Made by a program: the position numbers and the translations under genes
Shown: positions 1-64,000 of the stretch, in pieces
Layout of the letters: every line of letters starts with the position of its first letter
Position numbering within the stretch: the first letter of the stretch is position 1
The notes under the pieces: generated by a model
Told to the model about the DNA's origin: nothing
Database searches by the model: none
Seen by the model: only the letters and a program-made list of their open reading frames with translations
DNA from: Butyrivibrio proteoclasticus B316
GTDB lineage: Bacteria > Bacillota > Clostridia > Lachnospirales > Lachnospiraceae
Length of the DNA: 64,000 nucleotides
Assembly: GCF_000145035.1 (NCBI RefSeq)
Contig: NC_014390.1
Span: 62,001-126,000 of the forward strand
Reading direction: 5' to 3'

Positions 1-4
1 TCAT

Positions 5-1678
5 GTGACAAAGCGTGACAGAGAGATCGTAGAGTATGTGAGAGCACATCTAAATGAGATGGTTGTTTATGAACAGGTTTCACATAACCCTAAGTATGTA
101 CATGCTGCAGAGCGAATCAAGAAGACAATGGAAGCAAAGAGGCTTCTATATCATAATATTCAGGATTCAACGCCTGATGATTATACAACACTCTTTCCTC
201 TTGCAAGAAAGATGAAAAGGCATTTCGTACTTCATATAGGTCCTACTAATTCAGGTAAGACCTATCAGGCAGTTCAGGAACTCATGGAAGCCGACAGTGG
301 AATTTACCTTGCGCCGTTACGACTCCTTGCCTATGAACAGTACGAATCTATGAACAATAACGGATGCCCATGCTCCATGATAACAGGAGAAGAAAGGATT
401 CTAGTTCCTGGTTCGTTCCACCAGTCATCAACAATAGAGATGATGAGCATTAGGGATGAGTGGGATATGGCAATTATAGATGAGGCACAGATGGTAGCTG
501 ACCGCCAGAGAGGCGGCTCTTGGACTGCAGCTATTTTGGGACTTCGTGCTAAAAAGATCCATGTCTGCGCATCTCCTGATGCTGAAAAGCTCCTTACCAG
601 AATGATAAAGAGCTGTGGTGATATCATGGAAGTTGTCCATCACGAAAGAAAGACACCACTTGAAATGGATGAGGAAGCATCAAACTTTAGGTTCCCTGAG
701 GACGTTAAAAAGGGAGATGCTCTGATTGTTTTTTCAAGAAAAGACGTTCATAGTGTTGCAGCTGAGCTTCAGGACAGCGGCCTGACCTGCAGTATCATTT
801 ACGGATCACTTCCTTATGATGTAAGACATAGAGAAGCTGGCAAATTTGCAGATGGCGAAACTGATGTCGTGGTGGCAACTGATGCAATTGGAATGGGCAT
901 GAACCTTCCGATCAGGAGAGTTGTATTTTTAGAGACTGTTAAGTATGACGGCATAAAAGAGCGTCCTCTTACTGTATCTGAGATCAAGCAGATAGCAGGC
1001 CGTGCAGGTCGATATGGTAAGTATGATGTAGGATATGTTACTTCCTATTATGATTACGACATCATCAAATATCTTGTTTTCTACGATGCGGTTCCTATAG
1101 GAAAAGCCATGATAAACATCCCAGAAGAATTCCTTGAAAAGGATGGGAAGATATCAACAATCCTGGAACTGTGGAATCAGATTCCAGCTGCGGACTTTTA
1201 TGATAAAGGCGATATCTTAGAAAAGATCACGGTCGCCCATGCCCTTGAGGATATAAAGGATGACAGGGAACTAATAAGACAGTTCATCAGAATTCCAATT
1301 AATATAAAGAACGAAGAGATATATGACGTTTACAAGAAGTTCTACAGAGCTGTTGCTGAGGGAAGACCTGTTGAGCTTGAAGAGACCATGAGAAAATATG
1401 ACAATTCTGGTATCAGCCCCAAGTATAAGCAGGCTCTTCAGATACTTGAGACAAGCAGCGCAATATATGATTTTCTGTATTCCTTTACTAGATTCTTTGG
1501 GGATGAAGAAGATCTTGAGCCAATCCTTGAAACAAAGAGACAGATATCAGAAAAGATATTTACTATCCTTGATATGCAGAAACTCAGCATGAAGTCCTGT
1601 AAGTGCTGTGGCAAAAAGTTAAAGTGGTCATATCAGTATTCTGTATGTCAGGAGTGTTATAGAAAAGGTAGGAGTTAA
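5..1678 (+). CDS. SUV3-like superfamily II helicase, possibly 5'-partial
   Basis: Predicted ATP-dependent nucleic-acid helicase resembling mitochondrial SUV3, an RNA helicase. Walker A GPTNSGKT is at residues 79-86 and a DEAQ box at 159-162. Further motifs include GSLPYDVR, VATDAIGMGMNLP and QIAGRAGRYG (motif VI). The C-terminus has a four-cysteine zinc ribbon, CKCCGKK...CQEC. The first start codon in the window is a GTG at base 5, but the frame is open to the left edge, so the true start may lie outside. An SGNH hydrolase gene follows after 13 bp, probably co-transcribed. The family call is firm; the role on this replicon (RNA turnover or DNA processing) is not known. Confidence 0.85.
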   Translation: MTKRDREIVEYVRAHLNEMVVYEQVSHNPKYVHAAERIKKTMEAKRLLYHNIQDSTPDDYTTLFPLARKMKRHFVLHIGPTNSGKTYQAVQELMEADSGIYLAPLRLLAYEQYESMNNNGCPCSMITGEERILVPGSFHQSSTIEMMSIRDEWDMAIIDEAQMVADRQRGGSWTAAILGLRAKKIHVCASPDAEKLLTRMIKSCGDIMEVVHHERKTPLEMDEEASNFRFPEDVKKGDALIVFSRKDVHSVAAELQDSGLTCSIIYGSLPYDVRHREAGKFADGETDVVVATDAIGMGMNLPIRRVVFLETVKYDGIKERPLTVSEIKQIAGRAGRYGKYDVGYVTSYYDYDIIKYLVFYDAVPIGKAMINIPEEFLEKDGKISTILELWNQIPAADFYDKGDILEKITVAHALEDIKDDRELIRQFIRIPINIKNEEIYDVYKKFYRAVAEGRPVELEETMRKYDNSGISPKYKQALQILETSSAIYDFLYSFTRFFGDEEDLEPILETKRQISEKIFTILDMQKLSMKSCKCCGKKLKWSYQYSVCQECYRKGRS

Positions 1679-1691
1679 TATAGCAAATAAG

Positions 1692-2333
1692 ATGATCAAA
1701 AATGTTTTATGCTATGGTGATTCAAATACATATGGATATATGCCTGGCTACGGGACCAGGTATCCTAGAGATATCAGATATCCGGGAAGGCTCCAATACC
1801 TTCTGGGAGAAGACTTTAATGTGATAGAAGAAGGTTGTAGCGGCAGGACCACTCTTTATGATGATCCGATAGATGGGTGGAAGAATGGTTTTGACTATCT
1901 AAAACCATGCCTTTATTCACACAGACCAATCCACATAGTGGTTTTGATGCTTGGAAGCAACGACTTAAAGACAACATTCCACCTTACAGCTTCTCAGATT
2001 GCAGAAAGTGCTGGAAAGCTGGTAGATGTGATCAAAGAGTTCACCGCTGAAAAACAGGAGTATGTTCCCAAGATAATTCTTGTATCTCCTCCGGAAATTG
2101 GAACAGGGATAAGGACTTCTCCTTTCTTTGGGGCATTTTCTGAAACCGCAATTGAAGAATCTAGAAAGTTCCCTGAGTGCTATAAAAAGGTAGCAAAAGA
2201 GAAAGGGTGTATATTCTTTGATGCGGCAAAATACATCTATCCTTCAGAAGTAGATTCGCTCCACCTTACACCGGAGGGGCATATAACTTTAGCGGATGAG
2301 ATTTCAAAAGTAATCAGAACAATTGAAGATTAA
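1692..2333 (+). CDS. SGNH/GDSL-family hydrolase
   Basis: Predicted SGNH esterase or lipase-type hydrolase, 213 residues. Block I is YGDSNTYGY near the N-terminus with the nucleophile Ser, block III is MLGSNDLK, and block V is DSLHLTPEGH with the catalytic Asp and His. There is no signal peptide, so it should be cytoplasmic. A close paralogue lies on the opposite strand at 62033-62665. Family members include arylesterases and acyl hydrolases, but the substrate cannot be told from sequence. It follows the helicase gene by 13 bp and ends 21 bp before a small gene, suggesting one operon. Confidence 0.85.
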   Translation: MIKNVLCYGDSNTYGYMPGYGTRYPRDIRYPGRLQYLLGEDFNVIEEGCSGRTTLYDDPIDGWKNGFDYLKPCLYSHRPIHIVVLMLGSNDLKTTFHLTASQIAESAGKLVDVIKEFTAEKQEYVPKIILVSPPEIGTGIRTSPFFGAFSETAIEESRKFPECYKKVAKEKGCIFFDAAKYIYPSEVDSLHLTPEGHITLADEISKVIRTIED

Positions 2334-2354
2334 ATATAGAGGTTATTTATAGTA

Positions 2355-2546
2355 ATGGTAGACCAAGAGCAGGCAAGAAAAATATTACAGGAAAGACTAG
2401 CTGACAATCTTGTTATAGTAACAGAATTTGAGAATCCAAAGGAATGGTGTTTTGATCTTGGACTTATAACAGAAAGCGGAACTATAATGCCACTAATGGG
2501 TGATACAACAATACGAATCAGCAAGGAAACAGGTGAGGTGGAGTAA
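2355..2546 (+). CDS. small conserved protein, paralogue of the frameshifted gene at 35366
   Basis: A 63-residue acidic protein containing FENPKEWCFDLGL, then a PLMGDTTIRISKETGEVE tail. The same pattern recurs in the broken copy at 35366-35559 (FENPNQWCFG...PLMGNSVIRVSKSTGEID), so it is a real family. The WCF...G...PLMG...I.V...TG.. layout recalls short YrhB/Imm35-type immunity-like proteins, but I cannot confirm that. It begins 21 bp after the hydrolase gene and is probably the last gene of that operon. No signal peptide or membrane segment is visible. Confidence 0.65.
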   Translation: MVDQEQARKILQERLADNLVIVTEFENPKEWCFDLGLITESGTIMPLMGDTTIRISKETGEVE

Positions 2547-2686
2547 GGGCTTTTTCAAAAAAGCTCTGTATTGTGTTTTCAGGATTCAAAAACGCATAAT
2601 TCCACTTTTAACGTAAAAATCTTTTAAAGAATTTTTGAAAATTATTGGGGAAATAATTAATCATATTAAAGGGGAGCAAAAATAAA

Positions 2687-3976
2687 ATGGGGAACGAAGA
2701 AATAACAGTGACTGAAAAATCTGAATGGGAGGTATGGAGAAAATATCTTTGTTCAGAGAAAAGATCCTTAAGGATATTTCTTATACATATTGTCATCAGC
2801 GTGGTTTTTATTGTTTTGGTATATTTTGGTTACAAAATAATAAAGGTTCCTGAGTACAAATTGAAAGATATATATGAAAAAGCATTTAACTGGGCCATGC
2901 AGTGGGTAGACAGTGAAACGAAATTTGAAGATCTACGAAATCCAATTGGCGTAATTATATTTGGTGCCACACTGTCTGGTATTATCATGGCTGCATTTAC
3001 CTTTTTGATCAACATGTTTAAAAGTAGATATGATACATCATTTATGAGCTATACTGATCAAATAAAGCAGAATGTATTTTTTATAGGATTAAATATTCTG
3101 TTCTTTTCTATAGTGATTTTCATGTTCTTGGCTACAAATTTATTTAATGTAGTCCATGAAGTTGTACCTAAATTCCCGGTTACGTTATTTTTTGTGATAA
3201 TAGCGGCATTTATCTTTATATTTGGTGTTTGCAAGAATGTCGTGACACTTAATGAAGGTGGTCGAAGCGATATACTATCTTTTCTTGAAGCCTTTTTCAT
3301 TGTATCTCTGTTAATCTCTTATCCTATAAAAGAAGGTTCTCTAGTTTGGGTTATCATTTACATGGTATTCATGAATATTATTACTTTATCCTTGATGTTT
3401 CGGCTTGAGACTATTTACAGGAATGATACTGCAATTTATTACTTCCAGACAGAGGAAGGAATAAATGATGAAAAAAATGATGAAGAAAATAATGAAGAAA
3501 ATGATGAAAAAAAGGATGGAAAAAAGAGGAAGCTATTCATTCACTATAGATTGGATGATGAAAGAGTAGTGTGCTCTGAAAAACCTAGCTTAAAAGAGGA
3601 TTCACAAAAGATTCTATATTCTATAAGTGATCTGTGTAACATAGACATCAAAAAGGATACCAGTAGTTACGACAGTGACTGGAAAACTGCGGTTGCGAAA
3701 ATAAAAGTACTCAGAGATGAAAATGCAAAATGCAAAGCAGAGACGAAAGCTGAACGAAAAGCTAAGCGGAGAGAAAAAATAAAGGCGATTCCTAGAAATA
3801 TAGCCAATTGGTTTAAATCAATATGGAAGAAAATAACAATTATTGGATGGCTTTATGGCAGATTAAGCAAGAAACGTAAAGCATTAAAAGAAGCTAATTC
3901 AGAAATAGAACGCTTGAAAGCAGAAGTAACAGATCTTAAGAAACAATTGGAAGATAAAAACAATAAACCGGCCTGA
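2687..3976 (+). CDS. multi-pass membrane protein with cytoplasmic coiled-coil tail
   Basis: Unrecognised 429-residue membrane protein. About six hydrophobic segments lie between residues 25 and 237 (e.g. IFLIHIVISVVFIVLVYFGY and VIIFGATLSGIIMAAFTFLI). A very charged Glu/Asp/Asn/Lys linker follows near 255-280. The C-terminal region is basic and ends in a heptad-like coiled coil (about 390-425). The ATG has a good GGGGAG ribosome binding site. It is monocistronic by position: a 140-bp gap precedes it and a terminator hairpin follows. No enzyme motif was seen; a scaffold or sensor role would be a guess. Confidence 0.7.
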   Translation: MGNEEITVTEKSEWEVWRKYLCSEKRSLRIFLIHIVISVVFIVLVYFGYKIIKVPEYKLKDIYEKAFNWAMQWVDSETKFEDLRNPIGVIIFGATLSGIIMAAFTFLINMFKSRYDTSFMSYTDQIKQNVFFIGLNILFFSIVIFMFLATNLFNVVHEVVPKFPVTLFFVIIAAFIFIFGVCKNVVTLNEGGRSDILSFLEAFFIVSLLISYPIKEGSLVWVIIYMVFMNIITLSLMFRLETIYRNDTAIYYFQTEEGINDEKNDEENNEENDEKKDGKKRKLFIHYRLDDERVVCSEKPSLKEDSQKILYSISDLCNIDIKKDTSSYDSDWKTAVAKIKVLRDENAKCKAETKAERKAKRREKIKAIPRNIANWFKSIWKKITIIGWLYGRLSKKRKALKEANSEIERLKAEVTDLKKQLEDKNNKPA

Positions 3977-3997
3977 AATCGATGTAAAATATCTATC

Positions 3998-4024
3998 AAC
4001 TCCCTTCATTGAGGGGAGTTTTTT
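3998..4024 (+). terminator. intrinsic terminator after the membrane protein gene
   Basis: AACTCCC / GGGGAGTT stem with an 8-nt loop, followed by a run of T residues. It sits just after the stop codon of the 2687 gene. Confidence 0.75.
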
Positions 4025-4025
4025 A

Positions 4026-4053
4026 TTGACTCTACTATATATTTAGATATAAT
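4026..4053 (+). promoter_or_regulatory. sigma-A-type promoter for the 4087 gene pair
   Basis: TTGACT (4026-4031), 16-bp spacer, TATAAT (4048-4053). It lies immediately after the terminator and 34 bp before the ATG at 4087. Confidence 0.55.
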
Positions 4054-4086
4054 ATATCTATAAATATATATATGGAGGCTGATTAA

Positions 4087-4326
4087 ATGTATTATTCAGA
4101 TATGCTCAAGATCCCTAATGGGATGCCGGAATCACTCTTTGGTGTACTGCTTATCATTACACTTGCGGTACTCATCTATACATTCGGTTTTTCAGAACTC
4201 ATGAAAAAGAAGACCAAAAAGCTAAAGGAAGCAAAAAGAGTTGCAGTTGATGGGCTCACTCTTCAGAAAATGAGAGCAGAAGTATCTCAGGAAGAATTCG
4301 AGGAAGAATACGATGAGGCTCAGTAA
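4087..4326 (+). CDS. small single-pass membrane protein
   Basis: A 79-residue protein with one hydrophobic helix at about 16-37 (ESLFGVLLIITLAVLIYTFG). A Lys-rich stretch follows, then an acidic coiled tail ending QEEFEEEYDEAQ. The preceding GGAGG motif supports the start. It overlaps the next gene, a lipoprotein, by 14 bp, so the two products are translationally coupled and may act together at the membrane. No family was recognised. Confidence 0.65.
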   Translation: MYYSDMLKIPNGMPESLFGVLLIITLAVLIYTFGFSELMKKKTKKLKEAKRVAVDGLTLQKMRAEVSQEEFEEEYDEAQ

Positions 4327-5791
4327 AATTGTAACACTTATTCCTATTTGTATTCTTACACTGAGCCTCTTAACAGGATGCGAAGATGTCCAGATCTTTC
4401 AGACTAAGACAGATCCATATAAGCAGGTTCCATATAAGGACACCGAGCTTGTTAATGACAGATACTATGTAAAGAATAATACAAGATTTTATGCGACATA
4501 CATTCCAGTAGCTGGAAATGCTCAGTCAGGAACTTCCGTTTTAAATGAGGGAAGAGTCATAGCAACAATGGCAGATGATAAGCTCATCCCCACTTTTTAT
4601 TCTGACGAATTGGCAGCGTTTCAGTCATACAGCCTTGGACTTAATTCTGTAGGACTTGAAAGGTTTGCAGTTCTTGGATATTCCATCGGATGCTTTTCTG
4701 GAAGCATCACAGAAGATGGATACCTGTATTGTAATAAGGAAGGACTGGTCCAGGGATCATCCCTTTATAGCGCTATTGGTGAGACCGAGTCAGATGCAAT
4801 AAGAATTGCAACTATAGATGGAAAGCCACTTTCCCTGGAGCAGATAAATAGAAAAGCCGGTGTCATTACAGGACTTGAACAGGGAAAAACATATAAAGTA
4901 GGTTACTTCCTTGGAACAAAGTACTACGAAAAAAATATAGCTGCAGACTGCAGGATGTATCAGGCATATGAAATGTATTCATTTGGTAAAGATTATCTTT
5001 ACGATACTCCAAACGGATATATGTCTTTTTCAATGCCACAGGATATGAAGAGTGGCTATTACAACATAAACGGTGGAGGCCTTTATAAATACTACGATTT
5101 CACTCGTGGATCTAAAGACGAACAGACCATAGACATGAACGAGAGCTACTATAAAGACGAAAAGAGTAAGATAGAAGCCTACTCAAGACAGTACAGCGTG
5201 TCTGTTCCTAAAAGGGTAAAGGACCTGAAAGTTACTGTTAAACTTGAATCCATTGAAACCACCTATGCTGATGATACGATCCAGGGAATAGTCTTTGCTC
5301 CCGATGGAACACAGATGAACATGGACTTTTCTTCTAAAGACAAAGAACTCACCATCGCGATGGCTGAAGGAATGGCAGGTGACTGGACTTTAAATATCAT
5401 TCCAAAGACTTTGAACGTAAAAGAAATCAAGGTTGATAATGATAAGCTTGCAGAAGAAGCAACCTGTGAAGAGACAGTATTCACACTTCCGGAAGACAGA
5501 GAGAATGTAGAATTCATAGCAGAATACACATCCTACAAGGCAAATGTCGAGGGCTGTACAGTATTTGGAACTGTTCTTGCTGAGGATGGGAAGACATATG
5601 AGATGTCACTGGGAAGCTACACCATTGATCAGGATCATACACAGTACTATATCTACTATGAGATACCGTTCGCTAAAGCAGGTGACTATGTTGTAAGAAT
5701 CTACCACTATCCAGAAGAGACTACGATCCAAGCTCCTACTGTAAAGGATAAGACAGAGACCGATACAGAGATAATCATTGTTGAAGGATAA
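4313..5791 (+). CDS. surface lipoprotein of unknown function
   Basis: A 492-residue exported lipoprotein. The type II signal peptide has a hydrophobic core and lipobox LLTGC, with the Cys near residue 23. The mature part is soluble, rich in Tyr, Asp and Thr, and its C-terminal half looks like beta-sandwich repeats (paired VTVKLESIETTYADD and VEGCTVFGTVLAEDG-like strands). It should be anchored on the outer face of the membrane. It is coupled to the small membrane protein upstream by a 14-bp overlap. No catalytic motif was seen; a binding or adhesion role is only an inference. Confidence 0.75.
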   Translation: MRLSKIVTLIPICILTLSLLTGCEDVQIFQTKTDPYKQVPYKDTELVNDRYYVKNNTRFYATYIPVAGNAQSGTSVLNEGRVIATMADDKLIPTFYSDELAAFQSYSLGLNSVGLERFAVLGYSIGCFSGSITEDGYLYCNKEGLVQGSSLYSAIGETESDAIRIATIDGKPLSLEQINRKAGVITGLEQGKTYKVGYFLGTKYYEKNIAADCRMYQAYEMYSFGKDYLYDTPNGYMSFSMPQDMKSGYYNINGGGLYKYYDFTRGSKDEQTIDMNESYYKDEKSKIEAYSRQYSVSVPKRVKDLKVTVKLESIETTYADDTIQGIVFAPDGTQMNMDFSSKDKELTIAMAEGMAGDWTLNIIPKTLNVKEIKVDNDKLAEEATCEETVFTLPEDRENVEFIAEYTSYKANVEGCTVFGTVLAEDGKTYEMSLGSYTIDQDHTQYYIYYEIPFAKAGDYVVRIYHYPEETTIQAPTVKDKTETDTEIIIVEG

Positions 5792-5827
5792 TAGTTGTAC
5801 TTATAGCTAGCAATAGAAATGCTTTAT

Positions 5828-5856
5828 TTGACACGGTACATCACTTGCCATAATCT
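5828..5856 (+). promoter_or_regulatory. candidate promoter for the HU gene
   Basis: TTGACA at 5828-5833 with TAATCT at 5851-5856 (17-bp spacer). It lies about 80 bp upstream of the HU start. Confidence 0.45.
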
Positions 5857-5937
5857 TAATATGGTTACTAAATGCTCGTTAAAGCAATAAAGTGGTTGCA
5901 CAGCGAACAAACAAAAGTATGAGAAGGGAGATATGTT

Positions 5938-6222
5938 ATGAACAAAACAGAACTCGTAGAAGCTATTGCAAAGCAGACCGGCCTTACAAAGGCTGCATCA
6001 GAGAAGGCAGTTAAGGCTTTCACAGATGTTGTAACAAAGGAGCTTAAGAAGAAGGGTAAAGTTCAGCTCGTTGGTTTCGGAACATTCGAGACAGCTAAGA
6101 GAGCAGCTAGAACAGGTAAGAACCCTCAGACTGGCGCAGCTATCAAGATTCCAGCAGCTACAGTTCCTAAGTTCAAAGCTGGTAAGGCTCTTAAGGATAC
6201 CGTTAACGGTAATAAGAAATAA
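5938..6222 (+). CDS. hup: HU-family nucleoid DNA-binding protein
   Basis: A 94-residue histone-like protein that bends and compacts DNA as a dimer. It has the classic HU layout: MNKTELVEAIAKQTGL N-terminus, helix 2 with KAFTDVVTKELKKKGKVQL, the GFGTFE turn, the DNA-binding arm with RTGKNPQTGAAIKIPA, and the FKAGKALKD end. Length and motifs are full, so it should be functional. A strong GAAGGGAG site precedes the ATG. HU on large plasmids can help initiation complexes and copy control; here it is far from the Rep gene, so that link is inference. Confidence 0.95.
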   Translation: MNKTELVEAIAKQTGLTKAASEKAVKAFTDVVTKELKKKGKVQLVGFGTFETAKRAARTGKNPQTGAAIKIPAATVPKFKAGKALKDTVNGNKK

Positions 6223-6363
6223 ACCGCTTTTAGGGCGAAAAAACAGCAATAAGAAATAATAGAGCAAAAAATATGGCCGGGAATCATTCATGTTATATTA
6301 TACTTAATTATCTCTGCACGGCTATTTGTTGAAAAAGAGTTTAGATAACAATATATCGTAGTT

Positions 6364-6410
6364 CAAAGCAAAGAGGATTATTCCAAAACGGAATAGTCCT
6401 TTTTGCTTTG
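6364..6410 (+). terminator. long hairpin, probable terminator after HU
   Basis: CAAAGCAAAGAGGATTATTCC pairs with GGAATAGTCCTTTTTGCTTTG around an AAAAC loop. The stem is long and contains an internal T run. It lies in the HU-6459 gap and could also act as an attenuator for the next gene. Confidence 0.5.
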
Positions 6411-6458
6411 CCCTGCGCAGGACAATACTAAATCATTTTATTACAAGGAGGGTTGAGT

Positions 6459-6656
6459 ATGATCAACAACAAAGTAACTGTTAACAAGGGCATTGAAAAT
6501 GCTGAGAAGCAGCTCCAGAAGGCGAAGAATCGTCTTACTCAGGAGAAGAAGAAAGCGAACGATGCTCGAAGAAGAATTGAGAACCGTCACAAGTATATGA
6601 TGGGAGGCGGATCTGCTGTAGATGCTTCGGGCTATATGGATCGTGAGGAACGTTAA
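6459..6656 (+). CDS. small basic coiled-coil protein
   Basis: A 65-residue, highly charged protein. The N-terminal two-thirds is a Lys/Glu/Arg helix (ENAEKQLQKAKNRLTQEKKK...ARRRIENR), followed by a Gly-rich turn, MMGGGSAVDASG. I place the start at the ATG at 6459, because AAGGAGGG at 6445-6452 is correctly spaced for it and abuts the upstream TTG. The layout recalls short DUF3847-type proteins of Firmicutes conjugative elements, but the match is by eye and weak. Confidence 0.6.
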   Translation: MINNKVTVNKGIENAEKQLQKAKNRLTQEKKKANDARRRIENRHKYMMGGGSAVDASGYMDREER

Positions 6657-6757
6657 AAGCGAATATAACTACACTATAATTGTTTTATAAAGATGGGTAT
6701 TCCTATAGTAAAAGTTATGAACTTGTTATAAAATGAAAGCTGATTTTATGTGGATTG

Positions 6758-6786
6758 CATCGAGATGCCAATTTGGCATCTCGATG
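6758..6786. repeat. perfect 14-bp-arm palindrome in the ORF6N gene leader
   Basis: Arms CATCGAGATGCCAA and TTGGCATCTCGATG are separated by one base. The palindrome lies just upstream of the preferred ATG at 6801. A near copy (two internal mismatches) occurs inside the same gene at 7009-7037. It could be an operator for the DNA-binding product or a small mobile palindromic repeat. Confidence 0.85.
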
Positions 6787-6800
6787 TATATGGAGAAAAT

Positions 6801-7793
6801 ATGGGGACAAATGAACTAATTTCATTCGAGCCAATTGATAAAGAGGCAGTTAAAGAGCAGATATTCGAGGTTCGTGGCATAAGAGTTATGCTTGATAGTG
6901 ACATTGCTGTATATTTTGGCGTCGAAACAGGTGCATTAAACAGGGCTAGGAAGCGTAATATAAAGCGTTTCCCGGAAAGCTTTTGTTTTCAGCTTACGGA
7001 TGAAGAAGTATCGAGATGCCAATCTGTCATCTCGATGCAGACCGAGGGCAAAAAAGGTGGTAGAACATATAACCCTTATGTGTATTCTGAACAGGGCGTG
7101 GCAATGCTTACTTCGGTACTACACACAGATGTTGCAATACAGGCTAGCATAGGAATAATTGAGGCATTTGTTGAAATGTCACATTATATAAGACAGAATC
7201 AACAGTTGCTGCCTTATGAAGATCTTAAGAGCCTGGAATTAAGACAACATCAATTGTCTGATAGGATGGAAAGCATTGAAAAGAACATGGTAACAAAATC
7301 AGAACTATCAGACCTTATGAAGCTCTTTGAGAGTGGAATTACTGATGATGAAATTCTTATTCTCAATGGCGAACCGTTTAAAGCGGATTTGGCGTATCAA
7401 AAGATTTATAAGAAAGCCAAGTCTAATCTGATTATTGTTGATGATTATATTGGGACTAAGACATTACAGCATTTGACCCATGTAAAATCTGGAGTAGATA
7501 TAACAATTATCACTGACAATAAGGGGTATGCAGCTCTCAAGAAACAAGAGTTCAGTGACTTTATGACAGAATATCCATCAATGAAGATAAGCTTTATTAA
7601 AACAGCAAATAAGTGCCACGATAGGTATATCGCTACAGATTATGGTAAGAATACAATGAAGATGTATCATTGTGGTGCCAGCAGTAAAGACGCAGGCAAT
7701 AAGATAACTACAATTACTGAGATAAACGAGATGGATAACTTTAAGGATATGATTAAAGATCTTTTATTGAATCCACAGTTAAAGCTGAAATAG
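6801..7793 (+). CDS. ORF6N-domain protein with C-terminal PLD-like domain
   Basis: A 330-residue two-domain protein. Residues about 10-140 form an ORF6N DNA-binding domain (IFEVRGIRVMLDSDIAVYFGVETGALNRARKRN, then YVYSEQGVAMLTSVL), the phage-antirepressor type. The C-terminal part ends in HDRYIATDYG and YHCGASSKDAG, the reduced HxRx..D signature of PLD-like modules often joined to ORF6N. The ATG at 6801 is chosen because GGAG at 6792 precedes it; a GTG at 6750 would add 17 residues encoded by the palindrome. Residues SRCQSVISMQ, inside the DNA-binding domain, are encoded by a second copy of that palindrome. Likely a regulator; whether the PLD-like part is catalytic is uncertain, since only one half-site is seen. 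Confidence 0.8.
   Translation: MGTNELISFEPIDKEAVKEQIFEVRGIRVMLDSDIAVYFGVETGALNRARKRNIKRFPESFCFQLTDEEVSRCQSVISMQTEGKKGGRTYNPYVYSEQGVAMLTSVLHTDVAIQASIGIIEAFVEMSHYIRQNQQLLPYEDLKSLELRQHQLSDRMESIEKNMVTKSELSDLMKLFESGITDDEILILNGEPFKADLAYQKIYKKAKSNLIIVDDYIGTKTLQHLTHVKSGVDITIITDNKGYAALKKQEFSDFMTEYPSMKISFIKTANKCHDRYIATDYGKNTMKMYHCGASSKDAGNKITTITEINEMDNFKDMIKDLLLNPQLKLK
7009..7037. repeat. internal copy of the ORF6N palindromic repeat
   Basis: ATCGAGATG (7010-7018) and CATCTCGAT (7028-7036) flank CCAATCTGT. Over 28 bp it differs from the leader palindrome at two positions. It is read in frame as the SRCQSVISMQ peptide. Confidence 0.8.
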
Positions 7794-7818
7794 TTGATAG
7801 TATTATAATATGCACATG

Positions 7819-7857
7819 AAGCAGTAGATCACAAAATGGTCTGCTGCTTTTTTTGTG
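7819..7857 (+). terminator. intrinsic terminator after the ORF6N gene
   Basis: Imperfect stem GAAGCAGTAGATC / GGTCTGCTGCTT with an ACAAAAT loop, followed by seven T residues. Confidence 0.65.
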
Positions 7858-7957
7858 CATCGATATAACGGCAAACCGATAACAATAATAGATTCTATTG
7901 TATTTGTTTCAAAGGAGGCATAACACACTTGATTCCCGGCCTTTTCTATCTACTTTT

Positions 7958-8962
7958 TTAAGTTTTATCTTTAAACATCTCCAAAACAGGGGAGAGGATA
8001 GGTGTTACATACGCAATGAGTGCTAGAATGGTGGATATTACAGCAATGATCTTCAAAAGTACTGAATTCCTGACTTTGAACTCATAACCGTCACCTTCTT
8101 CTGACTTATTGAATGCAAACAGCTTTACGCAGAGCTTACTTACAATGGTCCAAAGGAAATATGCGGCAGCTGCGACATAATAACACAAAATGATAGAAAA
8201 AATAAATAAGAAGAATACCATCGGTATATATATTCTAAGTTTTTCGTTGCCACCAGAATACACCTTGTATAGAAGCATGAATACATTAAGTGAAATTAAT
8301 ACACCAACCAGGGTGATGCCGACATTTAGCAGTATCCTTGTAAAATGTTCAAATGCATTTCGGTTTATTATGGCAAGTGGAAAGATGGCAAATGCTGCCA
8401 GGACACATAAAGTGTTCAGCATCGCTGCGCTATTTTTATCAGATGTAATGAGGTATGTGAAAATACCACATGTGGCGCAACCCAAGGAAAAAACTGCCAG
8501 CATCAGCTTAAGGTTAAGATACTGATTATCTTTAATAAACAGAAACTCTTCGCTGACTGTAAAGTACCATTTAAGCTGCTGCAATAGATTTTTGTCATCG
8601 TTCTTTTTGATTGTTACCGAAACAGTTTTCTTTTCAATCTCTTCTTCTAGTGACGCATGTCTTTTTAGGATCTTTCTTATAACATCAGCATCACCTTCGA
8701 TGAAAACATCATGGCCCTTATAATCATAGGGCTGTACTGTCAGCCATTTCTTCTTATCGTCAATGCTTTTATCAACCAGGATTGAAAATGTTCCTTCATG
8801 TGATCCGTTTACCTTGATCTCTATATTCAGCTTGTCGGCGAAAAATGTTTTTCGCTTGATGTGCTTAGACGCTGCTTTAGCTACAGACTTTTTAACCCAT
8901 TTATCAAATTCTGTTTCTTCTATAGTCTTTGTATCTACGATGTTATCTACTGATGTGTCCAT
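7958..8962 (-). CDS. membrane protein with soluble N-terminal domain
   Basis: Unrecognised 334-residue protein. Residues 1-135 are soluble and charged, with a beta-rich segment (NIEIKVNGSHEGTFSILVD). They are followed by about five transmembrane helices between 150 and 325. The ATG is preceded by GGGGGG. It is transcribed divergently from the secreted-protein gene at 9180 across a 217-bp gap. Downstream, at 7861-7957, a plus-strand AAAGGAGG motif leads only into a ten-codon frame, so I call no gene there. Confidence 0.65.
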   Translation of the reverse strand: MDTSVDNIVDTKTIEETEFDKWVKKSVAKAASKHIKRKTFFADKLNIEIKVNGSHEGTFSILVDKSIDDKKKWLTVQPYDYKGHDVFIEGDADVIRKILKRHASLEEEIEKKTVSVTIKKNDDKNLLQQLKWYFTVSEEFLFIKDNQYLNLKLMLAVFSLGCATCGIFTYLITSDKNSAAMLNTLCVLAAFAIFPLAIINRNAFEHFTRILLNVGITLVGVLISLNVFMLLYKVYSGGNEKLRIYIPMVFFLFIFSIILCYYVAAAAYFLWTIVSKLCVKLFAFNKSEEGDGYEFKVRNSVLLKIIAVISTILALIAYVTPILSPVLEMFKDKT

Positions 8963-9116
8963 ATATACCCCCCTGTATTCTGCATTTTTTCACACAATAT
9001 TCAGTATATACCATAAATTTACTGCTACCAACAGGATTTTGAGAGAAAAAACAGCGTATTTATCAGTTTCATAGGATATGTAATTTTTGCCATGCGCTTT
9101 ATAAGCGTATTATTTA

Positions 9117-9143
9117 TTGACTGCTATTATTATTCGTTATAAT
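9117..9143 (+). promoter_or_regulatory. candidate promoter for the 9180 gene
   Basis: TTGACT at 9117 and TATAAT at 9138, spacer 15 bp (short). It sits 37 bp before the ATG at 9180. Confidence 0.4.
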
Positions 9144-9179
9144 ATATTTATAGTTTATATCTAATGGGAGATAATATAT

Positions 9180-10697
9180 ATGAAGTCAAGAATCCTTATC
9201 CTAATAATAATGGTAGCAGCAGTAGTCATGATCGTTGGCTCAGTATTTGTAAATGCCAATCAGAAAGTATCTGCTCAGACCCTTACACAACAGGAACGTC
9301 CAGGCTTTACAGAGATAACCAGCGTTCCAGGAGTTTCTTTTTACATAAACACACCATTTGTAGAAAAGGCAACAGCCATCACACAGATCTCTGACAATAT
9401 CGGATTTCAGAAGAATCAGTACTATTCATATAAGAACGGAACTGATAAGTATCTTCTTTTCAACATGGAAAAACTCATTGTTGCCGTGCAGAAAGGAACT
9501 GACTTCTGGATCGCAGAATCAAACGATCAGGAGTATTCCCTTTTAAACACAAGCCTTATGAATATATGGTTTACACAGGGAACAAAAAAGTTCTCATGTG
9601 AGACAACTAATGGAATGACCATAACAAAGGCCTGTGCTGGTGTATCTATCAACTCAAACACATATGGCGACTTTGTTGGAGAGCTTGCAAACATCCATAA
9701 GGACGGAGAAGAGTGGTCCATATTTGTAGGTGTTCCCGGAGAAAGATTTGATAAACTTTCTGATGCTTCACAGAAGGGAATTGCTTCCATTGTAAACTCT
9801 TTTGTTTTCTCTAACTCTCAGGGGGATGTTGCAACAGATATCTATGCTGTATCACTTACCGGCGATTCTTCAAAGCAGGCTGTTGATACAACAGAAGAGA
9901 TCTTTGAATATGATGAGAACTCCTTGAATCTTTCCAATCAGAACAGTATCGTTGATAAGGACGAGGAAAAGGCATATACATCTAGTCCTTATAACATGCT
10001 GTTTTTAGGAGATAACGGAATCTTAAGTGCCTTTAATGATTTCACTATTTCCTACGAAGAGCCAATCATCTGTCCAAAGAAAGTGTATAGAGGCGAAGAA
10101 GCAGAAAAACTCATTATGGATTATTGCACAGAGACTGGCGACTATGCTTACTTTAAAGCACCTGATGGCCAGTCATGGGAAGTTGTTGAATATGACCTTA
10201 ACTATAAGAACTGCGAAAATGACGACTACGTTAACATAAAGCTTAAAGGTATGGACGGAGAGCCACTTAGATACCGCGGCATAAAGTATGAAGCAAGGAC
10301 CTATGAGATGGGCCACAAAGCGGTAGAAGATGGTGAATGGATAAGAGGACTCTATGTATATTACCCAGTACCAAATGGCTGCTACGAATACTGTCTTGAA
10401 TGTGGAGAAAGAAAATCTCTTACCGGAGAAGAAGTAAGCGCAGCATATTACCACATCATAAATGAAGAGGAAGTTCACAGTGAACAGGCAGATGAAGCAT
10501 CTGAAGACGCATCTGCAAGCGAAGGCTCATCAACAGAAGAAGCAGCTGCTAGTAGCTCAAGTAGCGAAGATGCTGCAGAAAGCGATGCTTCTACAGATTC
10601 TTCTTCCGAAGATAGTAGCGCCGAGGCATCCAGTGAATCATCAGCCGCTGGATCTTCCAGAGATGAAAGCTCAGCTGAGGGAAGTTCAGCAAAATAA
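9180..10697 (+). CDS. secreted or anchored protein with Ser-rich C-terminus
   Basis: A 505-residue exported protein. Residues 4-25 form a strong hydrophobic signal (ILILIIMVAAVVMIVGSVFV), followed by a possible AQT cleavage region near 32. The folded region has a four-cysteine pattern near its end, including GCYEYCLECGERKS, which may bind metal. The last 80 residues are an extended Ser/Ala/Glu/Asp low-complexity tail (ASEDASASEGSSTEEAA...). No LPXTG sorting signal was seen. The 10724 gene follows after 26 bp and may be co-transcribed. Function unknown. Confidence 0.7.
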   Translation: MKSRILILIIMVAAVVMIVGSVFVNANQKVSAQTLTQQERPGFTEITSVPGVSFYINTPFVEKATAITQISDNIGFQKNQYYSYKNGTDKYLLFNMEKLIVAVQKGTDFWIAESNDQEYSLLNTSLMNIWFTQGTKKFSCETTNGMTITKACAGVSINSNTYGDFVGELANIHKDGEEWSIFVGVPGERFDKLSDASQKGIASIVNSFVFSNSQGDVATDIYAVSLTGDSSKQAVDTTEEIFEYDENSLNLSNQNSIVDKDEEKAYTSSPYNMLFLGDNGILSAFNDFTISYEEPIICPKKVYRGEEAEKLIMDYCTETGDYAYFKAPDGQSWEVVEYDLNYKNCENDDYVNIKLKGMDGEPLRYRGIKYEARTYEMGHKAVEDGEWIRGLYVYYPVPNGCYEYCLECGERKSLTGEEVSAAYYHIINEEEVHSEQADEASEDASASEGSSTEEAAASSSSSEDAAESDASTDSSSEDSSAEASSESSAAGSSRDESSAEGSSAK

Positions 10698-10723
10698 TAA
10701 GTGTTTTTGGGGAAAGATAAACC

Positions 10724-11020
10724 ATGACCATACCTAAAAATAAACAGTATGAGCACAAAACACTTTTCCATTACTATTACAAGGATCTGAATGGTAACTG
10801 GACAAGATGCAGACGGTTTTCGTATAGCGACTGGTACCAAGCTGCCTCATATGGCGATGAATGTTATGACAAGCGAAATACGCCATTTAATCACTATCGC
10901 CGTAATACACAACTCTCAACCAGAGATTTCATCCTAAAACGAGTATTGATCCCGGTATATGTCATGGCTGGGATACTTCTTACAATATTTGTTCTTTTCC
11001 TTTTGTCGATGTTTTTATAA
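10724..11020 (+). CDS. small tail-anchored membrane protein
   Basis: A 98-residue protein with an aromatic, basic N-terminal part (HKTLFHYYYKDLNGNWTRCRRFSYSDW) and a single C-terminal transmembrane helix (ILIPVY-like, residues about 73-97). The N-terminal part should face the cytoplasm. It lies 26 bp after the secreted Ser-rich protein gene and ends just before a GC-rich terminator, so the two genes form one unit. The frame is clear, although the family is unknown. Confidence 0.6.
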   Translation: MTIPKNKQYEHKTLFHYYYKDLNGNWTRCRRFSYSDWYQAASYGDECYDKRNTPFNHYRRNTQLSTRDFILKRVLIPVYVMAGILLTIFVLFLLSMFL

Positions 11021-11031
11021 AGAATTTTCTT

Positions 11032-11053
11032 AAGGGGCGGTCATCCGCCCCTT
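11032..11053 (+). terminator. GC-rich intrinsic terminator
   Basis: AAGGGGCGG / CCGCCCCTT perfect stem, TCAT loop, then TTT. It closes the 9180-11020 unit. Confidence 0.8.
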
Positions 11054-11087
11054 TACATTTCGATATATTAAAGCTATAATATAATTG

Positions 11088-11232
11088 TTTTTGTAGTATA
11101 GTTTTTATTATTGCTTGTAGTAGTCTATGCGTTCAGAGCTTAGGCTTATTTTTATGCCTGTAAAGGCATGAAGCATCTACATGTAATAGTTGTAGAAAAG
11201 AGAGCAGCCTTGTATAAGTCTGTTCTTTTTTT
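11088..11232 (+). ncRNA. structured leader RNA, copy A, ending in an intrinsic terminator
   Basis: Copy of an RNA element shared with 17883-18033. The identical core GGCTTATTTTTATGCC is at 11143-11158. Hairpins: ATGCCT/AGGCAT (11154-11169, GTAA loop), CTACA/TGTAG (11077-type arms at 11177-11195), then AGAGCAG/CTGTTCT (11201-11226) followed by a T run to 11232. An ACGG/CCGT hairpin (11243-11254) lies between terminator and ribosome binding site. The promoter is probably TTTACA at 11052 with TATAAT at 11075. The T run ends 52 bp before the ATG at 11285, so this is either an attenuator/riboswitch-like leader or a separate small RNA. It is not a family I recognise. Confidence 0.7.
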
Positions 11233-11284
11233 GTACTCAAAAACGGAAACCCGTAAAGCACCTAATTAAAAGGAGGAAAAAAAC

Positions 11285-11527
11285 ATGTTACTAGAAACAA
11301 ACGGAGATTTCACTTTCGCAGCTACTGTCGAGGAGCTCAGGAATGAGACATCAAGGCTTAATAAAGCTTTGGAGTATCAGCTTGAAGTCAACGACAAGCT
11401 CACAACAGCTATCAAACAGCTCACTGAGGTGATCTGTGAACAGAATGAGCAGTATCAGAAGATACTTCGCACTCTCGGACAGAACACTGATACTAGTGAA
11501 CTCCTTCCTGATGTCATTCTTGAATGA
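11285..11527 (+). CDS. small coiled-coil protein under leader RNA A
   Basis: An 80-residue soluble acidic protein, almost wholly helical with a heptad pattern (VEELRNETSRLNKALEYQLEVNDKLTTAIKQLTEVI). A very strong AAAAGGAGGAAAA site precedes the ATG, near-identical to the one before the 18100 gene. It overlaps the 11524 gene by ATGA, so the pair is translationally coupled. No family was recognised. Placement behind the structured leader suggests control by premature termination. Confidence 0.65.
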   Translation: MLLETNGDFTFAATVEELRNETSRLNKALEYQLEVNDKLTTAIKQLTEVICEQNEQYQKILRTLGQNTDTSELLPDVILE

Positions 11528-11829
11528 TCATCACGAAAGCACCCTTTAAATCAAACGAAAGGCAAAAAACTATGAAAACACTGGCAAAGAACAAATCAAT
11601 AAGGAGACTTGCAAAGAAACTGCTTTGGATGAAAAAGAACCAGCCGGCAAAATACCTGCTTATATCAGGCATCACTGATGGCATGATAATGGGTATTTGG
11701 ATTCTTATTTCCGCAGCAGTATCACTATGGATGGTAAGAAGTGGATTGTGTGACTTTGATTCAGCAATGATGGCTGTCGCACTCATTGATATGTACATTC
11801 TTATCTTTGGTTTTTCTTTTGAAGAATAA
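11524..11829 (+). CDS. small membrane protein, coupled to the coiled-coil gene
   Basis: A 101-residue protein with a basic N-terminus (KNKSIRRLAKKLLWMKKNQ) and two hydrophobic helices (about 48-70 and 80-97). The start overlaps the upstream stop (ATGA). A second possible ATG at 11572 would remove 16 residues and has only a weak AAAGG. Function unknown. The coiled-coil protein and this membrane protein probably work together. Confidence 0.55.
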   Translation: MIITKAPFKSNERQKTMKTLAKNKSIRRLAKKLLWMKKNQPAKYLLISGITDGMIMGIWILISAAVSLWMVRSGLCDFDSAMMAVALIDMYILIFGFSFEE

Positions 11830-11852
11830 CGTTATTGCCTAAAGCTAAAATC

Positions 11853-11884
11853 AGCGATTACCTTCGGGTGGTCGCTTTTTTTAT
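11853..11884 (+). terminator. intrinsic terminator
   Basis: AGCGATTACC / GGTGGTCGCT stem with a TTCG tetraloop and a run of T residues. Confidence 0.85.
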
Positions 11885-12010
11885 TACCAAAAAAGCTATA
11901 ATACATGCGCTATTTTCGCTGTTTGCTCTATTGAAATGCCGTATCCATGCTGATATCATTTATTTAGAAGCTAAAATCCGCATTATAACCGGCATCGAGG
12001 GATTAAAATT

Positions 12011-12835
12011 ATGACAAAAGCAGAAATCGCCAAAAAACTTAAACTATATTATATTGGAAAAAAGATAATAGTATGGGGGTTATTAGCCTCCATGACTGTA
12101 CTGATTTTATCCGTCATAGCTATTTCATTTTATACATTAATAAAAATATTTGCGTTCCTGCCCGTTAACATTATTTCAAAAATAGGAGCGGCATCCTACA
12201 TTGCTATGCTTATCTTTGTCTTTTCCGCAGTCCTATTTCCTGTTGGGAAATATAATTTATCTCGGTATCTTAAACCAGAAGATATTTCTGCCGTTTTGGA
12301 ATACATAAATGATATGAAGCATGACGCAGACGCGCGATACGATAATCTTATAGTGATTTCTAGAACGGCCAGTGAAATGTGCAAAAAGCAAGTTGTAATT
12401 AGTATCAACGATAGAACTAGTGTTACAGATATGCACTGGCGTGCTCTTAATGATTACTTTAAAAGAAGTAATATTGCAAAAATAGATATTGAAAACCTTA
12501 AAAAGTATTCCCAAGAACTGCTTTCTCAAAATAAAGATCAGAGAAAAGATGATGATTCTCTCAGCCGTATCCTGGGCGAGAGACCAGTCGCCTACTTAAA
12601 TAATTACCAAGATGATAAGAAGAATGCCAATCCTATTGAATCGCAGATATATACTTTATGCACAGTAGCATTATTTTTGATAATAGCAGCTAAACTTATA
12701 ATATTCTTTATTCCAAGCACAAGCATAAATGAATATCTAGCAGTTAGACTTATAAAAGAAATTGGCGCAGATGTAATAGCTGTTGTCTTTGCACTTTTCT
12801 CTATCAAATCATGTTGGGTAAGTAACGATAAATAA
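12011..12835 (+). CDS. membrane protein with large cytoplasmic loop
   Basis: Unrecognised 274-residue protein with helices at about 20-45 and 50-75, a polar middle domain of about 135 residues, and two more helices near 215-235 and 245-268. The central domain includes DMHWRALNDYFKRS and DDSLSRILGERP. The gene stands alone between two terminators. The start is weakly supported, by only a distant GAGGG upstream. Confidence 0.6.
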   Translation: MTKAEIAKKLKLYYIGKKIIVWGLLASMTVLILSVIAISFYTLIKIFAFLPVNIISKIGAASYIAMLIFVFSAVLFPVGKYNLSRYLKPEDISAVLEYINDMKHDADARYDNLIVISRTASEMCKKQVVISINDRTSVTDMHWRALNDYFKRSNIAKIDIENLKKYSQELLSQNKDQRKDDDSLSRILGERPVAYLNNYQDDKKNANPIESQIYTLCTVALFLIIAAKLIIFFIPSTSINEYLAVRLIKEIGADVIAVVFALFSIKSCWVSNDK

Positions 12836-12844
12836 CATAAATCG

Positions 12845-12878
12845 AAAAAAGCATGGTGTAGATGCCATGCTTTTTTTG
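12845..12878 (+). terminator. intrinsic terminator
   Basis: AAAAAAGCATGG / CCATGCTTTTTTT stem around TGTAGATG. It can act on both strands. Confidence 0.85.
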
Positions 12879-12910
12879 TGCACCCTACTATTATATTTAG
12901 ATATATTATA

Positions 12911-12939
12911 TTGAAATATAAATATTGATATATTATACT
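12911..12939 (+). promoter_or_regulatory. promoter placed for a leaderless transcript
   Basis: TTGAAA (12911-12916), 17-bp spacer, TATACT (12934-12939). The ATG at 12947 begins 7 bp after the -10 box, where transcription would start, and no Shine-Dalgarno motif is present. Confidence 0.5.
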
Positions 12940-12946
12940 TATATTT

Positions 12947-13273
12947 ATGAGAAGAATAAGAAGAAAGAAAAACCCGTCAAAAAAGATTGGATTAACACTT
13001 GCGACTATCATGACCGCAGGCGCTCTTTTTTGCGCTGGATTTATCTTTGTTCCATTTGGAAAAGATACTGTACCAGAATCAAAAGCCATGGAGACAAATG
13101 ATAATTACTCTGCACCAGAACATAAAGAGCAAACCATGCAGTATGAGATAGTAACGCCTGATGAATCAACCTTAAATCAACAGGAACGTAAATCAAGCAT
13201 CAGCGCTTCCAAGCAGTCTGGCCTGGAAAAAGCCGTTGATGACTTAATTGTTTTGACGGAAGGTGACGAGTGA
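12947..13273 (+). CDS. small N-terminally anchored protein, possibly leaderless
   Basis: A 108-residue protein with a very basic N-terminus (MRRIRRKKNPSKK) and one membrane helix at about 15-36, followed by a polar Gln/Glu/Ser extracytoplasmic part. It is the first gene of a run of four same-strand genes with gaps or overlaps under 30 bp (12947, 13280, 13776, 14577). The -10 box is so close to the ATG that the mRNA may have no leader. Function unknown. Confidence 0.55.
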   Translation: MRRIRRKKNPSKKIGLTLATIMTAGALFCAGFIFVPFGKDTVPESKAMETNDNYSAPEHKEQTMQYEIVTPDESTLNQQERKSSISASKQSGLEKAVDDLIVLTEGDE

Positions 13274-13279
13274 TAACAC

Positions 13280-13801
13280 ATGGAAATAGCATTAAGAGAA
13301 GTTAGAAAGAGCTATGGGCTCACCAAGGCTGCGTTTGCAGAGATCATCGGAATTACCGAACTGTTTTATTCCCAGTATGAACAAAAAAATGAATTACCAA
13401 GTAAATATGTATATCTCCTTTGGAAAAGTCTTGAAGACTTTCCAATCCCGGAAGATTTTTTCTTTTACACATCCTTTACTCTGGAAATCAACATGAAGTA
13501 CCACCACATGACACAGAAACAGGTCGCTGAGCTTTTCGACATTGCCAATCAGTCAACCATCAGCGGATACCTTAGGAATAACATTCCCATGTATGAGAAA
13601 AAAGAGTACTTCTGGAAGTTTGAGCCTTTTATCTTGCCATCAATACTTGTTTCAGAAAAAGATGGATATGCAACAAAGGAGATCACAGATCTTCAGGCGA
13701 AAGGCAACTTTATCTTAGTTGAAAAGCGGAGACTGCAGAAGATAAGCAGACTCGACAGAGAAAGCAAAAAGAGCAATGAGCAAAAAAAGAAAGTCATTTA
13801 A
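13280..13801 (+). CDS. HTH-containing putative regulator
   Basis: A 173-residue protein. Residues 1-55 look like an XRE/Cro-type helix-turn-helix (REVRKSYGLTKAAFAEIIGITELFYSQYEQKNELPSK). A second HTH-like segment follows near 75-100 (MTQKQVAELFDIANQSTISGYLR), so it may have two DNA-binding motifs. The C-terminus is basic (KRRLQKISRLDRESKKSNEQKKK). It starts 6 bp after the previous stop and overlaps the next gene by 26 bp. Probably a transcription regulator of this cluster; the target is not evident. Confidence 0.6.
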   Translation: MEIALREVRKSYGLTKAAFAEIIGITELFYSQYEQKNELPSKYVYLLWKSLEDFPIPEDFFFYTSFTLEINMKYHHMTQKQVAELFDIANQSTISGYLRNNIPMYEKKEYFWKFEPFILPSILVSEKDGYATKEITDLQAKGNFILVEKRRLQKISRLDRESKKSNEQKKKVI

Positions 13802-14561
13802 GTTTAATTCAAACAGGGCAGCCATCGTCATCCCGCTTTGCGCGGGAGTTGTGGCTGCCTGTGGTGTAACAGGAGCAGTGCTGTACCTTTCAGGCCCTAA
13901 AAAGGAAGTACCTTCTGCGGAAATAGAGCCTGCTATAAGCACTGCAACTTTGCAGGATGAAGAAAAACCGAACTACATATCAGAGACAAATTATAAGGGG
14001 CATCTATCAGAGTATCCGGAGCTTTATGAGATACCATTTAGAAAATCTGATGCCTATATCTGCAACAAAGATTTTTACAGAGAACACTATGAGATCTTTG
14101 AAGAGTGCGAAACTGATGCAACTACATTCATGGAAACCCTCTTTAATGTAAACTACAGAAATATAGCAGCGGACCAGAATGGCTTTGTATCAGATGTGAT
14201 GCTTAATAGTGACTACGAGGTATACATCACAAAGAACTTTGGCACAGAAGAAGAGGACACCATATATCTTTACGATTACATAGAAGAACTCTCTGATTAT
14301 TTCATAGAAAACCAGGTGGAAATGGAAGCAAAATTCTACACGGATGATTCCCTAGTTTACAGCGACTTTTATACCTTTGTCCGCGGTGAACTTGTTTTTA
14401 CCATCTATAGCTCAGAAGATGAATCCTCTGAGTATAAGGTAGGAGAGCAGTATCAGATACCATATGAAGTTGCCATGCAGCGAACACCATCTAATCCTGA
14501 TAACAGGACTGTATGTTCCTTTGGACTTGCTACTGATGCAACATTCTTTTTGACACCTTAA
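13776..14561 (+). CDS. membrane-anchored exported protein
   Basis: A 261-residue protein. A basic start (MSKKRKSFKFNSNR) precedes a helix AAIVIPLCAGVVAACGVTGAVLYL; the rest should be extracytoplasmic and is acidic and Tyr-rich. The FRKSDAYICNKDFYREHYEIFEECETDATTFMETLFNVNYRNIA segment is well-formed helical sequence but matches nothing I can name. It overlaps the HTH gene by 26 bp and lies 15 bp before the AAA ATPase, so it belongs to the same operon. Confidence 0.6.
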   Translation: MSKKRKSFKFNSNRAAIVIPLCAGVVAACGVTGAVLYLSGPKKEVPSAEIEPAISTATLQDEEKPNYISETNYKGHLSEYPELYEIPFRKSDAYICNKDFYREHYEIFEECETDATTFMETLFNVNYRNIAADQNGFVSDVMLNSDYEVYITKNFGTEEEDTIYLYDYIEELSDYFIENQVEMEAKFYTDDSLVYSDFYTFVRGELVFTIYSSEDESSEYKVGEQYQIPYEVAMQRTPSNPDNRTVCSFGLATDATFFLTP

Positions 14562-14576
14562 GGAAGGACTTTAGAC

Positions 14577-15359
14577 ATGGGAAAACTAAGGATCACTATA
14601 CCAGATGATATAGCTAAATTTGTAGAAGCAGAAAACTGTGATGACTTTGACGTAGATAAATACTTTGTCACACAGACTCAGATAGATATCATAAAGGACA
14701 TTGAAAGAAACGGAGAGTTATGTAAAGAACTTGCTGTATACGGTGTTCAGTACGTTAATACAACGCTTCTTTACGGTCCCACCGGAACCGGCAAAACTAC
14801 GTTTGCCCGCTTTGTTGCCCACAGTCTTGATAAAGACTTTGCATATGTGAACTTCTCAAGCCTTATGGATGGCGGTTTTGGAAACACAGAAAGAAATCTT
14901 AGTAAAGTCTTTAGATACATGACAGCTCAGGACTGCATCTTCATGATAGATGAAATAGACTGTATCGCTACAAGCAGAACAGCATCAACTAATGACACCT
15001 TAAAGAGCATAACCATTGCGCTCATGCAGGAACTTGATTACTGTAAGGCTCACAGCCCAAAAGCCATTATCCTTGCAGCAACTAACGTGGTTGATAACTT
15101 AGATCCTGCGCTTCTTTCAAGATTTTCAATCAAGAAAGAGATACCGCTTCTTAATAACGAAGAAAAGCTCGGATTCGTATGCAAGTACATGAACAGCCTC
15201 TCAGTTCCATATGACCTGGATCAGGTACGTGAGTATATAGCAAGAAATTCACGAGTTACTCAAAGAGTCATGGAGCAGGATATAATAAGAGCCCTCATCG
15301 CCTGGATAGACAGGGCAAAGGAGGGTTTTGTAACACTCCAGAGTTACCAAAATTACTAA
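14577..15359 (+). CDS. AAA+ ATPase of the classic AAA (FtsH/p97) type
   Basis: A 260-residue single-domain AAA protein. Walker A is GPTGTGKTT (about 63-71), Walker B is CIFMIDEID, sensor 1 is ILAATNV, and the arginine-finger region is LDPALLSRF. The N-terminal 55 residues are a short adaptor-like region. Proteins of this type remodel or unfold partners. It lacks a protease domain, so the partner is likely encoded nearby; the membrane protein just upstream is a candidate. A terminator follows. The family call is firm; substrate unknown. Confidence 0.85.
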   Translation: MGKLRITIPDDIAKFVEAENCDDFDVDKYFVTQTQIDIIKDIERNGELCKELAVYGVQYVNTTLLYGPTGTGKTTFARFVAHSLDKDFAYVNFSSLMDGGFGNTERNLSKVFRYMTAQDCIFMIDEIDCIATSRTASTNDTLKSITIALMQELDYCKAHSPKAIILAATNVVDNLDPALLSRFSIKKEIPLLNNEEKLGFVCKYMNSLSVPYDLDQVREYIARNSRVTQRVMEQDIIRALIAWIDRAKEGFVTLQSYQNY

Positions 15360-15377
15360 TATATGCACATAGAAATA

Positions 15378-15412
15378 CCCTTAAGCCTTACATGAAAGCT
15401 TAAGGGCATTTA
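15378..15412 (+). terminator. intrinsic terminator of the 12947-15359 operon
   Basis: CCCTTAAGC / GCTTAAGGG perfect stem followed by a T-rich stretch. Confidence 0.7.
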
Positions 15413-15467
15413 TTTTGTGGAGAGACGATGAAGAAATGGACAACATCGTCAATGTGTAGAAGCTGTT

Positions 15468-16013
15468 TTATTTCCCATATTCAGCTAGAATGCATTCTGT
15501 AATGATACTAGGAAATACAAAGATCGGTTTATCAACGAATCTGTATATCTCCATTATCTCGGTATAACTGATAAGAACATCAATGCCGTCATGTGCAAAC
15601 AATATCTTTCCATCTTCAAAGATGGTTTTTATCATTGCATCCTGCATGAGCTCATCAGCAATTCTGACAGTGCATCTTTGCCCCCCGCTAAACCAGTTTT
15701 CAAGGTCGATACTAAACTGCATTCTTTCCCTGATTGCTGAAATCCTTGAGTCCATATGGCCTTTAAGATCCAGGCAATCTCCCCTAGAGATGAGAATGTC
15801 GTTTAAATTACATAAGTATTCACCATGTTCGGTTTCGAGTAGGAGCCTGCCATCGTCAAAGATGGTCTTTAGAGTGATCTCACCATCGTAGATGGTGTCG
15901 GCAACAAGGTTTACCTTATCACCTTCTTTGTACCAATATTCCCCGTCAAAAGAAAACTCATTTCTTCCCCTAACTGCAAAGAAGTTAGCGGAATTCCCCA
16001 AAGCTAGTTCCAT
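15468..16013 (-). CDS. protein with two internal repeats, unknown function
   Basis: A 181-residue soluble protein made of two related units. Unit 1 holds EFSFDGEYWYKEGDKVNLV...LKTIFDDGRLLLETEHGEYLCNLNDIL. Unit 2 holds MQFSIDLENWFSGGQRCTVRI...IKTIFEDGKILFAHDGIDVLISYTEIM. Shared features are the F.F/W core, KTIF(D/E)DG(R/K)(L/I)L and a closing (D/E)I(L/M). Each unit looks like a small beta barrel. GAGGA precedes the ATG. No homologue is known to me. Confidence 0.65.
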   Translation of the reverse strand: MELALGNSANFFAVRGRNEFSFDGEYWYKEGDKVNLVADTIYDGEITLKTIFDDGRLLLETEHGEYLCNLNDILISRGDCLDLKGHMDSRISAIRERMQFSIDLENWFSGGQRCTVRIADELMQDAMIKTIFEDGKILFAHDGIDVLISYTEIMEIYRFVDKPIFVFPSIITECILAEYGK

Positions 16014-16204
16014 ACAAATGTCCTCTCAAAATGAATTTTCGACAATAATAAATATACCATATACTCAAAAGTATGATTCGGACGCTTATTCCCGCATGTT
16101 TAGAGGGCTTTGCCCTATTGTTCGCACCTGTTTTAGACCTGTATTTGACCTACTTTTGACCGAGTTCCCCCTTATTTTCCCCCTAGAATTTACGAATAAA
16201 AAAA

Positions 16205-16235
16205 CACTCTGGCTTCCATAATAGTAACCAGAGTG
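16205..16235 (-). terminator. intrinsic terminator for the 16242 gene
   Basis: CACTCTGG / CCAGAGTG stem. On the minus strand it is followed by seven T residues (16198-16204). Confidence 0.75.
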
Positions 16236-16241
16236 CATCAA

Positions 16242-16967
16242 TCATTTAAACCTGCCACCAAAAAGGGTAACAAACTGCATGTCTATATCCCATAACCTCG
16301 ACAGTTCAATCTCTTCTGTGGATCCGTCCACGAATTCAAGCTCCATCGTTCCAATGCTTTCATATTTGCATTTTTCAAGATCACCAGTGATAGCTTTGTT
16401 TGGTACATAGTCCCATTCAGCCAAAGAGGGTATTTCCTTTGCATGATAGTCCATGAATGCATCTACATATCTTTCTATGATCTTGCCGTTAAGAACTGGC
16501 CTTCTGATTATCTTCCCTACAACGTGATTTATCCTAAAATCCACGTAGTGGCTTATTACTTCCTTCTCATTCCAGTTTTCTTTTTCATATTCGTTAAGAG
16601 AATTTGCCGCATAATCAGTATAGCTCTGCATCTGTCTTGCAACATACTTTGGAGAATAAACAAACCACTTGATCGTTGTGTTATATAGAATAATGAGTAT
16701 TACAAAACACACACAAACAACGCTTACTATCTGGAAAACATTCCTATGATTGTCATAGAGCCACATATAAATGCTTCCTATAAGGAAAAGCACCGGTGGT
16801 ACAAAGACCATGAAGCGCCATATAAACACATATACAAGAGCACCCGCGATACTATCAATTCCTCCAGAAGGAGCAAACTTTATAGCCACAGTCTGCATCA
16901 GGACAGTACCAATAACAAACCATAGAATAGCAATAATTATCAGTGTTTTCATCTTTCTAGTCTTCAT
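16242..16967 (-). CDS. membrane protein with extracytoplasmic or cytoplasmic tail
   Basis: A 241-residue protein with about three hydrophobic segments in residues 5-105 (TLIIIAILWFVIGTVLM; VFIWRFMVFVPPVLFLIGSIYMWL; FQIVSVVCVCFVILIILYNT). A soluble C-terminal half of about 130 residues contains AWDYVP-like and DGSTEEIELSRLWDID segments. AAGGA precedes the ATG and a terminator follows the stop, so it is probably monocistronic. No family was recognised. Confidence 0.6.
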   Translation of the reverse strand: MKTRKMKTLIIIAILWFVIGTVLMQTVAIKFAPSGGIDSIAGALVYVFIWRFMVFVPPVLFLIGSIYMWLYDNHRNVFQIVSVVCVCFVILIILYNTTIKWFVYSPKYVARQMQSYTDYAANSLNEYEKENWNEKEVISHYVDFRINHVVGKIIRRPVLNGKIIERYVDAFMDYHAKEIPSLAEWDYVPNKAITGDLEKCKYESIGTMELEFVDGSTEEIELSRLWDIDMQFVTLFGGRFK

Positions 16968-17001
16968 GTCATTCCTTATCAGTATTTATTTTCATAAAAA
17001 T

Positions 17002-17021
17002 AGGAGAGTGTTACCTCTCCT
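17002..17021 (-). terminator. intrinsic terminator for the 17027 gene
   Basis: AGGAGAG / CTCTCCT stem, TGTTAC loop, T-rich on the minus strand. Confidence 0.65.
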
Positions 17022-17026
17022 AGATC

Positions 17027-17626
17027 TTAATTTCCATAGCCGAGCAGTAGATCAAATCTGCCTTCTTCTTTTTGGATCTTTTCCATCATTCCAGGCCAGT
17101 CATCGATACATTCAAGACATCTCTGGAAGAAATAGATACCAAAGAGCATTACGGCTTCTTCTTTTCTATAAGAAAACTTATGTGAATCTAGTTCTAGTTT
17201 TAAATACACCTGAAGATTAGTAACGTCTTCTTGTGTAAAATACAATTCTCTTAAGATATCGTAGTAAAGCTTTCCAAGATCTACTTCATCATCTGTTGGA
17301 TCACTAAGCTTAAATAGCTTTATATTCTCAAGCGTATCATAAAGAATATCTTCAGTCTTTTCATCTGTCAGGATCTGCATCAAAAGCCTGTTGATAACGT
17401 TCTGATGAATTGGTTCCTTCCCTAAAAAATTCCTGTAAACGAATGGAATAACTTTTTCAATTGAGTCTTTCCCCATGACTCCGAAATTGAACATATCCCT
17501 GTTTTTAAGGTACTTCTTGTGACATTTAAGAATACTTTCGATATTCTTGTATGTCTTCCTGTCGTAGTTTACATTGAACATTCCTCCATAAAGCTCAATG
17601 CACTTCTTTGCCCTCGTTTCCTTCAT
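17027..17626 (-). CDS. uncharacterised soluble helical protein
   Basis: A 199-residue, largely helical, charged protein (e.g. LRELYFTQEDVTNLQVYLKLELDSHKF and FFQRCLECIDDWPGMMEKIQKEEG). I use the ATG at 17626, preceded by AGGTGGGG; a further upstream codon at 17683 would add 19 residues lacking a binding site. It has its own terminator and stands alone. Nothing in it points to an enzyme. Confidence 0.6.
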   Translation of the reverse strand: MKETRAKKCIELYGGMFNVNYDRKTYKNIESILKCHKKYLKNRDMFNFGVMGKDSIEKVIPFVYRNFLGKEPIHQNVINRLLMQILTDEKTEDILYDTLENIKLFKLSDPTDDEVDLGKLYYDILRELYFTQEDVTNLQVYLKLELDSHKFSYRKEEAVMLFGIYFFQRCLECIDDWPGMMEKIQKEEGRFDLLLGYGN

Positions 17627-17848
17627 AACCCCACCTGCTGCTTTATTTATTTGCCATGATATCAAGCTAAAAAAATATGACAATTATTTAACATATTATA
17701 GCATAAACTAAAATTAATTACAGAGTTTTCATGAATAAATATGCCTATTTTATTAGCCTTATATCTAGCATTAATTATCTTGTCATAATTAGTACATATG
17801 CGGAGTAAACATTGTTGCATATTTCATAAAAAAGATGTAACAATCTAG

Positions 17849-17877
17849 TTGACAAGTAATATCTTTCGTTATATTAT
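17849..17877 (+). promoter_or_regulatory. promoter for leader RNA B
   Basis: TTGACA (17849-17854), 17-bp spacer, TATTAT (17872-17877); a TATAAT also lies at 17875. Transcription would start near 17885, at the start of the conserved leader. The preceding part of the gap (17684-17848) is A/T-rich and shows no other signal. Confidence 0.6.
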
Positions 17878-17882
17878 AATAT

Positions 17883-18033
17883 TGTTTTTAAGTTATAAGT
17901 TTATATTGTTGCAGGTAGAAGTCGAATCATTTTACTGGTCCGGCTTATTTTTATGCCTATGGCAAGCAACTACATGTATCTTATAACGATACATGAGAAG
18001 AGAGCAGCTTACTTGTAAGTCTGTTCTTTTTTT
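17883..18033 (+). ncRNA. structured leader RNA, copy B, ending in an intrinsic terminator
   Basis: Second copy of the element at 11088-11232. The same 16-base core GGCTTATTTTTATGCC is at 17942-17957. Hairpins differ in sequence but keep pairing: TGCC/GGCA (17954-17964), CATGTATC/GATACATG (17973-17995, perfect), AGAGCAG(C)TTAC/GTAAG(T)CTGTTCT (18001-18027) then a T run to 18033. A GCGCC/GGCGC hairpin (18058-18070) replaces the ACGG/CCGT one of copy A. Compensatory changes in three stems argue for conserved RNA structure. It lies 66 bp before the DUF5688 gene. Confidence 0.75.
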
Positions 18034-18099
18034 GTGTAGAAAGCACACCTTAAATCAGCGCCTTTGGCGCAAGCAACCATGTAAAAGGAGGAAAAACAC

Positions 18100-19059
18100 A
18101 TGGAAATCACAACTTTTAATCAGTTCAAGGAAAACTTATCAAAGGATGTTCAAAAAGCTCTCGGCTCAGGGTTCGAACTAGAACTCAGAACGGTAGAGAA
18201 GATGAACGACACGTATGATGCTCTTACAGTAAAGCCTGTAGACAGCGTCATCGGTGTTAACCTTAATGTCACAACTCTTTATGATGACTATAAAGAGGGC
18301 AAAACCTACGACATGATCGTGGATAATGCCGCAAATATTGCCAAGGAAGCTCTGGAGCAGAGTCCAGAATTTGATATTGAGTCCTATAAGGATTACAACG
18401 TCATGAAAGACAAACTGGCAATCGAGGTTGTTTCCAGAGATAAGAACGCATCTCTTTTAGAGACAGTTCCACACAAGATAATTGAGGATTTGGCCATTGT
18501 TTACCGCTTCATCATCTCTGATGACGTTAAGCAGGGTACAGCAACAATTCTTGTTACCAATGCTCTGCTTGAATACTACGGTATCACAGTTGACCAGCTT
18601 CATGCTGATGCCCAGGCAAATGCTCCCGTGATAAGACCTCTTGTGATCCAGGGCATGAGCGAAGTCCTCGCAAAGCAGATGGGCGAGGAAAGTCTTGAAG
18701 TGATGGGACTGAACATTCCTCCAGAGCAGGAGCAGATGTTTGTCGCTACTGTAGAAGGAAGCGTACATGGTGCAGGAGTTCTTGCTTATCAGGAATTCAT
18801 GGACAAAGCATCCGAAAGAGTAGGTGGAGATTTCTTCATCCTGCCAAGCAGCATCCATGAACTTCTCATCATTCCTGATGATGGCAAATTTGACCTTGCA
18901 TCCCTTGAACAGATGGTAAGAGAAGTGAATGCCACAACGGTCGATCCTTCCGACCAGCTTACTGACAACGTATATCACTACGATTCAAAGAACAAGATCT
19001 TTGAACTTGGTGAGAAGTACATTGAACGTAAGAACGCGTTATCTGAGGATATCGCATAA
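18100..19059 (+). CDS. DUF5688 family protein
   Basis: A 319-residue soluble protein matching, from memory, the DUF5688 family common in Lachnospiraceae accessory regions. Marker segments are VIGVNLNVTTLYDDYKEGK, HKIIEDLAIVYRFII, GTATILVTNALLEYYGI, and DFFILPSSIHELLIIPDDG near the end. Members have no known function; the C-terminal segment resembles proteins that act on or sense peptides, but no catalytic residues are evident. Expression is probably governed by leader RNA B. AAAAGGAGGAAAAACAC precedes the ATG, the same as for the 11285 gene. Confidence 0.75.
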   Translation: MEITTFNQFKENLSKDVQKALGSGFELELRTVEKMNDTYDALTVKPVDSVIGVNLNVTTLYDDYKEGKTYDMIVDNAANIAKEALEQSPEFDIESYKDYNVMKDKLAIEVVSRDKNASLLETVPHKIIEDLAIVYRFIISDDVKQGTATILVTNALLEYYGITVDQLHADAQANAPVIRPLVIQGMSEVLAKQMGEESLEVMGLNIPPEQEQMFVATVEGSVHGAGVLAYQEFMDKASERVGGDFFILPSSIHELLIIPDDGKFDLASLEQMVREVNATTVDPSDQLTDNVYHYDSKNKIFELGEKYIERKNALSEDIA

Positions 19060-19073
19060 ACAAATTAAAGAAG

Positions 19074-19118
19074 CGTTCGGTTATTCATCAACTACGATGG
19101 GTAACTGAACGATTTTTT
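19074..19118 (+). terminator. intrinsic terminator after the DUF5688 gene
   Basis: CGTTCGGTTA / TAACTGAACG stem with an 18-nt loop, then ATTTTTTATT. Confidence 0.75.
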
Positions 19119-19125
19119 ATTGTTA

Positions 19126-19542
19126 TTAGTTGTTTACCGTGAACAACACGGATCTATTTACTTCTTCAAGGACAGCCTTAAACATCAAGATTATCCCTTC
19201 GGCATCTTCTATATCAAAGTAGGAGACCATTGATATGCACTCCGGTTCTTCATATATATTGATGTCCTTATGGAATCTTTCCGCTAATTCTTCTCCAACT
19301 TTCCTTAGCTGCGTAACGGAAGACTTATTAAGGAACTGGATGACAAGCTCAGCTTCATCCGGCTCTTCATCGTGGATGTTAAAGCTTATTGTTATCTCCC
19401 TGCCGGATCTACTCTTTAATGTAGAAGCGCAGGCATACATTTTCTGTTCTTCAAACCTAAAGCGCTCAAATCCATGCGTCAATATGAAATCGTCACTATA
19501 TAGCTTTCTGTAGAAGTTTTCTATACGATCTATCTTATTCAT
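19126..19542 (-). CDS. uncharacterised 138-residue protein
   Basis: A soluble protein with alternating strands and helices: MNKIDRIENFYRKLYSDDFILTHGFERFRFEEQKMY, then ITISFNIHDEEPDEAELVIQF. It may be a small alpha/beta fold. AAAGGA stands before the ATG. It converges with the DUF5688 gene, and the terminator between them could serve both strands weakly. No family was recognised. Confidence 0.6.
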   Translation of the reverse strand: MNKIDRIENFYRKLYSDDFILTHGFERFRFEEQKMYACASTLKSRSGREITISFNIHDEEPDEAELVIQFLNKSSVTQLRKVGEELAERFHKDINIYEEPECISMVSYFDIEDAEGIILMFKAVLEEVNRSVLFTVNN

Positions 19543-19679
19543 TATATTCCTTTATATTTTGTATTATTAAAACTAAATGTTATACTATATTAAGCATAAC
19601 TCATTTAAATACAATTTTACAACATGTAAAGCAAAGTTGCAGGCTAGTGGCTATCCTGATCTTTGGAAAGGGCGTAAAA

Positions 19680-19970
19680 ATGGGAAAAGACAGATACATA
19701 TCAAAAGAAGAGTATAAAGAATATGAAAAGTACAAGAATGCCAAAAAGCAGGGAAGACTCCTTAACCCGGAAGGATTATTGTTCCTTGCAGAATCAGCAG
19801 ATTATGATCCTATAAGGCTTGGCCAGATAATGCTCAGCAGTGTGGAGAGATTCAAAGCTGCGGATCCTTATCTAAAGAGCCTTTCTGAAGACAAGCTGAT
19901 ATTTAAGCCACTTCCAGTTAAGGATGAGGAAGAGGAATCATTTCTTCCCTTTATTGAATACACAAAATAA
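19680..19970 (+). CDS. small charged protein
   Basis: A 96-residue soluble protein. The N-terminus is a Tyr/Lys/Glu helix (ISKEEYKEYEKYKNAKKQGRL), then LNPEGLLFLAESADYDPIRLGQIMLSSVERF. The ATG at 19680 is preferred over an upstream GTG at 19647 because GGAAAGGGCG sits just before it. Unknown function. Confidence 0.55.
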   Translation: MGKDRYISKEEYKEYEKYKNAKKQGRLLNPEGLLFLAESADYDPIRLGQIMLSSVERFKAADPYLKSLSEDKLIFKPLPVKDEEEESFLPFIEYTK

Positions 19971-20137
19971 AATGAATAAGTATTATCACCATCTATATTT
20001 ACTATGGGAAATTATACAATATATTGTCAGTGAAAAATAAGAGCCTCTATTTTACCCCAAATGATATATAATAAAATCTTCCACTATCGTATACTACAAT
20101 CATCGAGGGGATATCTATTACAAAGGAGGTACTTGTT

Positions 20138-20494
20138 ATGACAAAAAGAAATGTTGGATGGGTACTGGTTGTTATTGGATTATTCATGCTATTCAAAATG
20201 GTGAGAGTTTCATCATTTGGTTTCTATCGTATCGGTAGAATCAGCACCTCTGCAATTGTTTTGGTTCTTCTAATCCTTTCAGCAATTGCAGTTGTTGTAA
20301 ATAAAAACAGATTTACCGTTGGATGCCTTGTATTGTCACTGTGCCTGTTGGTAGCAGCACTGGTACTTGGTACAGAACTTTACTTTGCATATGCATCACT
20401 CACAGACATACTTCTTGTTTTTGTTCCTGTAATTGTAGGAACTGGCCTTATCATCAAGAGTGCTTTTGAGAAGAATCGGAAAGAAAGAGCTTAA
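20138..20494 (+). CDS. four-helix membrane protein
   Basis: A 118-residue protein with four predicted transmembrane helices in short succession (WVLVVIGLFMLFKMV; SAIVLVLLILSAIAVVV; VGCLVLSLCLLVAALVLG; TDILLVFVPVIVGTGLIIKSAF) and a basic end. AAAGGAGG before the ATG. It lies 28 bp before another small membrane protein gene. No specific family. Confidence 0.6.
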   Translation: MTKRNVGWVLVVIGLFMLFKMVRVSSFGFYRIGRISTSAIVLVLLILSAIAVVVNKNRFTVGCLVLSLCLLVAALVLGTELYFAYASLTDILLVFVPVIVGTGLIIKSAFEKNRKERA

Positions 20495-20522
20495 CCAGAA
20501 GGTGAAGAAGGGGTGATAATGT

Positions 20523-20735
20523 ATGAGTTCTGCAAAATACATGCTTAAAGTAGCTCTAATTGCATTATCTATTATGATGATTCCTGTAGGAGCCTTTGCA
20601 CTGTTCAATGGATCACTTGAAATGATGCCCACACCAGAGCAAATAGAAAAAACTAGGATTGCAGCAGTACTCTTTCTAGTAGTAGGAACTCTATCCGCGG
20701 CAATCGGCTTTAAAATAAGGCCTAAAAAGTGCTAA
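20523..20735 (+). CDS. small two-helix membrane protein
   Basis: A 70-residue protein with two hydrophobic helices (ALIALSIMMIPVGAFALF and IAAVLFLVVGTLSAAIGFKI) joined by a short polar loop, and a basic C-terminus. It follows the four-helix protein gene and precedes a terminator, so the two form a unit. GAAGGGGTG precedes the start. Confidence 0.55.
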   Translation: MSSAKYMLKVALIALSIMMIPVGAFALFNGSLEMMPTPEQIEKTRIAAVLFLVVGTLSAAIGFKIRPKKC

Positions 20736-20751
20736 AGAGAAATGCTTATCT

Positions 20752-20791
20752 AGCCATTTTCGCTGTGTAAACTCGGTGAAAATGGCTTTTT
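20752..20791 (+). terminator. intrinsic terminator
   Basis: AGCCATTTTC / GAAAATGGCT perfect stem followed by TTTT. Confidence 0.8.
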
Positions 20792-20869
20792 AATTCAACA
20801 AATATGTGCCTTAAGGTGTATTATAGACAGATACGAATGAACTAGAAATACCTGAAAAGGAATAACTAT

Positions 20870-21175
20870 ATGAATAAAAAATATCTCCTGGGGACAATAA
20901 CCCTAGCTGCAGCTATATTCGCTTTTCTGTGGTACAGAGATGTCCTTTTTGATACTACTTTTATATTTGGATTGATTCCGTATCCAGTGCTTTTTATCGC
21001 TTATATTGTATTTGCCATCATAGGAATAAAAGAGTTACTTAAAGGAAACCATCAATTCGTAGCAGGTCTCATAATTCTTCTAGCAACGTTTTTTGTAGTA
21101 AGATTTTTCCATTTAGAGATGCAAAGGTTGCTTGGGATTATAGATTTCATTCCGACAAACGTCTTGAAGTCGTAG
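20870..21175 (+). CDS. small membrane protein
   Basis: A 101-residue protein with three hydrophobic segments (YLLGTITLAAAIFAFLWY; YPVLFIAYIVFAIIGI; FVAGLIILLATFFVVRFF). AAAAGGA precedes the ATG. The next gene begins 2 bp after its stop, so the two are likely translationally coupled. Function unknown. Confidence 0.55.
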   Translation: MNKKYLLGTITLAAAIFAFLWYRDVLFDTTFIFGLIPYPVLFIAYIVFAIIGIKELLKGNHQFVAGLIILLATFFVVRFFHLEMQRLLGIIDFIPTNVLKS

Positions 21176-21177
21176 AG

Positions 21178-21456
21178 ATGATTGCAGACGGTAGAATAGA
21201 GTCTGAGCGTGCACTTACAGATCTGCCATCAGGTTATAAAACACTTTCAAGTGATGGAACAGTGTATGTCTTTGAAAACGACAAAGACGGAATACAGGTT
21301 GGCTTTTGGGTATTCAGGGAAATGCTATCCGGATCCATGGAAGTTGTATACTCAAGTGGTGGAGAAGACCTGATTTGGAAGAATGAAACAGGTCATCCAA
21401 TACGAAGCATCAAGCCTTTAGATGAATACTGGTATTACGTTGTGACAGATTATTAA
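21178..21456 (+). CDS. small soluble protein, unknown
   Basis: A 92-residue, probably beta-rich protein (GYKTLSSDGTVYVFENDKDGIQVGFWVFREMLSGSMEVVYSSG pattern, given here as its segment order). It begins 2 bp after the stop of the membrane protein gene; the mRNA just before its ATG has no clear binding site, which fits coupled translation. The cluster of 20870, 21178 and 21475 is probably one operon. Confidence 0.5.
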   Translation: MIADGRIESERALTDLPSGYKTLSSDGTVYVFENDKDGIQVGFWVFREMLSGSMEVVYSSGGEDLIWKNETGHPIRSIKPLDEYWYYVVTDY

Positions 21457-21474
21457 AAAGGAGTTTTTAAATAT

Positions 21475-21894
21475 ATGGAGTTGGATATCAGAAAAGCAGT
21501 GTTTATTGTACCTTTTGGTTATGAGGTAAATGAAGAATTGACAAAACCGGATTACTGTCTTCATGGAGGGCCTGCAGAAGCAGCATTACTTAATAGCGAT
21601 GGCATGTTCGTAGTTCGCGATCTTCCGGTAGATAAGTTCCACACAACACAGGATCAGTCTGCTGTTGCAGGAAAGATAATGCATTATCAGACAATCATGA
21701 GCCCTGATGGAAAGCGTTACTTCCCACTATTTGATTCTTACAATGCAGCTACACGCATTTACGGCGAAAATGTACGATTCACTATGGTATGCTATGAAAC
21801 TGCCAGAAAGATGGCAATTAGTGAGAACCTCGAGGGTATAGTTCTTTGCCCAGGCACAGTTAACCAGATAATACCAAAGGAAGCATTTGCCTAA
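21475..21894 (+). CDS. uncharacterised 139-residue protein
   Basis: A soluble alpha/beta protein (KAVFIVPFGYEVNEELTKPDY; LLNSDGMFVVRDLPVDKF; YFPLFDSYNAATRIYG; EGIVLCPGTVNQIIPKEAF). The C-terminal part resembles SseB-like proteins, where a conserved PLF or FDS segment is followed by a NP.G-type end; the resemblance is weak and by eye. AAAGGAG lies before the ATG. Last gene of its operon, followed by a terminator. Confidence 0.55.
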   Translation: MELDIRKAVFIVPFGYEVNEELTKPDYCLHGGPAEAALLNSDGMFVVRDLPVDKFHTTQDQSAVAGKIMHYQTIMSPDGKRYFPLFDSYNAATRIYGENVRFTMVCYETARKMAISENLEGIVLCPGTVNQIIPKEAFA

Positions 21895-21906
21895 GCAGAA
21901 CAGTAA

Positions 21907-21942
21907 AAAGGCACACCTTAAGGACTTTGAGGTGTGCCTTTA
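21907..21942. terminator. bidirectional intrinsic terminator
   Basis: AAAGGCACACCT / AGGTGTGCCTTT perfect stem between convergent genes at 21475 (+) and 21952 (-). Confidence 0.8.
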
Positions 21943-21951
21943 ACAATCATG

Positions 21952-22170
21952 TCATTTCGCTTTTACAGGAATAAGTTTAAAATCTCCCGTTCCAAAGAAC
22001 AGAGAATTCCTTATCATTCCGATTCTGAAAAGATTCAATATGTAGAACATCATGCACATGACAGTAAGGATTCCAAATGTCCTAATGAGTTCCTCAACAG
22101 TCGGTGGATAGCCGCGCCTTCGAAAGTAATTTCCTACATATTCTGCAATTTCTGATTCAAGTTTCCCCAT
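21952..22170 (-). CDS. small membrane protein
   Basis: A 72-residue protein. It begins with an amphipathic segment, MGKLESEIAEYVGNYFRRRGYPPTVEELIRT, followed by one hydrophobic helix (FGILTVMCMMFYILNLF) and a basic tail. The third codon (22170) is preferred as start because AAAGGGAGGT is spaced for it and not for the first ATG at 22176. It lies just downstream of the 22186 gene on the same strand, 15 bp apart. Confidence 0.5.
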   Translation of the reverse strand: MGKLESEIAEYVGNYFRRRGYPPTVEELIRTFGILTVMCMMFYILNLFRIGMIRNSLFFGTGDFKLIPVKAK

Positions 22171-22185
22171 GATCATACCTCCCTT

Positions 22186-22602
22186 TTATCTGAGCATGGC
22201 CTGTAAGTCATGCTTTATTTTTGTAACCTGTTTTATAGCCTGTTCACAATCTCTTTTGGCTTTTCCAATCTGTGACTGCACGATGACATCCATAAGGAAA
22301 CCATCGCAGAAAAGGTCACCAAAAGTAAGAAGCCCATTGATATGAATGGAAGAGTATCCGTTAACATCCCGGAGCTCTTTTGAGAATCTTTCAAGGGCTT
22401 TCTTGGCTGCATTGATCTCAGCTTCTGCGTCACCCATCTTAGCATGCTTAATGAGACCACTTATGAATCCGCCACCAAAGGTATCTAAAAGTCCCCATCC
22501 GCTTGCGCTGGAAAGGCTTTTCTTTGCTCTGTAGAGGTGCTCAAGTGCAACGTCTGCTGCTTCTATTGCTTCCTGTATTTCTCTTTTATCAATAGTATAC
22601 AT
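22186..22602 (-). CDS. conserved helical protein with Gly-rich motif
   Basis: A 138-residue protein with two long charged helices flanking SASGWGLLDTFGGGFISGLIKHAKMGDAEAEI. The WG..D.FGGG...(S/G)LIKH.K...A pattern recurs, as I recall, in widespread uncharacterised Firmicutes proteins of this length. The second half mirrors it (GLLTFGDLFCDGFLMDVIVQSQIGKA), so the protein is an internal duplication. Possibly peripheral to the membrane. Probably co-transcribed with the 21952 gene. Confidence 0.65.
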   Translation of the reverse strand: MYTIDKREIQEAIEAADVALEHLYRAKKSLSSASGWGLLDTFGGGFISGLIKHAKMGDAEAEINAAKKALERFSKELRDVNGYSSIHINGLLTFGDLFCDGFLMDVIVQSQIGKAKRDCEQAIKQVTKIKHDLQAMLR

Positions 22603-22812
22603 AGTGTTTCCTCCATTTGGGGTGAATGTATCCTACTACAATTATCATGTTAAACCCTAAAACAGAATTAAAAAATCTCTTCCTCAGTAAAATATATACG
22701 TCTATCTTGCATATGTTGCTATTCAACCTCGTTGGACTGCATAGTATACTTCTTTTTCGTAATGATTTATTAAACAGCAAAAGCTGCAAAGGAGAGTGAA
22801 AATTATTTAATA

Positions 22813-23568
22813 ATGACTGATTCTTATGAATTGGCAAGAACAAAGAAAATCGTTACTGTAGGCAAAGTATTATCAACACTGGTGATAGTAGCGCAGTTCC
22901 TTATAATTGTGCTATATCACTTCGATATCTGGACATCTCAAAAGAAGATGCTATTGGCGCTGGGATTACTTCCATGGGTCAGATACATATACGCGCTGAT
23001 TTTTTCTAAAATAACCTGTTGGGATGAATGTAATGAAAAAGACAAAGATTACAAAGTAAGATCTACAGCCCTATGGAAGGAAACACACATTGAATTCTTT
23101 AATGGATTTGCTTTTTTTCAGGACATTATTCTGTTGTATGACATGATCGCATTATTCATGGTTGCACAGACATACAAAGGATTCAGCAAAATAATTATAC
23201 TATGGGTGGCAATTTTCTTAATAATGATGCTCATTGGCTTTTTCAGAATTGAGGGAAAAGACAAAAAGAATCAGATGATATACTATGGCTTTATCATGGC
23301 TATATTCATAGGACTTACCGTGAATACAACTTGCTATTATCTGAGCGCACCTGCAAGACATGAAGATTGTACTTTTGTCTCAAAATCAACTACACACTCT
23401 ACAAAGGGTGGAACACATTATTATGTGACAGTAAGACTTCAGGATGGTACAGAATATGAGAGCATGGTAGGTAAAACCTTATACCAGAAAGCAGAAGAAA
23501 CAGAGCTTGTAGCGTGCCACAGAGAAGGCCCTTTGGGTATCGAATACCTGAGAGTACATGGATCCTGA
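22813..23568 (+). CDS. multi-pass membrane protein with C-terminal beta domain
   Basis: A 251-residue protein with about five or six hydrophobic helices between residues 15 and 180. The final 70 residues form a soluble domain (HYYVTVRLQDGTEYESMVGKTLYQKAEETELVACHREGPLG), like DUF3592-type extracytoplasmic domains where a C-terminal V.Y.P strand is typical; that comparison is tentative. GGAGAG lies 16 bp before the ATG, rather far. A promoter-like TTGGACT/TATACT stretch precedes it. Confidence 0.6.
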   Translation: MTDSYELARTKKIVTVGKVLSTLVIVAQFLIIVLYHFDIWTSQKKMLLALGLLPWVRYIYALIFSKITCWDECNEKDKDYKVRSTALWKETHIEFFNGFAFFQDIILLYDMIALFMVAQTYKGFSKIIILWVAIFLIMMLIGFFRIEGKDKKNQMIYYGFIMAIFIGLTVNTTCYYLSAPARHEDCTFVSKSTTHSTKGGTHYYVTVRLQDGTEYESMVGKTLYQKAEETELVACHREGPLGIEYLRVHGS

Positions 23569-23596
23569 TTACATCAGCCATCATATATACATTGTA

Positions 23597-23624
23597 TTGA
23601 CATTATCTTTATATGTGTTATCAT
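23597..23624 (+). promoter_or_regulatory. promoter of the toxin-antitoxin operon
   Basis: TTGACA (23597-23602), 16-bp spacer, TATCAT (23619-23624), 25 bp before the antitoxin ATG. Such operons are usually repressed by the antitoxin-toxin complex. Confidence 0.6.
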
Positions 23625-23648
23625 CTAATTAGGAAAGGAAGTGATAAT

Positions 23649-23909
23649 ATGGCACAAACATTAGTAAATTTTCGTATGGATGAAGATCTAAAAAAAGATA
23701 TGGAAGAAACCTGTCGCGATCTTGGTTTAAATATGACTACGGCTTTTACTATTTTTGCCAAGAAGATGACAAGGGAAAAACGAATTCCTTTTGATGTATC
23801 GGTTGATCCTTTCTATTCAGAAGAGAACATGAATTATTTAAAACGTGTTATCTCAGATATTGAATCTGGTAAAGCTCAACTACAAAAACATGACCTTATA
23901 GAGGAGTAA
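23649..23909 (+). CDS. relB: RelB/DinJ-family antitoxin
   Basis: An 86-residue antitoxin of the RelB/DinJ type. The N-terminal ribbon-helix-helix segment is TLVNFRMDEDLKKDMEETCRDLGLNMTTAFTIFAKKM, which binds DNA; the acidic C-terminus (SDIESGKAQLQKHDLIEE) would cover the toxin. The start is the ATG at 23649 with AGGAAGTGAT upstream; the 12 extra residues possible from 23613 overlap the promoter. Its stop is 4 bp before the toxin gene. It neutralises the toxin and represses the operon in known systems. Confidence 0.9.
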   Translation: MAQTLVNFRMDEDLKKDMEETCRDLGLNMTTAFTIFAKKMTREKRIPFDVSVDPFYSEENMNYLKRVISDIESGKAQLQKHDLIEE

Positions 23910-23913
23910 TTAA

Positions 23914-24174
23914 ATGGGATTACAATGGCATGATGAAGCCTGGGAAGACTATTTATATTGGCAGACTCAGGATAAAAAGACACTTAAAAGAGTAAACAAT
24001 CTCATTAAAGATGCGCAAAGAACTCCGTTTGAAGGAATAGGAAAACCAGAACCATTGAAAAATGAGCTTTCCGGTTGGTGGAGCAGAAGAATAGACGATT
24101 GTAACCGGCTCGTATATAAAGAACAGAACGGTGACATTATAATCGCATCCTGCAGAGGACACTATGAGGACTGA
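23914..24174 (+). CDS. yoeB: YoeB/Txe-family ribosome-dependent mRNA endonuclease toxin
   Basis: An 86-residue toxin, the normal YoeB length. It has the WHDEAWEDYLYWQ start, PLK..L.G.WSRRI...NRLVY in the middle, and the SCRGHYED end. The catalytic set of E. coli YoeB is kept at the same numbers: Glu46, Arg65, His83, Tyr84. Known homologues cleave mRNA at the ribosomal A site and slow growth under stress. Paired with a RelB-type antitoxin, likely stabilising the replicon. A terminator hairpin overlaps its 3' end. Confidence 0.93.
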   Translation: MGLQWHDEAWEDYLYWQTQDKKTLKRVNNLIKDAQRTPFEGIGKPEPLKNELSGWWSRRIDDCNRLVYKEQNGDIIIASCRGHYED

Positions 24175-24192
24175 GAAATCGGTCCTCTTTTT
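24166..24192 (+). terminator. intrinsic terminator overlapping the yoeB stop
   Basis: GAGGAC / GTCCTC stem followed by a T run. A second hairpin, ATTCTGT-TTCG-ACAGAAT with TTTTT (24222-24244), follows closely. The rest of the 24175-24668 gap holds only short frames, a tandem AGATTAATCAA repeat near 24530, and the two elements listed next. Confidence 0.75.
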
Positions 24193-24419
24193 ATGCTTTG
24201 AGCTTTAAATCATGATGAATGATTCTGTTTCGACAGAATTTTTAACCCAAAAACGATATGCCTTGTTACATCCTTTCTTACACTGATATAATAAAGACTT
24301 CCATAATAAGAAAGGATTCGGTATAAATTGATGAAAAGGCAGGGATTTTTATGGAAAATGCATTATGCAGTGTGATTTCTCTGATATTTTAAAGAATTTA
24401 ACTAATGCAACCTGACCAT

Positions 24420-24450
24420 AAAAAAGCATGCCAGACTAGCATGCTTTTTT
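24420..24450. terminator. bidirectional terminator hairpin
   Basis: AAAAAAGCATGC / GCATGCTTTTTT perfect stem around CAGACTA, adjacent to the tRNA 3'-end fragment. The minus-strand orientation would terminate a tRNA transcript. Confidence 0.75.
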
Positions 24451-24451
24451 A

Positions 24452-24470
24452 CGAGAGGGGGACTTGAACC
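24452..24470 (-). other. tRNA 3'-end fragment, candidate attachment site
   Basis: On the minus strand this reads GGTTCAAGTCCCCCTCTCG: a T-loop, the 3' arm of the T stem and an acceptor 3' strand. The 5' part of a tRNA is missing (the preceding bases cannot pair with CCCCC). Such fragments are typical scars of integration at tRNA 3' ends. It marks the left edge of the restriction island. Confidence 0.5.
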
Positions 24471-24668
24471 ATTTGTTCTCCCGTAAACAAGCATAAATAC
24501 AGGGCCTGCGGCTTCATCATCAAAAAGATTAATCAAAGATTAATCAAATGAAGAAAATATAGAAGTGAAAAAAGAACGTCAAATGACATAGCTTCTTTTG
24601 GGTAAAAATAATGAATTTCAGCTGAACCTAATGGTATCATTAGTAAGAGAAAGTTTGAGGTTTATAGC

Positions 24669-25523
24669 ATGGCATATAGTAATGAACAAAAACAGGCATT
24701 CCGGCAGGCAAGGCAGCTGTTTAGGCATATTCAAAATATACAAAGGAATATTGATAAGCCAAGTGGACAGATTGCATGGGCTGAGCTTCATTTCAATGGC
24801 AATGTTCCAAAAGTAAAAAACAGGCCTCATTTTTCTGATTTTGATCTTCCAGACAATGTTGAAGAACTTATGGAGGCTGAGAAAAAGGAAAAAATGGAGA
24901 AACTACAGCATAATAACAACATTAAGAAAATGGTTATAGTTGTTTTTGTTTCTGCTTTTCCTATATTTTTGTTTGTTTCTCTCTATCAGTCAGAGGGAAT
25001 AGAAACGGCATGGATGTCTATATTTGGGATTCCGCTTTCCTATTTTGCATTTTGCTTTTTATACGCTTTGGTTCGTAAAGACCCAGATAAAGTCATTACT
25101 CAATATGATGAGAATTATAAGAAATATGAAGATGCTTTATTGGCCTATGAATATTGGCAGAATATAAATAGTGTGGCTTTTTGGGATAGCTTGGATGGTC
25201 ATGCTTTTGAAAGAAAAGTTGCTGATCTATACAGAAAATATGGGTATGATGCCGCGGTTAGTAAAGAAGGTGGCGATGGTGGAATCGATATAGTCCTTAC
25301 TAAGGGCGAAGAGAGAATTGCTGTACAGTGTAAAGCTCATAAAAAGGCTGTTGCACCTGCAGTAGCAAGAGACTTGTATGGGACCATGACCTCTGGTGGT
25401 TTCAAAAAAGGGATGATTGTTTCAAAAAATGGTTTTACCAAAGGTGTATATGAGTTCATAAAAGATAAAGATATTACATTGGTAGATATGGATGGCTTAA
25501 TTAAAATGGTAAATAGCTTATAA
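24669..25523 (+). CDS. membrane-anchored Mrr-type restriction endonuclease
   Basis: A 284-residue protein with a helical N-terminus (about 1-85), two transmembrane helices (VIVVFVSAFPIFLFVSLYQ; IFGIPLSYFAFCFLYALV), then a C-terminal Mrr_cat nuclease domain from about 180. Catalytic pattern: FERKVADLYRKYGYDA, GGDGGIDIVL (Asp) and VQCKAH (QxK). Mrr-domain enzymes cleave modified or foreign DNA. The membrane anchor would place the nuclease at the site of DNA entry. It is the first gene of the restriction island. Nuclease domain firm, substrate unknown. Confidence 0.85.
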   Translation: MAYSNEQKQAFRQARQLFRHIQNIQRNIDKPSGQIAWAELHFNGNVPKVKNRPHFSDFDLPDNVEELMEAEKKEKMEKLQHNNNIKKMVIVVFVSAFPIFLFVSLYQSEGIETAWMSIFGIPLSYFAFCFLYALVRKDPDKVITQYDENYKKYEDALLAYEYWQNINSVAFWDSLDGHAFERKVADLYRKYGYDAAVSKEGGDGGIDIVLTKGEERIAVQCKAHKKAVAPAVARDLYGTMTSGGFKKGMIVSKNGFTKGVYEFIKDKDITLVDMDGLIKMVNSL

Positions 25524-25577
25524 ATCGTATTTGGTATTGTTGTTCGAAAAACATGATGGAAGAGAAGGGCTTACTTT

Positions 25578-25685
25578 ATGAATATCAAATATACAGAAGA
25601 AGAGATGATGCATTTTATTGAAATGGATTTTGACAGATATGAGGTGGAGAAGTGCCTAAGGACAAGAAAACTGACAAATCGCTGA
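25578..25685 (+). CDS. possible 35-residue ORF
   Basis: Frame reading MNIKYTEEEMMHFIEMDFDR then YEVEKCLRTRKLTNR, with AGAAGGG upstream. It may be a real microprotein or the start of a decayed gene; the next 250 bp contain a degraded frame. No family. Confidence 0.25.
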   Translation: MNIKYTEEEMMHFIEMDFDRYEVEKCLRTRKLTNR

Positions 25686-25933
25686 TTCTATTTGGATAGT
25701 ATTGAATGAGCAATGTAATCATAACTTAAAAGTTATGAGACAAATTTAAAACCTGCATAGAATATGCATTTGAGCAGGCTCAAAATATGGTATCATTATT
25801 AATGCCATATTTAGGGCCTGTTTTGTTATTTGTGTAGGACAACAATATAATATATGAATAGGCAAGAGTCAGCACGAGAACTAAACTAAATCAAACAAGG
25901 TATGGTTATGACATAGATAATCATGCAATTTAA

Positions 25934-26119
25934 GCGGCGATTGGATGGAAAACATTGGAACCAATAGAAGACAAGGTTGGTTATCTTTGTAAAATGATAC
26001 AGCAAGGAGCCAAGACAGCAAGTCATATCAACAGTAGAAGAAATAGTAACTACAACAATTTTATGCAGCATACGGATTATAATTTTGACGAGTTGGAGGC
26101 ACATTTGTTGGACAATTAA
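25934..26119 (+). pseudogene. C-terminal remnant of a DUF6017-type replication protein
   Basis: An open frame without a good start encodes KVGYLCKMIQQGAKTASHIN and then NYNNFMQHTDYNFDELEAHLLDN. The NxFxNFxQRxYDxxxLExxLL ending is typical, from memory, of DUF6017/replication-initiator-like proteins of Firmicutes mobile elements. Stops block the upstream frame and the rest of the gene is absent, so it is a fragment. The 25686-25933 stretch holds nothing else I can support. Confidence 0.55.
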
Positions 26120-26128
26120 AGGGCTAAC

Positions 26129-27511
26129 ATGGACTTAGAAGAGTTAAAGGCATTTTGTAGTAAATATAAAAGATTATATGAGAATAAAAAAAGTACTGAG
26201 GACGATCTTGATAAAGACTTTGCTGATGTTTGTTTTTCACTGAAAATTGAAATGGACTGTGGACATTCATTAGAAAAACTGACTGGTGGAGGATTAATAC
26301 TTCAAGACAATGATCTTTTAAAGAACAAGATAGACTATATCAGTGATATAGATATTTTAGCAAGTGGTATTTTTTCAAAATATAGGTATATAACCCATTG
26401 GAGCTACGGACAGCAGCTTAGTGATGAAAAAAATAGGCAATGGTTCAGAATGGCCTTTAATAGGTTATTAGAATTAATAGACATGAAATTACAAAAAGAG
26501 GGTTCAAAAGTGGAAGATAATGTAAAGATTTGGGGAATACATTGCTTAAATGATCAGATGTTAATCAATGACAATGTGATTGCTATTGGATGGTCACGAA
26601 TGGGGGATCTAAAAAAGCTCGGCGATACAAGAGAAGCTTTCAAAAATAAATATGAAGAAGTTTTTCCTGGAAAATCAAAAGGAAGTACTGCTAATTGTGC
26701 AGGGCAGTTGTATAGATTCGTTTATGAAGCTAGCATAGGAGATTACGTAGTTCTGCCTACCAAGCAGGATAGAATGATAAACATTGGTCAGATAGAAAGT
26801 GATTACTATTTTGAAGAGAACGTTGACCAGGAACCATATGATTACGCTCAGAGAAGAAAAGTAAAATGGATAAAGCATATTCCGAGACTTAGTTTTTCTC
26901 AGGGAGCATTATATGAAGCTGGGTCAGCGTTGTCATTCTTCCAAATTAAGAATTATGCGGATGAGTATTTGGCAGTATTAACAGGAAAGGCTATTCCGAA
27001 AACACCAGATTTACCTGATGATACAATTAGTGCAACGGCTGAGGACATCAAAGATAATACAAGAGATTTCATACTTAAGGAATTGAGTAAGAATCTCAAG
27101 GGATATGACTTAGAGATTTTTGTTGCTGATTTGCTTAGGGCAATGGGATATAGGACGCAGGTTTCTCCGCATGGTGGTGACAGTGGAATAGATATTACTG
27201 CTTACAAGGATGAATTACCGCCAAGAATTGTTGTGCAGGTTAAGAGTACAGATTCGGATATTAAAGAAAATACACTTCAATCGCTAAAAGGAGCAATGTC
27301 TTCTGGTGACTATGGAGCATTTGTAACATTGTCTAATTTTACGGCTAATGCTACGGCTTTTCTAAAAAATCACCCTGAAATAAAGGGGATTGATGGCCCG
27401 CAGTTGGTTGTGCTTATTTTAGATTATTATGAGAAGTTGAGTAAGAAATCTCAAAAGATAATACCATTAGAAAAAGTGTATATCCCCATTTCACTTGATG
27501 AAAATGAATAA
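26129..27511 (+). CDS. Mrr-type restriction endonuclease with N-terminal recognition-like domain
   Basis: A 460-residue protein. The middle region (about 130-290) has VKIWGIHCLNDQMLINDNVIAIGWSRMGDL...YVVLPTK, resembling EVE/YTH-like modified-base readers. From about 330 an Mrr_cat domain has the motifs GYDLEIFVADLLRAMGYRT, GGDSGIDITAY and VVQVKS (QxK). That layout fits a type IV, modification-dependent restriction enzyme. Only 19 bp precede hsdM, so it is co-transcribed with the type I system. It is chemically independent of HsdR. Confidence 0.8.
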   Translation: MDLEELKAFCSKYKRLYENKKSTEDDLDKDFADVCFSLKIEMDCGHSLEKLTGGGLILQDNDLLKNKIDYISDIDILASGIFSKYRYITHWSYGQQLSDEKNRQWFRMAFNRLLELIDMKLQKEGSKVEDNVKIWGIHCLNDQMLINDNVIAIGWSRMGDLKKLGDTREAFKNKYEEVFPGKSKGSTANCAGQLYRFVYEASIGDYVVLPTKQDRMINIGQIESDYYFEENVDQEPYDYAQRRKVKWIKHIPRLSFSQGALYEAGSALSFFQIKNYADEYLAVLTGKAIPKTPDLPDDTISATAEDIKDNTRDFILKELSKNLKGYDLEIFVADLLRAMGYRTQVSPHGGDSGIDITAYKDELPPRIVVQVKSTDSDIKENTLQSLKGAMSSGDYGAFVTLSNFTANATAFLKNHPEIKGIDGPQLVVLILDYYEKLSKKSQKIIPLEKVYIPISLDENE

Positions 27512-27530
27512 ATAGAAAAAGGAGCTTATC

Positions 27531-29126
27531 ATGGCAGAAAGTAAAGATTTATTAGCAGTATTATGGAGTGGAGCAGACGTACTCAGAGGAAAGATGGATG
27601 CAAATGAGTATAAGACCTATTTGTTAGGGCTTGTATTTTTTAAGTATCTTTCAGATTCATATCTTGCAAAAGTATATGATCTCTTAAACGATGAAGAGCC
27701 TGAAAACCTCGATGACGCGCAGAAAGCCTATGAAGAAGCTATGAAGTCTGATGATAGTGAAGCTCTTCTTGAAGAGTTAAAGGATTCACTTCACTATACT
27801 TTAGATCCAGATCTTACATATACAAGCATTTTAAATGCGGCAAAAAATAACAACTTTAACAGAGAAAAGCTCCAGTCTGCATTTAACAGGATTCAAGAAT
27901 CAGATGAGCTCTTCAACAGCTTGTTTGCAGATGTGGACCTTTATTCTAACAGGCTTGGTACAGGTGATACCAAGCAGTCCGCGACTATCGCAGACGTTAT
28001 CAAGGTGTTAGAAGACGCTGATCTTATCCATGCCAAGGGCGATGTTCTTGGAAATGCGTATGAATACCTGATTGGACAGTTTGCTTCTGAGACAGGAAAG
28101 AAGGCTGGAGAGTTCTATACACCACATGGTCCTGCTCAGATTCTTTGCAGAATAGCTATGCTCGGCCAGGAGGAAAAGAAGGGGCTTCAGGTATATGACC
28201 CTTGTATGGGTTCCGGATCTCTTATGTTGAGCTGCATGCACTACTCAAAAGAGCCGGATTATATCAAGTATTATGGTCAGGAGCTTATGCCTTCAACCTA
28301 TAATCTTGCAAGAATGAATATGTTCCTTCATGGTGTTCTTCCAGAGAATCAGCACCTTAGAAACGGCGATACCCTTGATGCTGACTGGCCTACAGATGAA
28401 GAAACAGAGTTTGATGTAGTTACAATGAACCCTCCCTATTCTGCCAATTGGAGTGCAGCTGAGGGCTTTAAGCAAGACGAGAGATTCATGGACTACGGCG
28501 GAGTACTGGCTCCAAAGTCAAAGGCAGATTATGCCTTCCTTTTGCATGGCTTCTATCACCTAAAGCCCAATGGAACAATGGCGATTGTCCTTCCACATGG
28601 AGTCCTCTTCAGAGGAGCTTCTGAAGGAGCTATAAGAGAAATCCTGCTGAAGAACGGATCAATCTATGCAGTAATTGGACTTCCTTCAAACATGTTCTAC
28701 AACACATCAATTCCTACATGTATCATCGTCCTCAAAAAACATAGAGAAGGAAGAGATGTTCTCTTTATTGATGCCTCACAGCACTTTGAAAAAGAAAAGA
28801 AACAGAACGTGATGAAAGAAGAACATATTGATCACGTTCTTGAACTATACAAAAATAGACAATCAGTCGAGAAAGAGGCATATCTTGCATCCTTCGAGGA
28901 TATCGAAAAGAACGACTTCAACCTTAATATTCCAAGATACGTTGATACGAGCGAAGAAGAGGAGCAGATTGATCTCAAAGCACTTTCTTCTGAGTTAAAG
29001 AATACAAATAAAGAGATAAAGGAAGCCAATACTAGTCTTCTGGGAATGATGAATGAGCTCGTATTTTCTTCTGATGACATTAAAGCTGCCATGACAGAAC
29101 TTATTGATGTAATCAAGGAGGACTGA
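27531..29126 (+). CDS. hsdM: type I restriction-modification DNA methyltransferase, M subunit
   Basis: A 531-residue N6-adenine methyltransferase, typical HsdM length. An N-terminal HsdM_N helical bundle (SADVLRGKMDANEYKTYLLGLVFFKYLSD), then GEFYTP, the AdoMet motif I segment VYDPCMGSGSL and the catalytic NPPYS. The C-terminal helices contact HsdS. With HsdS it methylates the bipartite target. AAAAAGGAG site before ATG; hsdS starts 2 bp downstream. All motifs look intact. Confidence 0.96.
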   Translation: MAESKDLLAVLWSGADVLRGKMDANEYKTYLLGLVFFKYLSDSYLAKVYDLLNDEEPENLDDAQKAYEEAMKSDDSEALLEELKDSLHYTLDPDLTYTSILNAAKNNNFNREKLQSAFNRIQESDELFNSLFADVDLYSNRLGTGDTKQSATIADVIKVLEDADLIHAKGDVLGNAYEYLIGQFASETGKKAGEFYTPHGPAQILCRIAMLGQEEKKGLQVYDPCMGSGSLMLSCMHYSKEPDYIKYYGQELMPSTYNLARMNMFLHGVLPENQHLRNGDTLDADWPTDEETEFDVVTMNPPYSANWSAAEGFKQDERFMDYGGVLAPKSKADYAFLLHGFYHLKPNGTMAIVLPHGVLFRGASEGAIREILLKNGSIYAVIGLPSNMFYNTSIPTCIIVLKKHREGRDVLFIDASQHFEKEKKQNVMKEEHIDHVLELYKNRQSVEKEAYLASFEDIEKNDFNLNIPRYVDTSEEEEQIDLKALSSELKNTNKEIKEANTSLLGMMNELVFSSDDIKAAMTELIDVIKED

Positions 29127-29128
29127 TA

Positions 29129-30295
29129 ATGGCTGGAAAACCAAATATAAGGTTTAGTGGATATACTGACGCTTGGGAACAGCGTAAGTTTGGAAATTTT
29201 ACAGAATTGAAGTCAGCATCTCGCGTTCACAAAGATGAATGGACATCTGAAGGGGTGCCATTTTATAGATCAAGTGATGTAATGTCTGCTATTAACGGAA
29301 CCCAAAATGAGAAGGCTTTTATTTCTGAAGAACTATATGAAAAGCTTTCATCTGTATCAGGTAAATTAGAGAAGGGAGATGTCCTTGTTACTGGTGGCGG
29401 TTCTGTTGGAAATCCTTATATTGTGCCTGATAATAAGCCTTTATACACTAAAGATGCTGATTTGTTGTGGATAAAAAATCAGGGAAGATTTGATGCATAT
29501 TTTATATATGAGTTTTTCTTTTCGCCGACTTTCAGAAAGTATTTGGAGAGTATTTCACATGTTGGAACTATAGCTCATTATACGATTACTCAGCTCACAG
29601 AAACTCCTGTATCGTTACCTTCATTAGAGGAACAGAAAAAAGTTGGAGACTATTTCAGGAGTATCGACAATCTTATCACCCTTCATCAGCGTAAGTGCGA
29701 CGAAACAAAAGAATTAAAAAAATATATGCTTCAAAAAATGTTTCCGAAAAATGGAGAAACAAAACCAGAAATTAGATTTGCTGGATTTACTGGCGATTGG
29801 GAACAGCGTAAGTTTTCTGATGTGGTAGAAATTGGCAGTGGAATGGATTATAAGCATCTTGGTGAGGGCGATATTCCCGTCTATGGTACCGGCGGATATA
29901 TGCTGAGTGTTGATGCTGCGTTATCCGAAGAAAAGGATGCTATTGGAATTGGTCGAAAAGGAACTATTGATAAACCTTATATTCTGAGAGCTCCGTTTTG
30001 GACTGTCGATACGCTATTTTACTGCATTCCCAAGGATGGATATGATTTAGATTTTACCAGTTGCCTTTTTCAAAATATTGATTGGAAGAAAAAGGATGAA
30101 TCTACAGGGGTACCAAGTCTCTCGAAAGTGATTATAAACAATGTTGAGACGGCGGCTCCTTCGTATGAGGAACAGAGAAAAATCGGTGATTACTTTAAAG
30201 GAATCGATAACCTTATCACCCTTCATCAGCGTAAATGCGACGAAACAAAAGAATTAAAGAAATACATGCTCCAAAACATGTTTCCACAAAATTGA
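29129..30295 (+). CDS. hsdS: type I specificity subunit, first copy
   Basis: A 388-residue HsdS with two target recognition domains, each preceded by the segment DAWEQRK or DWEQRK and followed by a conserved helix ending LITLHQRKCDETKELKKYMLQ. The first TRD spans about 10-165 and the second about 225-360. The conserved helices repeat nearly exactly in DNA in the next gene, so recombination can exchange TRDs. Together with HsdM and HsdR it decides the DNA target. No frameshift seen. Confidence 0.93.
   Translation: MAGKPNIRFSGYTDAWEQRKFGNFTELKSASRVHKDEWTSEGVPFYRSSDVMSAINGTQNEKAFISEELYEKLSSVSGKLEKGDVLVTGGGSVGNPYIVPDNKPLYTKDADLLWIKNQGRFDAYFIYEFFFSPTFRKYLESISHVGTIAHYTITQLTETPVSLPSLEEQKKVGDYFRSIDNLITLHQRKCDETKELKKYMLQKMFPKNGETKPEIRFAGFTGDWEQRKFSDVVEIGSGMDYKHLGEGDIPVYGTGGYMLSVDAALSEEKDAIGIGRKGTIDKPYILRAPFWTVDTLFYCIPKDGYDLDFTSCLFQNIDWKKKDESTGVPSLSKVIINNVETAAPSYEEQRKIGDYFKGIDNLITLHQRKCDETKELKKYMLQNMFPQN
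29672..29814 (+). repeat. hsdS conserved repeat, unit 1
   Basis: 143-bp central segment from CTTATCACCCTTCATCAGCG to GGAACAGCGTAAGTT. A near-identical 143-bp unit lies at 30839-30981, and partial copies of its first part begin at 30212 and 31457. Direct orientation. Confidence 0.85.
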
Positions 30296-30316
30296 TTTGT
30301 ATAGGATTAAATAAGA

Positions 30317-31543
30317 ATGACAAATAGACCTAACATAAGATTTGGTAAATTTAATGACGATTGGGAACAGCGTAAGTTAATTGAAATCTCGGATATAGTT
30401 ACTGGAACAACGCCTCCAACCAAAGACAAAGACAACTATGGAGGGGATAGATTGTTCGTTAGTCCAGCTGATATTCAGGGGAACAGATATGTAGATGAGA
30501 CTATTACAACCCTAACTGAAAAAGGCTATGCTCTCGGCAGAGAGTTAAGAGCTGGAACAACTCTTTTTGTAAGTATCGGTTCAACCATCGGTAAAGTGGC
30601 TCAAATAAAGGAATCTGCAACAACAAATCAACAAATAAATGCGGTAATTCCAAATGTTGAAATGGATGATAATTTTGTGTTTACAATGTTGGAGAATGAA
30701 GCTGAAAAGATAAAGAAATTAGCAGCTACTCAAGCAGTACCAATAATAAACAAAACCACATTTGGTGAAACTGAAATACAGTTTCCTAAAAAAGAAGAAC
30801 AGACGAGAATTGGAGAGTATTTTTCAAATCTTGACAGCCTTATCACCCTTCATCAGCGTAAGTGCGACGAAACAAAAGAATTAAAAAAATATATGCTACA
30901 AAAAATGTTTCCTAAAAATGGTGAGCGAGTTCCGGAAATTAGATTTGCAGGATTTACTGACGATTGGGAACAGCGTAAGTTAGGAGAGCTCGCGGAAATC
31001 GGGGATATTGATCATAGAATGCCACCTACCGTAGAGGATGGTATTCCATATCTAATGACAGGGGATTTTTGCGGCATAAATGAACTGAACTTTGAGGGAG
31101 TGAAGCATGTGTCTCAAGAGGATTATGAACAGTTATCACGAAAGATAAAACCAGAAAAGGGGGATATTATATTCGCCCGATACGCTTCAGTTGGTGCAGT
31201 CAGATATGTTGATTTTACTAGAGATTTTCTGATTTCATATTCTTGTGCAATTATTAAGCAAAGTAAAAAAATAAACTCAAAATATTTATACCATTATCTT
31301 ACAGGAGATCCTGCGCAAAAACAAATCAAACTTGAGATAAACTCAAGCTCACAGGCTAACATTGGCATTGACTCAATGAAAAATTCTATCACAGTGTTAT
31401 TGCCATCTGCTGATGAGCAAACAAAAATATCAGAGTTTTTGAGTGGCCTCGACAACCTTATCACTCTTCATCAGCGTAAGAGTGATGAACTCAAAGAATT
31501 AAAAAAGTATATGTTAAAAAATTTGTTTCCAAATAATAAATGA
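30317..31543 (+). CDS. hsdS: type I specificity subunit, second copy
   Basis: A 408-residue HsdS with two TRDs distinct from those of the first copy and the same flanking conserved helices. The first TRD contains TGTTPPTKDKDNYGGDRLFVSPADIQGN and the second contains HRMPPTVEDGIPYLMTGDFCG. Intact start, 21 bp after the first copy. Two complete HsdS beside one HsdM and one HsdR allow alternative complexes, or act as a TRD reservoir for recombination. No dedicated inverting recombinase lies next to them. Confidence 0.93.
   Translation: MTNRPNIRFGKFNDDWEQRKLIEISDIVTGTTPPTKDKDNYGGDRLFVSPADIQGNRYVDETITTLTEKGYALGRELRAGTTLFVSIGSTIGKVAQIKESATTNQQINAVIPNVEMDDNFVFTMLENEAEKIKKLAATQAVPIINKTTFGETEIQFPKKEEQTRIGEYFSNLDSLITLHQRKCDETKELKKYMLQKMFPKNGERVPEIRFAGFTDDWEQRKLGELAEIGDIDHRMPPTVEDGIPYLMTGDFCGINELNFEGVKHVSQEDYEQLSRKIKPEKGDIIFARYASVGAVRYVDFTRDFLISYSCAIIKQSKKINSKYLYHYLTGDPAQKQIKLEINSSSQANIGIDSMKNSITVLLPSADEQTKISEFLSGLDNLITLHQRKSDELKELKKYMLKNLFPNNK
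30839..30981 (+). repeat. hsdS conserved repeat, unit 2
   Basis: Same 143-bp conserved segment as 29672-29814, same orientation and register. Recombination between the units would delete about 1.17 kb and fuse TRD1 of copy 1 to TRD2 of copy 2. Confidence 0.85.
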
Positions 31544-31552
31544 GGAGAGCAA

Positions 31553-32335
31553 ATGGACAATATTGAAGACAAAATGAATCGAATAGACCAAATGTCAGGA
31601 AGTGAATTCGAAACATTTTGTGTTAACTTGCTATCAAGTATTGGATTTGAGAATGTTGAGCAAACAAAAGGAAGTGGTGATCATGGAGTCGATATATTGG
31701 CTCATAAATATGGTTACAAGTACGTGATACAGTGTAAAAGATATTCCGATTCAGTTGGAAATAGGGCAATTCAAGAAATATACAGCGGTAAAGATATTTA
31801 TCATGCTGATAGAGCATTGGTAGTTACGAATAGTTCATTTACAACTCAGGCGATGAGCGATGCAATTAGTTTGAATGTTGAATTGTGGAATAGAGATACT
31901 ATCAAGCAAATAATAATTAAGAATGATATATCAAATAATTGCAGAGAAACTTTGCGCGGGAATAACAATACTACTAAGGATGCTAAAAACTTGGAAAGTA
32001 TCACGTTACTTACTGGCAGAGAGGCAAGATATACAAATAGGTTCTATGGTATATGTGCAAGGTGGCTTCTACATGAAGGATATCAAGACATTCAAATCAT
32101 AAAAAGTGGTGAAGATTATGGTGTAGATATTACTGCACAGAAGGATGGTATCAGATATGCTATCCAGTGCATTAACAGAAATCATGAAGAAGCAGATTCA
32201 TTTAGACAATTAAGCGAACGAGCAAGCTATTATGGATGCGAAAGACTAATGGCAATATCAGATTTTACATTTGGAACAGTCTTTCAATCTAGAGCTGCGG
32301 AGTTTGGAATTGAATTAAAGACAATTAAAAGATAA
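31553..32335 (+). CDS. protein with tandem Mrr nuclease domains, second one degenerate
   Basis: A 260-residue protein. Domain 1 (about 10-130) is a full Mrr_cat unit: SEFETFCVNLLSSIGFENV, SGDHGVDILA, VIQCKRY. Domain 2 (about 150-260) repeats the fold with GEDYGVDITAQKDGIRYAIQCINR, where the Lys of QxK is Ile. So one active and one apparently dead nuclease domain; the second could bind DNA. It is embedded between hsdS and hsdR and co-transcribed with them. Function with or without the type I complex is not known. Confidence 0.8.
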   Translation: MDNIEDKMNRIDQMSGSEFETFCVNLLSSIGFENVEQTKGSGDHGVDILAHKYGYKYVIQCKRYSDSVGNRAIQEIYSGKDIYHADRALVVTNSSFTTQAMSDAISLNVELWNRDTIKQIIIKNDISNNCRETLRGNNNTTKDAKNLESITLLTGREARYTNRFYGICARWLLHEGYQDIQIIKSGEDYGVDITAQKDGIRYAIQCINRNHEEADSFRQLSERASYYGCERLMAISDFTFGTVFQSRAAEFGIELKTIKR

Positions 32336-32362
32336 TAAGCACGTTAGTCGGAGAAGGCAATT

Positions 32363-35335
32363 ATGGCAGAATTAGAATCAGTATTAGAAAAAAGACTTAT
32401 AGACCAGTTGTGTTGCGATGAATCTCAGTGGACATACCGCCCTGATCTGAATACGGAAGAAAAGCTCTGGGCGAACTTTAAAAAGATCCTGGAATATAAC
32501 AACAAGGCAAAACTAAACGATACACCTTTATCCGACTCCGAATTTGCCAAGATAAAGAACGATGTTTCCCATGCTTCTTTTTATGATGCTGCCAAATGGC
32601 TTGTTGGTGAGAGCGGCAAGGTCTATGTTCACGTACAGAGAGGCAATGAACAGCTCCATCTGGTTGTGCTTAATAATGAGCATATTGCTGGTGGTACAAG
32701 TGTCTATGAAGTAATAAACCAGTATCAGTCATTTAAACAGGAAGATATCGAAGGAGACAGAGATAGAAGATTTGACGTGTCACTCCTTATTAATGGTATT
32801 CCTCTGATCCATATTGAGCTTAAGAACAAAGAGCATTCGTATATGGAAGGCTACAGACAGATTAAGAAGTATATCGCTGAAGGTAAGTTCCATGGCCTGT
32901 TTTCCAATGTTCAGATGTTTGTTGTAAGTAATGCGGTTGATACAAAGTATTTTGCTGCAGCAAGAGATACTGAGCTTAACCACAAGTTCCTTTCGGGGTG
33001 GCTTAATCATGAAAACCGCGCAGTTTCTGACTATATTGAATTTACAAAGCAGGTGCTTAGGATCCCTGAAGCGCATGAAATGGTCTCAAAGTATGTGGTC
33101 CTTGATAATGATAAGAAAAAGCTCCTTATCTTAAGGCCATACCAGATTCACGCTATAGAATCCATGAGGGAAGCCTCAAAGCGTGGCATATCCGGTTTCA
33201 TTTGGCATACAACCGGATCCGGAAAGACCATGACCTCATATAAGGCAACAAGAAATCTTCTGATGGATATCCCATCAATTGAAAAGACTATATTCCTTAT
33301 CGACAGAAAGGACCTTGATATGCAGACAAAAGGTGCCTTTCAGTCATATGCAGAAAATGACACGATTGACGTTGATGATACAGAGAATGTGACACATCTG
33401 ATCAAACGCCTTACAGATGGCCATCGTCAGATGATCGTAACCACAAGGCAGAAGCTTCAGATCGTGGTTAACAAAAGGCTAAAAGAAGGTACTCCCCAGT
33501 ACAACAAGATAAAGGCATTAAAAGTTGCCTTTGTTGTTGATGAGTGTCATAGGGCAGTGACTCCGTCCACCAAAAGAGAACTGGAAAAATTCTTTAACAA
33601 CTCATTGTGGTACGGATTTACCGGCACTCCTATATTTGATGAAAACAAATATGAACTTAAAGGAGATCTTCCACAGACCACTGAACAGCTTTATGGAAAA
33701 TGCCTTCACAGCTATACAATCAAAGAAGCAATCCATGATGAAGCAGTGCTTGGCTTTATGACCGAGCATTTAGGCCCTCAAGGACTTCCAACAGAAGATG
33801 CTGCCAAGTATTACTCTTCTGAGGGACATAGGCGAGCAGTACTTGATACTATCTTAAATAAATCCTATGTAAAATTTGGCATGGATAAAGGCAGGGGACT
33901 TACATATGAAGCCATGCTTACTGTGCCTTCAATAGCTATTGCGCAGGATTACTATGATCTTCTCATACGTGTAAAGAACGGAGAAGATGAGCTAAAAATA
34001 AGCGAAGATATTAAGAAAGCTCTCCCGGATTTCCCTAAGTTTGCCATAACATACTCTGTTACAGAGAATGAGGAAGGCTCTCAGGTTAACCAGGAGAAGA
34101 TGAAAAAATCTCTTAAAGACTACAACGAAATGTTTAATACCAAATATGAGATTGAGAACATTGGTGCTTATAACGGGAACTTAAATGACAGACTTGCAAG
34201 AAAAGAAAAGAAATACCTTGATAGAACTCAGCAGCTGGATCTTGTCATCGTTGTAGATAGACTTTTGACCGGTTTTGATGCTCCATGCCTTTCAACACTT
34301 TTCATGGATAGACCGCCATTAAGCCCGCAGGGACTTATCCAGGCATTCTCAAGAACTAACAGGTTATTTGATAAAACGAAGAAATTTGGTCAAATTGTGA
34401 CCTTCCAGTATCCAGAGGATTATAAGACGGCCATAAATGATGCACTTGTACTTTATTCAAGAGGTGGGGAAGGGAAACCAGTATCCGAAGACTACGACAC
34501 TATTAGAGAGCTGTTCGTGCTTGCAGTTAAGGCACTACGCACATTAGTGCCACTACCTTCAGATGTTTCTTCTTTATCTAAAAAGGAAAAAAAGAGATTC
34601 ATTCATCTGTTCAGGGATGTGGATTATAGTCTTTCTCATCTTAAAGCCTTCTCGACGTATGATCCAACCATCCTGACAATTGTTGGATTCACTCAGAAAG
34701 ACTATGAAGATTACTACGGACAGTATAAGAATGTACTAGACTGGCTTAAGGATCAAGATGATGATAATAAAGATGATAACTCCGACAGCCCAGAACAGCC
34801 AGTAAGGGACGACTATGATCTGATTGCATTCAGTAAACTCCGTATAGACTTTGAATATATAGTTGAACTCCTCCAGGGATTCGTCGATTCACTAGACCAG
34901 TCAGATAACGACTTTGAAAGCATCGACTTTGACAGAAAACTTGGGTATATACGAGAAATGGCAAAAGAATTTTCTGAGACAAACCCTCAGCTCGGTGCTA
35001 TTGTATGGCAAGTACTTGATGAAATCGAAAAGGACAGAAATAAATTCATTGGCAAAGATGTCTCTGTAATATTTAATCAAATCAGGTATGCAACAGTCGA
35101 TAAAGAGGTCCAGCATTTCGCGGACAAATGGTTTATAGACTTTGAAGATGTGCGTTATGAAGCATATAACTACAAAGATGGCGTTATGGCTAACGAAAGT
35201 AAATTTAAAGAAAAAGCCAATTATACCGCTTATAAGGAATCAACTCCTGAAGCAATGCCTAAATTCAAATTCTATTCAGCAATGATAAGCGAGTTTAAGA
35301 ATGAGCTGATGCCTGAAATTGAAGCATTGTTATAG
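32363..35335 (+). CDS. hsdR: type I restriction enzyme, R subunit
   Basis: A 990-residue HsdR: ATP-dependent translocase and nuclease of the type I system. N-terminal nuclease motif FDVSLLINGIPLIHIELKNKE (D...ExK). SF2 helicase motifs: HTTGSGKT (Walker A), VDECHRA (DECH), FTGTPIF (motif III) and IQAFSRTNR (motif VI). The C-terminal helices bind the M2S core. Normal length, no breaks. The gene closes the 26129-35335 operon-like run. Confidence is high. Confidence 0.96.
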   Translation: MAELESVLEKRLIDQLCCDESQWTYRPDLNTEEKLWANFKKILEYNNKAKLNDTPLSDSEFAKIKNDVSHASFYDAAKWLVGESGKVYVHVQRGNEQLHLVVLNNEHIAGGTSVYEVINQYQSFKQEDIEGDRDRRFDVSLLINGIPLIHIELKNKEHSYMEGYRQIKKYIAEGKFHGLFSNVQMFVVSNAVDTKYFAAARDTELNHKFLSGWLNHENRAVSDYIEFTKQVLRIPEAHEMVSKYVVLDNDKKKLLILRPYQIHAIESMREASKRGISGFIWHTTGSGKTMTSYKATRNLLMDIPSIEKTIFLIDRKDLDMQTKGAFQSYAENDTIDVDDTENVTHLIKRLTDGHRQMIVTTRQKLQIVVNKRLKEGTPQYNKIKALKVAFVVDECHRAVTPSTKRELEKFFNNSLWYGFTGTPIFDENKYELKGDLPQTTEQLYGKCLHSYTIKEAIHDEAVLGFMTEHLGPQGLPTEDAAKYYSSEGHRRAVLDTILNKSYVKFGMDKGRGLTYEAMLTVPSIAIAQDYYDLLIRVKNGEDELKISEDIKKALPDFPKFAITYSVTENEEGSQVNQEKMKKSLKDYNEMFNTKYEIENIGAYNGNLNDRLARKEKKYLDRTQQLDLVIVVDRLLTGFDAPCLSTLFMDRPPLSPQGLIQAFSRTNRLFDKTKKFGQIVTFQYPEDYKTAINDALVLYSRGGEGKPVSEDYDTIRELFVLAVKALRTLVPLPSDVSSLSKKEKKRFIHLFRDVDYSLSHLKAFSTYDPTILTIVGFTQKDYEDYYGQYKNVLDWLKDQDDDNKDDNSDSPEQPVRDDYDLIAFSKLRIDFEYIVELLQGFVDSLDQSDNDFESIDFDRKLGYIREMAKEFSETNPQLGAIVWQVLDEIEKDRNKFIGKDVSVIFNQIRYATVDKEVQHFADKWFIDFEDVRYEAYNYKDGVMANESKFKEKANYTAYKESTPEAMPKFKFYSAMISEFKNELMPEIEALL

Positions 35336-35365
35336 CAGCATATTAAGATAAAAAGGAAAATGGTA

Positions 35366-35559
35366 ATGGTTACACAAGACGTTGCAAGAGCTACCCTAAA
35401 AGAAAAGCTCGCCAGTAACCTGGTTATTCTGGATGAATTTGAAAATCCCAATCAATGGTGTTTTGGCTTGGTTTTGTAAACGATAATGATGAGATCGTAC
35501 CTCTCATGGGCAATAGCGTTATAAGAGTCAGTAAATCAACCGGGGAAATTGACAATTAA
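35366..35559 (+). pseudogene. frameshifted paralogue of the 2355 small protein
   Basis: Starts with AAAAGGA and ATG, reads ARATLKEKLASNLVILDEFENP then NQWCFGLVL and stops. One base change of frame at about 35470 recovers GFVNDNDEIVPLMGNSVIRV and then SKSTGEIDN, matching the tail of the intact 2355-2546 protein. So the gene is inactive or a sequencing slip is present. It sits 30 bp after hsdR. Confidence 0.75.
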
Positions 35560-35622
35560 GTAAAGACCTCATTGCTAGACGAATCTTTGCAATGAGATAA
35601 TCAAAGAAAAATTGATTTTTCA

Positions 35623-35655
35623 GGAAACCCAGATAATTACTGGGTTTCTTTTTTT
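35623..35655 (+). terminator. intrinsic terminator of the restriction island
   Basis: GAAACCCAG / CTGGGTTTC stem with a 7-nt loop and seven T residues. The 35656-35842 gap beyond it holds an AGTCATAC direct repeat (two copies near 35690-35710) and an A/T-rich promoter-like area. Confidence 0.85.
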
Positions 35656-35842
35656 GCCCATTTTTACGAATTAGGTATATCTTCAAGGAAAAGTCATACC
35701 ATAGTCATACTTAAAAGCAGACATTTGAGAATTGATTTTTTATTCTTAATTATAATTTTATACATCCGATATTAGAGTGTAATAATCGTTTTATATAATA
35801 TTACTTATCAAAATAGCGTAATAAATTTCAAAGGAGAAAACG

Positions 35843-37063
35843 ATGAAATACATTAGTAGAGTGTTGATAATATGTGTTTTGACGATGTTCCTTTATGGGT
35901 GTGGTGAAAAGAAAGATATAGAAGGTTTTAAATATGTGTCATTAAATGAAATAGTTTCTTCAACTTCTGCTGAGTATTCTTACAATAATAAAAAGATTTA
36001 TGTAGAAGGTTCGCTTTCTGGATTTGACATTATTACAGTTGAAGATATTCAGTATGTTGCTGCCAAAATCAAGGAAGGTGATAATAACTGGATTATTAGT
36101 CTTGGTCAGTTTGGAACTTGCAGTGACGAAAATTTATCACAGTATGTCGGCGAGAAGGTCAGATGTTTTGGAAAGTTTATCGGTAAAACTGATGATGGAT
36201 ATTTGATTGAACTTAATCAAGATGATAAATATATGATTCAGAAAGGTAGCAAAACTATTTGTGATAGCCAGTCTTTGAAACCATCAATAAAATATATTGA
36301 TGAATATTATGATAACAACGCACCTGATGTGAATTTAGAAAGTTATGACAGTAAGGTTGTGGGTGTTTATAGATGTGATGGTATGGTTGATGATAATAGT
36401 GGAGAAAGTATTACGCTTTATCAGGAAGATGGTGATTATTATTCAAAATCTACTGTTGAGTTTAAAAATGGTGATAGTTGTGTAATACCAATAAGCGATA
36501 TCAGTAAATTCAAAAACGGTGATGGCATCAGGATTTATTTTGTTATAGATAAGAACAAACAGCAAAATATTATTTACTATCGTAAAATTCCTTTATTCTG
36601 GGACGATGATCTTACAGCGGTAAAAGAAAAGAATGATAAAATTGAAAACGCATCATCCAGTCAGGTTTTTGAGAAAGAATATCCTTGGGGTGAGGACGGT
36701 AGTATAAAATATTATGTGTTATACAACGAAATAGAAAATAAATATCAGTATCGAATTGATGTGCTTGCAAAAGATATGGATGGATTAACTGCTGCTGCAA
36801 CGTGGTATATACTAAGATTTTCTGAAACAGATAGAGAACACAGCTTAACTATAAAAGTAAAAGGACGTAAAGAAAGCGTAATGCTTGTGGATGCAGGAAC
36901 TGTAAAAAATTTGCTTTGGACAGATTCGGCAGGTAATGTATTAACGGAACAGCCTAATTGGTTTAATCTATCAGAACCGTCAGAAGGTTCTGCGCTTGCA
37001 ATAGGTGATGTAATAGATATAGATTCAAAATTTGAAGAAGATTACGGCTATGATTTCAAATAA
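35843..37063 (+). CDS. lipoprotein with OB-like segment
   Basis: A 406-residue lipoprotein with lipobox FLYGC (Cys near 20). Residues about 35-130 (KKIYVEGSLSGFDIITVEDIQYVAAKI...VGEKVRCFGKFIG) look like an OB fold of the tRNA_anti-like type seen in many exported proteins; a second partial unit follows. The rest is Asp/Ser/Tyr-rich. Strong AAAGGAGAAAA before the ATG. Terminator follows the stop. Outer-membrane-face location is sure; role unknown. Confidence 0.75.
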   Translation: MKYISRVLIICVLTMFLYGCGEKKDIEGFKYVSLNEIVSSTSAEYSYNNKKIYVEGSLSGFDIITVEDIQYVAAKIKEGDNNWIISLGQFGTCSDENLSQYVGEKVRCFGKFIGKTDDGYLIELNQDDKYMIQKGSKTICDSQSLKPSIKYIDEYYDNNAPDVNLESYDSKVVGVYRCDGMVDDNSGESITLYQEDGDYYSKSTVEFKNGDSCVIPISDISKFKNGDGIRIYFVIDKNKQQNIIYYRKIPLFWDDDLTAVKEKNDKIENASSSQVFEKEYPWGEDGSIKYYVLYNEIENKYQYRIDVLAKDMDGLTAAATWYILRFSETDREHSLTIKVKGRKESVMLVDAGTVKNLLWTDSAGNVLTEQPNWFNLSEPSEGSALAIGDVIDIDSKFEEDYGYDFK

Positions 37064-37065
37064 GC

Positions 37066-37093
37066 AAAAGGCGCTGAGTTTTTCAGCGCCTTT
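37066..37093 (+). terminator. intrinsic terminator after the 35843 lipoprotein
   Basis: AAAGGCGCTGA / TCAGCGCCTTT perfect stem and loop. Confidence 0.85.
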
Positions 37094-37133
37094 ACTATAT
37101 TTAATTAAAAGATATGCTGATTGTATAGTCAAT

Positions 37134-37161
37134 AAAAAGGAGCAACCGCTCTGATTGCTCC
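37134..37161 (-). terminator. intrinsic terminator for the PASTA lipoprotein
   Basis: GGAGCAA / TTGCTCC stem, followed by T residues on the minus strand (37134-37138). Confidence 0.7.
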
Positions 37162-37262
37162 CCTTGTAAATCTAAATCATAGAAGATCCTATTTACAGAA
37201 AAATTTCAAACTCTCTTTTTGAATATCATCAGGATGCACCGCAATTGTAAAGGCGTTGCATC

Positions 37263-39359
37263 TCAGTCAGTGATTATAGTTTTCGTGTCTTTTATCTTTA
37301 AAGCAGATTTCAAACTTGTAGCATAATAATCAAACTGTGTACTATCAGAAGCATCAATTTGATATTTTAAATGATCAGGCTGATTTTTCCATGCGAAACA
37401 GTATCCGGATTCCCATGAATCCGCACCGTCATAGTAAGTAACTATTAGCACCGAATTAAGGTCTCCAGATTTAATATATCCTTTTGTGCATGTTATATCA
37501 CCATTTCCATCCATGAAATCATATACTGCTCCTTCATCAAAATCGATGATTATATATAAATCATAGTTTTTTCCGTTTCTCCTATACGCATATACTCCTG
37601 AGTTTCCGTTTTTATATGTAGATTTATCATTGGTGGTGTAGAATAAACCTTTATCATCTGAAGACTTTTCAGCAGATGAATTATTAGTGGATGTTGTTTT
37701 GTCTTCAGATTTCGGTTTGTTATCGGAACTGCTAGTGCTTGTACTAGTTACATTAGAAGTTACTGTTAATGTTATTTTTCCGTTGGCATTTACAGGGCTT
37801 CCTGCTTCAATGCTCTGCTTTATTACTTTCCATTTGCTGTTATCCCAGATTATAGAACCATCATCAGCAATGGCTTCTACACTAGAAAAGCCCTTATCTG
37901 TCATTGTTTTAAAGGCTACATCTAGATTCTTGGAAATTAGATCAGGCATTTCAATATTTCCAGTATAAATAAAAGATAGCTTTATAAATTCATCTTCATA
38001 GCTGGCTTGCTTAACAATCCATTTCTGCTGCTCTACGCTACTCATGTTAGAAACCTTATTGTCCATATATGCATTTTGCAGATAGTCTACAAATCGAATT
38101 GTGTTATTCATTTCCTCAGAACGATTTATAGCGTCAGGAATTGTTAGTTTGAGGTAATATTTGGAAAGGTAATCAGTTTTCTTCATGCAGCTTAATGTTA
38201 TTGGCGTATTTTTGTCTTTTACCTCACCTGCATTAACAGATTGAGAAATAACTACCCAATTACTTCTACTCCATATTTCTCCACTAGGTTCTTCGGACAG
38301 ATTAATAAAGCCAATAGATCCGAGTGTGCTCAATGCTTTATCAAGAGGCATTCCAGTAACATTTACAATTTCGAAAGAAGTGTTATCTATAGTATCTTTT
38401 ACAATGAAATCGTTAAGCTCAATATCATTGTTGTTTGAATGCAGTCTTCCAATGAGAGTAGAGTCTGTTGATATATTGAGATTCTTAGATGATTTAACGT
38501 CATGGTTTGTGTTTTTGTAGAAAATGACTTCATGATTACCTTCTTTTACCTTGGTGAGATAGGTAAAACTTTTACCATGAGGAATAGTATCTATCATGTT
38601 TCCATCTAGATATACATCAATATCGTATGTGGCCAGAAAAAGATTCTGATCAAATGAAAGATCAAAATATAGCTGGTGGAATACTTTTTTGCAGGTAAGT
38701 TCGATCCTTGCAGCCTTATCGATGAGGTCTCCTGGCTTGATGTTTTGTGATTCTATTTCCCAATCAGATGTATCTAAAATATTAGAGTCATTATTTGAAT
38801 TGTAAATAATATTAACAAAGTGTAGTGAATCTAATTTGTTAAGCGCATCTATGAGAGAAAGTCCAACCACATCAGGGTACGAAATAGCGGAATCTGCTAT
38901 AGTGTCCTTGATTTCAATTGGGCTTATAATTAAGTCTTCCTGATAGTCGATTGAAAAACAAATGCTAGATTCCTTTGTTAAATCAAAAGAATATTCGTTT
39001 CCAGATAGTTGATTATCATCATAAAAGAATGATAGGGAGTGTGTGCCTTCTTCGACATCAGATAATTCTGTATAATACTCTGATGTTGTAAATGAATGGT
39101 ATTCATTCCCATCTAAAAAGATCTTTATATCATGTTCGGAGTAAATATCTTCCGGAATATTTACAGAAACATCAAAATAAAGCTTATGAGTAGGTATAGC
39201 AGTTGCTTCTACAACACTTTCCTCAGCTATAGTATTTTCCTCAGAGGCACCTTCTGACGTGATGTTATTTTCTGGTACGCTAGCGCATGCGCAAATTGTA
39301 ATCGAAATAAGATATACAAAAAGAAGTGATTTTACTCTTTTTATCAATTTAGAAGTCAT
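37263..39359 (-). CDS. PASTA-repeat lipoprotein with PEGA-like domains
   Basis: About 698-residue lipoprotein. Start at 39359 (MTSKLIKRVKSL) with AAAGGA upstream; the longer frame from 39398 has no such site. Lipobox TICAC. Two PEGA-like beta domains (HKLYFDVSVNIPEDIYSEHDIKIFLDGN and a second near 240) alternate with three PASTA repeats: PDVVGLSLIDALNKLDSL, VTGMPLDKALSTLGSIGF and MPDLISKNLDVAFKTMTDKGF. A Ser/Lys/Thr linker leads to a final soluble domain. PASTA repeats bind peptidoglycan fragments in known proteins, so a cell-wall sensor or anchor role is plausible. No kinase domain is attached. Confidence 0.82.
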   Translation of the reverse strand: MTSKLIKRVKSLLFVYLISITICACASVPENNITSEGASEENTIAEESVVEATAIPTHKLYFDVSVNIPEDIYSEHDIKIFLDGNEYHSFTTSEYYTELSDVEEGTHSLSFFYDDNQLSGNEYSFDLTKESSICFSIDYQEDLIISPIEIKDTIADSAISYPDVVGLSLIDALNKLDSLHFVNIIYNSNNDSNILDTSDWEIESQNIKPGDLIDKAARIELTCKKVFHQLYFDLSFDQNLFLATYDIDVYLDGNMIDTIPHGKSFTYLTKVKEGNHEVIFYKNTNHDVKSSKNLNISTDSTLIGRLHSNNNDIELNDFIVKDTIDNTSFEIVNVTGMPLDKALSTLGSIGFINLSEEPSGEIWSRSNWVVISQSVNAGEVKDKNTPITLSCMKKTDYLSKYYLKLTIPDAINRSEEMNNTIRFVDYLQNAYMDNKVSNMSSVEQQKWIVKQASYEDEFIKLSFIYTGNIEMPDLISKNLDVAFKTMTDKGFSSVEAIADDGSIIWDNSKWKVIKQSIEAGSPVNANGKITLTVTSNVTSTSTSSSDNKPKSEDKTTSTNNSSAEKSSDDKGLFYTTNDKSTYKNGNSGVYAYRRNGKNYDLYIIIDFDEGAVYDFMDGNGDITCTKGYIKSGDLNSVLIVTYYDGADSWESGYCFAWKNQPDHLKYQIDASDSTQFDYYATSLKSALKIKDTKTIITD

Positions 39360-39504
39360 AATAATCAATCCTTTCTTAGCATAAATCTTAATACGCAAAC
39401 CACACTTTTATTCTATATGATATTTAGTTATGCCATTATTAAAAAACCATAAATTAAGCTATGTTATAACATTTCTTTGATATAATCAAAAAGAGGTGAA
39501 AACT

Positions 39505-39846
39505 ATGGAAATGACAACAAATAAATGCCCAAATTGCGGTGCTGTACTGCATTTTGAAGGAAATGGTGATACTTGTTTTTGCTCGCATTGCGGAACTCAA
39601 GTATTTAGAGATAGTAATAACAAAACTATAACGATAAGAACAATAGACGATGCAAGAATACGTGAAGCCGAGCTAAAAGATCGTCAGCAAAAGAGAGCTA
39701 TAATATTTTCTTTGATAGCAATTACTATCATGATAGCGATATTGATTCTTATGTTCATGTTTACAAAAATAGCATGGAATGAACTTTTGAAGCTTTCTGG
39801 TTTGGAAATTATCTTTACAGAGGTTTTCAGTAGTAGCGGCCTTTAA
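39505..39846 (+). CDS. zinc-ribbon membrane protein
   Basis: A 113-residue protein. The N-terminus is a four-cysteine zinc ribbon (CPNCGAVLHFEGNGDTCFCSHCGTQV), followed by a helical linker and one transmembrane helix (IIFSLIAITIMIAILILMFMF). ATG at 39505 chosen; AAGAGGTG precedes it and an upstream GTG overlaps that site. Common architecture of small Firmicutes membrane proteins of unknown role. Confidence 0.7.
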   Translation: MEMTTNKCPNCGAVLHFEGNGDTCFCSHCGTQVFRDSNNKTITIRTIDDARIREAELKDRQQKRAIIFSLIAITIMIAILILMFMFTKIAWNELLKLSGLEIIFTEVFSSSGL

Positions 39847-39860
39847 TGTAGTTGTATGTA

Positions 39861-39908
39861 AATAAAGCGTGTAAGTTAAGTATACACTTACTTACACACT
39901 TTATTTTT
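39861..39908 (+). terminator. intrinsic terminator after the zinc-ribbon gene
   Basis: AATAAAGCGTGTAAGT pairs with ACTTACACACTTTATT (one mismatch), followed by TTT. Confidence 0.75.
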
Positions 39909-39986
39909 AATAGTCATTAAAGGGAACTTTGGAGAGTTCATCTATTCCGTCTGGTATGAACATAAAACCAGTGTCGTTTGTGCAAG

Positions 39987-40105
39987 TCATAAATCAAAGT
40001 AATCACTGTCAATTTTTTTTATTGTTACTGCTCTTTCGTCAGATACTCCGATATTATATTCAATCATAAGCTCAGTTAGTTTTTTTCCATCAATCAGTAA
40101 AATTT
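39987..40105 (-). pseudogene. C-terminal remnant of an Mrr restriction protein
   Basis: Directly after the recombinase stop codon, the minus strand reads EILLIDGKKLTELMIEYNIG and then VSDERAVTIKKIDSDYFDL before a stop. LIDG..L..LMI.YN.GV......Y.(I/L)K.ID.DYF is the characteristic end of Mrr family proteins. The catalytic domain is absent. A 27-codon frame on the same strand (39907-39990) overlaps its stop but has no support as a gene. Confidence 0.65.
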
Positions 40106-40106
40106 C

Positions 40107-41246
40107 TCATACTTCATCCTCCAAAACCTTCAATTCTTGAACTTTCATCTTGGCCTTAGCATCCTCTTTTACGTAGTACTGGGCTGTAATCTCGATTCCG
40201 CTGTGATTCATTACGGTAGAAGTAGCAGAGATATCCTTCCATTTCCTGTAGTATCTGGTCCCAAAGGTTGCTCTAAGGGTGTGAGGATGTACATTATTGT
40301 CGGTTCCGAGCGCCTTATCAGCGTATTCTTTTACCATGAGTTCAATAGCTCTTGGAGTCATTCTGCGATGGAGAGAGCTTAAGAAGAGGGCATCATAGTT
40401 CTCTTCATTTGCTCCGATTTGGTCTCTTGCGATATTAATGTAATCAAGAAGGATTCCCATAACTTCATCTGAAAGATATACTTCATCCGTAGTTTCTTTA
40501 GAATCTCCGTCACCTTTCCTATATACGTTAATGTAACTTAGCTGGTAGGAGATATTAGCGCAGTTTATGGCACACAACTCTGATACACGAAGTCCTGTGC
40601 CAAGGATCATGTAAACAATGGCCTTGTCTCTTAGCGCCAAATATGGCCTTAATTTATCTTTTTTAGTCTGTTCGTCTTTAGGTGCTGTCTCAAGATATTC
40701 CCTGGCTTCGTCATACTTTTTATCAATCTCAGCTAAAAAGAGCCTACATTGCTCATCCTCTAAAATGGCGATATCACCGCGTTTTTTGTTTTTTACTGTA
40801 GGAAGTTCCGCCTTTTCTGTTGGATTGCATGCAATATAATCCCTGACATAAAGAAAATGATATAAGGATCTGATGGCCATCATTTTTCTTTTCTTGGAGG
40901 CATTTGTGTTGGTCTTTATTTTTTCGGTTTCATCTTTTTTATCAAATTTGTAATTTGAAAGCCAATCCATATACTGATCCCAGTCAAAACCATTGAGTTT
41001 TTCAAGGATATCCGTTGTAACATCTTTAGGTGCCTTAACCATTGGATTTACGCTAACAAGATATCTGAAGAAATTGGTGATATCGGTCAGATATTCCACG
41101 CGGGTCTTTATTGAATTCTTTTTCCTGGCATACAACTCATAGTCGCTACAATACTGAGGTAGTTCTGCCAAAAGGTCATGTATTTTCCTATTGTATTGTT
41201 CAGCCATTTTGTCTCTATATTCGATAGTCTTGTAGTTAATCATCAT
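40107..41246 (-). CDS. tyrosine recombinase / integrase
   Basis: A 379-residue site-specific recombinase. The N-terminal SAM-like core-binding domain covers about 25-150 (RVEYLTDITNFFRYLVSVNP). The catalytic domain has GTGLRVSELCAI (Arg I), HPHTLRATFGT (HxxR) and MNHSGIEITAQYYV (His and Tyr nucleophile). It can integrate, excise or resolve circular DNA; candidates are integration of the adjacent island or multimer resolution. Flanked on both sides by gene remnants, which fits past recombination here. ATG at 41246 has AAGAGG upstream. Confidence 0.93.
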   Translation of the reverse strand: MMINYKTIEYRDKMAEQYNRKIHDLLAELPQYCSDYELYARKKNSIKTRVEYLTDITNFFRYLVSVNPMVKAPKDVTTDILEKLNGFDWDQYMDWLSNYKFDKKDETEKIKTNTNASKKRKMMAIRSLYHFLYVRDYIACNPTEKAELPTVKNKKRGDIAILEDEQCRLFLAEIDKKYDEAREYLETAPKDEQTKKDKLRPYLALRDKAIVYMILGTGLRVSELCAINCANISYQLSYINVYRKGDGDSKETTDEVYLSDEVMGILLDYINIARDQIGANEENYDALFLSSLHRRMTPRAIELMVKEYADKALGTDNNVHPHTLRATFGTRYYRKWKDISATSTVMNHSGIEITAQYYVKEDAKAKMKVQELKVLEDEV

Positions 41247-41348
41247 GATGAAGATACCTCTTGATAAAAGAAAAATATAGTTTGTTTGATTATATTATAC
41301 CATAAACTTTCGTTTAACATAAGTTAGGCGAAGTATCTTGCGTCAAAA

Positions 41349-41444
41349 CTAAAACCACTTGACCTCATATTCTAATTCAGTCTTGCAATCCTTATCCTTT
41401 TCTAACCACACTTATGCTGCTTTTTCATAATCCATTTCCCACAT
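41349..41444 (-). pseudogene. N-terminal remnant resembling pyridoxamine 5'-phosphate oxidase-like proteins
   Basis: Starts at an ATG overlapping the upstream stop (TAATG) and reads MWEMDYEKAA, stop, then in frame VWLEKDKDCKTELEYEVKWF. The MDYEKAA..W.EKD start recalls PNPOx-like flavoproteins. Only about 30 codons remain. Weak but adjacent to the recombinase. Confidence 0.35.
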
Positions 41445-41791
41445 TACTTTTGTTCCTCCAGATACCTAACCTTCTTTACATGAGCCAAAGCATACTCAAT
41501 CTCACTTCTGGTACTGTCACCGATATAGCCTCCGACATTGATAACAAAGATCTCGTCAGACATATCAATCTTGCGCTTATGGATATCGTCCAGCATTTCC
41601 TTGGTCTTGGTAAGAGTACCTTCATCCATATTTTCCCAGACTTCGGAATCCCCTGAATGGCCAAACAATCCAACACTGATTACTATATTGCCTTCCAGCG
41701 TCAGCTTCTTCTGGGCTTCCATAAACTGATTTTTAAAACGTGTGCTCCCACACAGCGTAATTACCGGATATTTCCCCTGCATTCCCAACAA
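41444..41791 (-). CDS. nucleoside 2-deoxyribosyltransferase-like protein
   Basis: A 115-residue Rossmann-like protein: VITLCGSTRFKNQFMEAQKKLTLEGNIVISVGLFGHSGDSEVW, ... IDMSDEIFVINVGGYIGDSTRSEIEYALAHVKKVRYL. The GSTRF start, SDEIFVIN strand and GDSTR.EI.YA helix match the deoxyribosyltransferase-like family (PF05014/DUF4406-like) that handles nucleosides or nucleotide ligands. Complete length for that family. It ends 4 bp into the PNPOx-like remnant. Substrate unclear. Confidence 0.8.
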   Translation of the reverse strand: MLGMQGKYPVITLCGSTRFKNQFMEAQKKLTLEGNIVISVGLFGHSGDSEVWENMDEGTLTKTKEMLDDIHKRKIDMSDEIFVINVGGYIGDSTRSEIEYALAHVKKVRYLEEQK

Positions 41792-41800
41792 ACCTCTTAA

Positions 41801-42229
41801 TCACCAATACCTATTCCTTCGTTCTTCCTCTTCAATAAGCGCCTCAAGATATAGCTGCTGCAGTTCAGCCTTGCTTAAACTGTAAACATACTCTCTAAGC
41901 TCCTCATAGTGGCGCTGTTCTTCCTCTTCTTCCTCTTTTTCCCATTCCTCAACCTGCTTAAGGAAGTCTTCTGCCGCCTTTGGCTCCGCAGTGAAATAAA
42001 GAGCTATCATGTGCTTACAGATAACTCTCCTACCCTCAGCAAAAGGACATGTACACATAGATCTCCTCGGATGCTCCTTGTCTATGTGAACATGATAAAG
42101 CTGCTCACCCCGAACAGTTCCATCGTATGTATACGGACCTGTCTTCTCTACAGATTTCGTTTTCTTGGCATTGTAATAATCCATTCCACGCCATACTGAA
42201 TTTCCACTGGCAAGTTCAATCAGCCCCAT
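41801..42229 (-). CDS. SWIM zinc-finger protein
   Basis: A 142-residue protein with a SWIM zinc motif CTCPFAEGRRVICKH (CxCx8CxH) near 58-72, followed by a very acidic Glu-rich helix (EEWEKEEEEEEQRHYEELREYVYSL). SWIM domains bind DNA or protein partners. Located between tRNA-Ala and the deoxyribosyltransferase-like gene, 9 bp apart from the latter, so the two may be co-transcribed. Full-length for small SWIM proteins. Confidence 0.8.
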   Translation of the reverse strand: MGLIELASGNSVWRGMDYYNAKKTKSVEKTGPYTYDGTVRGEQLYHVHIDKEHPRRSMCTCPFAEGRRVICKHMIALYFTAEPKAAEDFLKQVEEWEKEEEEEEQRHYEELREYVYSLSKAELQQLYLEALIEEEERRNRYW

Positions 42230-42258
42230 ACAACACTCCCCTTATATATTCTTATTCA

Positions 42259-42331
42259 TGGAGCATACGAGGCTCGAACTCGTGACCTCTTCCATGCCAT
42301 GGAAGCGCGCTCCCAGCTGCGCCAATGCCCC
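42259..42331 (-). tRNA. tRNA-Ala (anticodon GGC)
   Basis: 73 nt from GGGGCAT to discriminator A, no encoded CCA. Acceptor arms GGGGCAT / ATGCTCC pair with the G3:U70 wobble that specifies alanine. D stem GCGC/GCGC, anticodon stem CTTCC/GGAAG with loop ATGGCAT (anticodon GGC), T stem ACGAG/CTCGT with TTCGAGC loop. A full cloverleaf, so probably functional. Unusual on a replicon with no rRNA in sight. Confidence 0.95.
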
Positions 42332-42362
42332 TAATTTCCAACTTACTCTATTATATGCAAAA

Positions 42363-42397
42363 AAGCACTTCCATGCTATATGAGCCATGAAAGTGCA
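42363..42397 (-). terminator. minus-strand hairpin terminator upstream of tRNA-Ala
   Basis: On the minus strand GCACTTTCATG pairs with CATGGAAGTGC and is followed by TTTTTT. No protein gene ends here, so it may end a small RNA from the structured region on its right, or isolate the tRNA. Confidence 0.6.
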
Positions 42398-42436
42398 TCT
42401 ATGTTAAATCCCCTTTTATAAGCGGGTTGATGTTGG

Positions 42437-42535
42437 GAGGAAGGCCATCAACAATTTGGGATGACCTTTGTGTGTTATGAAAGTTTCTATGAAAAAGTGT
42501 TGTGTGTGGTTCAAGAAGTGCTGTGTTCTTCTTGA
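42437..42535. other. structured intergenic segment, possible small RNA
   Basis: Several hairpins with no coding frame: AAGGCCATCAA / TTGGGATGACCTT (42453-42480 region), competing GTTGATG / CATCAAC pairings just before it, and perfect TCAAGAAG / CTTCTTGA with a 9-nt loop (42511-42535). Terminators lie on both sides (42363 minus, 42651 plus). I cannot decide the strand. The rest of the 42332-42818 gap shows no gene. Confidence 0.35.
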
Positions 42536-42650
42536 TGTACTCATAATACAATTCGAAGCTTAAACGAGCCTTAATCACAACATTCTTTCAAGGACAGAAA
42601 TGATAATATGAAGGTGTTACTATTCACAGATTAAATGAGAATACAGAATG

Positions 42651-42679
42651 AAGCTCACATTAGTGGGCTTTATTTTTAT
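42651..42679 (+). terminator. plus-strand terminator without an upstream gene
   Basis: AAGCTCAC / GTGGGCTT stem, ATTA loop, then TATTTTTA. It suggests a plus-strand transcript from the preceding structured segment. Confidence 0.5.
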
Positions 42680-42818
42680 GTATGAAAAGATTAGAATTAT
42701 CGTATTAAACAAATCGGCAGTTTATTATGGAGAAGGTTGCTTCTGCATCTATGGTATTTGGGGAAGTATAAATCAGAATACAGAGGATGCTGTATTTAAA
42801 CGTTAGGGGTGGAATAAG

Positions 42819-44312
42819 GTGAAGAGGATAGCAATCCTTATTGGAAATGACAATTATGATAATCCAGATCAAAGATTAAAATGTGCGGTGAATGACGCTA
42901 CGGCATTAGAGCAAAAACTCAAAGAAGTACAGTTTGATACATCATTATTTACTGATATTGGAAGATATGACTTAGCTAGTGAAATTACAGATTTTTCCAG
43001 AAAATTAGACAGTTATGATGTCGGATTATTCTTTTTTGCCGGGCATGGCTTTCAGGTTAAGGGAGAGAACTATATAGCATGTAAAGATACTCAATTTGAG
43101 GATGATATATCTATTTCACATACAGCCTATAAACTTCAAGAAATAATTGAGGATTTTGATAATAGCTCGCTAAAAATCAAAATACTGATTGTAGATGCTT
43201 GCCGTACAATGCCTAATAGCACTAGGGGAAGCAATAGCACTTTTGCACCAATAATGGCGCCTAAAGGAACAATTATAGCATTTGCTACCTCTCCAGGGCA
43301 GGGTGCCAAGGAAGATCCAGTTAGTGGACATGGATATTATACAAAAGCATTGCTCAAACACCTTTTAACTAAGAATATTTCTATTGAAGAAATGTTTAAA
43401 AGAGTGAGAAATACAGTATATATGGAGACCCAAGGTAAGCAAATTACATGGGAACATACTTCATTATTGGGGGATTTTTCGTTTAATGATTATAGCAGTG
43501 TCGATTCGGACATGGCATATAGCAAAATTGCTTTGGCAGATGCTGATTATGAACCTGTTAATCATGCAGTATGTTATGAAATGATTAAGATGGCATTGAC
43601 GTATGATTTTAATGAGCAAAATCGAATACCATCTATGCTTGATAGAAATAAATTACAGGTAGTTAAGGAAGCACCGGATGATATTTTTGTATTGGGGAGG
43701 GTTCTGTATCAGGCCTCGCATAGGGCTTTTAATGTTCAGCATTATTTTGAACAATTACATGAAAAATTAACATCGTATCCAGCCGATATGGCTGAACATC
43801 TCTTAAATGGTATGGCTTATGAGATGTTTTTTGATGATTCTGGTAAGCTTCGACGAGTTTTTGATATGAATGCATTTTCTAAGAATGTTCTGGAAGAACT
43901 TTGGAGTGACAGGTTTAATAAATGTGGTAAATATATTTACTCTCAGTTAAAGGAGTACTCACAAAACATTATTTATTTTCCTGGGAAAAAATTAGACTTT
44001 GAAGTTTTCCTAAAGGAATATGAGGATCCTTATGCTGATTGTAAGGTATATCGAATATCAGAAATCTTTTTGGATGGAATCAACGTTATGTATAATTCAG
44101 ACGGAACTGATTACTATTCCATAGATGATGATTATAGGTTTGGATATTCGGCATTAGGCTTAAATGAAGTTGAGACTAAGGTAATTGAGCGAGTTGCAGG
44201 CTCAAGAAGAGGCGTTAATATTCAGTTTGATATTGAAGATAAAGCAAAAGAAGATAATAAGATAAAGGTTTACTGGAGTGATGGCTTTAGACTATTGAAG
44301 TATATTGATTGA
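42819..44312 (+). CDS. caspase-like (peptidase C14) protein
   Basis: A 497-residue protein with an N-terminal caspase/metacaspase-like protease domain (about 1-225). His76 lies in FFFAGHGFQ and Cys128 in ILIVDACRT, the catalytic dyad; ILIGNDNYD.....L..AVNDA starts the fold. Residues 230-497 are unknown, probably a sensor or target-binding part. Start GTG at 42819 with AGGGGTGG upstream. Prokaryotic caspases in defence cause protein cleavage or cell death. A 70-residue gene follows 33 bp downstream. No effector substrate can be named. Confidence 0.88.
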   Translation: MKRIAILIGNDNYDNPDQRLKCAVNDATALEQKLKEVQFDTSLFTDIGRYDLASEITDFSRKLDSYDVGLFFFAGHGFQVKGENYIACKDTQFEDDISISHTAYKLQEIIEDFDNSSLKIKILIVDACRTMPNSTRGSNSTFAPIMAPKGTIIAFATSPGQGAKEDPVSGHGYYTKALLKHLLTKNISIEEMFKRVRNTVYMETQGKQITWEHTSLLGDFSFNDYSSVDSDMAYSKIALADADYEPVNHAVCYEMIKMALTYDFNEQNRIPSMLDRNKLQVVKEAPDDIFVLGRVLYQASHRAFNVQHYFEQLHEKLTSYPADMAEHLLNGMAYEMFFDDSGKLRRVFDMNAFSKNVLEELWSDRFNKCGKYIYSQLKEYSQNIIYFPGKKLDFEVFLKEYEDPYADCKVYRISEIFLDGINVMYNSDGTDYYSIDDDYRFGYSALGLNEVETKVIERVAGSRRGVNIQFDIEDKAKEDNKIKVYWSDGFRLLKYID

Positions 44313-44345
44313 GATTAGAAAAAGCTATTTGAAGGAGATCTTAAT

Positions 44346-44558
44346 ATGGGATTGCTTTTTAAATCAAACCGTGATAAGGACATTGATTATGAACGCCTCA
44401 GAAATGACCTTATGGATGAGTATGGTGCTCAGATGGTGACATTTACCGGAGCGGTAGGGTATTCCGATATGTGTGATGCTCAGGAAGCATCTAATGAAGA
44501 ACTTATTAAAATGGCGCAACGAGAGGGAATAAACATCGATAGATATAGAAAAGCTTGA
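44346..44558 (+). CDS. small partner protein of the caspase gene
   Basis: A 70-residue soluble protein: GLLFKSNRDKDIDYERLRNDLMDEYGAQM, a short Gly/Ala linker, SDMCDAQEASNEELIKMAQREGINIDRYRK. AAGGAG before ATG. It follows the caspase-like gene in the same operon and could be an adaptor, substrate or inhibitor of it. No family recognised; evidence for a real gene is the binding site and position. Confidence 0.55.
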   Translation: MGLLFKSNRDKDIDYERLRNDLMDEYGAQMVTFTGAVGYSDMCDAQEASNEELIKMAQREGINIDRYRKA

Positions 44559-44581
44559 ATAAATGAATGAGGGGTCTGGAT

Positions 44582-44679
44582 GCTCTAACTGCTCTAACTG
44601 TTGCGAACAATTGCTAACAGGATAGTTTACAAGAGTTTACAAGATAGTGACACACCTGTCATATTTCAACCGTTCGCAA
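44582..44679. repeat. tandem repeats and separated inverted repeat
   Basis: GCTCTAACT is repeated twice in tandem (44582-44599) and AGTTTACAAG twice in tandem (44624-44643). TTGCGAAC (44601-44608) and GTTCGCAA (44672-44679) form an inverted pair. May be a regulatory or protein-binding site. Confidence 0.5.
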
Positions 44680-44771
44680 AACACAGATTTATCGAATAGT
44701 ATACAATTATATTGCGCTCAATGTCATATATATTATACTATCACAAACATAGAAAAGACGCAAGGCCTATG

Positions 44772-45032
44772 TCAGAACCATGCGTCAAAATTACTTCCTA
44801 TAGTATTTATTTTGATCTCAGCATTTGAATTGTAGCTGTTCAGCTGAGCATTTTTATTTGAAGTCTGAATCTCAAATAGTTTGCTCTGGACGCTGCTTAC
44901 TTGTTGCCTAAGTGCTGATGCCATGGATAAAGAGTTATTGTCGTTACCCTTAGAGAGCTCATTAGCACGACTGCTAAGAGACTGTACCTGCATCTGATAT
45001 GTGCTTATTCCCTGTATTCCAACTGTTGTCAT
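44772..45032 (-). CDS. small Ser/Gln/Asn-rich helical protein
   Basis: An 86-residue protein, MTTVGIQGISTYQMQVQSL then SALRQQVSSVQSKLFEIQTSNKNAQLNSYNSNAEIKI. Regular spacing suggests a long helix, as in small secreted or flagellar-type proteins, but there is no signal peptide. Its AAGGAG site is unusually far (about 18 nt) from the ATG, so the start is uncertain. Function unknown. Confidence 0.45.
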   Translation of the reverse strand: MTTVGIQGISTYQMQVQSLSSRANELSKGNDNNSLSMASALRQQVSSVQSKLFEIQTSNKNAQLNSYNSNAEIKINTIGSNFDAWF

Positions 45033-45197
45033 GATAATGATAATATGTACTCCTTGTTGAGATCATATTATCAGGGCAACCTAAAATATACTTAAACGGA
45101 AACCACTTCTTTAAAGAAAGATTTAATGCAATAATCACTTGGTGAGGACTCAGATATCTTTCATCAAAACGCGCATTTAATGGAAAGATATAGCGCC

Positions 45198-45404
45198 TGT
45201 GGATAATGTATTTGAAAGACTCTCATTTTTGATGGAATGTATGCCAAGACTGAAGTTCGTCAGATTTGGTACTAAATGAAGCGGGGAAATTTGGGGATTA
45301 GAAGGGGAGTTTTGGTACGTTTTGGGGATACGTTAGATTTGGTACATTTTTACTTTTTCCTTCAGTACCAAAATATTAGAGGGTGGAATATAATTCCACC
45401 CTCT
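45198..45404. repeat. origin-like region: DnaA box, TTTGGTAC repeats and perfect palindrome
   Basis: A consensus DnaA box (TGTGGATAA, reverse of TTATCCACA) at 45198-45206. TTTGGTAC occurs at 45265, 45311 and 45338, with the inverse GTACCAAA at 45365; the last three starts are 27 bp apart. A perfect palindrome with 12-bp arms AGAGGGTGGAAT / ATTCCACCCTCT lies at 45378-45404. The rest of the 45033-45637 gap has only a doubtful 33-codon frame at about 45412. It could be an iteron-type origin or an operator; no initiator gene is adjacent. Confidence 0.5.
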
Positions 45405-45637
45405 GCAACAAATGTGTAGGCTTATTAGGAGTATCACCCACACAGATGAATACGACTATGTAACAGACAAGAAATATCTCTGTGGTAACACACCACCAGA
45501 AAATATCTAAAAACAAACCGATTCTATGGGTATTATGGTTCATTGAGACAATTACATCAATTAAATAAAAATAATAAATTTCTAAAATACACAGCTTTGG
45601 TAATTAATAATAATGTATTTCATTTTTTATCAGAGGA

Positions 45638-46498
45638 TCATTCTAAGGAGCTAAAGTATTGATCCAACATATCGATGTTCTTTTTTATATCAATATTGGA
45701 CGCATAGAATACGAAGTTATCACCTTGGTATGTAGTAACGTACAGATACTCTTCACCAGCTACTTTGACAAAATCTTCTTCGCGTAAGAAAAAATCGCCT
45801 TTAATTAATTCACATTTTGAAGCAAAAACATGTCCAACAAAAGAATCATCCCTTACGATTTTGCGTGTATGTCGATCACCAGCATCAAAAGGTTTCTTTG
45901 AAGTTTCTGTAGATGTATTATTAATCCTGTCTTCATATTTGAGCCATTTATCATAATATTCAAAATTATCTATCATAGCTATGAACGGTTCGTCTAAATC
46001 ACAACTCCAGATGCCTCCTTCATACGGTGCAACATCACAAACATCAACTAATTCTGTAGTCTTCTTCAATATATATTTCCTAGGCACAGTCCTAGAAACA
46101 TTTCTATTAGCTTCTCGATTCATTTCCATCGAAAACTCTATTAATGCTTCAATAATTCCCTTTTTCTTTGGCTCTTGTTGCGTTTCCTTATATTCTTCCA
46201 AAGTATATACATATGTCTTGTAACTGGGTTTAGCCTTAGACACGCCATATTCCTTTATATTACTCATCTTAATACGAGTATTGTCAATGGTGATGAACTT
46301 AGAATCAGATATTATTTTGACATTTTCTGCTTTTTCGCCCTTGTTGTTGCTGCCTACATCAAAACGGACTCTTATTCCAGTGACAATAGAATTAGTTCCA
46401 TTCACGACATCACTAACATGGAAGAAAAAGTCCCTATCATCCGCTTTGATGAATCCAAATCCTCTGTCATCATAGTATTTTTTAATAATGCCATCCAT
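45638..46498 (-). CDS. cold-shock-domain protein with long C-terminal extension
   Basis: A 286-residue protein. Residues 1-65 are a CspA-like cold-shock domain with RNP-1-like DRGFGFIKADDRDFFFHVSDV, an RNA/ssDNA-binding fold; the remainder has SNIKEYGVSKAKPSYKTYVYTLEEY and a GEEYLYVTTYQGDNFVFYASNIDI end which resembles no known domain to me. Standard Csp proteins are about 66 residues, so the extension is unusual. Located in the minus-strand cluster downstream of the small HTH gene. GAGG precedes the ATG. Confidence 0.75.
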   Translation of the reverse strand: MDGIIKKYYDDRGFGFIKADDRDFFFHVSDVVNGTNSIVTGIRVRFDVGSNNKGEKAENVKIISDSKFITIDNTRIKMSNIKEYGVSKAKPSYKTYVYTLEEYKETQQEPKKKGIIEALIEFSMEMNREANRNVSRTVPRKYILKKTTELVDVCDVAPYEGGIWSCDLDEPFIAMIDNFEYYDKWLKYEDRINNTSTETSKKPFDAGDRHTRKIVRDDSFVGHVFASKCELIKGDFFLREEDFVKVAGEEYLYVTTYQGDNFVFYASNIDIKKNIDMLDQYFSSLE

Positions 46499-46629
46499 GT
46501 ATTTTACCTCATAAGTTTTTTATTCCTTTTTTATATGTAGAGCAGAATTATCATTCCACCCAGTTGCTTGTAATGCAAACTGACATTTTAAATTTTTAGT
46601 GTTTAGCTTATAAATTACGTCGCGAAAAA

Positions 46630-46863
46630 TTAGTCTAAACGATAACTGTTGGTTCTTTTGTCGAAATAAACGTTCCGATACTTTCCTTCTCTTACAATTT
46701 CATTTGCGTAAAAGGCTTTAATTTCATCCATATCTCTCTGTATAGTGCGTTTACTAACACCAAAGTCGTCCGCAAGAGATTGAAGATTTATATTCTTACC
46801 TGTATTAAGATACTCATTAATACATAAAAGTCGTGCAGCCTTATCAGTTGATCTTATCATCAT
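46630..46863 (-). CDS. small HTH_11/WYL-type regulator without sensor domain
   Basis: A 77-residue protein: RLLCINEYLNTGKNINLQSLADDFGVSKRTIQRDMDEIKAFY. This is the N-terminal winged HTH of DeoR/WYL-type regulators (SK(R)TIQRD recognition helix, about 30-55). A normal WYL regulator would continue with a ligand-binding part of 200 or more residues, absent here. GAGGAG precedes the ATG. Likely binds DNA and controls the adjacent cluster; the truncated form may act with a partner. Confidence 0.8.
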   Translation of the reverse strand: MMIRSTDKAARLLCINEYLNTGKNINLQSLADDFGVSKRTIQRDMDEIKAFYANEIVREGKYRNVYFDKRTNSYRLD

Positions 46864-46928
46864 GAATACTCCTCATAGATCGATCTGAACTGTTGGTTTA
46901 TCACCACAGCATGAAGTAAAGCTAACAT

Positions 46929-47174
46929 TCATAATCCTAATTTGCTTCCTATATAGTCACAAAATGTTTTCCCTTCTGAAAAAAGTAAGTAACATGCAGC
47001 ACCAATAGCCACAATTGGGAGTATATCTTCAGCGCAATCACTTACCTCGTTAAGAACTTCATTTACTAAATCAGGCACCTTAGTCTCGCCAACAGTTGTA
47101 TACGTAGTCGTTGTTATCCCTAAATCGTTTGTATATTCTATACCAGTTACGGAATTATATTGTTCTATTACCAT
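46929..47174 (-). CDS. small protein with one membrane helix
   Basis: An 81-residue protein starting MVIEQYNSVTG with AAAGGAG upstream (47174 chosen over 47195). Thr-rich N-terminus, acidic VPDLVNEVLNEVSDCAEDI helix, then a hydrophobic helix LPIVAIGAACYLLF and a short tail. It lies between the HTH gene and the DUF697-like gene, same strand. No family; probably membrane-associated. Confidence 0.5.
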   Translation of the reverse strand: MVIEQYNSVTGIEYTNDLGITTTTYTTVGETKVPDLVNEVLNEVSDCAEDILPIVAIGAACYLLFSEGKTFCDYIGSKLGL

Positions 47175-47210
47175 ACTAATCTCCTTTCTCAACATACTGA
47201 ATTTCAGATA

Positions 47211-47585
47211 TCAGTTTTCTTCAGAACAATTATTGAAGGTTAAATAGTCTGCTATATACCAGCCTATGGCTTCAACAATCGTAGATGCTGTTATAGCATT
47301 TGTAATATTACCGGCGATAGGTATCCAACCAATCAATACCTGAGAGGCAGCTCTTCCCCCCAATGTGGCTAATTGGCTAAGAACCAACGACCATGCAGCA
47401 CTTCTAGTAATTTCTTGACCAAGAACTTCGCCAATTGCTATAACCATGGCGATTTCTATACCGGAAAGGACCACATTATCAGCCATGGGGATTTGTGCTG
47501 ACATTCCAGCGGATGCTGCGGCTGTCGCTGCTGCAGTATGAATAATAGCTGCGATTTTTGTGTCTTGTTCTTTTGTTCTACTCAT
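47211..47585 (-). CDS. DUF697-like membrane protein without a GTPase domain
   Basis: A 124-residue protein (start 47585, AAAGGAG upstream). The sequence QIPMADNVVLSGIEIAMVIAIGEVLGQEITRSAAWSL...LGGRAASQVLIGWIPIAGNI resembles the C-terminal DUF697 helical region found behind small Era-like GTPases; here no GTPase is fused. Helices at about 40-60 and 75-110 are membrane-like. It sits right after the terminator that follows the kinase/STAND gene. May insert in the membrane as an effector; that is inference. Confidence 0.6.
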   Translation of the reverse strand: MSRTKEQDTKIAAIIHTAAATAAASAGMSAQIPMADNVVLSGIEIAMVIAIGEVLGQEITRSAAWSLVLSQLATLGGRAASQVLIGWIPIAGNITNAITASTIVEAIGWYIADYLTFNNCSEEN

Positions 47586-47683
47586 AGTTTTTCTCCTTTT
47601 TTGAATCAACATTTATTGTTTGTTGAAATCAATTTATCAAATGCCTTTTTTATTTTGTAAATTTTTGATTTCCTGCAGAAAAA

Positions 47684-47710
47684 AAGCACCACCCAATTTG
47701 AGTGGTGCTT
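47684..47710 (-). terminator. intrinsic terminator for the kinase/STAND operon
   Basis: AAGCACCAC / GTGGTGCTT stem, followed on the minus strand by TTTTTTT. It separates the 47724-52354 operon from the smaller genes downstream. Confidence 0.8.
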
Positions 47711-47723
47711 GTTGCATCATGCA

Positions 47724-50700
47724 CTATCTTAATATCCCTAGCTTTTTCTTACACTGTAGAGTTCTTGGATGGTCATTACCAAAATGACTGGCTGTAAATC
47801 TGTATGCTTCATCGTAAAACTTTTTAGCCGTACTTTTATTTCCTAATTCTGATTCAACATCTCCCTGTAATACTATACAATAAGCCAAGTATTCATCTTT
47901 TAATTTTATTCTATCGTCAGTTTTAGATAGGATTTCTCTTGTTGATACAAGACCTTCTCTTGCCTCAGCCAGATATCCGGATCTGTAATGAAATGTATCC
48001 GTGCACAAAAAAAGAATCGCGTGGAATATACGCACCAAGGTTTCCCACTCAACAGTATCTATAATACCTATATAATCATTTAGGATGTTGGCAAAGTCTT
48101 GCATACGTGATAAGGCTTCACTCTGATCTCCACACCTACACAGTGACAATAAATACTTGGGCTGAGTATAGAAATAATCATCTGGAATCCGATTAAATGC
48201 TTTTATCTCGTCTTGCAATGCTTTATATTCAGACAAGGCATCTTCATATTGTTCTAAAGAAAAGTAACAATAGCCCTTAAGTTTATGAATGTCAGAGTAT
48301 CTTATGTCCGCTTTCGATAACTTACAGCTTTCTATCCAATCATTCATAAACGTAATTGCATCACAAAATTTATTCAGACAGATCATACATATGATTTCGT
48401 CACGAAGAACATAAAACCGATTAACGGTATAGAAGGCAACACTAGCAGCTTCCCCAAGGCTATGGGGGTGCTCCTGGATCATATAGTCTTCTGGATAATA
48501 ACTCTTTCTAAGTTCCATAGCAGCATCTATGCATTCATTATCCCATTCTCCCAGAGTATGGCTAAACGAATATCTTTCTATTATGAATGGTATTGTTTCT
48601 GCCATAATACAAAAAATGAGCTGCTTGTCAGACAAGCTCGATAATGGAATTGCTGAAGGATTCTCTATCGCTTTCTTTTTGTAAAATTCCTGTACTGCCA
48701 CATCGTAAGGACCATGCTTGGTAATAACCTGGGTGTTCAGCCATGCGTAAGCCAACAAGTTCTCGCCATGTTCAGTTGCAAGCTTTTTATGGAACTCAAA
48801 ATCCGAATCATCAAAAGGTAAATATAACGAGTAATTGCAAAATAATAAATATGCAATTTCACGCCAAAGCTCAAATTCTGCTTGATTAATATCCTCACTT
48901 TCAAAAATATTTGAAAGTGCATACTCTAAATAATCCAAATGATCAAGTGGATTACCGTATGTCTTATTGAACCAAAATGATGCAACCAAAAACTCCGCAA
49001 TAGAATTACTCTTCAAGCCATAACTCATACAATGCTTTGCAAAAGATATTCTGATTCTAATTTTTTCTTCCTTCAAAACCTCATCTATAGTTGACTCAGA
49101 GAATAAGAAAACACTCTCTTTTAGTATATCCCCGAGATGCATCATAATATTATCATTGTCTTTTATTTCGGCGATTATTACTTGAGCTGACAAGGAATGG
49201 ATGCGTACATTTAATTCGTTGTCCTCATCTACAAGTCCTAGTTCAATCAAATCATTTAAAACTCTCTTGCTATTCTGTCCAAGAATTTTCAGAATTACAT
49301 GCTTGCTAACTCCTTCTGGTGGCATAAGAGAAAGAATTGCAAGGATTACTTTGCCTTCATATGAAAGCTGTTCAAGTCTAAGCATTTGACCAGTATACTT
49401 AAGAATCGTTTTTTCCTTATCTCCACATACTACCGTTTCATCAAGCTCAAATAGACCGTCTTTTAAGATTCGTTTTAACAGCGCATCTGGACAATAACCA
49501 TTTTGCCTAGCATACTTTGCCAGCAATTTAATAATATAAGTATTTCGTTCTGCTTTGTTTACAATTGTTTCGACTGTTTGATAATCTTTTATATTGTCAT
49601 CAAAGGCTACAAAATCTTTACAAAAGTAGACATAATATAAATTAATAAGATCATTTGTCGTTAACTCATCAATCTTAATTGCGCAAGAACACATATCTTC
49701 TGGTTGAAATCTAGCTGAGACAATGATATTTCCTGATATTTCTTGGAAATGTTCCCATGCCTCAACTTCATCTACGTTAGAATAATCGACTTGGAAATCG
49801 TCCAAAACGAACAAGCAAGTCTCTGTGCATAGTTCCTTTATTCTTTTAATCTTTCTACTGCAGAAAGCTGTTATCTCTTCGTCACCATGACGCGTAAACC
49901 CTTTTATTAAGCTTTCATTATTACTTATAGCCTCGATTATTCCATCAGAGCATGTAAGAAAAAAGACCTTGCTATAGTCGTCGTAGTAATCATAGATGTA
50001 CTTATGAAGCGTTTCACTTTTTCCAATTCCAGCGGAGCCATAAACATACGTAACATGAGACTTCAAAGCTAAAGAACGAAGATTCTGAATCTCCTCAGAT
50101 CTGCCAACTAATCCGTTTCTTTGATGTATTCCACGGCTATCTCCCTGCAATCCATTCCTGTCAGGATTAATCTCTTTAATCAATTCTCCTAAATCTGAAA
50201 TAAAGTCTTCAACAGCGCCATACCTATTTTGGGAAGAAGACCGGATCGTAGAGTGTAATATTTTAGTTATCAAACTCATTGCTGCCTTTGTTAACTGCTC
50301 CCACTGATAAGCTTCTTTAAAGTTATATACAGAGAATGACCTATGTTCTTTATGCGTTGAATTGCGATTAAAAAGTGACCAAAACAAAAGCTCTCCTAAT
50401 AAGTATATATCCGTCTGCTTTGTAATCATATTTGATAATGAACGAAGTTGTTCTGGAGCAGCCCATCTCTCGGAATAGTAAATAATATGCGAAGATTCTA
50501 CATCCTCAATTCTAATCAGACTATCAAAATCAAAGAACATAGCGAACTCTGCTGTATCGGGAATGTGGAAAATATTATCCGGTTTAATATCAAGACATAA
50601 ATATCCTGCAGCGTGGCACTTTTTTACATGCTCAGCAACCGACAGGCAAAATTGCATCCTTTCATATAAGCTCATATTTTCATTATGCAAATAAATATCG

Positions 50701-51062
50701 CCTTCGTATATTGCTACTGCAACGTACTTTGTTCCATTTTGTTCAAAGTCGTCATGAATTACGAATACTTTGTTATCTCTAGTGCGTAATGCTTTTTGAA
50801 TTCTAATTGAGTTATTAAACCTTAAAAGTCCAGCCGCATAGTCTTCCTTGTCGTCTTCTTTACATGATATCCATCCAGTATCAAGATTTCTTGTCAAATT
50901 AAGATAACTAGGATAAAACTCTTTTACAATATATAATGAGTGATCTTTTAAACTCTCACACTTATACACAAGACATGATGAGCCATCTCCTATATGATCA
51001 ACAATCCTATAACTATCCTTATCTCCCCGGAGTAGATAATCCACTGTCAAATATTGCCTCAT
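47724..51062 (-). CDS. Ser/Thr kinase - STAND NTPase - TPR fusion protein
   Basis: A 1112-residue multi-domain protein. Residues about 15-300: eukaryotic-like Ser/Thr kinase with glycine-rich loop IGDGSSCLVYK (24-34), Lys47 in YIVKEF, LDIKPDN (Asp158, Asn163) and FFDFDS (Asp178), and an APEQL segment; catalytic residues are complete. From about 320: GRSEEIQNL followed by STAND/NACHT-type Walker A GSAGIGKSE (about 338-346) and Walker B CLFVLDDFQ; an SARF strand follows. The last 300 residues are TPR-like (SLEQYEDALSEYKALQDE; GYLAEAREGLVS). Such fusions are sensors. ATGA overlap with the 51059 gene. Cytoplasmic. Confidence 0.88.
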   Translation of the reverse strand: MRQYLTVDYLLRGDKDSYRIVDHIGDGSSCLVYKCESLKDHSLYIVKEFYPSYLNLTRNLDTGWISCKEDDKEDYAAGLLRFNNSIRIQKALRTRDNKVFVIHDDFEQNGTKYVAVAIYEGDIYLHNENMSLYERMQFCLSVAEHVKKCHAAGYLCLDIKPDNIFHIPDTAEFAMFFDFDSLIRIEDVESSHIIYYSERWAAPEQLRSLSNMITKQTDIYLLGELLFWSLFNRNSTHKEHRSFSVYNFKEAYQWEQLTKAAMSLITKILHSTIRSSSQNRYGAVEDFISDLGELIKEINPDRNGLQGDSRGIHQRNGLVGRSEEIQNLRSLALKSHVTYVYGSAGIGKSETLHKYIYDYYDDYSKVFFLTCSDGIIEAISNNESLIKGFTRHGDEEITAFCSRKIKRIKELCTETCLFVLDDFQVDYSNVDEVEAWEHFQEISGNIIVSARFQPEDMCSCAIKIDELTTNDLINLYYVYFCKDFVAFDDNIKDYQTVETIVNKAERNTYIIKLLAKYARQNGYCPDALLKRILKDGLFELDETVVCGDKEKTILKYTGQMLRLEQLSYEGKVILAILSLMPPEGVSKHVILKILGQNSKRVLNDLIELGLVDEDNELNVRIHSLSAQVIIAEIKDNDNIMMHLGDILKESVFLFSESTIDEVLKEEKIRIRISFAKHCMSYGLKSNSIAEFLVASFWFNKTYGNPLDHLDYLEYALSNIFESEDINQAEFELWREIAYLLFCNYSLYLPFDDSDFEFHKKLATEHGENLLAYAWLNTQVITKHGPYDVAVQEFYKKKAIENPSAIPLSSLSDKQLIFCIMAETIPFIIERYSFSHTLGEWDNECIDAAMELRKSYYPEDYMIQEHPHSLGEAASVAFYTVNRFYVLRDEIICMICLNKFCDAITFMNDWIESCKLSKADIRYSDIHKLKGYCYFSLEQYEDALSEYKALQDEIKAFNRIPDDYFYTQPKYLLSLCRCGDQSEALSRMQDFANILNDYIGIIDTVEWETLVRIFHAILFLCTDTFHYRSGYLAEAREGLVSTREILSKTDDRIKLKDEYLAYCIVLQGDVESELGNKSTAKKFYDEAYRFTASHFGNDHPRTLQCKKKLGILR

Positions 51063-52354
51063 TGTCTATCCTCTCGTAATAACGAAGCATCTCCATTGAA
51101 TGCCAAAAACTCTCCAATTGGATCCTCTTGCAATGCACAAATTAATATAACTAAATCTAAAAGTGCTCTGGGATAAGTTTCTGGTAATCCCACTGAATAT
51201 AAATCTGTGTCCAATTGTTCTTTAAAATCTCGGAAATTTCTAATGATTTGGTCCTCAATTTCTTCATCATCCCAAAACTCAGGATTGTTCTTCTCCAGTT
51301 CATGAGCCAGGAAGAATTCATGAAATGATAAAATAATGATTGCATTTCTTAATTTATTGTCAGTAACATCTTCGAGTTTTCCATTGACAATATTCTCAAC
51401 ATCTTTCTTGTAATCTTGTAAAAGATTACTCAGGTAGCTTTTGGGGAATACCTCCTTTGGCAACAATCTCTTTGAAGTTTCTACTTGATCAGACTCTGAC
51501 TTGATTTCCCTATACCATTTAGGCCAATTAATTCCAGTAAGAGTTTCAATTTTCTGCGCAGAATTACCTTTCCTCTTTAATTCACTCATCTCTCTAATCA
51601 TTCGAAGTTTAGAAAAATGAGATTCGACTTGTTCATAAAGCTCTTTTAGCAACTCAACTGCTCTGCGATACCGCTTCGTGTCGTCCAGAAAATTCTTTAC
51701 AAAATCCAAAAAAACTTCATCGTCAGTAATCTTACTAAGGTCCACTTCAAAGCTATGCGTAGAGCTCTCTTGATCACAGCCAGAACAAAAATCATCATTA
51801 AGTATAGGTGCGTCTAATAATTCAAAAATATCAACAATAGATTTTCCATTATTTATTCCATAAAAAAACGTAACATCCGTCCTATCTCTGAAATTGAATG
51901 GGATGGTTAAAAAGTACTTAAGGCAAAATGACTTTATTTCATCAATACCCATATCCAAAGCCATGCATAGTGCATAGATATTTCTTTTATTCTTTCTAGC
52001 TTGTGTACTTGTTGGATCAGTATCTTTAATCCACCCTTTAACAACTTCTATGTAGCTCTTATCTTTACCATTGATATCAAGACCAATCTCCTTATAACGT
52101 TTACGTAGCTTCTCATATACACATTCTATTGTTTCTTCCTTATTGTCACATGGAAGAGCAATGTCTAATTTTCTACAAATACCGTCAAGAAGAAAATTAT
52201 CATCAATACTAAGTTTTTTTATATACCACAGCAGGTCATTATAATCGTCGTCTAAACAGTGCATTGCACGCACGAATCTTGATTTTGTTCTATTATTATA
52301 TTCAGTTACCTTCAGTTTTGATGAAATCATCCCAGCTAGTGCTTTGTCTTCCAT
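51059..52354 (-). CDS. uncharacterised 431-residue partner of the kinase/STAND protein
   Basis: Helix-rich soluble protein overlapping the kinase/STAND gene by four bases (ATGA). Start at 52354 with GGAGGTG upstream. Segments: FVRAMHCLDDDYNDLLWYIKKLSID, DMGIDEIKSFCLKYFLTIPFNF, a CSGCDQESS two-Cys motif, and AQKIETLTGINWPKWYREIK (HTH-like). No catalytic motif. As the first gene of the operon it may be a regulator, adaptor or phosphorylation target of the kinase. It is the most interesting unknown in the cluster. Confidence 0.75.
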   Translation of the reverse strand: MEDKALAGMISSKLKVTEYNNRTKSRFVRAMHCLDDDYNDLLWYIKKLSIDDNFLLDGICRKLDIALPCDNKEETIECVYEKLRKRYKEIGLDINGKDKSYIEVVKGWIKDTDPTSTQARKNKRNIYALCMALDMGIDEIKSFCLKYFLTIPFNFRDRTDVTFFYGINNGKSIVDIFELLDAPILNDDFCSGCDQESSTHSFEVDLSKITDDEVFLDFVKNFLDDTKRYRRAVELLKELYEQVESHFSKLRMIREMSELKRKGNSAQKIETLTGINWPKWYREIKSESDQVETSKRLLPKEVFPKSYLSNLLQDYKKDVENIVNGKLEDVTDNKLRNAIIILSFHEFFLAHELEKNNPEFWDDEEIEDQIIRNFRDFKEQLDTDLYSVGLPETYPRALLDLVILICALQEDPIGEFLAFNGDASLLREDRQ

Positions 52355-52608
52355 TGGCACCTCCAACATGCAAATAAACACCTTTATTCATAAGCTCGAT
52401 TAATACAATTATATCATTTGATATCCATAATCGAGTGTATTATTGTGCTTATATTCGTCCACGTTGGCTGAGTATATATTAATATTTTACCTGAAACTCT
52501 TATCTTCGTTAAAAAATCATTCTCTAAGAAATCCTATTAAAAGACACTATGTTATTTTTCAACATCCTAATATTCTGTATTTGAGATACTTTTTATGGGG
52601 GCAATAAG

Positions 52609-52998
52609 CTATTCAAGCTCTCGTACCATACACAATTTAATCTCAGGTTCCTGACCAACATATCTCCGTAAAGATTCCTCTATCTTTGACCAATATTTAG
52701 AATGGATTACATGCACACAAAAAATATCAGAACACTTTATCCCGACAACAATGTCTTTTTTTGTATGCAAATATAACTCTAAAGGTTCAATCCATGTATA
52801 GTAAGAAATATCAGTTAAATTCAATTCTTTTTTTATTTGCTTTTTTATGACTTTCCAATCATCATTTGTCAAAAACCAGCCATTACTCTTACTATTATTT
52901 TTCAAATAATCTATGCAGCTTTGAGTTTTTTTCGCGCCTTGAGTTCTTCCTTGATTATTGCCACGAGTCATATATCTTCGTTTATTTTTACAAGCCAT
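52609..52998 (-). CDS. stand-alone DnaA domain I-like protein
   Basis: A 129-residue protein with a basic N-terminal tail (MACKNKRRYMTRGNNQG). From about 45 it has the fold of the DnaA N-terminal domain: DWKVIKKQIKKELNLTDISYYTWIEPLELYLHT...VIHSKYWSKIEESLRRYVG. The YTWIEPLEL signature matches domain I, which binds DnaB and loading factors. Domains II-IV are absent. Located downstream of the Rep gene, past a terminator. Might recruit the plasmid DnaB. The gap at 52355-52608 holds nothing else I can support. Confidence 0.75.
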   Translation of the reverse strand: MACKNKRRYMTRGNNQGRTQGAKKTQSCIDYLKNNSKSNGWFLTNDDWKVIKKQIKKELNLTDISYYTWIEPLELYLHTKKDIVVGIKCSDIFCVHVIHSKYWSKIEESLRRYVGQEPEIKLCMVRELE

Positions 52999-53090
52999 AT
53001 CATTATCCTTTACACTCCAAAATGACAGAAAAATCAGCCCTACTTTATAAATACATATTACAAGAAGGAAGCGACACTATTTGTCCATAT

Positions 53091-53124
53091 AAAAAAATGG
53101 TATGACTTTTTATCACACCATTTT
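53091..53124 (-). terminator. intrinsic terminator after the rep gene
   Basis: AAAATGGTGTGAT / ATACCATTTTTTT imperfect stem on the minus strand with a T run. It ends the polC-dnaB-dnaC-rep transcript. Confidence 0.65.
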
Positions 53125-53145
53125 GTAAACCCAAAAGCAACTTTA

Positions 53146-54324
53146 TCAATTATCCAAAAGTTTTTCTTCTAATTCACTAAAGTCTTGTTCTCGCTGCATG
53201 AAGTTTTGCAGCAATGTACCATTCTTGCGTTCAAAAGATTTCTGGGGATGCAAATAATACTCTTTTTTGATACACTCCTTCATAAAGGCCATGGAATTTT
53301 CAATTTCTATATTATAGTTCCGCATGTACTCATATGATTTCTTTACTTTATCAGAGTTATAATCAGCTGTCCTAAGGATTTCCTTAAGCTCACTAAGCTT
53401 AAAGTTTTCATGCATTATTTCATACAAATCGTCCAAAATATCATCTTCATTGAATTCTTCAGCAGTTACAGTTTCATCAGATAAGTCCCGCCTGTTGATA
53501 AAAAATCTGACTCCAACAACCCTTTTTCCGCTCTTTATTGATTCATAATCCATTTCTATGCAGGTTTTTCCATTAAGTTCTTCCTTGACTTTACTTAGGA
53601 CACATCTATTAAACACCTTGTATTCCTTATATCGGTTGTCCACCTTTTTCCCCATTGCATCAACCAACGTACCTATCCTTTCATAATCAGGATATTCTTT
53701 CTCAAGCTCGGCCTTTATTTCCTTATTACCACCAGTTGTAATGATTCCTAATTCAAGCTTCAGTTCAACAAGAGAGTATTCTATTACGCAACAAACAATA
53801 GTCTTTTTTATGGCCTTCTGATAATCATACGCAGATTTAAAAATCTCATACATTCTAAGCGAATAAATGCTCTTAAGGCTAAGTGTTTCAGAAAGACTTA
53901 GTGTAGTATAGCCCTTTTTCAGATTTGTAATCTTATCTGTAAGGAAGTTGTTATATCTCAGCGTAAGTGTTCCATCCTTGAAATAAGCATCTGTTACCAC
54001 TTGATGTGCTTCAATCTTCCCTTTCTCTTTATCTTTGAAAAGAAGCTGCCATTGAAAGATGGTTGAGCCTTTCATCTGCTGGTCGCATAGTTCTTCTATA
54101 TGTTGGTACAAAGATCCCGAAGTGGAATTAAATAGCTTTCTGAGTTGAGACCCTCGTATTGTTGCCACAACATTGTTGGTCTCATCTATATGCATGTTGA
54201 GCATTCCTACTGCAAAAAGTTTTTGACTAAGGGCAGTGCCTATTCCCATTGCATTAATAAGTTCATTTGACTTCTTATAGTCCTTGCTCCTAACTATAAG
54301 TTCGTTACGGTCTTCTGCTTTCAT
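53146..54324 (-). CDS. Rep_3-family plasmid replication initiator
   Basis: About 392 residues. Contains the two winged-helix halves of initiator Rep proteins: RNELIVRSKDYKKSNELINAMG ... LFNSTSGSLYQHIEELCDQ, then GYTTLSLSETLSLKSIYSLRMYEIFKSAYDY (the hallmark L.S.YSLR.YE segment). Rep_3 proteins bind iterons and load helicase. I start at the ATG at 54324 (GGAGG upstream), but GTG at 54363 or the frame to 54384 overlapping dnaC is possible. Last gene of the replication transcript. It identifies the DNA as a plasmid or chromid. Confidence 0.9.
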   Translation of the reverse strand: MKAEDRNELIVRSKDYKKSNELINAMGIGTALSQKLFAVGMLNMHIDETNNVVATIRGSQLRKLFNSTSGSLYQHIEELCDQQMKGSTIFQWQLLFKDKEKGKIEAHQVVTDAYFKDGTLTLRYNNFLTDKITNLKKGYTTLSLSETLSLKSIYSLRMYEIFKSAYDYQKAIKKTIVCCVIEYSLVELKLELGIITTGGNKEIKAELEKEYPDYERIGTLVDAMGKKVDNRYKEYKVFNRCVLSKVKEELNGKTCIEMDYESIKSGKRVVGVRFFINRRDLSDETVTAEEFNEDDILDDLYEIMHENFKLSELKEILRTADYNSDKVKKSYEYMRNYNIEIENSMAFMKECIKKEYYLHPQKSFERKNGTLLQNFMQREQDFSELEEKLLDN

Positions 54325-54355
54325 TGCAGCATTTCCTCCAACAACATTTTTGGTT

Positions 54356-55336
54356 TCACTCACTTTTTTTACCCTTTTTAGCAAGTTTTTTTTCTTTACG
54401 AATATCCGGTCCAGTCAGCCTTAGTAACTTATAATTTCCAGTAATTCTTGAAAAAATCCTGTCAGAATAAATACTCTGCAGTCCTTCAAGCGAATAATTC
54501 GTGGTTATGATTGTCGACTTTTTCCGATTACCTCGCTCTTCAAGTAGAGAAAAAAGTTCTTTTGCTACGAAGCTTCCCATAATCTCAGTTCCAAGATCAT
54601 CAACTACAAGAAGATCGCATTCGTACAAGTCATCGTATACTGTCCTTAACCATGCTTTATTTTTAAAGTCAAATGCGTACTCTGATATCAGCTCAAAAAG
54701 GCCAATTGAACTGAAATAAATAACTGAATTACCTTTCTTTAAAAGCTCATCTGCAATACAAATAGACATAAAGCTTTTACCCGTGCCAACTGTGCCAAAA
54801 AAGAAAAGGTTCTGATAATCAATGTTAAATGAAGCTATAAACTCTTCCGCAGCCTTCTTTGCGCCTTTAAATCTAGTAAGATCTTCGCCCTTATAATATG
54901 AATCAGTCATGTTTTCAAAATTACATTCTTTAGTCATGGCCCGGAGATTGGATTTATCATATAGAGTCTCTATAATTTTCTGCTTAAAACAATGGCATTT
55001 TTCATTTCCTATATAACCTGTGTCCTTGCAGTCTTTGCACACATATCCAATTTCCAAAAAGTCGGATGCATAACCTGCATCCTTTAAAAGCTTCTCTTTT
55101 TGAGCTGCTAAATCATTTAACTTCGACGCTAAAAGACCTTTATCCAGGCTCTCTCCAGATATGATACGTTTTCCAAACTCCACACTTGCAGAAGCAGTTT
55201 GTTCTTCAAGTTTCTTATACTCAGGGATGGTATCGTATATTCTTTGCAATCTATTTTCTCGTTCCCGCCTATGGCGAATATGCAAAGCTTCATACTGTTG
55301 CATAATGCTATTGTATTGGTTATTTGTAAGAGGCAT
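54356..55336 (-). CDS. dnaC: DnaC/DnaI-like helicase loader ATPase
   Basis: A 326-residue AAA+ ATPase. The N-terminal 130 residues carry a zinc-binding motif (CKDCKDTGYIGNEKCHCFKQK). Walker A is GTVGTGKSF, Walker B LLVVDDLGTE, and the rest follows the DnaC/IstB fold with IITTNYSLEGL. It loads DnaB on single-stranded origin DNA. Located 43 bp downstream of dnaB and just before rep, so helicase, loader and initiator are made together. AAGGAG before ATG. Confidence 0.93.
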   Translation of the reverse strand: MPLTNNQYNSIMQQYEALHIRHRRERENRLQRIYDTIPEYKKLEEQTASASVEFGKRIISGESLDKGLLASKLNDLAAQKEKLLKDAGYASDFLEIGYVCKDCKDTGYIGNEKCHCFKQKIIETLYDKSNLRAMTKECNFENMTDSYYKGEDLTRFKGAKKAAEEFIASFNIDYQNLFFFGTVGTGKSFMSICIADELLKKGNSVIYFSSIGLFELISEYAFDFKNKAWLRTVYDDLYECDLLVVDDLGTEIMGSFVAKELFSLLEERGNRKKSTIITTNYSLEGLQSIYSDRIFSRITGNYKLLRLTGPDIRKEKKLAKKGKKSE

Positions 55337-55379
55337 TTTTACTCCTTCGAAAATAGTTTTTTGCCATTATTCTTATTAA

Positions 55380-56729
55380 CTATTTCCTGTCCGTTGCAAG
55401 ATTAGCAAATTTGGTATACTCCGGTAACCATGCCAGTTCCACAGTCCCTATAGGACCGTTTCGCTGTTTAGCGATGATAATCTGGGCAACACCTTTTTTC
55501 TCAGTATCTTTGTTATAAAAATCTTCTCTGTGGATGAACATTACCATGTCCGCATCCTGCTCAATTGATCCAGATTCACGAAGATCTGACAGGATAGGTA
55601 AATGATCTGCTCTTTTTTCAGCTTCTCTGTTTAGCTGTGAAAGCGCAATTATCGGTATTTCTAACTCTCTGGCAAGAGATTTTAACGCCTTAGATATTTC
55701 AGCTACAATTTCCTGTCTTGATGCAGACGAGTTCTTACCTTGTTTACTTCCAACAAGCTGAAGGTAATCTATAAATACGATATCAAGGCCTGCTTCACTC
55801 TTAAATTTCCTGCACTTAGCCTGAATATCCTGAATTGTGATGCCTGATGAATCGTCTATGATAAATTTGGACTTCGCAATAATCCCTGCGCTATCTATGA
55901 CACTATTCCAATCACTGTCAGTTAGATCTCCACTTTTTATTCTCGTAGAATCAACACGCGAGTCCATGGCGATAAGACGGTTTACAAGCTGCTCTTTTGG
56001 CATTTCCAAAGAAAAAATAGCTACACATTTGTTATCATGTAGAGCCATATACTCTGCGATATTTAATGCAAACGCTGTCTTTCCCATTGATGGACGTGCT
56101 GCAATAAGGACTAGATCTGCTGAATGGAAGCCAGATGTGCTATAGTCAAGATCTGTAAAGCCTGTAGCAATGCCTGTGATATGCCCTTTCATCTTACTTG
56201 CTTGTTCCATGATATTCAGTGAATTCATGACAATCTGGTCAATGGGAGTTATTATTCCAGCACTCCTTTTCTGTGTTACAGCCAGCACGTTTTTTTCAGC
56301 ATCACTCAATACACCCTCTACATCATCAGCTTCCGTATAGCATGCGTTTTCAGCATCATTACACGCTTTGATAAGTTTTCTCAGCGTAGATTTGTTTTTT
56401 ACGATATTGGCATAATATTTTACATTCGCAGAAGTGGGAACTCTCTCTACCAGTCTTACTATAAACTCATCACTACAAACCTCAAGCGAAACATTCTTTT
56501 CTCTTAAGCGATTCTGTAAGGTAACAGGATCTACAGCATTTTCCTCTTTTTCTAGTTCCACGATTGTTGAAAACATAATTCCCAGTTGTCTGTAATAAAA
56601 ATCGTCTTCTATTAGTATTTCAGCCGCCGTTTTAATCGCAGCTCTGTCCATTATCATTGCACCGATTACCGACTGCTCAGCATCCTGATTATTCGGCGGA
56701 ATTCGCCGCAATATATTTTCGTCATTCAT
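55380..56729 (-). CDS. dnaB: replicative DNA helicase DnaB
   Basis: A 449-residue DnaB, normal length. N-terminal collar domain (NNQDAEQSVIGAMIMDRAAI), linker, then RecA-type helicase with Walker A ARPSMGKTAFALN, Walker B IVFIDYLQL and the EIVAEISKALKSLARELEIP...SQLNREAEKR segment. GGAGGT site. A plasmid-encoded DnaB hexamer would allow the replicon to set up its own forks. Co-oriented with dnaC and polC. Confidence 0.96.
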   Translation of the reverse strand: MNDENILRRIPPNNQDAEQSVIGAMIMDRAAIKTAAEILIEDDFYYRQLGIMFSTIVELEKEENAVDPVTLQNRLREKNVSLEVCSDEFIVRLVERVPTSANVKYYANIVKNKSTLRKLIKACNDAENACYTEADDVEGVLSDAEKNVLAVTQKRSAGIITPIDQIVMNSLNIMEQASKMKGHITGIATGFTDLDYSTSGFHSADLVLIAARPSMGKTAFALNIAEYMALHDNKCVAIFSLEMPKEQLVNRLIAMDSRVDSTRIKSGDLTDSDWNSVIDSAGIIAKSKFIIDDSSGITIQDIQAKCRKFKSEAGLDIVFIDYLQLVGSKQGKNSSASRQEIVAEISKALKSLARELEIPIIALSQLNREAEKRADHLPILSDLRESGSIEQDADMVMFIHREDFYNKDTEKKGVAQIIIAKQRNGPIGTVELAWLPEYTKFANLATDRK

Positions 56730-56767
56730 TGTCTACCTCCCGTTTTTCTGCTTATTTGGCCAAAAAA

Positions 56768-57065
56768 CTATATTTCTTCTCCATCAAATGAAAATTCCAC
56801 AGACAATTGCGATTTGTCCAACTCTGTTGTATCTGCTATGGTCTCAACCAAAAAGCTACAGAACTTATGCTTAACATAGTCCAAAGCCATGTCATTTTTA
56901 TGTGGAAACAGTATATAAATCACTCCCTCTAAATACCAGAAACTCCAATGGCTCTATCCATGTAAGATATGAAATATAGGTAAGACGACATTCTTGTCTC
57001 ACCATCTGTTTAATATCATCCCATTTTTCCTTTATTCTATTTGTTATTGAAACATCATCAGTCAT
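56768..57065 (-). pseudogene. frameshifted DnaA domain I-like gene
   Basis: ATG at 57065 with GGAGAAGG upstream; frame 1 reads MTDDVSITNRIKEKWDDIKQ..., then RLTYISYLTWIEPLEF, and stops. A neighbouring frame continues GVIYILFPHKNDMALDYVKH and ends QLSVEFSFDGEEI at 56768. Joined, they give a second DnaA domain I-like protein similar to 52609-52998. The single slip near 56945-56955 is a mutation, a programmed frameshift or a sequence error. Lies 17 bp after polC. Confidence 0.65.
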
Positions 57066-57082
57066 AACCTTCTCCTAACTTC

Positions 57083-60000
57083 CTATTTCCCCATCAGATC
57101 AAAGATGCTTAGCTGGCTCGACTCAGGAAGATTGCCAAGAAGGCCAAGCCTTGTCATATTGTCCACAACAACCTGCGGACACTTGGTTCTTGATTTAAAA
57201 TCATCCCTTGAAGTAAATGGTCCTTCCTTCGCAGCCTCAACTATCTGATCCGCAGCCTTCTCTCCTAATCTTTCCAAACTTACGAGACTAGGCATAATCT
57301 TATCGCCAACAACTTTGAAGGTTCTGGATTCCGCTTTGTAAATGTCTATAGGCTCAACTTCTATACCTCTTTCGTACATTTCTTCAGCCAGCCTCATCGC
57401 CATTAGCTCATCTTCTTCTACAGCTGTAAGAGCATCACCTTTTTTCCTATATTCTTCCATGTACCTTTTCAAAGTGGCTTTACCCTGGAACATCCTTTCA
57501 TAGTTGAGAGCTTTAGCCCTGATAGAAAACCACGCAGCATAAAAAGCTTGTGGAATATAAATCTTGAAATAAGCGATTCTCCAAGCCATCATTACGTAAG
57601 CTGCAGCATGAGCTTTGGGAAACATGTACTCAATCTTTTTGCATGAGCCCATGTACCACTCAGGGACGCCTTTATCCATCATGTCTTGTTCCCAGTTGGG
57701 CCAGTTATTTTCTTTTCCTTTTGCTACCTTTCCTTTACGCACTGCCTCCATGATTTTAAAAGACTCTGACGGATCAAGGCCTTTATGGATAAGATAAACC
57801 ATAATGTCATCACGACAGCAAATGCACGAACTTAGAGTGGCAGCTCCTGAATCTATAAGATCTTTAGCATTTCCAAGCCATACGCCAGTGCCATGTGAAA
57901 GACCAGATATTCTTATGAGATCAGAGAAAGACTGTGGTTTGGCATCGATTACCATGTTCATGGCAAAATCTGTACCAAATTCTGGCAATCCCAAGCATCC
58001 TAGCTTCGTACCGCTTATCTGTTCCGGTGTAATGCCAAGAGCCGTAGTATTCATGAATAAAGTCATTACTAACCTGTCATCAAGTGGTACATCTTTAGGA
58101 TCAAGCCCAGTGCAATCGTTCAAAAATCTGATCATTGTAGGGTCATCATGCCCTAGAATGTCGAGTTTAAGCAGGTTATGATCTATTTTATGGTAATCAA
58201 AATGTGTCGTTATGATGGGAGTGTCCATATCATTAGCTGGATGTTGTATTGGAGTAAAACTGTAAATGTTTTCTCCGACAGGAAGAACAACGATTCCGCC
58301 CGGATGCTGTCCAGTTCCACGTCGCACACCTTTGCAGCCCTCTGCTAGCCTCTCAATTTCAGCACTTCTCTTAGTCTTTTCTGCTTGCTCAAAATACTTT
58401 TTCACATAACCATAGGCAGTCTTATCTGCCACAGATTGGATTGTTCCAGCTCTGAATGTCTGACCATCTCCGAAGATAACTTCCGTATATTTATGAGCTT
58501 TCGACTGGTATTCTCCGGAAAAGTTAAGGTCAATATCTGGTTCCTTGTCTCCCTTGAATCCTAGAAATGTTTCGAAAGGGATATCAAAACCATCTTTCTT
58601 CATCAGCGCACCGCAGCGCGGACATCTTTTGTCAGGCATATCACATCCGGAATTTCCTGCATATTTTTTTACATCTTCACTGTCAAATTCACTGTATTGG
58701 CACTCAGGACACAGATAATGCGGAGCCAGGGAGTTGACTTCTGTTATGCCAGCTGCATACGCCACAAACGATGAACCTACAGATCCCCTTGATCCTACAA
58801 GATATCCATCCTCCAAGGACTTCCACACTAGTTTCTGTGCAATGATATAAAGAACTGCGTAACCATTCCCTATGATTGACTTGAGCTCTTTTTCCAAACG
58901 CTCTTCTACTATCGGAGGAAGTGGATCTCCATACATCTCATGCATCTTGTCGTAGCAAATCTTTCTAAGTAGTTCATCGCTATTCTCTATTACCGGTGGG
59001 CATTTATCTGGTCTTACAGGCGATATCTTTTCACACCAATCAAATATCTTATTTGAATTCTCAATAACCACCTCTCTCGCTTTCTCTTCACCAAGATATT
59101 CAAACTCCTGAAGCATTTCCTCTGTAGTTCTGAGATACAAAGGTGCTGGATCTTCTTTGTCCATCTTCTTCATGGAAAGAATAATTGTCCTATAAATCTC
59201 GTCTTCAGGGTTTAAGAAGTGCACGTCACATGTGGCGACTACGGGTTTGTTATAATGCTCTCCTAATTTAACTATCTTTCGGTTGATATCCCTTAAGTCT
59301 TCTTCGGAATTGATTTTTTCCATTTTTTCATTGGCTATCATGAATTTATTATTTGCTATTGGTTGAATCTCCAAATAGTCATAGAAGTCTACTATCTTTG
59401 CTATCTCTTCATCCGACCGGCCTTCTCTAACAGCTTCATAAAGCTCTCCTAAACAGCATGCTGATCCAACAATCAATCCCTCCCTATACTTGATCAATTC
59501 ACTCTTTGGGATAATTGGCTTCCTATAATAGTAATCAATATGAGACTTGCTGATTAATGTATAGAGATTAGTTCTTCCACAAGTATCTTTTGCTATCAGA
59601 ATTACATGATTACTGTGAAGTCTCTTGACAGCTTCTATATCCAGTTCTTCGATAGCCTTAATAGCATCAAGATCATAAATACCTTTTTCGTACAATTTCT
59701 CCTGGAAGATTTTAAAAATCTCTGCAGTACATTCCGCGTCAGAAATCGCCCTATGATGTTGCTCATTAACAACCTTTAAGGTTTTACACACTGCTTCAAG
59801 ACTATGCTTTGCCTGTTGTGGGTAAAAAGCTCTTGATAATCCCATTGTATCTATGCAGGTGAATTCCTTTTTTATGCCCAGTCGCCTACAATTCTCTATA
59901 ATGAAGCTGATATCAAAACCAACATTATGTCCTACAAGAACACAATCTCCGCAAAACTCTACAAACTTTGGGACAACAGCATCAATCAAAGGTGCACCTA

Positions 60001-61555
60001 TAACCATGTCATCTGTAATGGTCGTCAGTTTAGTGGTAGCTGGAGATATCGGAATCTTTGGATCTACAAACTCAGAGAATTTGTCCACTACTACACCATC
60101 CAACATTTTTACTGCACCAATCTCTATTATCTTGTCCTCTGTAGGTGAAAGACCTGTTGTCTCAATATCAAAAACTACAGCTGGAACTCCTTTTAACTCC
60201 TGACCCTTGTTATTAGTAACAATCTTTACAAAGTCATCAACCAAATAGCCTTCAACACCTAGCAAAAGCTTAAACTTATCAATATCACAGTCTTTATGCT
60301 TTCCTTTGTATTCTTTTATAAAGTGATCCCCTTCTGTCAGTCCTTGAACAACTGCGTGATCGGTGATCGCTATACCAGGCATTCCCCACTTGTATGCCTG
60401 CAAAATGATATCTTCGGCACTAGAAACCGCATCCATATCACTCATTTTTGTATGACAATGTAGCTCTACTCTTTTTCTTGGGGCATTATCGACTCTCTTC
60501 GTCGTAAAATCAGGAATTTCTTTGATTCCCACAACGCTCTGGATGGAAACTTCATGGTCAAAATTATCAAGTGCAGCTATTCCTTTTAACTTTATGAAAG
60601 CACCCACATGGATTTTTTCCTCAAGTTTTGCTACTTGCTCCTGTTTGGCAAATATCTTAACTTTGATGCTGTCCGTAAAGTCAGTAATGGCAAACATCAG
60701 AATAGCTTTTTCATTTTTTATGTCTTTACGTTCATACTTAATAATCTGTCCACGAACAACAATTTCACCTATAGCCCCCTCGATATCGATAATCTGCGTA
60801 ATTTCTTCATCAAAGTTTCTGCCATAGATTATTGATGGATCATCTGGTATTTTTGAAAACTTTCCTTTAGCAAAAGTCGCACCTTTCTTGATATCCTGCT
60901 TTGACTTTTCATTGCTCCAATTACTATCCTGCTTTTTTTCTACCTTTTCAGATCTGGATTCAACAACCTTGATAGCATCAACCTCTACAATCTCAGGTCC
61001 TTTTTCTATATGGACTGCATCGTATGTATATTGAGGCTTAGTTCTTTCTACCGCCTCCCTGTATGTAATATTAAAATTGACATTCAATCCGCAACGCTCA
61101 TTAAAAATCTTTTCAAATACGCGCTTTATATCCTGAGCCTTTTTCCTAGTAATCACGTTTTCTTCAAGACATATGTTCACATTAGAATCATCTGGATACT
61201 CAAAAGTAGCCCTTTTTATGATGGTATGCTCAATTGGATCATAATTCTTGAATTCCAGAAAGATACTCTCCGAATAAAAATCCATGAGATATTTAGGCGT
61301 ATATTGTGAAGACAGTGTAAATTTTTCATATACTTTCACCGTAACGTTAACCCCAGAAAAAAGCTGGTCTTGAATAGACTTTTCAATCTTATAAATTGTA
61401 CTTTTTTCGATTAATATGCTGCTTTTGATGTAAATACGTATAAAATCATGCTTCTTAGTTGATGAAATCTTCTCAATCTCAACACTTTTCATATCATTGA
61501 AAATATCATCATCGACCTTAAGCATGGGAAATGCTTCAAAAAACATTCTGTTCAT
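57083..61555 (-). CDS. polC: DNA polymerase III PolC-type alpha subunit
   Basis: 1490 residues; Bacillus PolC is 1437, so it is full length. N-terminal domain, OB fold ([16 protein letters not shown]), PHP domain [13 protein letters not shown] (about 362), DEDDh exonuclease with FDIETTG (about 460), HNVGFDISF and [10 protein letters not shown]; zinc motif CPECQ...CPRCG; polymerase motif [12 protein letters not shown] (about 1003). All catalytic motifs are present. It synthesises DNA at the fork with 3'-5' proofreading. Overlaps the 61552 gene by four bases. Very unusual on a plasmid. Confidence 0.96.
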   Translation of the reverse strand: [1490 protein letters not shown]

Positions 61556-61836
61556 AATTCGTTTGCTCCATTTATTCCTTGGGGTTCATCCCCCTGTTCT
61601 GTTTTGGAACAGGCAATCACCAAATCATCAAAGATGATATATTCACCCGGCTTGATCTGACTGATATACTTGGCAACTTTATCCAGGTCTAAGTCTTTAA
61701 GCGCGCACATCCTGACCATATCATCGACATCTGCGAATTCCCCTGGCCGGAGATTATGCATATATTCTGATAGCCTCTCAAGATCAAACTCTATTTCATC
61801 TTCCGGCTCATTATGTTTTTTTCTTTTTGAGGCCAT
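61552..61836 (-). CDS. small two-repeat acidic protein coupled to polC
   Basis: A 94-residue protein with two repeat units: LSEYMHNLRPGEFADVDDMVRMC and VAKYISQIKPGEYIIFDDLVIAC (shared Y...(I/L)(R/K)PGE(F/Y)..(F/V)DD(L/M)V..C). Its stop overlaps the polC start (ATGA), so the two are translationally coupled. AGGAGGG upstream. It may be a polymerase partner or accessory; no homologue known to me. Confidence 0.65.
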   Translation of the reverse strand: MASKRKKHNEPEDEIEFDLERLSEYMHNLRPGEFADVDDMVRMCALKDLDLDKVAKYISQIKPGEYIIFDDLVIACSKTEQGDEPQGINGANEL

Positions 61837-61961
61837 AAAAAATTCCCTCCTGATGTATAAAAAGGTTATATAAGTATAAAAAACAAAGTGGACACATTAT
61901 GACCACGTCGAATTATTGCTTAATTAAGGTTATGTTTTCTCCAGATTTACATAATAAAAAA

Positions 61962-61989
61962 AGCGATGTACATTTTTTAGTACATCGCT
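61962..61989 (-). terminator. intrinsic terminator after the 62033 gene
   Basis: AGCGATGTAC / GTACATCGCT perfect stem, T run on the minus strand. The following operon (61836 leftward) therefore needs its own promoter in 61837-61960; I see no clear one. Confidence 0.8.
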
Positions 61990-62032
61990 CTCTTGCGAGC
62001 ATAATAGTATTTTGGGCTATATGAACCATAAA

Positions 62033-62665
62033 TTAAATTGCCTGAATAACCTTATATATTTCGTCTGCAAGTATCTTGTGCCCCTCAGGAGTCAAATGCA
62101 ATGAATCTGTCTCTGATGGATATATATACTGAGCTGCATTAAAGAAAATACATCCTTTACTGTCAGCAATTTTCTCGTAATATTCATGGAACTTTTTAGA
62201 CTCATCAATAGCATTTTCAGTGAATGCCCCATAAAACGGAGAGTACTTTATGCCAGCACCTATCTCTGGAGGAGAAACCAGAATAATCTCTGGAACAAAG
62301 TCCTGTTTTTCTGCAGTAAATTCTTTTATTACATCAATGAGAATGCCTGCATTTTCAGCTATCTGCTCAGCTGTAAGATGGAATGTCTGCTTGAGATCAT
62401 TGCTCCCAAGCATCAGAATCAATATATCTATTGGCTTGTGTGAATTGAGACATGGTCTCAAATAATCAAGACCGTTCTTCCATCCATCAATTGGATCATC
62501 GTGAATAGTCGTTCTTCCATTACAGCCTTCCTCGATAACTGCATAGTCACTCCCAAGAAGCATCTGTAGTCTTCCAGGATACCTAATATCCTTTGGATAC
62601 CTCATTCCTGTCTCTGGAATATAGCCATATGTATTTGAATCGCCATAACAAAGGATTGTTTTCAT
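62033..62665 (-). CDS. SGNH/GDSL-family hydrolase, second copy
   Basis: A 210-residue hydrolase closely similar to the protein at 1692-2333: TILCYGDSNTYGYIPETGMRYPKDIRYPGRL, MLGSNDLKQTFHLTAEQIAENAG, DSLHLTPEGH. All catalytic blocks are kept. AAGAGGT precedes the ATG. Lies between the DnaA AAA+ gene and polC but with its own terminator. Two copies on one replicon suggest duplication and divergence or independent gain. Confidence 0.85.
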   Translation of the reverse strand: MKTILCYGDSNTYGYIPETGMRYPKDIRYPGRLQMLLGSDYAVIEEGCNGRTTIHDDPIDGWKNGLDYLRPCLNSHKPIDILILMLGSNDLKQTFHLTAEQIAENAGILIDVIKEFTAEKQDFVPEIILVSPPEIGAGIKYSPFYGAFTENAIDESKKFHEYYEKIADSKGCIFFNAAQYIYPSETDSLHLTPEGHKILADEIYKVIQAI

Positions 62666-62787
62666 CGCCTATGTACCTCTTGAAATTAGTCATACTTATA
62701 ATAAAACATTCTTAAGCACGTTTAAATCACATCAAATATATTAGTTCCACTACATATGTTATTACCTAACAATTCATAAACATATAA

Positions 62788-63633
62788 TCAAAACTCTATC
62801 CTAGCTAAAAGCCCTTTCTCTATACGTGATATAAGAGCTTCTTCAATCCCTAATTTACGTGGCTCTTTTTGCGAAGAAAATACTAATTGTTTCTCATCAT
62901 TAAGCATGACATCAATTATATTAACCAATTCGCTTGATGCTTCACTTTTGCCCACAAAACAATCTATGTCATCTATAAGAAGAACGTCCAGGGACCTATA
63001 AAAATCGACAAATTTGTTTGAATTCCCATTTGTTTTCATATCCATGACATCGTTTATAAACTTTTCCGCTAAAATATAAAATGCACGCTTGTCGTCACTT
63101 TCATGATTAATATAATCCTCTATTGTTTTCAAAAGGTGTGTCTTTCCTGAACCGTGATCTCCATAGATATATAGCGGATTATATGATTCTTTACGCGGAT
63201 CTATGATTAACTGTGCTGCTTGAAATGCAAAGTAATTCCCTGAAGAAACACGAAAGTTCAAGAAACTATACTTATCCATAATCTGCCATTCCTGTTTCTC
63301 AAGATAGCTCATATAATGGCTACTTCCGTCATAATGCACTTGGGGAAGTTCTGTTAATCCAAAACATTCCATTATCTTCGGAATATATTCCTCACCAATA
63401 TTACAGTTCATATATAGAATCGGCTTTCCTTTTGAATTAAACTCCACTCTACCTCGCGGGTAATAGTAAAATGGCTTATTACTACACTCCTTAGGTTTTA
63501 CAAAGTCCCACAGAAGCTTATGATTGTAGTTTTTTCCCGACTTAGCAACTCCAACAGTTGCATCCGCTTCAAAAGGGAAAGCTAGTATTGAATTGTCTAC
63601 AAGCCAAAACACGCCTCTTTTTGGTTCACCCAT
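62788..63633 (-). CDS. DnaA-like AAA+ ATPase lacking the DNA-binding domain
   Basis: A 281-residue protein. Residues 1-100 are an unrelated domain (GVFWLVDNSILAFPFEADATVGV...YYYPRGRVEFNSKGKPILYMNC) that I cannot name. From 120 it is DnaA domain III: FLNFRVSSGNYFAFQAAQ, YNPLYIYGDHGSGKTHLL (Walker A), DVLLIDDIDCF (Walker B), LVFSSQKEPRKL, ISRIEKGLLARIE. It ends there: no lid remainder, no domain IV helix-turn-helix that reads DnaA boxes. It could regulate DnaA or load helicase. AAGGAG before ATG. Confidence 0.85.
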   Translation of the reverse strand: MGEPKRGVFWLVDNSILAFPFEADATVGVAKSGKNYNHKLLWDFVKPKECSNKPFYYYPRGRVEFNSKGKPILYMNCNIGEEYIPKIMECFGLTELPQVHYDGSSHYMSYLEKQEWQIMDKYSFLNFRVSSGNYFAFQAAQLIIDPRKESYNPLYIYGDHGSGKTHLLKTIEDYINHESDDKRAFYILAEKFINDVMDMKTNGNSNKFVDFYRSLDVLLIDDIDCFVGKSEASSELVNIIDVMLNDEKQLVFSSQKEPRKLGIEEALISRIEKGLLARIEF

Positions 63634-63771
63634 ATATACGCTCCTTACGTAATTTTGTATAACAAAGATGCTCCAACTTAGAATATGCCCTATCTGTATA
63701 GCTCAGTCCTTCACCGCATTTACTTATTGTCTCCATGCTATTCCTTTCATACAAATACAATTATTACCTAC

Positions 63772-64000
63772 TCAGTTAATAGTTATCCTATCTTTGCTAT
63801 TTTCAGCCACTAAGCCACCATAATGCTGTATTTCCATCATACTATGTGCTCTTGGGAACACATGACTGATCTTTTCGCATGATTTTAAATACCACTCTGG
63901 GATTCCTGCATTATAAAGAAGCGCTATAGTCTCAGCATCCCATCCATTTCTTTTAATCCTTCCCCAACGAACATCTTCAGAAATCCGATAAGCTTTTTCT
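63772..64000 (-). pseudogene. decayed PolC-related fragment, runs off the window
   Basis: Minus-strand frame open to the right edge reads AYRISEDVRWGRIKRNGW..., IPEWYLKSCEKISHVFPRAH, then SMMEIQHYGGLVAENSKDRITIN and a stop. PolC at 57083 has [20 protein letters not shown] at the matching place, followed by 200 more residues, so this copy is cut and diverged. Upstream extent is unknown. The 63634-63771 gap holds only promoter-like A/T sequence. Confidence 0.65.

What the first reader, a model, noticed from the sequence alone, without database searches (positions are those of the whole stretch)
53146..63633. Plasmid-type replicon carrying its own PolC, DnaB, DnaC and DnaA-like parts
A Rep_3 initiator, DnaC, DnaB and full-length PolC are in one minus-strand block with DnaA-like genes on both sides. 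PolC is normally a chromosomal essential gene; all its motifs are intact here. The replicon may run replication with its own fork machinery, or the genes may supplement or replace host copies. No ParA/ParB gene is in the window.
Basis: partly seen in the sequence, partly recalled or inferred. Interest (0 to 1): 0.85.

Follow-up and report, generated by a model that had tools for sequence, protein, structure and literature searches.

The report
Second replication-fork gene set on megaplasmid

Summary
The window lies in pCY186 (186,325 bp) of Butyrivibrio proteoclasticus B316. A minus-strand block encodes Rep_3, DnaC, DnaB and an intact 1,490-aa PolC. The chromosome has its own polC at the usual locus, plus dnaB, dnaC and dnaA, so both stated refuters fail. 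But the block is not the plasmid's basic replicon. That lies about 60 kb away: ParA, ParB, an iteron array and another Rep_3, at the GC-skew minimum. The flanking "DnaA" genes are single domains, and the dnaA that relatives carry between dnaB and polC is a broken remnant here. The block recurs in 3 others of 79 Butyrivibrio species genomes, one with a cut rep; a fifth keeps dnaA-dnaB but has lost the polC core. The four plasmid PolCs form one clade (100%) with a long stem; recent copying from the host is rejected (AU p=1.5e-6). Between two relatives dN/dS of PolC is about 0.02. A plasmid DnaX and inactive-looking polymerase relatives lie nearby; the only clamp gene is chromosomal. Best reading: an auxiliary replisome island acting in trans with the host clamp. 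A second PolC on a chromid is in print for Clostridium butyricum, so this is a new variant.

The parts
52609..52998 (-). 129-aa protein with DnaA domain I only
   Evidence: PF11638 E 5e-5, TIGR00362 positions 1-73; 32% over 65 aa to domain I of the NC2007 DnaA
53146..54324 (-). Rep_3 initiator, 392 aa from the likely ATG; one of three Rep_3 genes on pCY186
   Evidence: PF01051, PF21205; 76% to VCB2006/NC2007, 61% to the chromid BPc2 Rep, 50% to pCY360 Rep
54356..55336 (-). DnaC/DnaI-type helicase loader, 326 aa
   Evidence: NF005304 312 bits; chromosomal paralogue C1:383065-384021
55380..56729 (-). full-length DnaB replicative helicase, 449 aa
   Evidence: TIGR00665 514 bits; 80-81% to 3 plasmid relatives, 64% to own chromosomal DnaB
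56771..57065 (-). broken dnaA remnant (residues 1-43 and 45-101 of the relatives' DnaA, in two different frames; AAA+ and domain IV absent)
   Evidence: tblastn E 1e-32; intact 462-aa DnaA with all three domains at this place in NC2007
57083..61555 (-). PolC, 1490 aa, intact
   Evidence: TIGR01405 1536 bits; motifs; trees
61552..61836 (-). 94-aa protein of unknown family overlapping the polC start by 4 nt; conserved upstream of polC in three relatives (45-60%)
   Evidence: no Pfam or NCBIfam match
62033..62665 (-). GDSL-type hydrolase; not found in the relatives' contigs
   Evidence: PF13472; no match
62788..63633 (-). 281-aa protein: N-terminal part of about 113 aa shared by the islands, plus a DnaA AAA+ domain, no domain IV
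   Evidence: PF00308 141 bits; N-terminal part alone found in VCB2006, NC2007, UBA3740 and G018
63772..64000 (-). in-window part of a 332-aa PolC-palm fragment (runs to C4:126770) whose PDIDLNF motif reads LSIEINV
   Evidence: PF07733 47 bits; alignment

Best explanation
A plasmid-borne auxiliary replisome island. SHOWN: DnaC, DnaB and PolC (with an intact DnaA in relatives) and a nearby DnaX are diverged relatives of chromosomal-type replication genes, next to a plasmid/chromid-type Rep_3. They are open and under purifying selection, on plasmids with different basic replicons; they lie away from the skew-inferred origin, on the leading strand. The host keeps its own polC, dnaB, dnaC and dnaA, and the only clamp gene in the genome is chromosomal. 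INFERRED: the proteins act in trans. DnaC loads the plasmid DnaB at the plasmid's iteron origin, or at a site opened by the island's Rep/DnaA proteins, and PolC, held on the host beta clamp through its C-terminal clamp motif, elongates with host primase and SSB (SSB genes were not searched). The plasmid thus supplies its own loader-helicase-polymerase module rather than competing for the host's.
For: Plasmid identity. Intact motifs. Pairwise NG86 dN/dS VCB2006/NC2007: PolC 0.0017/0.076, DnaB 0.0046/0.122, DnaC 0.034/0.32, Rep 0.0058/0.40. Plasmid-type PolC and DnaB occur in the same 4 of 79 genomes; order up94-polC-dnaA-dnaAs-dnaB-dnaC-rep shared by 3 relatives. Plasmid PolCs one clade (100), stem 0.52-0.55, inside Butyrivibrio; plasmid DnaBs one clade (100), stem 0.62, among same-genus rows. 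DnaX nearby. A single dnaN, chromosomal. Origin elsewhere, with iterons. The VCB2006 contig has a different Rep and ParA at its own skew minimum.
Against: No gene-level expression, interaction or replication data were seen. In pCY186 the island's dnaA is broken. In UBA3740 the Rep matches only 120 of 392 residues and polC is interrupted by a run of N. In G018 PolC residues 134-1406 are gone while dnaA and dnaB stay open, so PolC is dispensable there. No origin or iteron array was found beside the island's Rep. The island is rare: 4 of 79 genomes, 5 with G018. For pCY186 itself most synonymous distances are saturated.
Confidence: 0.5

Rival explanations
1. Second replicon: pCY186 is a cointegrate and the block is the replication module of another plasmid, with Rep_3 #2 firing its own origin.
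For: Three Rep_3 genes on pCY186. The block's Rep is 61% identical to the chromid's Rep, which sits at the chromid's iterons and skew minimum. The island is shared by plasmids with different Rep/ParA.
Against: Skew minimum and iterons lie at rep1 in pCY186; the block is near the skew maximum. In VCB2006 the skew minimum is also at a different Rep/ParA. No iteron array by the block.
Confidence: 0.17
2. Helper for the host: the plasmid copies reinforce or back up chromosome and chromid replication (gene dosage, stress, or escape from agents that block host PolC/DnaB).
For: The proteins are close enough to host ones (64-65%) with a conserved clamp motif that they could join host forks.
Against: Long diverged stems argue against simple dosage; rare in the genus.
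Confidence: 0.2
3. Passenger genes moved from a chromosome, without a replication role and slowly decaying.
For: Broken dnaA in pCY186, cut rep in UBA3740, deleted polC core in G018, inactive-looking polymerase relatives beside the block. A 2011 title (Yeoman et al., seen only in reference lists) claims gene shuttling from the chromosome.
Against: dN/dS 0.015-0.10 for PolC, DnaB, DnaC and Rep between VCB2006 and NC2007; the four genes are open in pCY186, VCB2006 and NC2007; one old clade rather than repeated copying, and grouping with the host's own PolC rejected (p=1.5e-6).
Confidence: 0.1

Closest known systems
Clostridium butyricum 0.8-Mb chromid with a second polC (PMC12342839; section 13 and passages read)
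   Same: A Clostridia secondary replicon with plasmid-type replication carries a second PolC while the chromosome keeps one
   Different: Among minimal-genome-set genes its Table 2 lists PolC as the only replication gene; no dnaB/dnaC/dnaA/rep set is named; not compared by sequence here
Lactococcus cremoris plasmid pUC073A (CP155774, 211 kb)
   Same: Annotated PolC, DnaB-like helicase, another DNA polymerase and a replication initiation protein within about 46 kb
   Different: PolC only 35% identical, genes not in one block; no evidence of common descent as a set
Butyrivibrio chromids and megaplasmids BPc2, pCY360, pNP243
   Same: Rep_3 plus ParA/ParB at the origin end of the record, and in BPc2 and pCY360 AAAAGGGAA iterons; related Rep proteins
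   Different: No PolC-DnaB-DnaC block in BPc2 or pCY360; 31 of 34 Rep loci from genome contigs lack these genes within the sequence held, several with short flanks
Phage replication modules with own initiator, loader and helicase
   Same: A mobile element brings its own helicase loading (family knowledge, not tested)
   Different: Three phage/viral contigs with PolC were opened: L121 (H62) and L211 carry chromosomal polC neighbours, L212 is unresolved; none has the block's other genes. The remaining phage hits, including the closest one, H61 (58%), were not opened. Rep had no match in 50,697 phage records

Membership tests
PolC-type DNA polymerase III | full TIGR01405 match with PHP, DEDDh exonuclease and palm motifs | tested here: met
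PolC-type DNA polymerase III | polymerase activity as the replicative enzyme | not testable with these tools
   needs a bench assay
Rep_3 iteron plasmid basic replicon (for the block) | Rep_3 WH1 and WH2 domains | tested here: met
Rep_3 iteron plasmid basic replicon (for the block) | iteron array near rep | tested here: not met
   present at rep1 of pCY186 instead
Rep_3 iteron plasmid basic replicon (for the block) | location at the GC-skew minimum | tested here: not met
Chromid (pCY186) | carries a core gene that is absent from the chromosome | tested here: inconclusive
   only six genes tested (polC, dnaB, dnaC, dnaA, dnaG, dnaN): all have a chromosomal copy
Chromid (pCY186) | G+C close to the chromosome (usually within 1%) | tested here: not met
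   38.10% against 40.21% in Table 1 of PMC2914790
Complete self-sufficient replisome | own sliding clamp | tested here: not met
   the only dnaN match in the genome is chromosomal
Complete self-sufficient replisome | own SSB and delta/delta-prime clamp-loader subunits | not tested
   no search made for these on pCY186

The most novel reading that the evidence does not exclude
pCY186-type megaplasmids are copied by an orthogonal fork: a dedicated plasmid helicase, loader and PolC, with its own DnaX, that works on plasmid DNA and borrows the clamp (and probably primase and SSB) from the host, so that two lineages of replicative machinery run side by side in one cell.
Probability: 0.25. Interest if true: 0.85.

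Novelty: new variant of a known kind. Interest (0 to 1): 0.6.

Why it matters
Plasmids of this kind are usually taken to bring an initiator and to rely on host fork proteins (general knowledge). A conserved plasmid set spanning initiator, loader, helicase, polymerase and clamp-loader ATPase would let one ask whether a plasmid fork is built from its own parts, and how two diverged PolCs and DnaBs are kept apart in one cell. The neighbouring single-domain DnaA genes and inactive-looking polymerases suggest that replication genes are being taken apart and reused on these plasmids.

Tried and rejected
Chromosomal contig or only polC: rejected. Phage origin: three phage/viral contigs were opened. 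L121 has frr-uppS-cdsA-dxr-rseP-ispG and L211 has ispG beside polC, so both are chromosomal loci; L212 showed only polC and stays unresolved; none has the block's dnaB, dnaC, dnaA or rep. The other phage hits were not opened. 'Plasmid' hits H2 (Monoglobus, ispG-polC-tex) and H8 (Subdoligranulum, frr to ispG beside polC) are chromosomal context; of the 12 plasmid records with at least 80% cover I opened only H2, H8 and H10 (Pontibacillus; no replication genes annotated within 8 kb). A decayed chromosomal polC in G021 proved to be a contig-end overlap, 99% identical to the end of another contig over 7 kb. DnaA-box clusters: 224 sites with up to 1 mismatch in 186 kb give 8 triplets within 200 bp, about what chance gives by a rough reckoning of mine. 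Copying from its own host's polC: rejected, p=1.5e-6; origin outside the genus only weakly rejected, p=0.022. Long branches limit exact placement; DnaB and PolC point to different subclades; the DnaB tree held same-genus rows only and its chosen outgroup was not one side of a branch. Literature: searches found no description of the block, but Yeoman et al. 2011 (Plasmid 66:67) is not held, so I do not claim that it is unpublished.
Full report
Identity. The window is C4:62001-126000 of a 4,404,886-bp, four-contig genome. The contig lengths 3,554,804, 302,358, 361,399 and 186,325 equal Table 1 of PMC2914790 (passages read) for Butyrivibrio proteoclasticus B316: chromosome, chromid BPc2, pCY360 and pCY186. 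The window is therefore megaplasmid pCY186. The words 'polymerase' and 'replication' do not occur in that paper's main text. In passages of PMC6344614, PMC5716241, PMC6249431 and PMC12456017 'polymerase' has no occurrence, and in PMC6912079 one, in a reference.

Anatomy. Read along the minus strand: a 94-aa gene (61836-61552), polC (61555-57083), a 353-bp gap, dnaB, dnaC, rep, then a 129-aa DnaA-domain-I gene. PolC, DnaB, DnaC and Rep_3 exceed curated cut-offs. PolC keeps every catalytic stretch examined and 503 of 533 columns invariant in the 44 non-plasmid PolC rows; its best sequence matches among solved structures are PolCs 9qpc and 3f2b. The gap contains residues 1-43 and 45-101 of a DnaA in two frames. 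Beyond the window end, in the same direction, lie a 332-aa PolC palm piece whose PDIDLNF reads LSIEINV, an FtsH-like AAA+/M41 protein, a 480-aa DnaE-like palm-finger protein without the catalytic aspartates at the expected place, a 405-aa DnaX (ATPase, lid and domain III), a domain-IV-only DnaA and a third, 263-aa Rep_3.

Host copies. polC C1:1178121-1182701 (65% identical) has frr-uppS-cdsA-dxr-rseP-ispG before it and rimP-nusA after it (gene names read by me from the translations). The same neighbours lie by polC in G021. dnaB, dnaC and dnaA are also chromosomal. dnaN exists once, on the chromosome. dnaG over cut-off exists once, on the chromosome; pCY186 has a 393-aa protein with a weak DnaG zinc-finger match. 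SSB and the other clamp-loader subunits were not searched.

Not the basic replicon. The cumulative GC skew of pCY186 has its minimum at 0 and maximum near 106 kb. At 0 lie ParA (183122), ParB (184388), nine exact AAAAGGGAA cores within longer iterons, and rep1 (29-1309). BPc2 and pCY360 have nine and seven same-strand copies of that core before their reps. My 10-mer scan found arrays in pCY186 only at 181.6-183.7 kb and at the origin, none near the block, and the repeat finder/TRF found none there. The block lies on the leading strand by the skew. In VCB2006 the skew minimum (68 kb, 2-kb steps) is next to a different ParA (70669) and Rep_3 (73081-74418), while the block is at 110-121 kb. Only 29 of 209 pCY186 ORFs have a blastp match (E<=1e-8) on the VCB2006 contig, 24 on the NC2007 contig, most of them in the island. 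The NC2007 contig has its skew minimum at its edge, so its origin is not seen. VCB2006 and NC2007 are draft contigs; that they are plasmids is inferred from ParA/Rep and skew. A 2019 study holds VCB2006 and XBB1001 to be B. proteoclasticus strains (passage of PMC6912079), so these relatives are close; their islands still differ from pCY186's by a quarter of PolC residues.

Distribution. Plasmid-type PolC (75-80%; in UBA3740 80% over residues 368-1490 and 56% over 1-375) and DnaB (80-81%) occur in the same 4 of 79 Butyrivibrio species genomes, the window's own included: G000, G011, G012, G026. G011, G012 and G026 are VCB2006, NC2007 and UBA3740. In UBA3740, a metagenome assembly, polC is interrupted by a run of N and Rep matches over only 120 of 392 residues. 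A fifth genome, G018, has up94, dnaA (66%), dnaAs and dnaB (55%) in the same order with PolC residues 134-1406 missing and no dnaC or rep match on its 10.9-kb contig. Of 34 Rep loci in genome contigs, 3 have the block; 31 do not, several with short flanks. The 172-aa truncated DnaA of the block gave 6 hits at E<=1e-10 among 5.8 billion proteins (78 candidates scored; only lengths 0.55-1.75 times the query are seen), one from Butyrivibrio sp. XBB1001 on a 154,598-bp contig. Of 396 genomes of the family, at most two candidates per genome were scored and the listing was cut, so second copies outside the genus could be missed.

Selection and descent. Pairwise NG86 dN/dS, VCB2006 versus NC2007: PolC 0.0017/0.076, DnaB 0.0046/0.122, DnaC 0.034/0.32, Rep 0.0058/0.40, DnaA 0/0.024; the DnaE-like protein, pCY186 versus VCB2006, 0.135/0.87. 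In pairs with pCY186, PolC, DnaB and Rep are saturated at synonymous sites, with dN 0.12-0.18. The four plasmid PolCs form one clade (100), stem 0.55, inside Butyrivibrio (48 rows, 12 from outside the genus, LG+G4) and again in 22 rows with a mixture model. AU tests reject grouping with the host's own PolC (p=1.5e-6) and with its subclade (p=1.2e-9), and weakly a place outside the genus (p=0.022). DnaB gives one clade (100), stem 0.62, nested among same-genus rows near another subclade; no outside rows were included. So the set is old, on a long stem, and probably genus-derived.

Mechanism. The simplest reading is trans action: DnaC loads plasmid DnaB and PolC elongates on the host clamp. Own-fork, host-helper and second-origin readings differ in where the proteins work, which sequence cannot tell. 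The broken dnaA in pCY186, the cut rep in UBA3740 and the lost polC core in G018 show that parts are dispensable in some hosts.

Relation to the known. A second PolC on a chromid is in print for Clostridium butyricum, and a Lactococcus plasmid has PolC with a DnaB-like helicase. What I did not find described (searches listed under Tried and rejected) is a compact block under selection that joins Rep_3, DnaC, DnaB, DnaA and PolC on plasmids, away from the origin.

Noticed in passing
L245:9036-10271 (+), G025:C5: A 411-aa protein fuses a DnaB C-terminal helicase domain (52-305) to DnaA domain IV (319-386); the next gene (10450-11181) carries DnaA domain I. This looks like a helicase that could target DnaA boxes by itself.
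   Followed up: partly
C4:128180-129622 (beyond window end) and VCB2006 477-aa homologue: A DnaE-like palm-finger protein lacking the catalytic aspartate motif in both plasmids, 76% identical, dN/dS 0.135/0.87: a conserved, inactive-looking polymerase.
   Followed up: partly
pCY360, C3:187213-199762 (L074:7213-19762): Separate genes for a PHP domain (510 aa), a polymerase (982 aa, PDFDSD intact), a DnaQ-like exonuclease and an SSB-like protein: apparently a split DnaE-type polymerase set on the other megaplasmid (named from sequence and weak TIGR01405 matches; no Pfam run).
   Followed up: partly
window 52609-52998, 62788-63633 and C4:135731-136105: DnaA domains I, III and IV occur as three separate genes around the block.
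   Followed up: partly
L085:9071-10300 (NC2007), also VCB2006 and UBA3740: A full FtsZ paralogue (GTPase and C-terminal domains) lies in the relatives' islands; no match to it was seen among the pCY186 ORFs compared with the NC2007 and VCB2006 contigs.
   Followed up: no
BPc2 C2:116527-141262: The chromid carries related island genes: WYL (78%), FtsH-like (60%), MBL-fold (40%), a DnaB C-domain-only protein (294 aa) and a DnaC/DnaA-type AAA protein.
   Followed up: no
window 47724-51062: 1112-aa protein with a kinase domain and an NTPase-like region, downstream of the block with a 440-aa partner of no Pfam family.
   Followed up: no
window 42259-42331: Single tRNA-Ala (GGC anticodon) in the window, in line with the one tRNA on pCY186 in the published table.
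   Followed up: no
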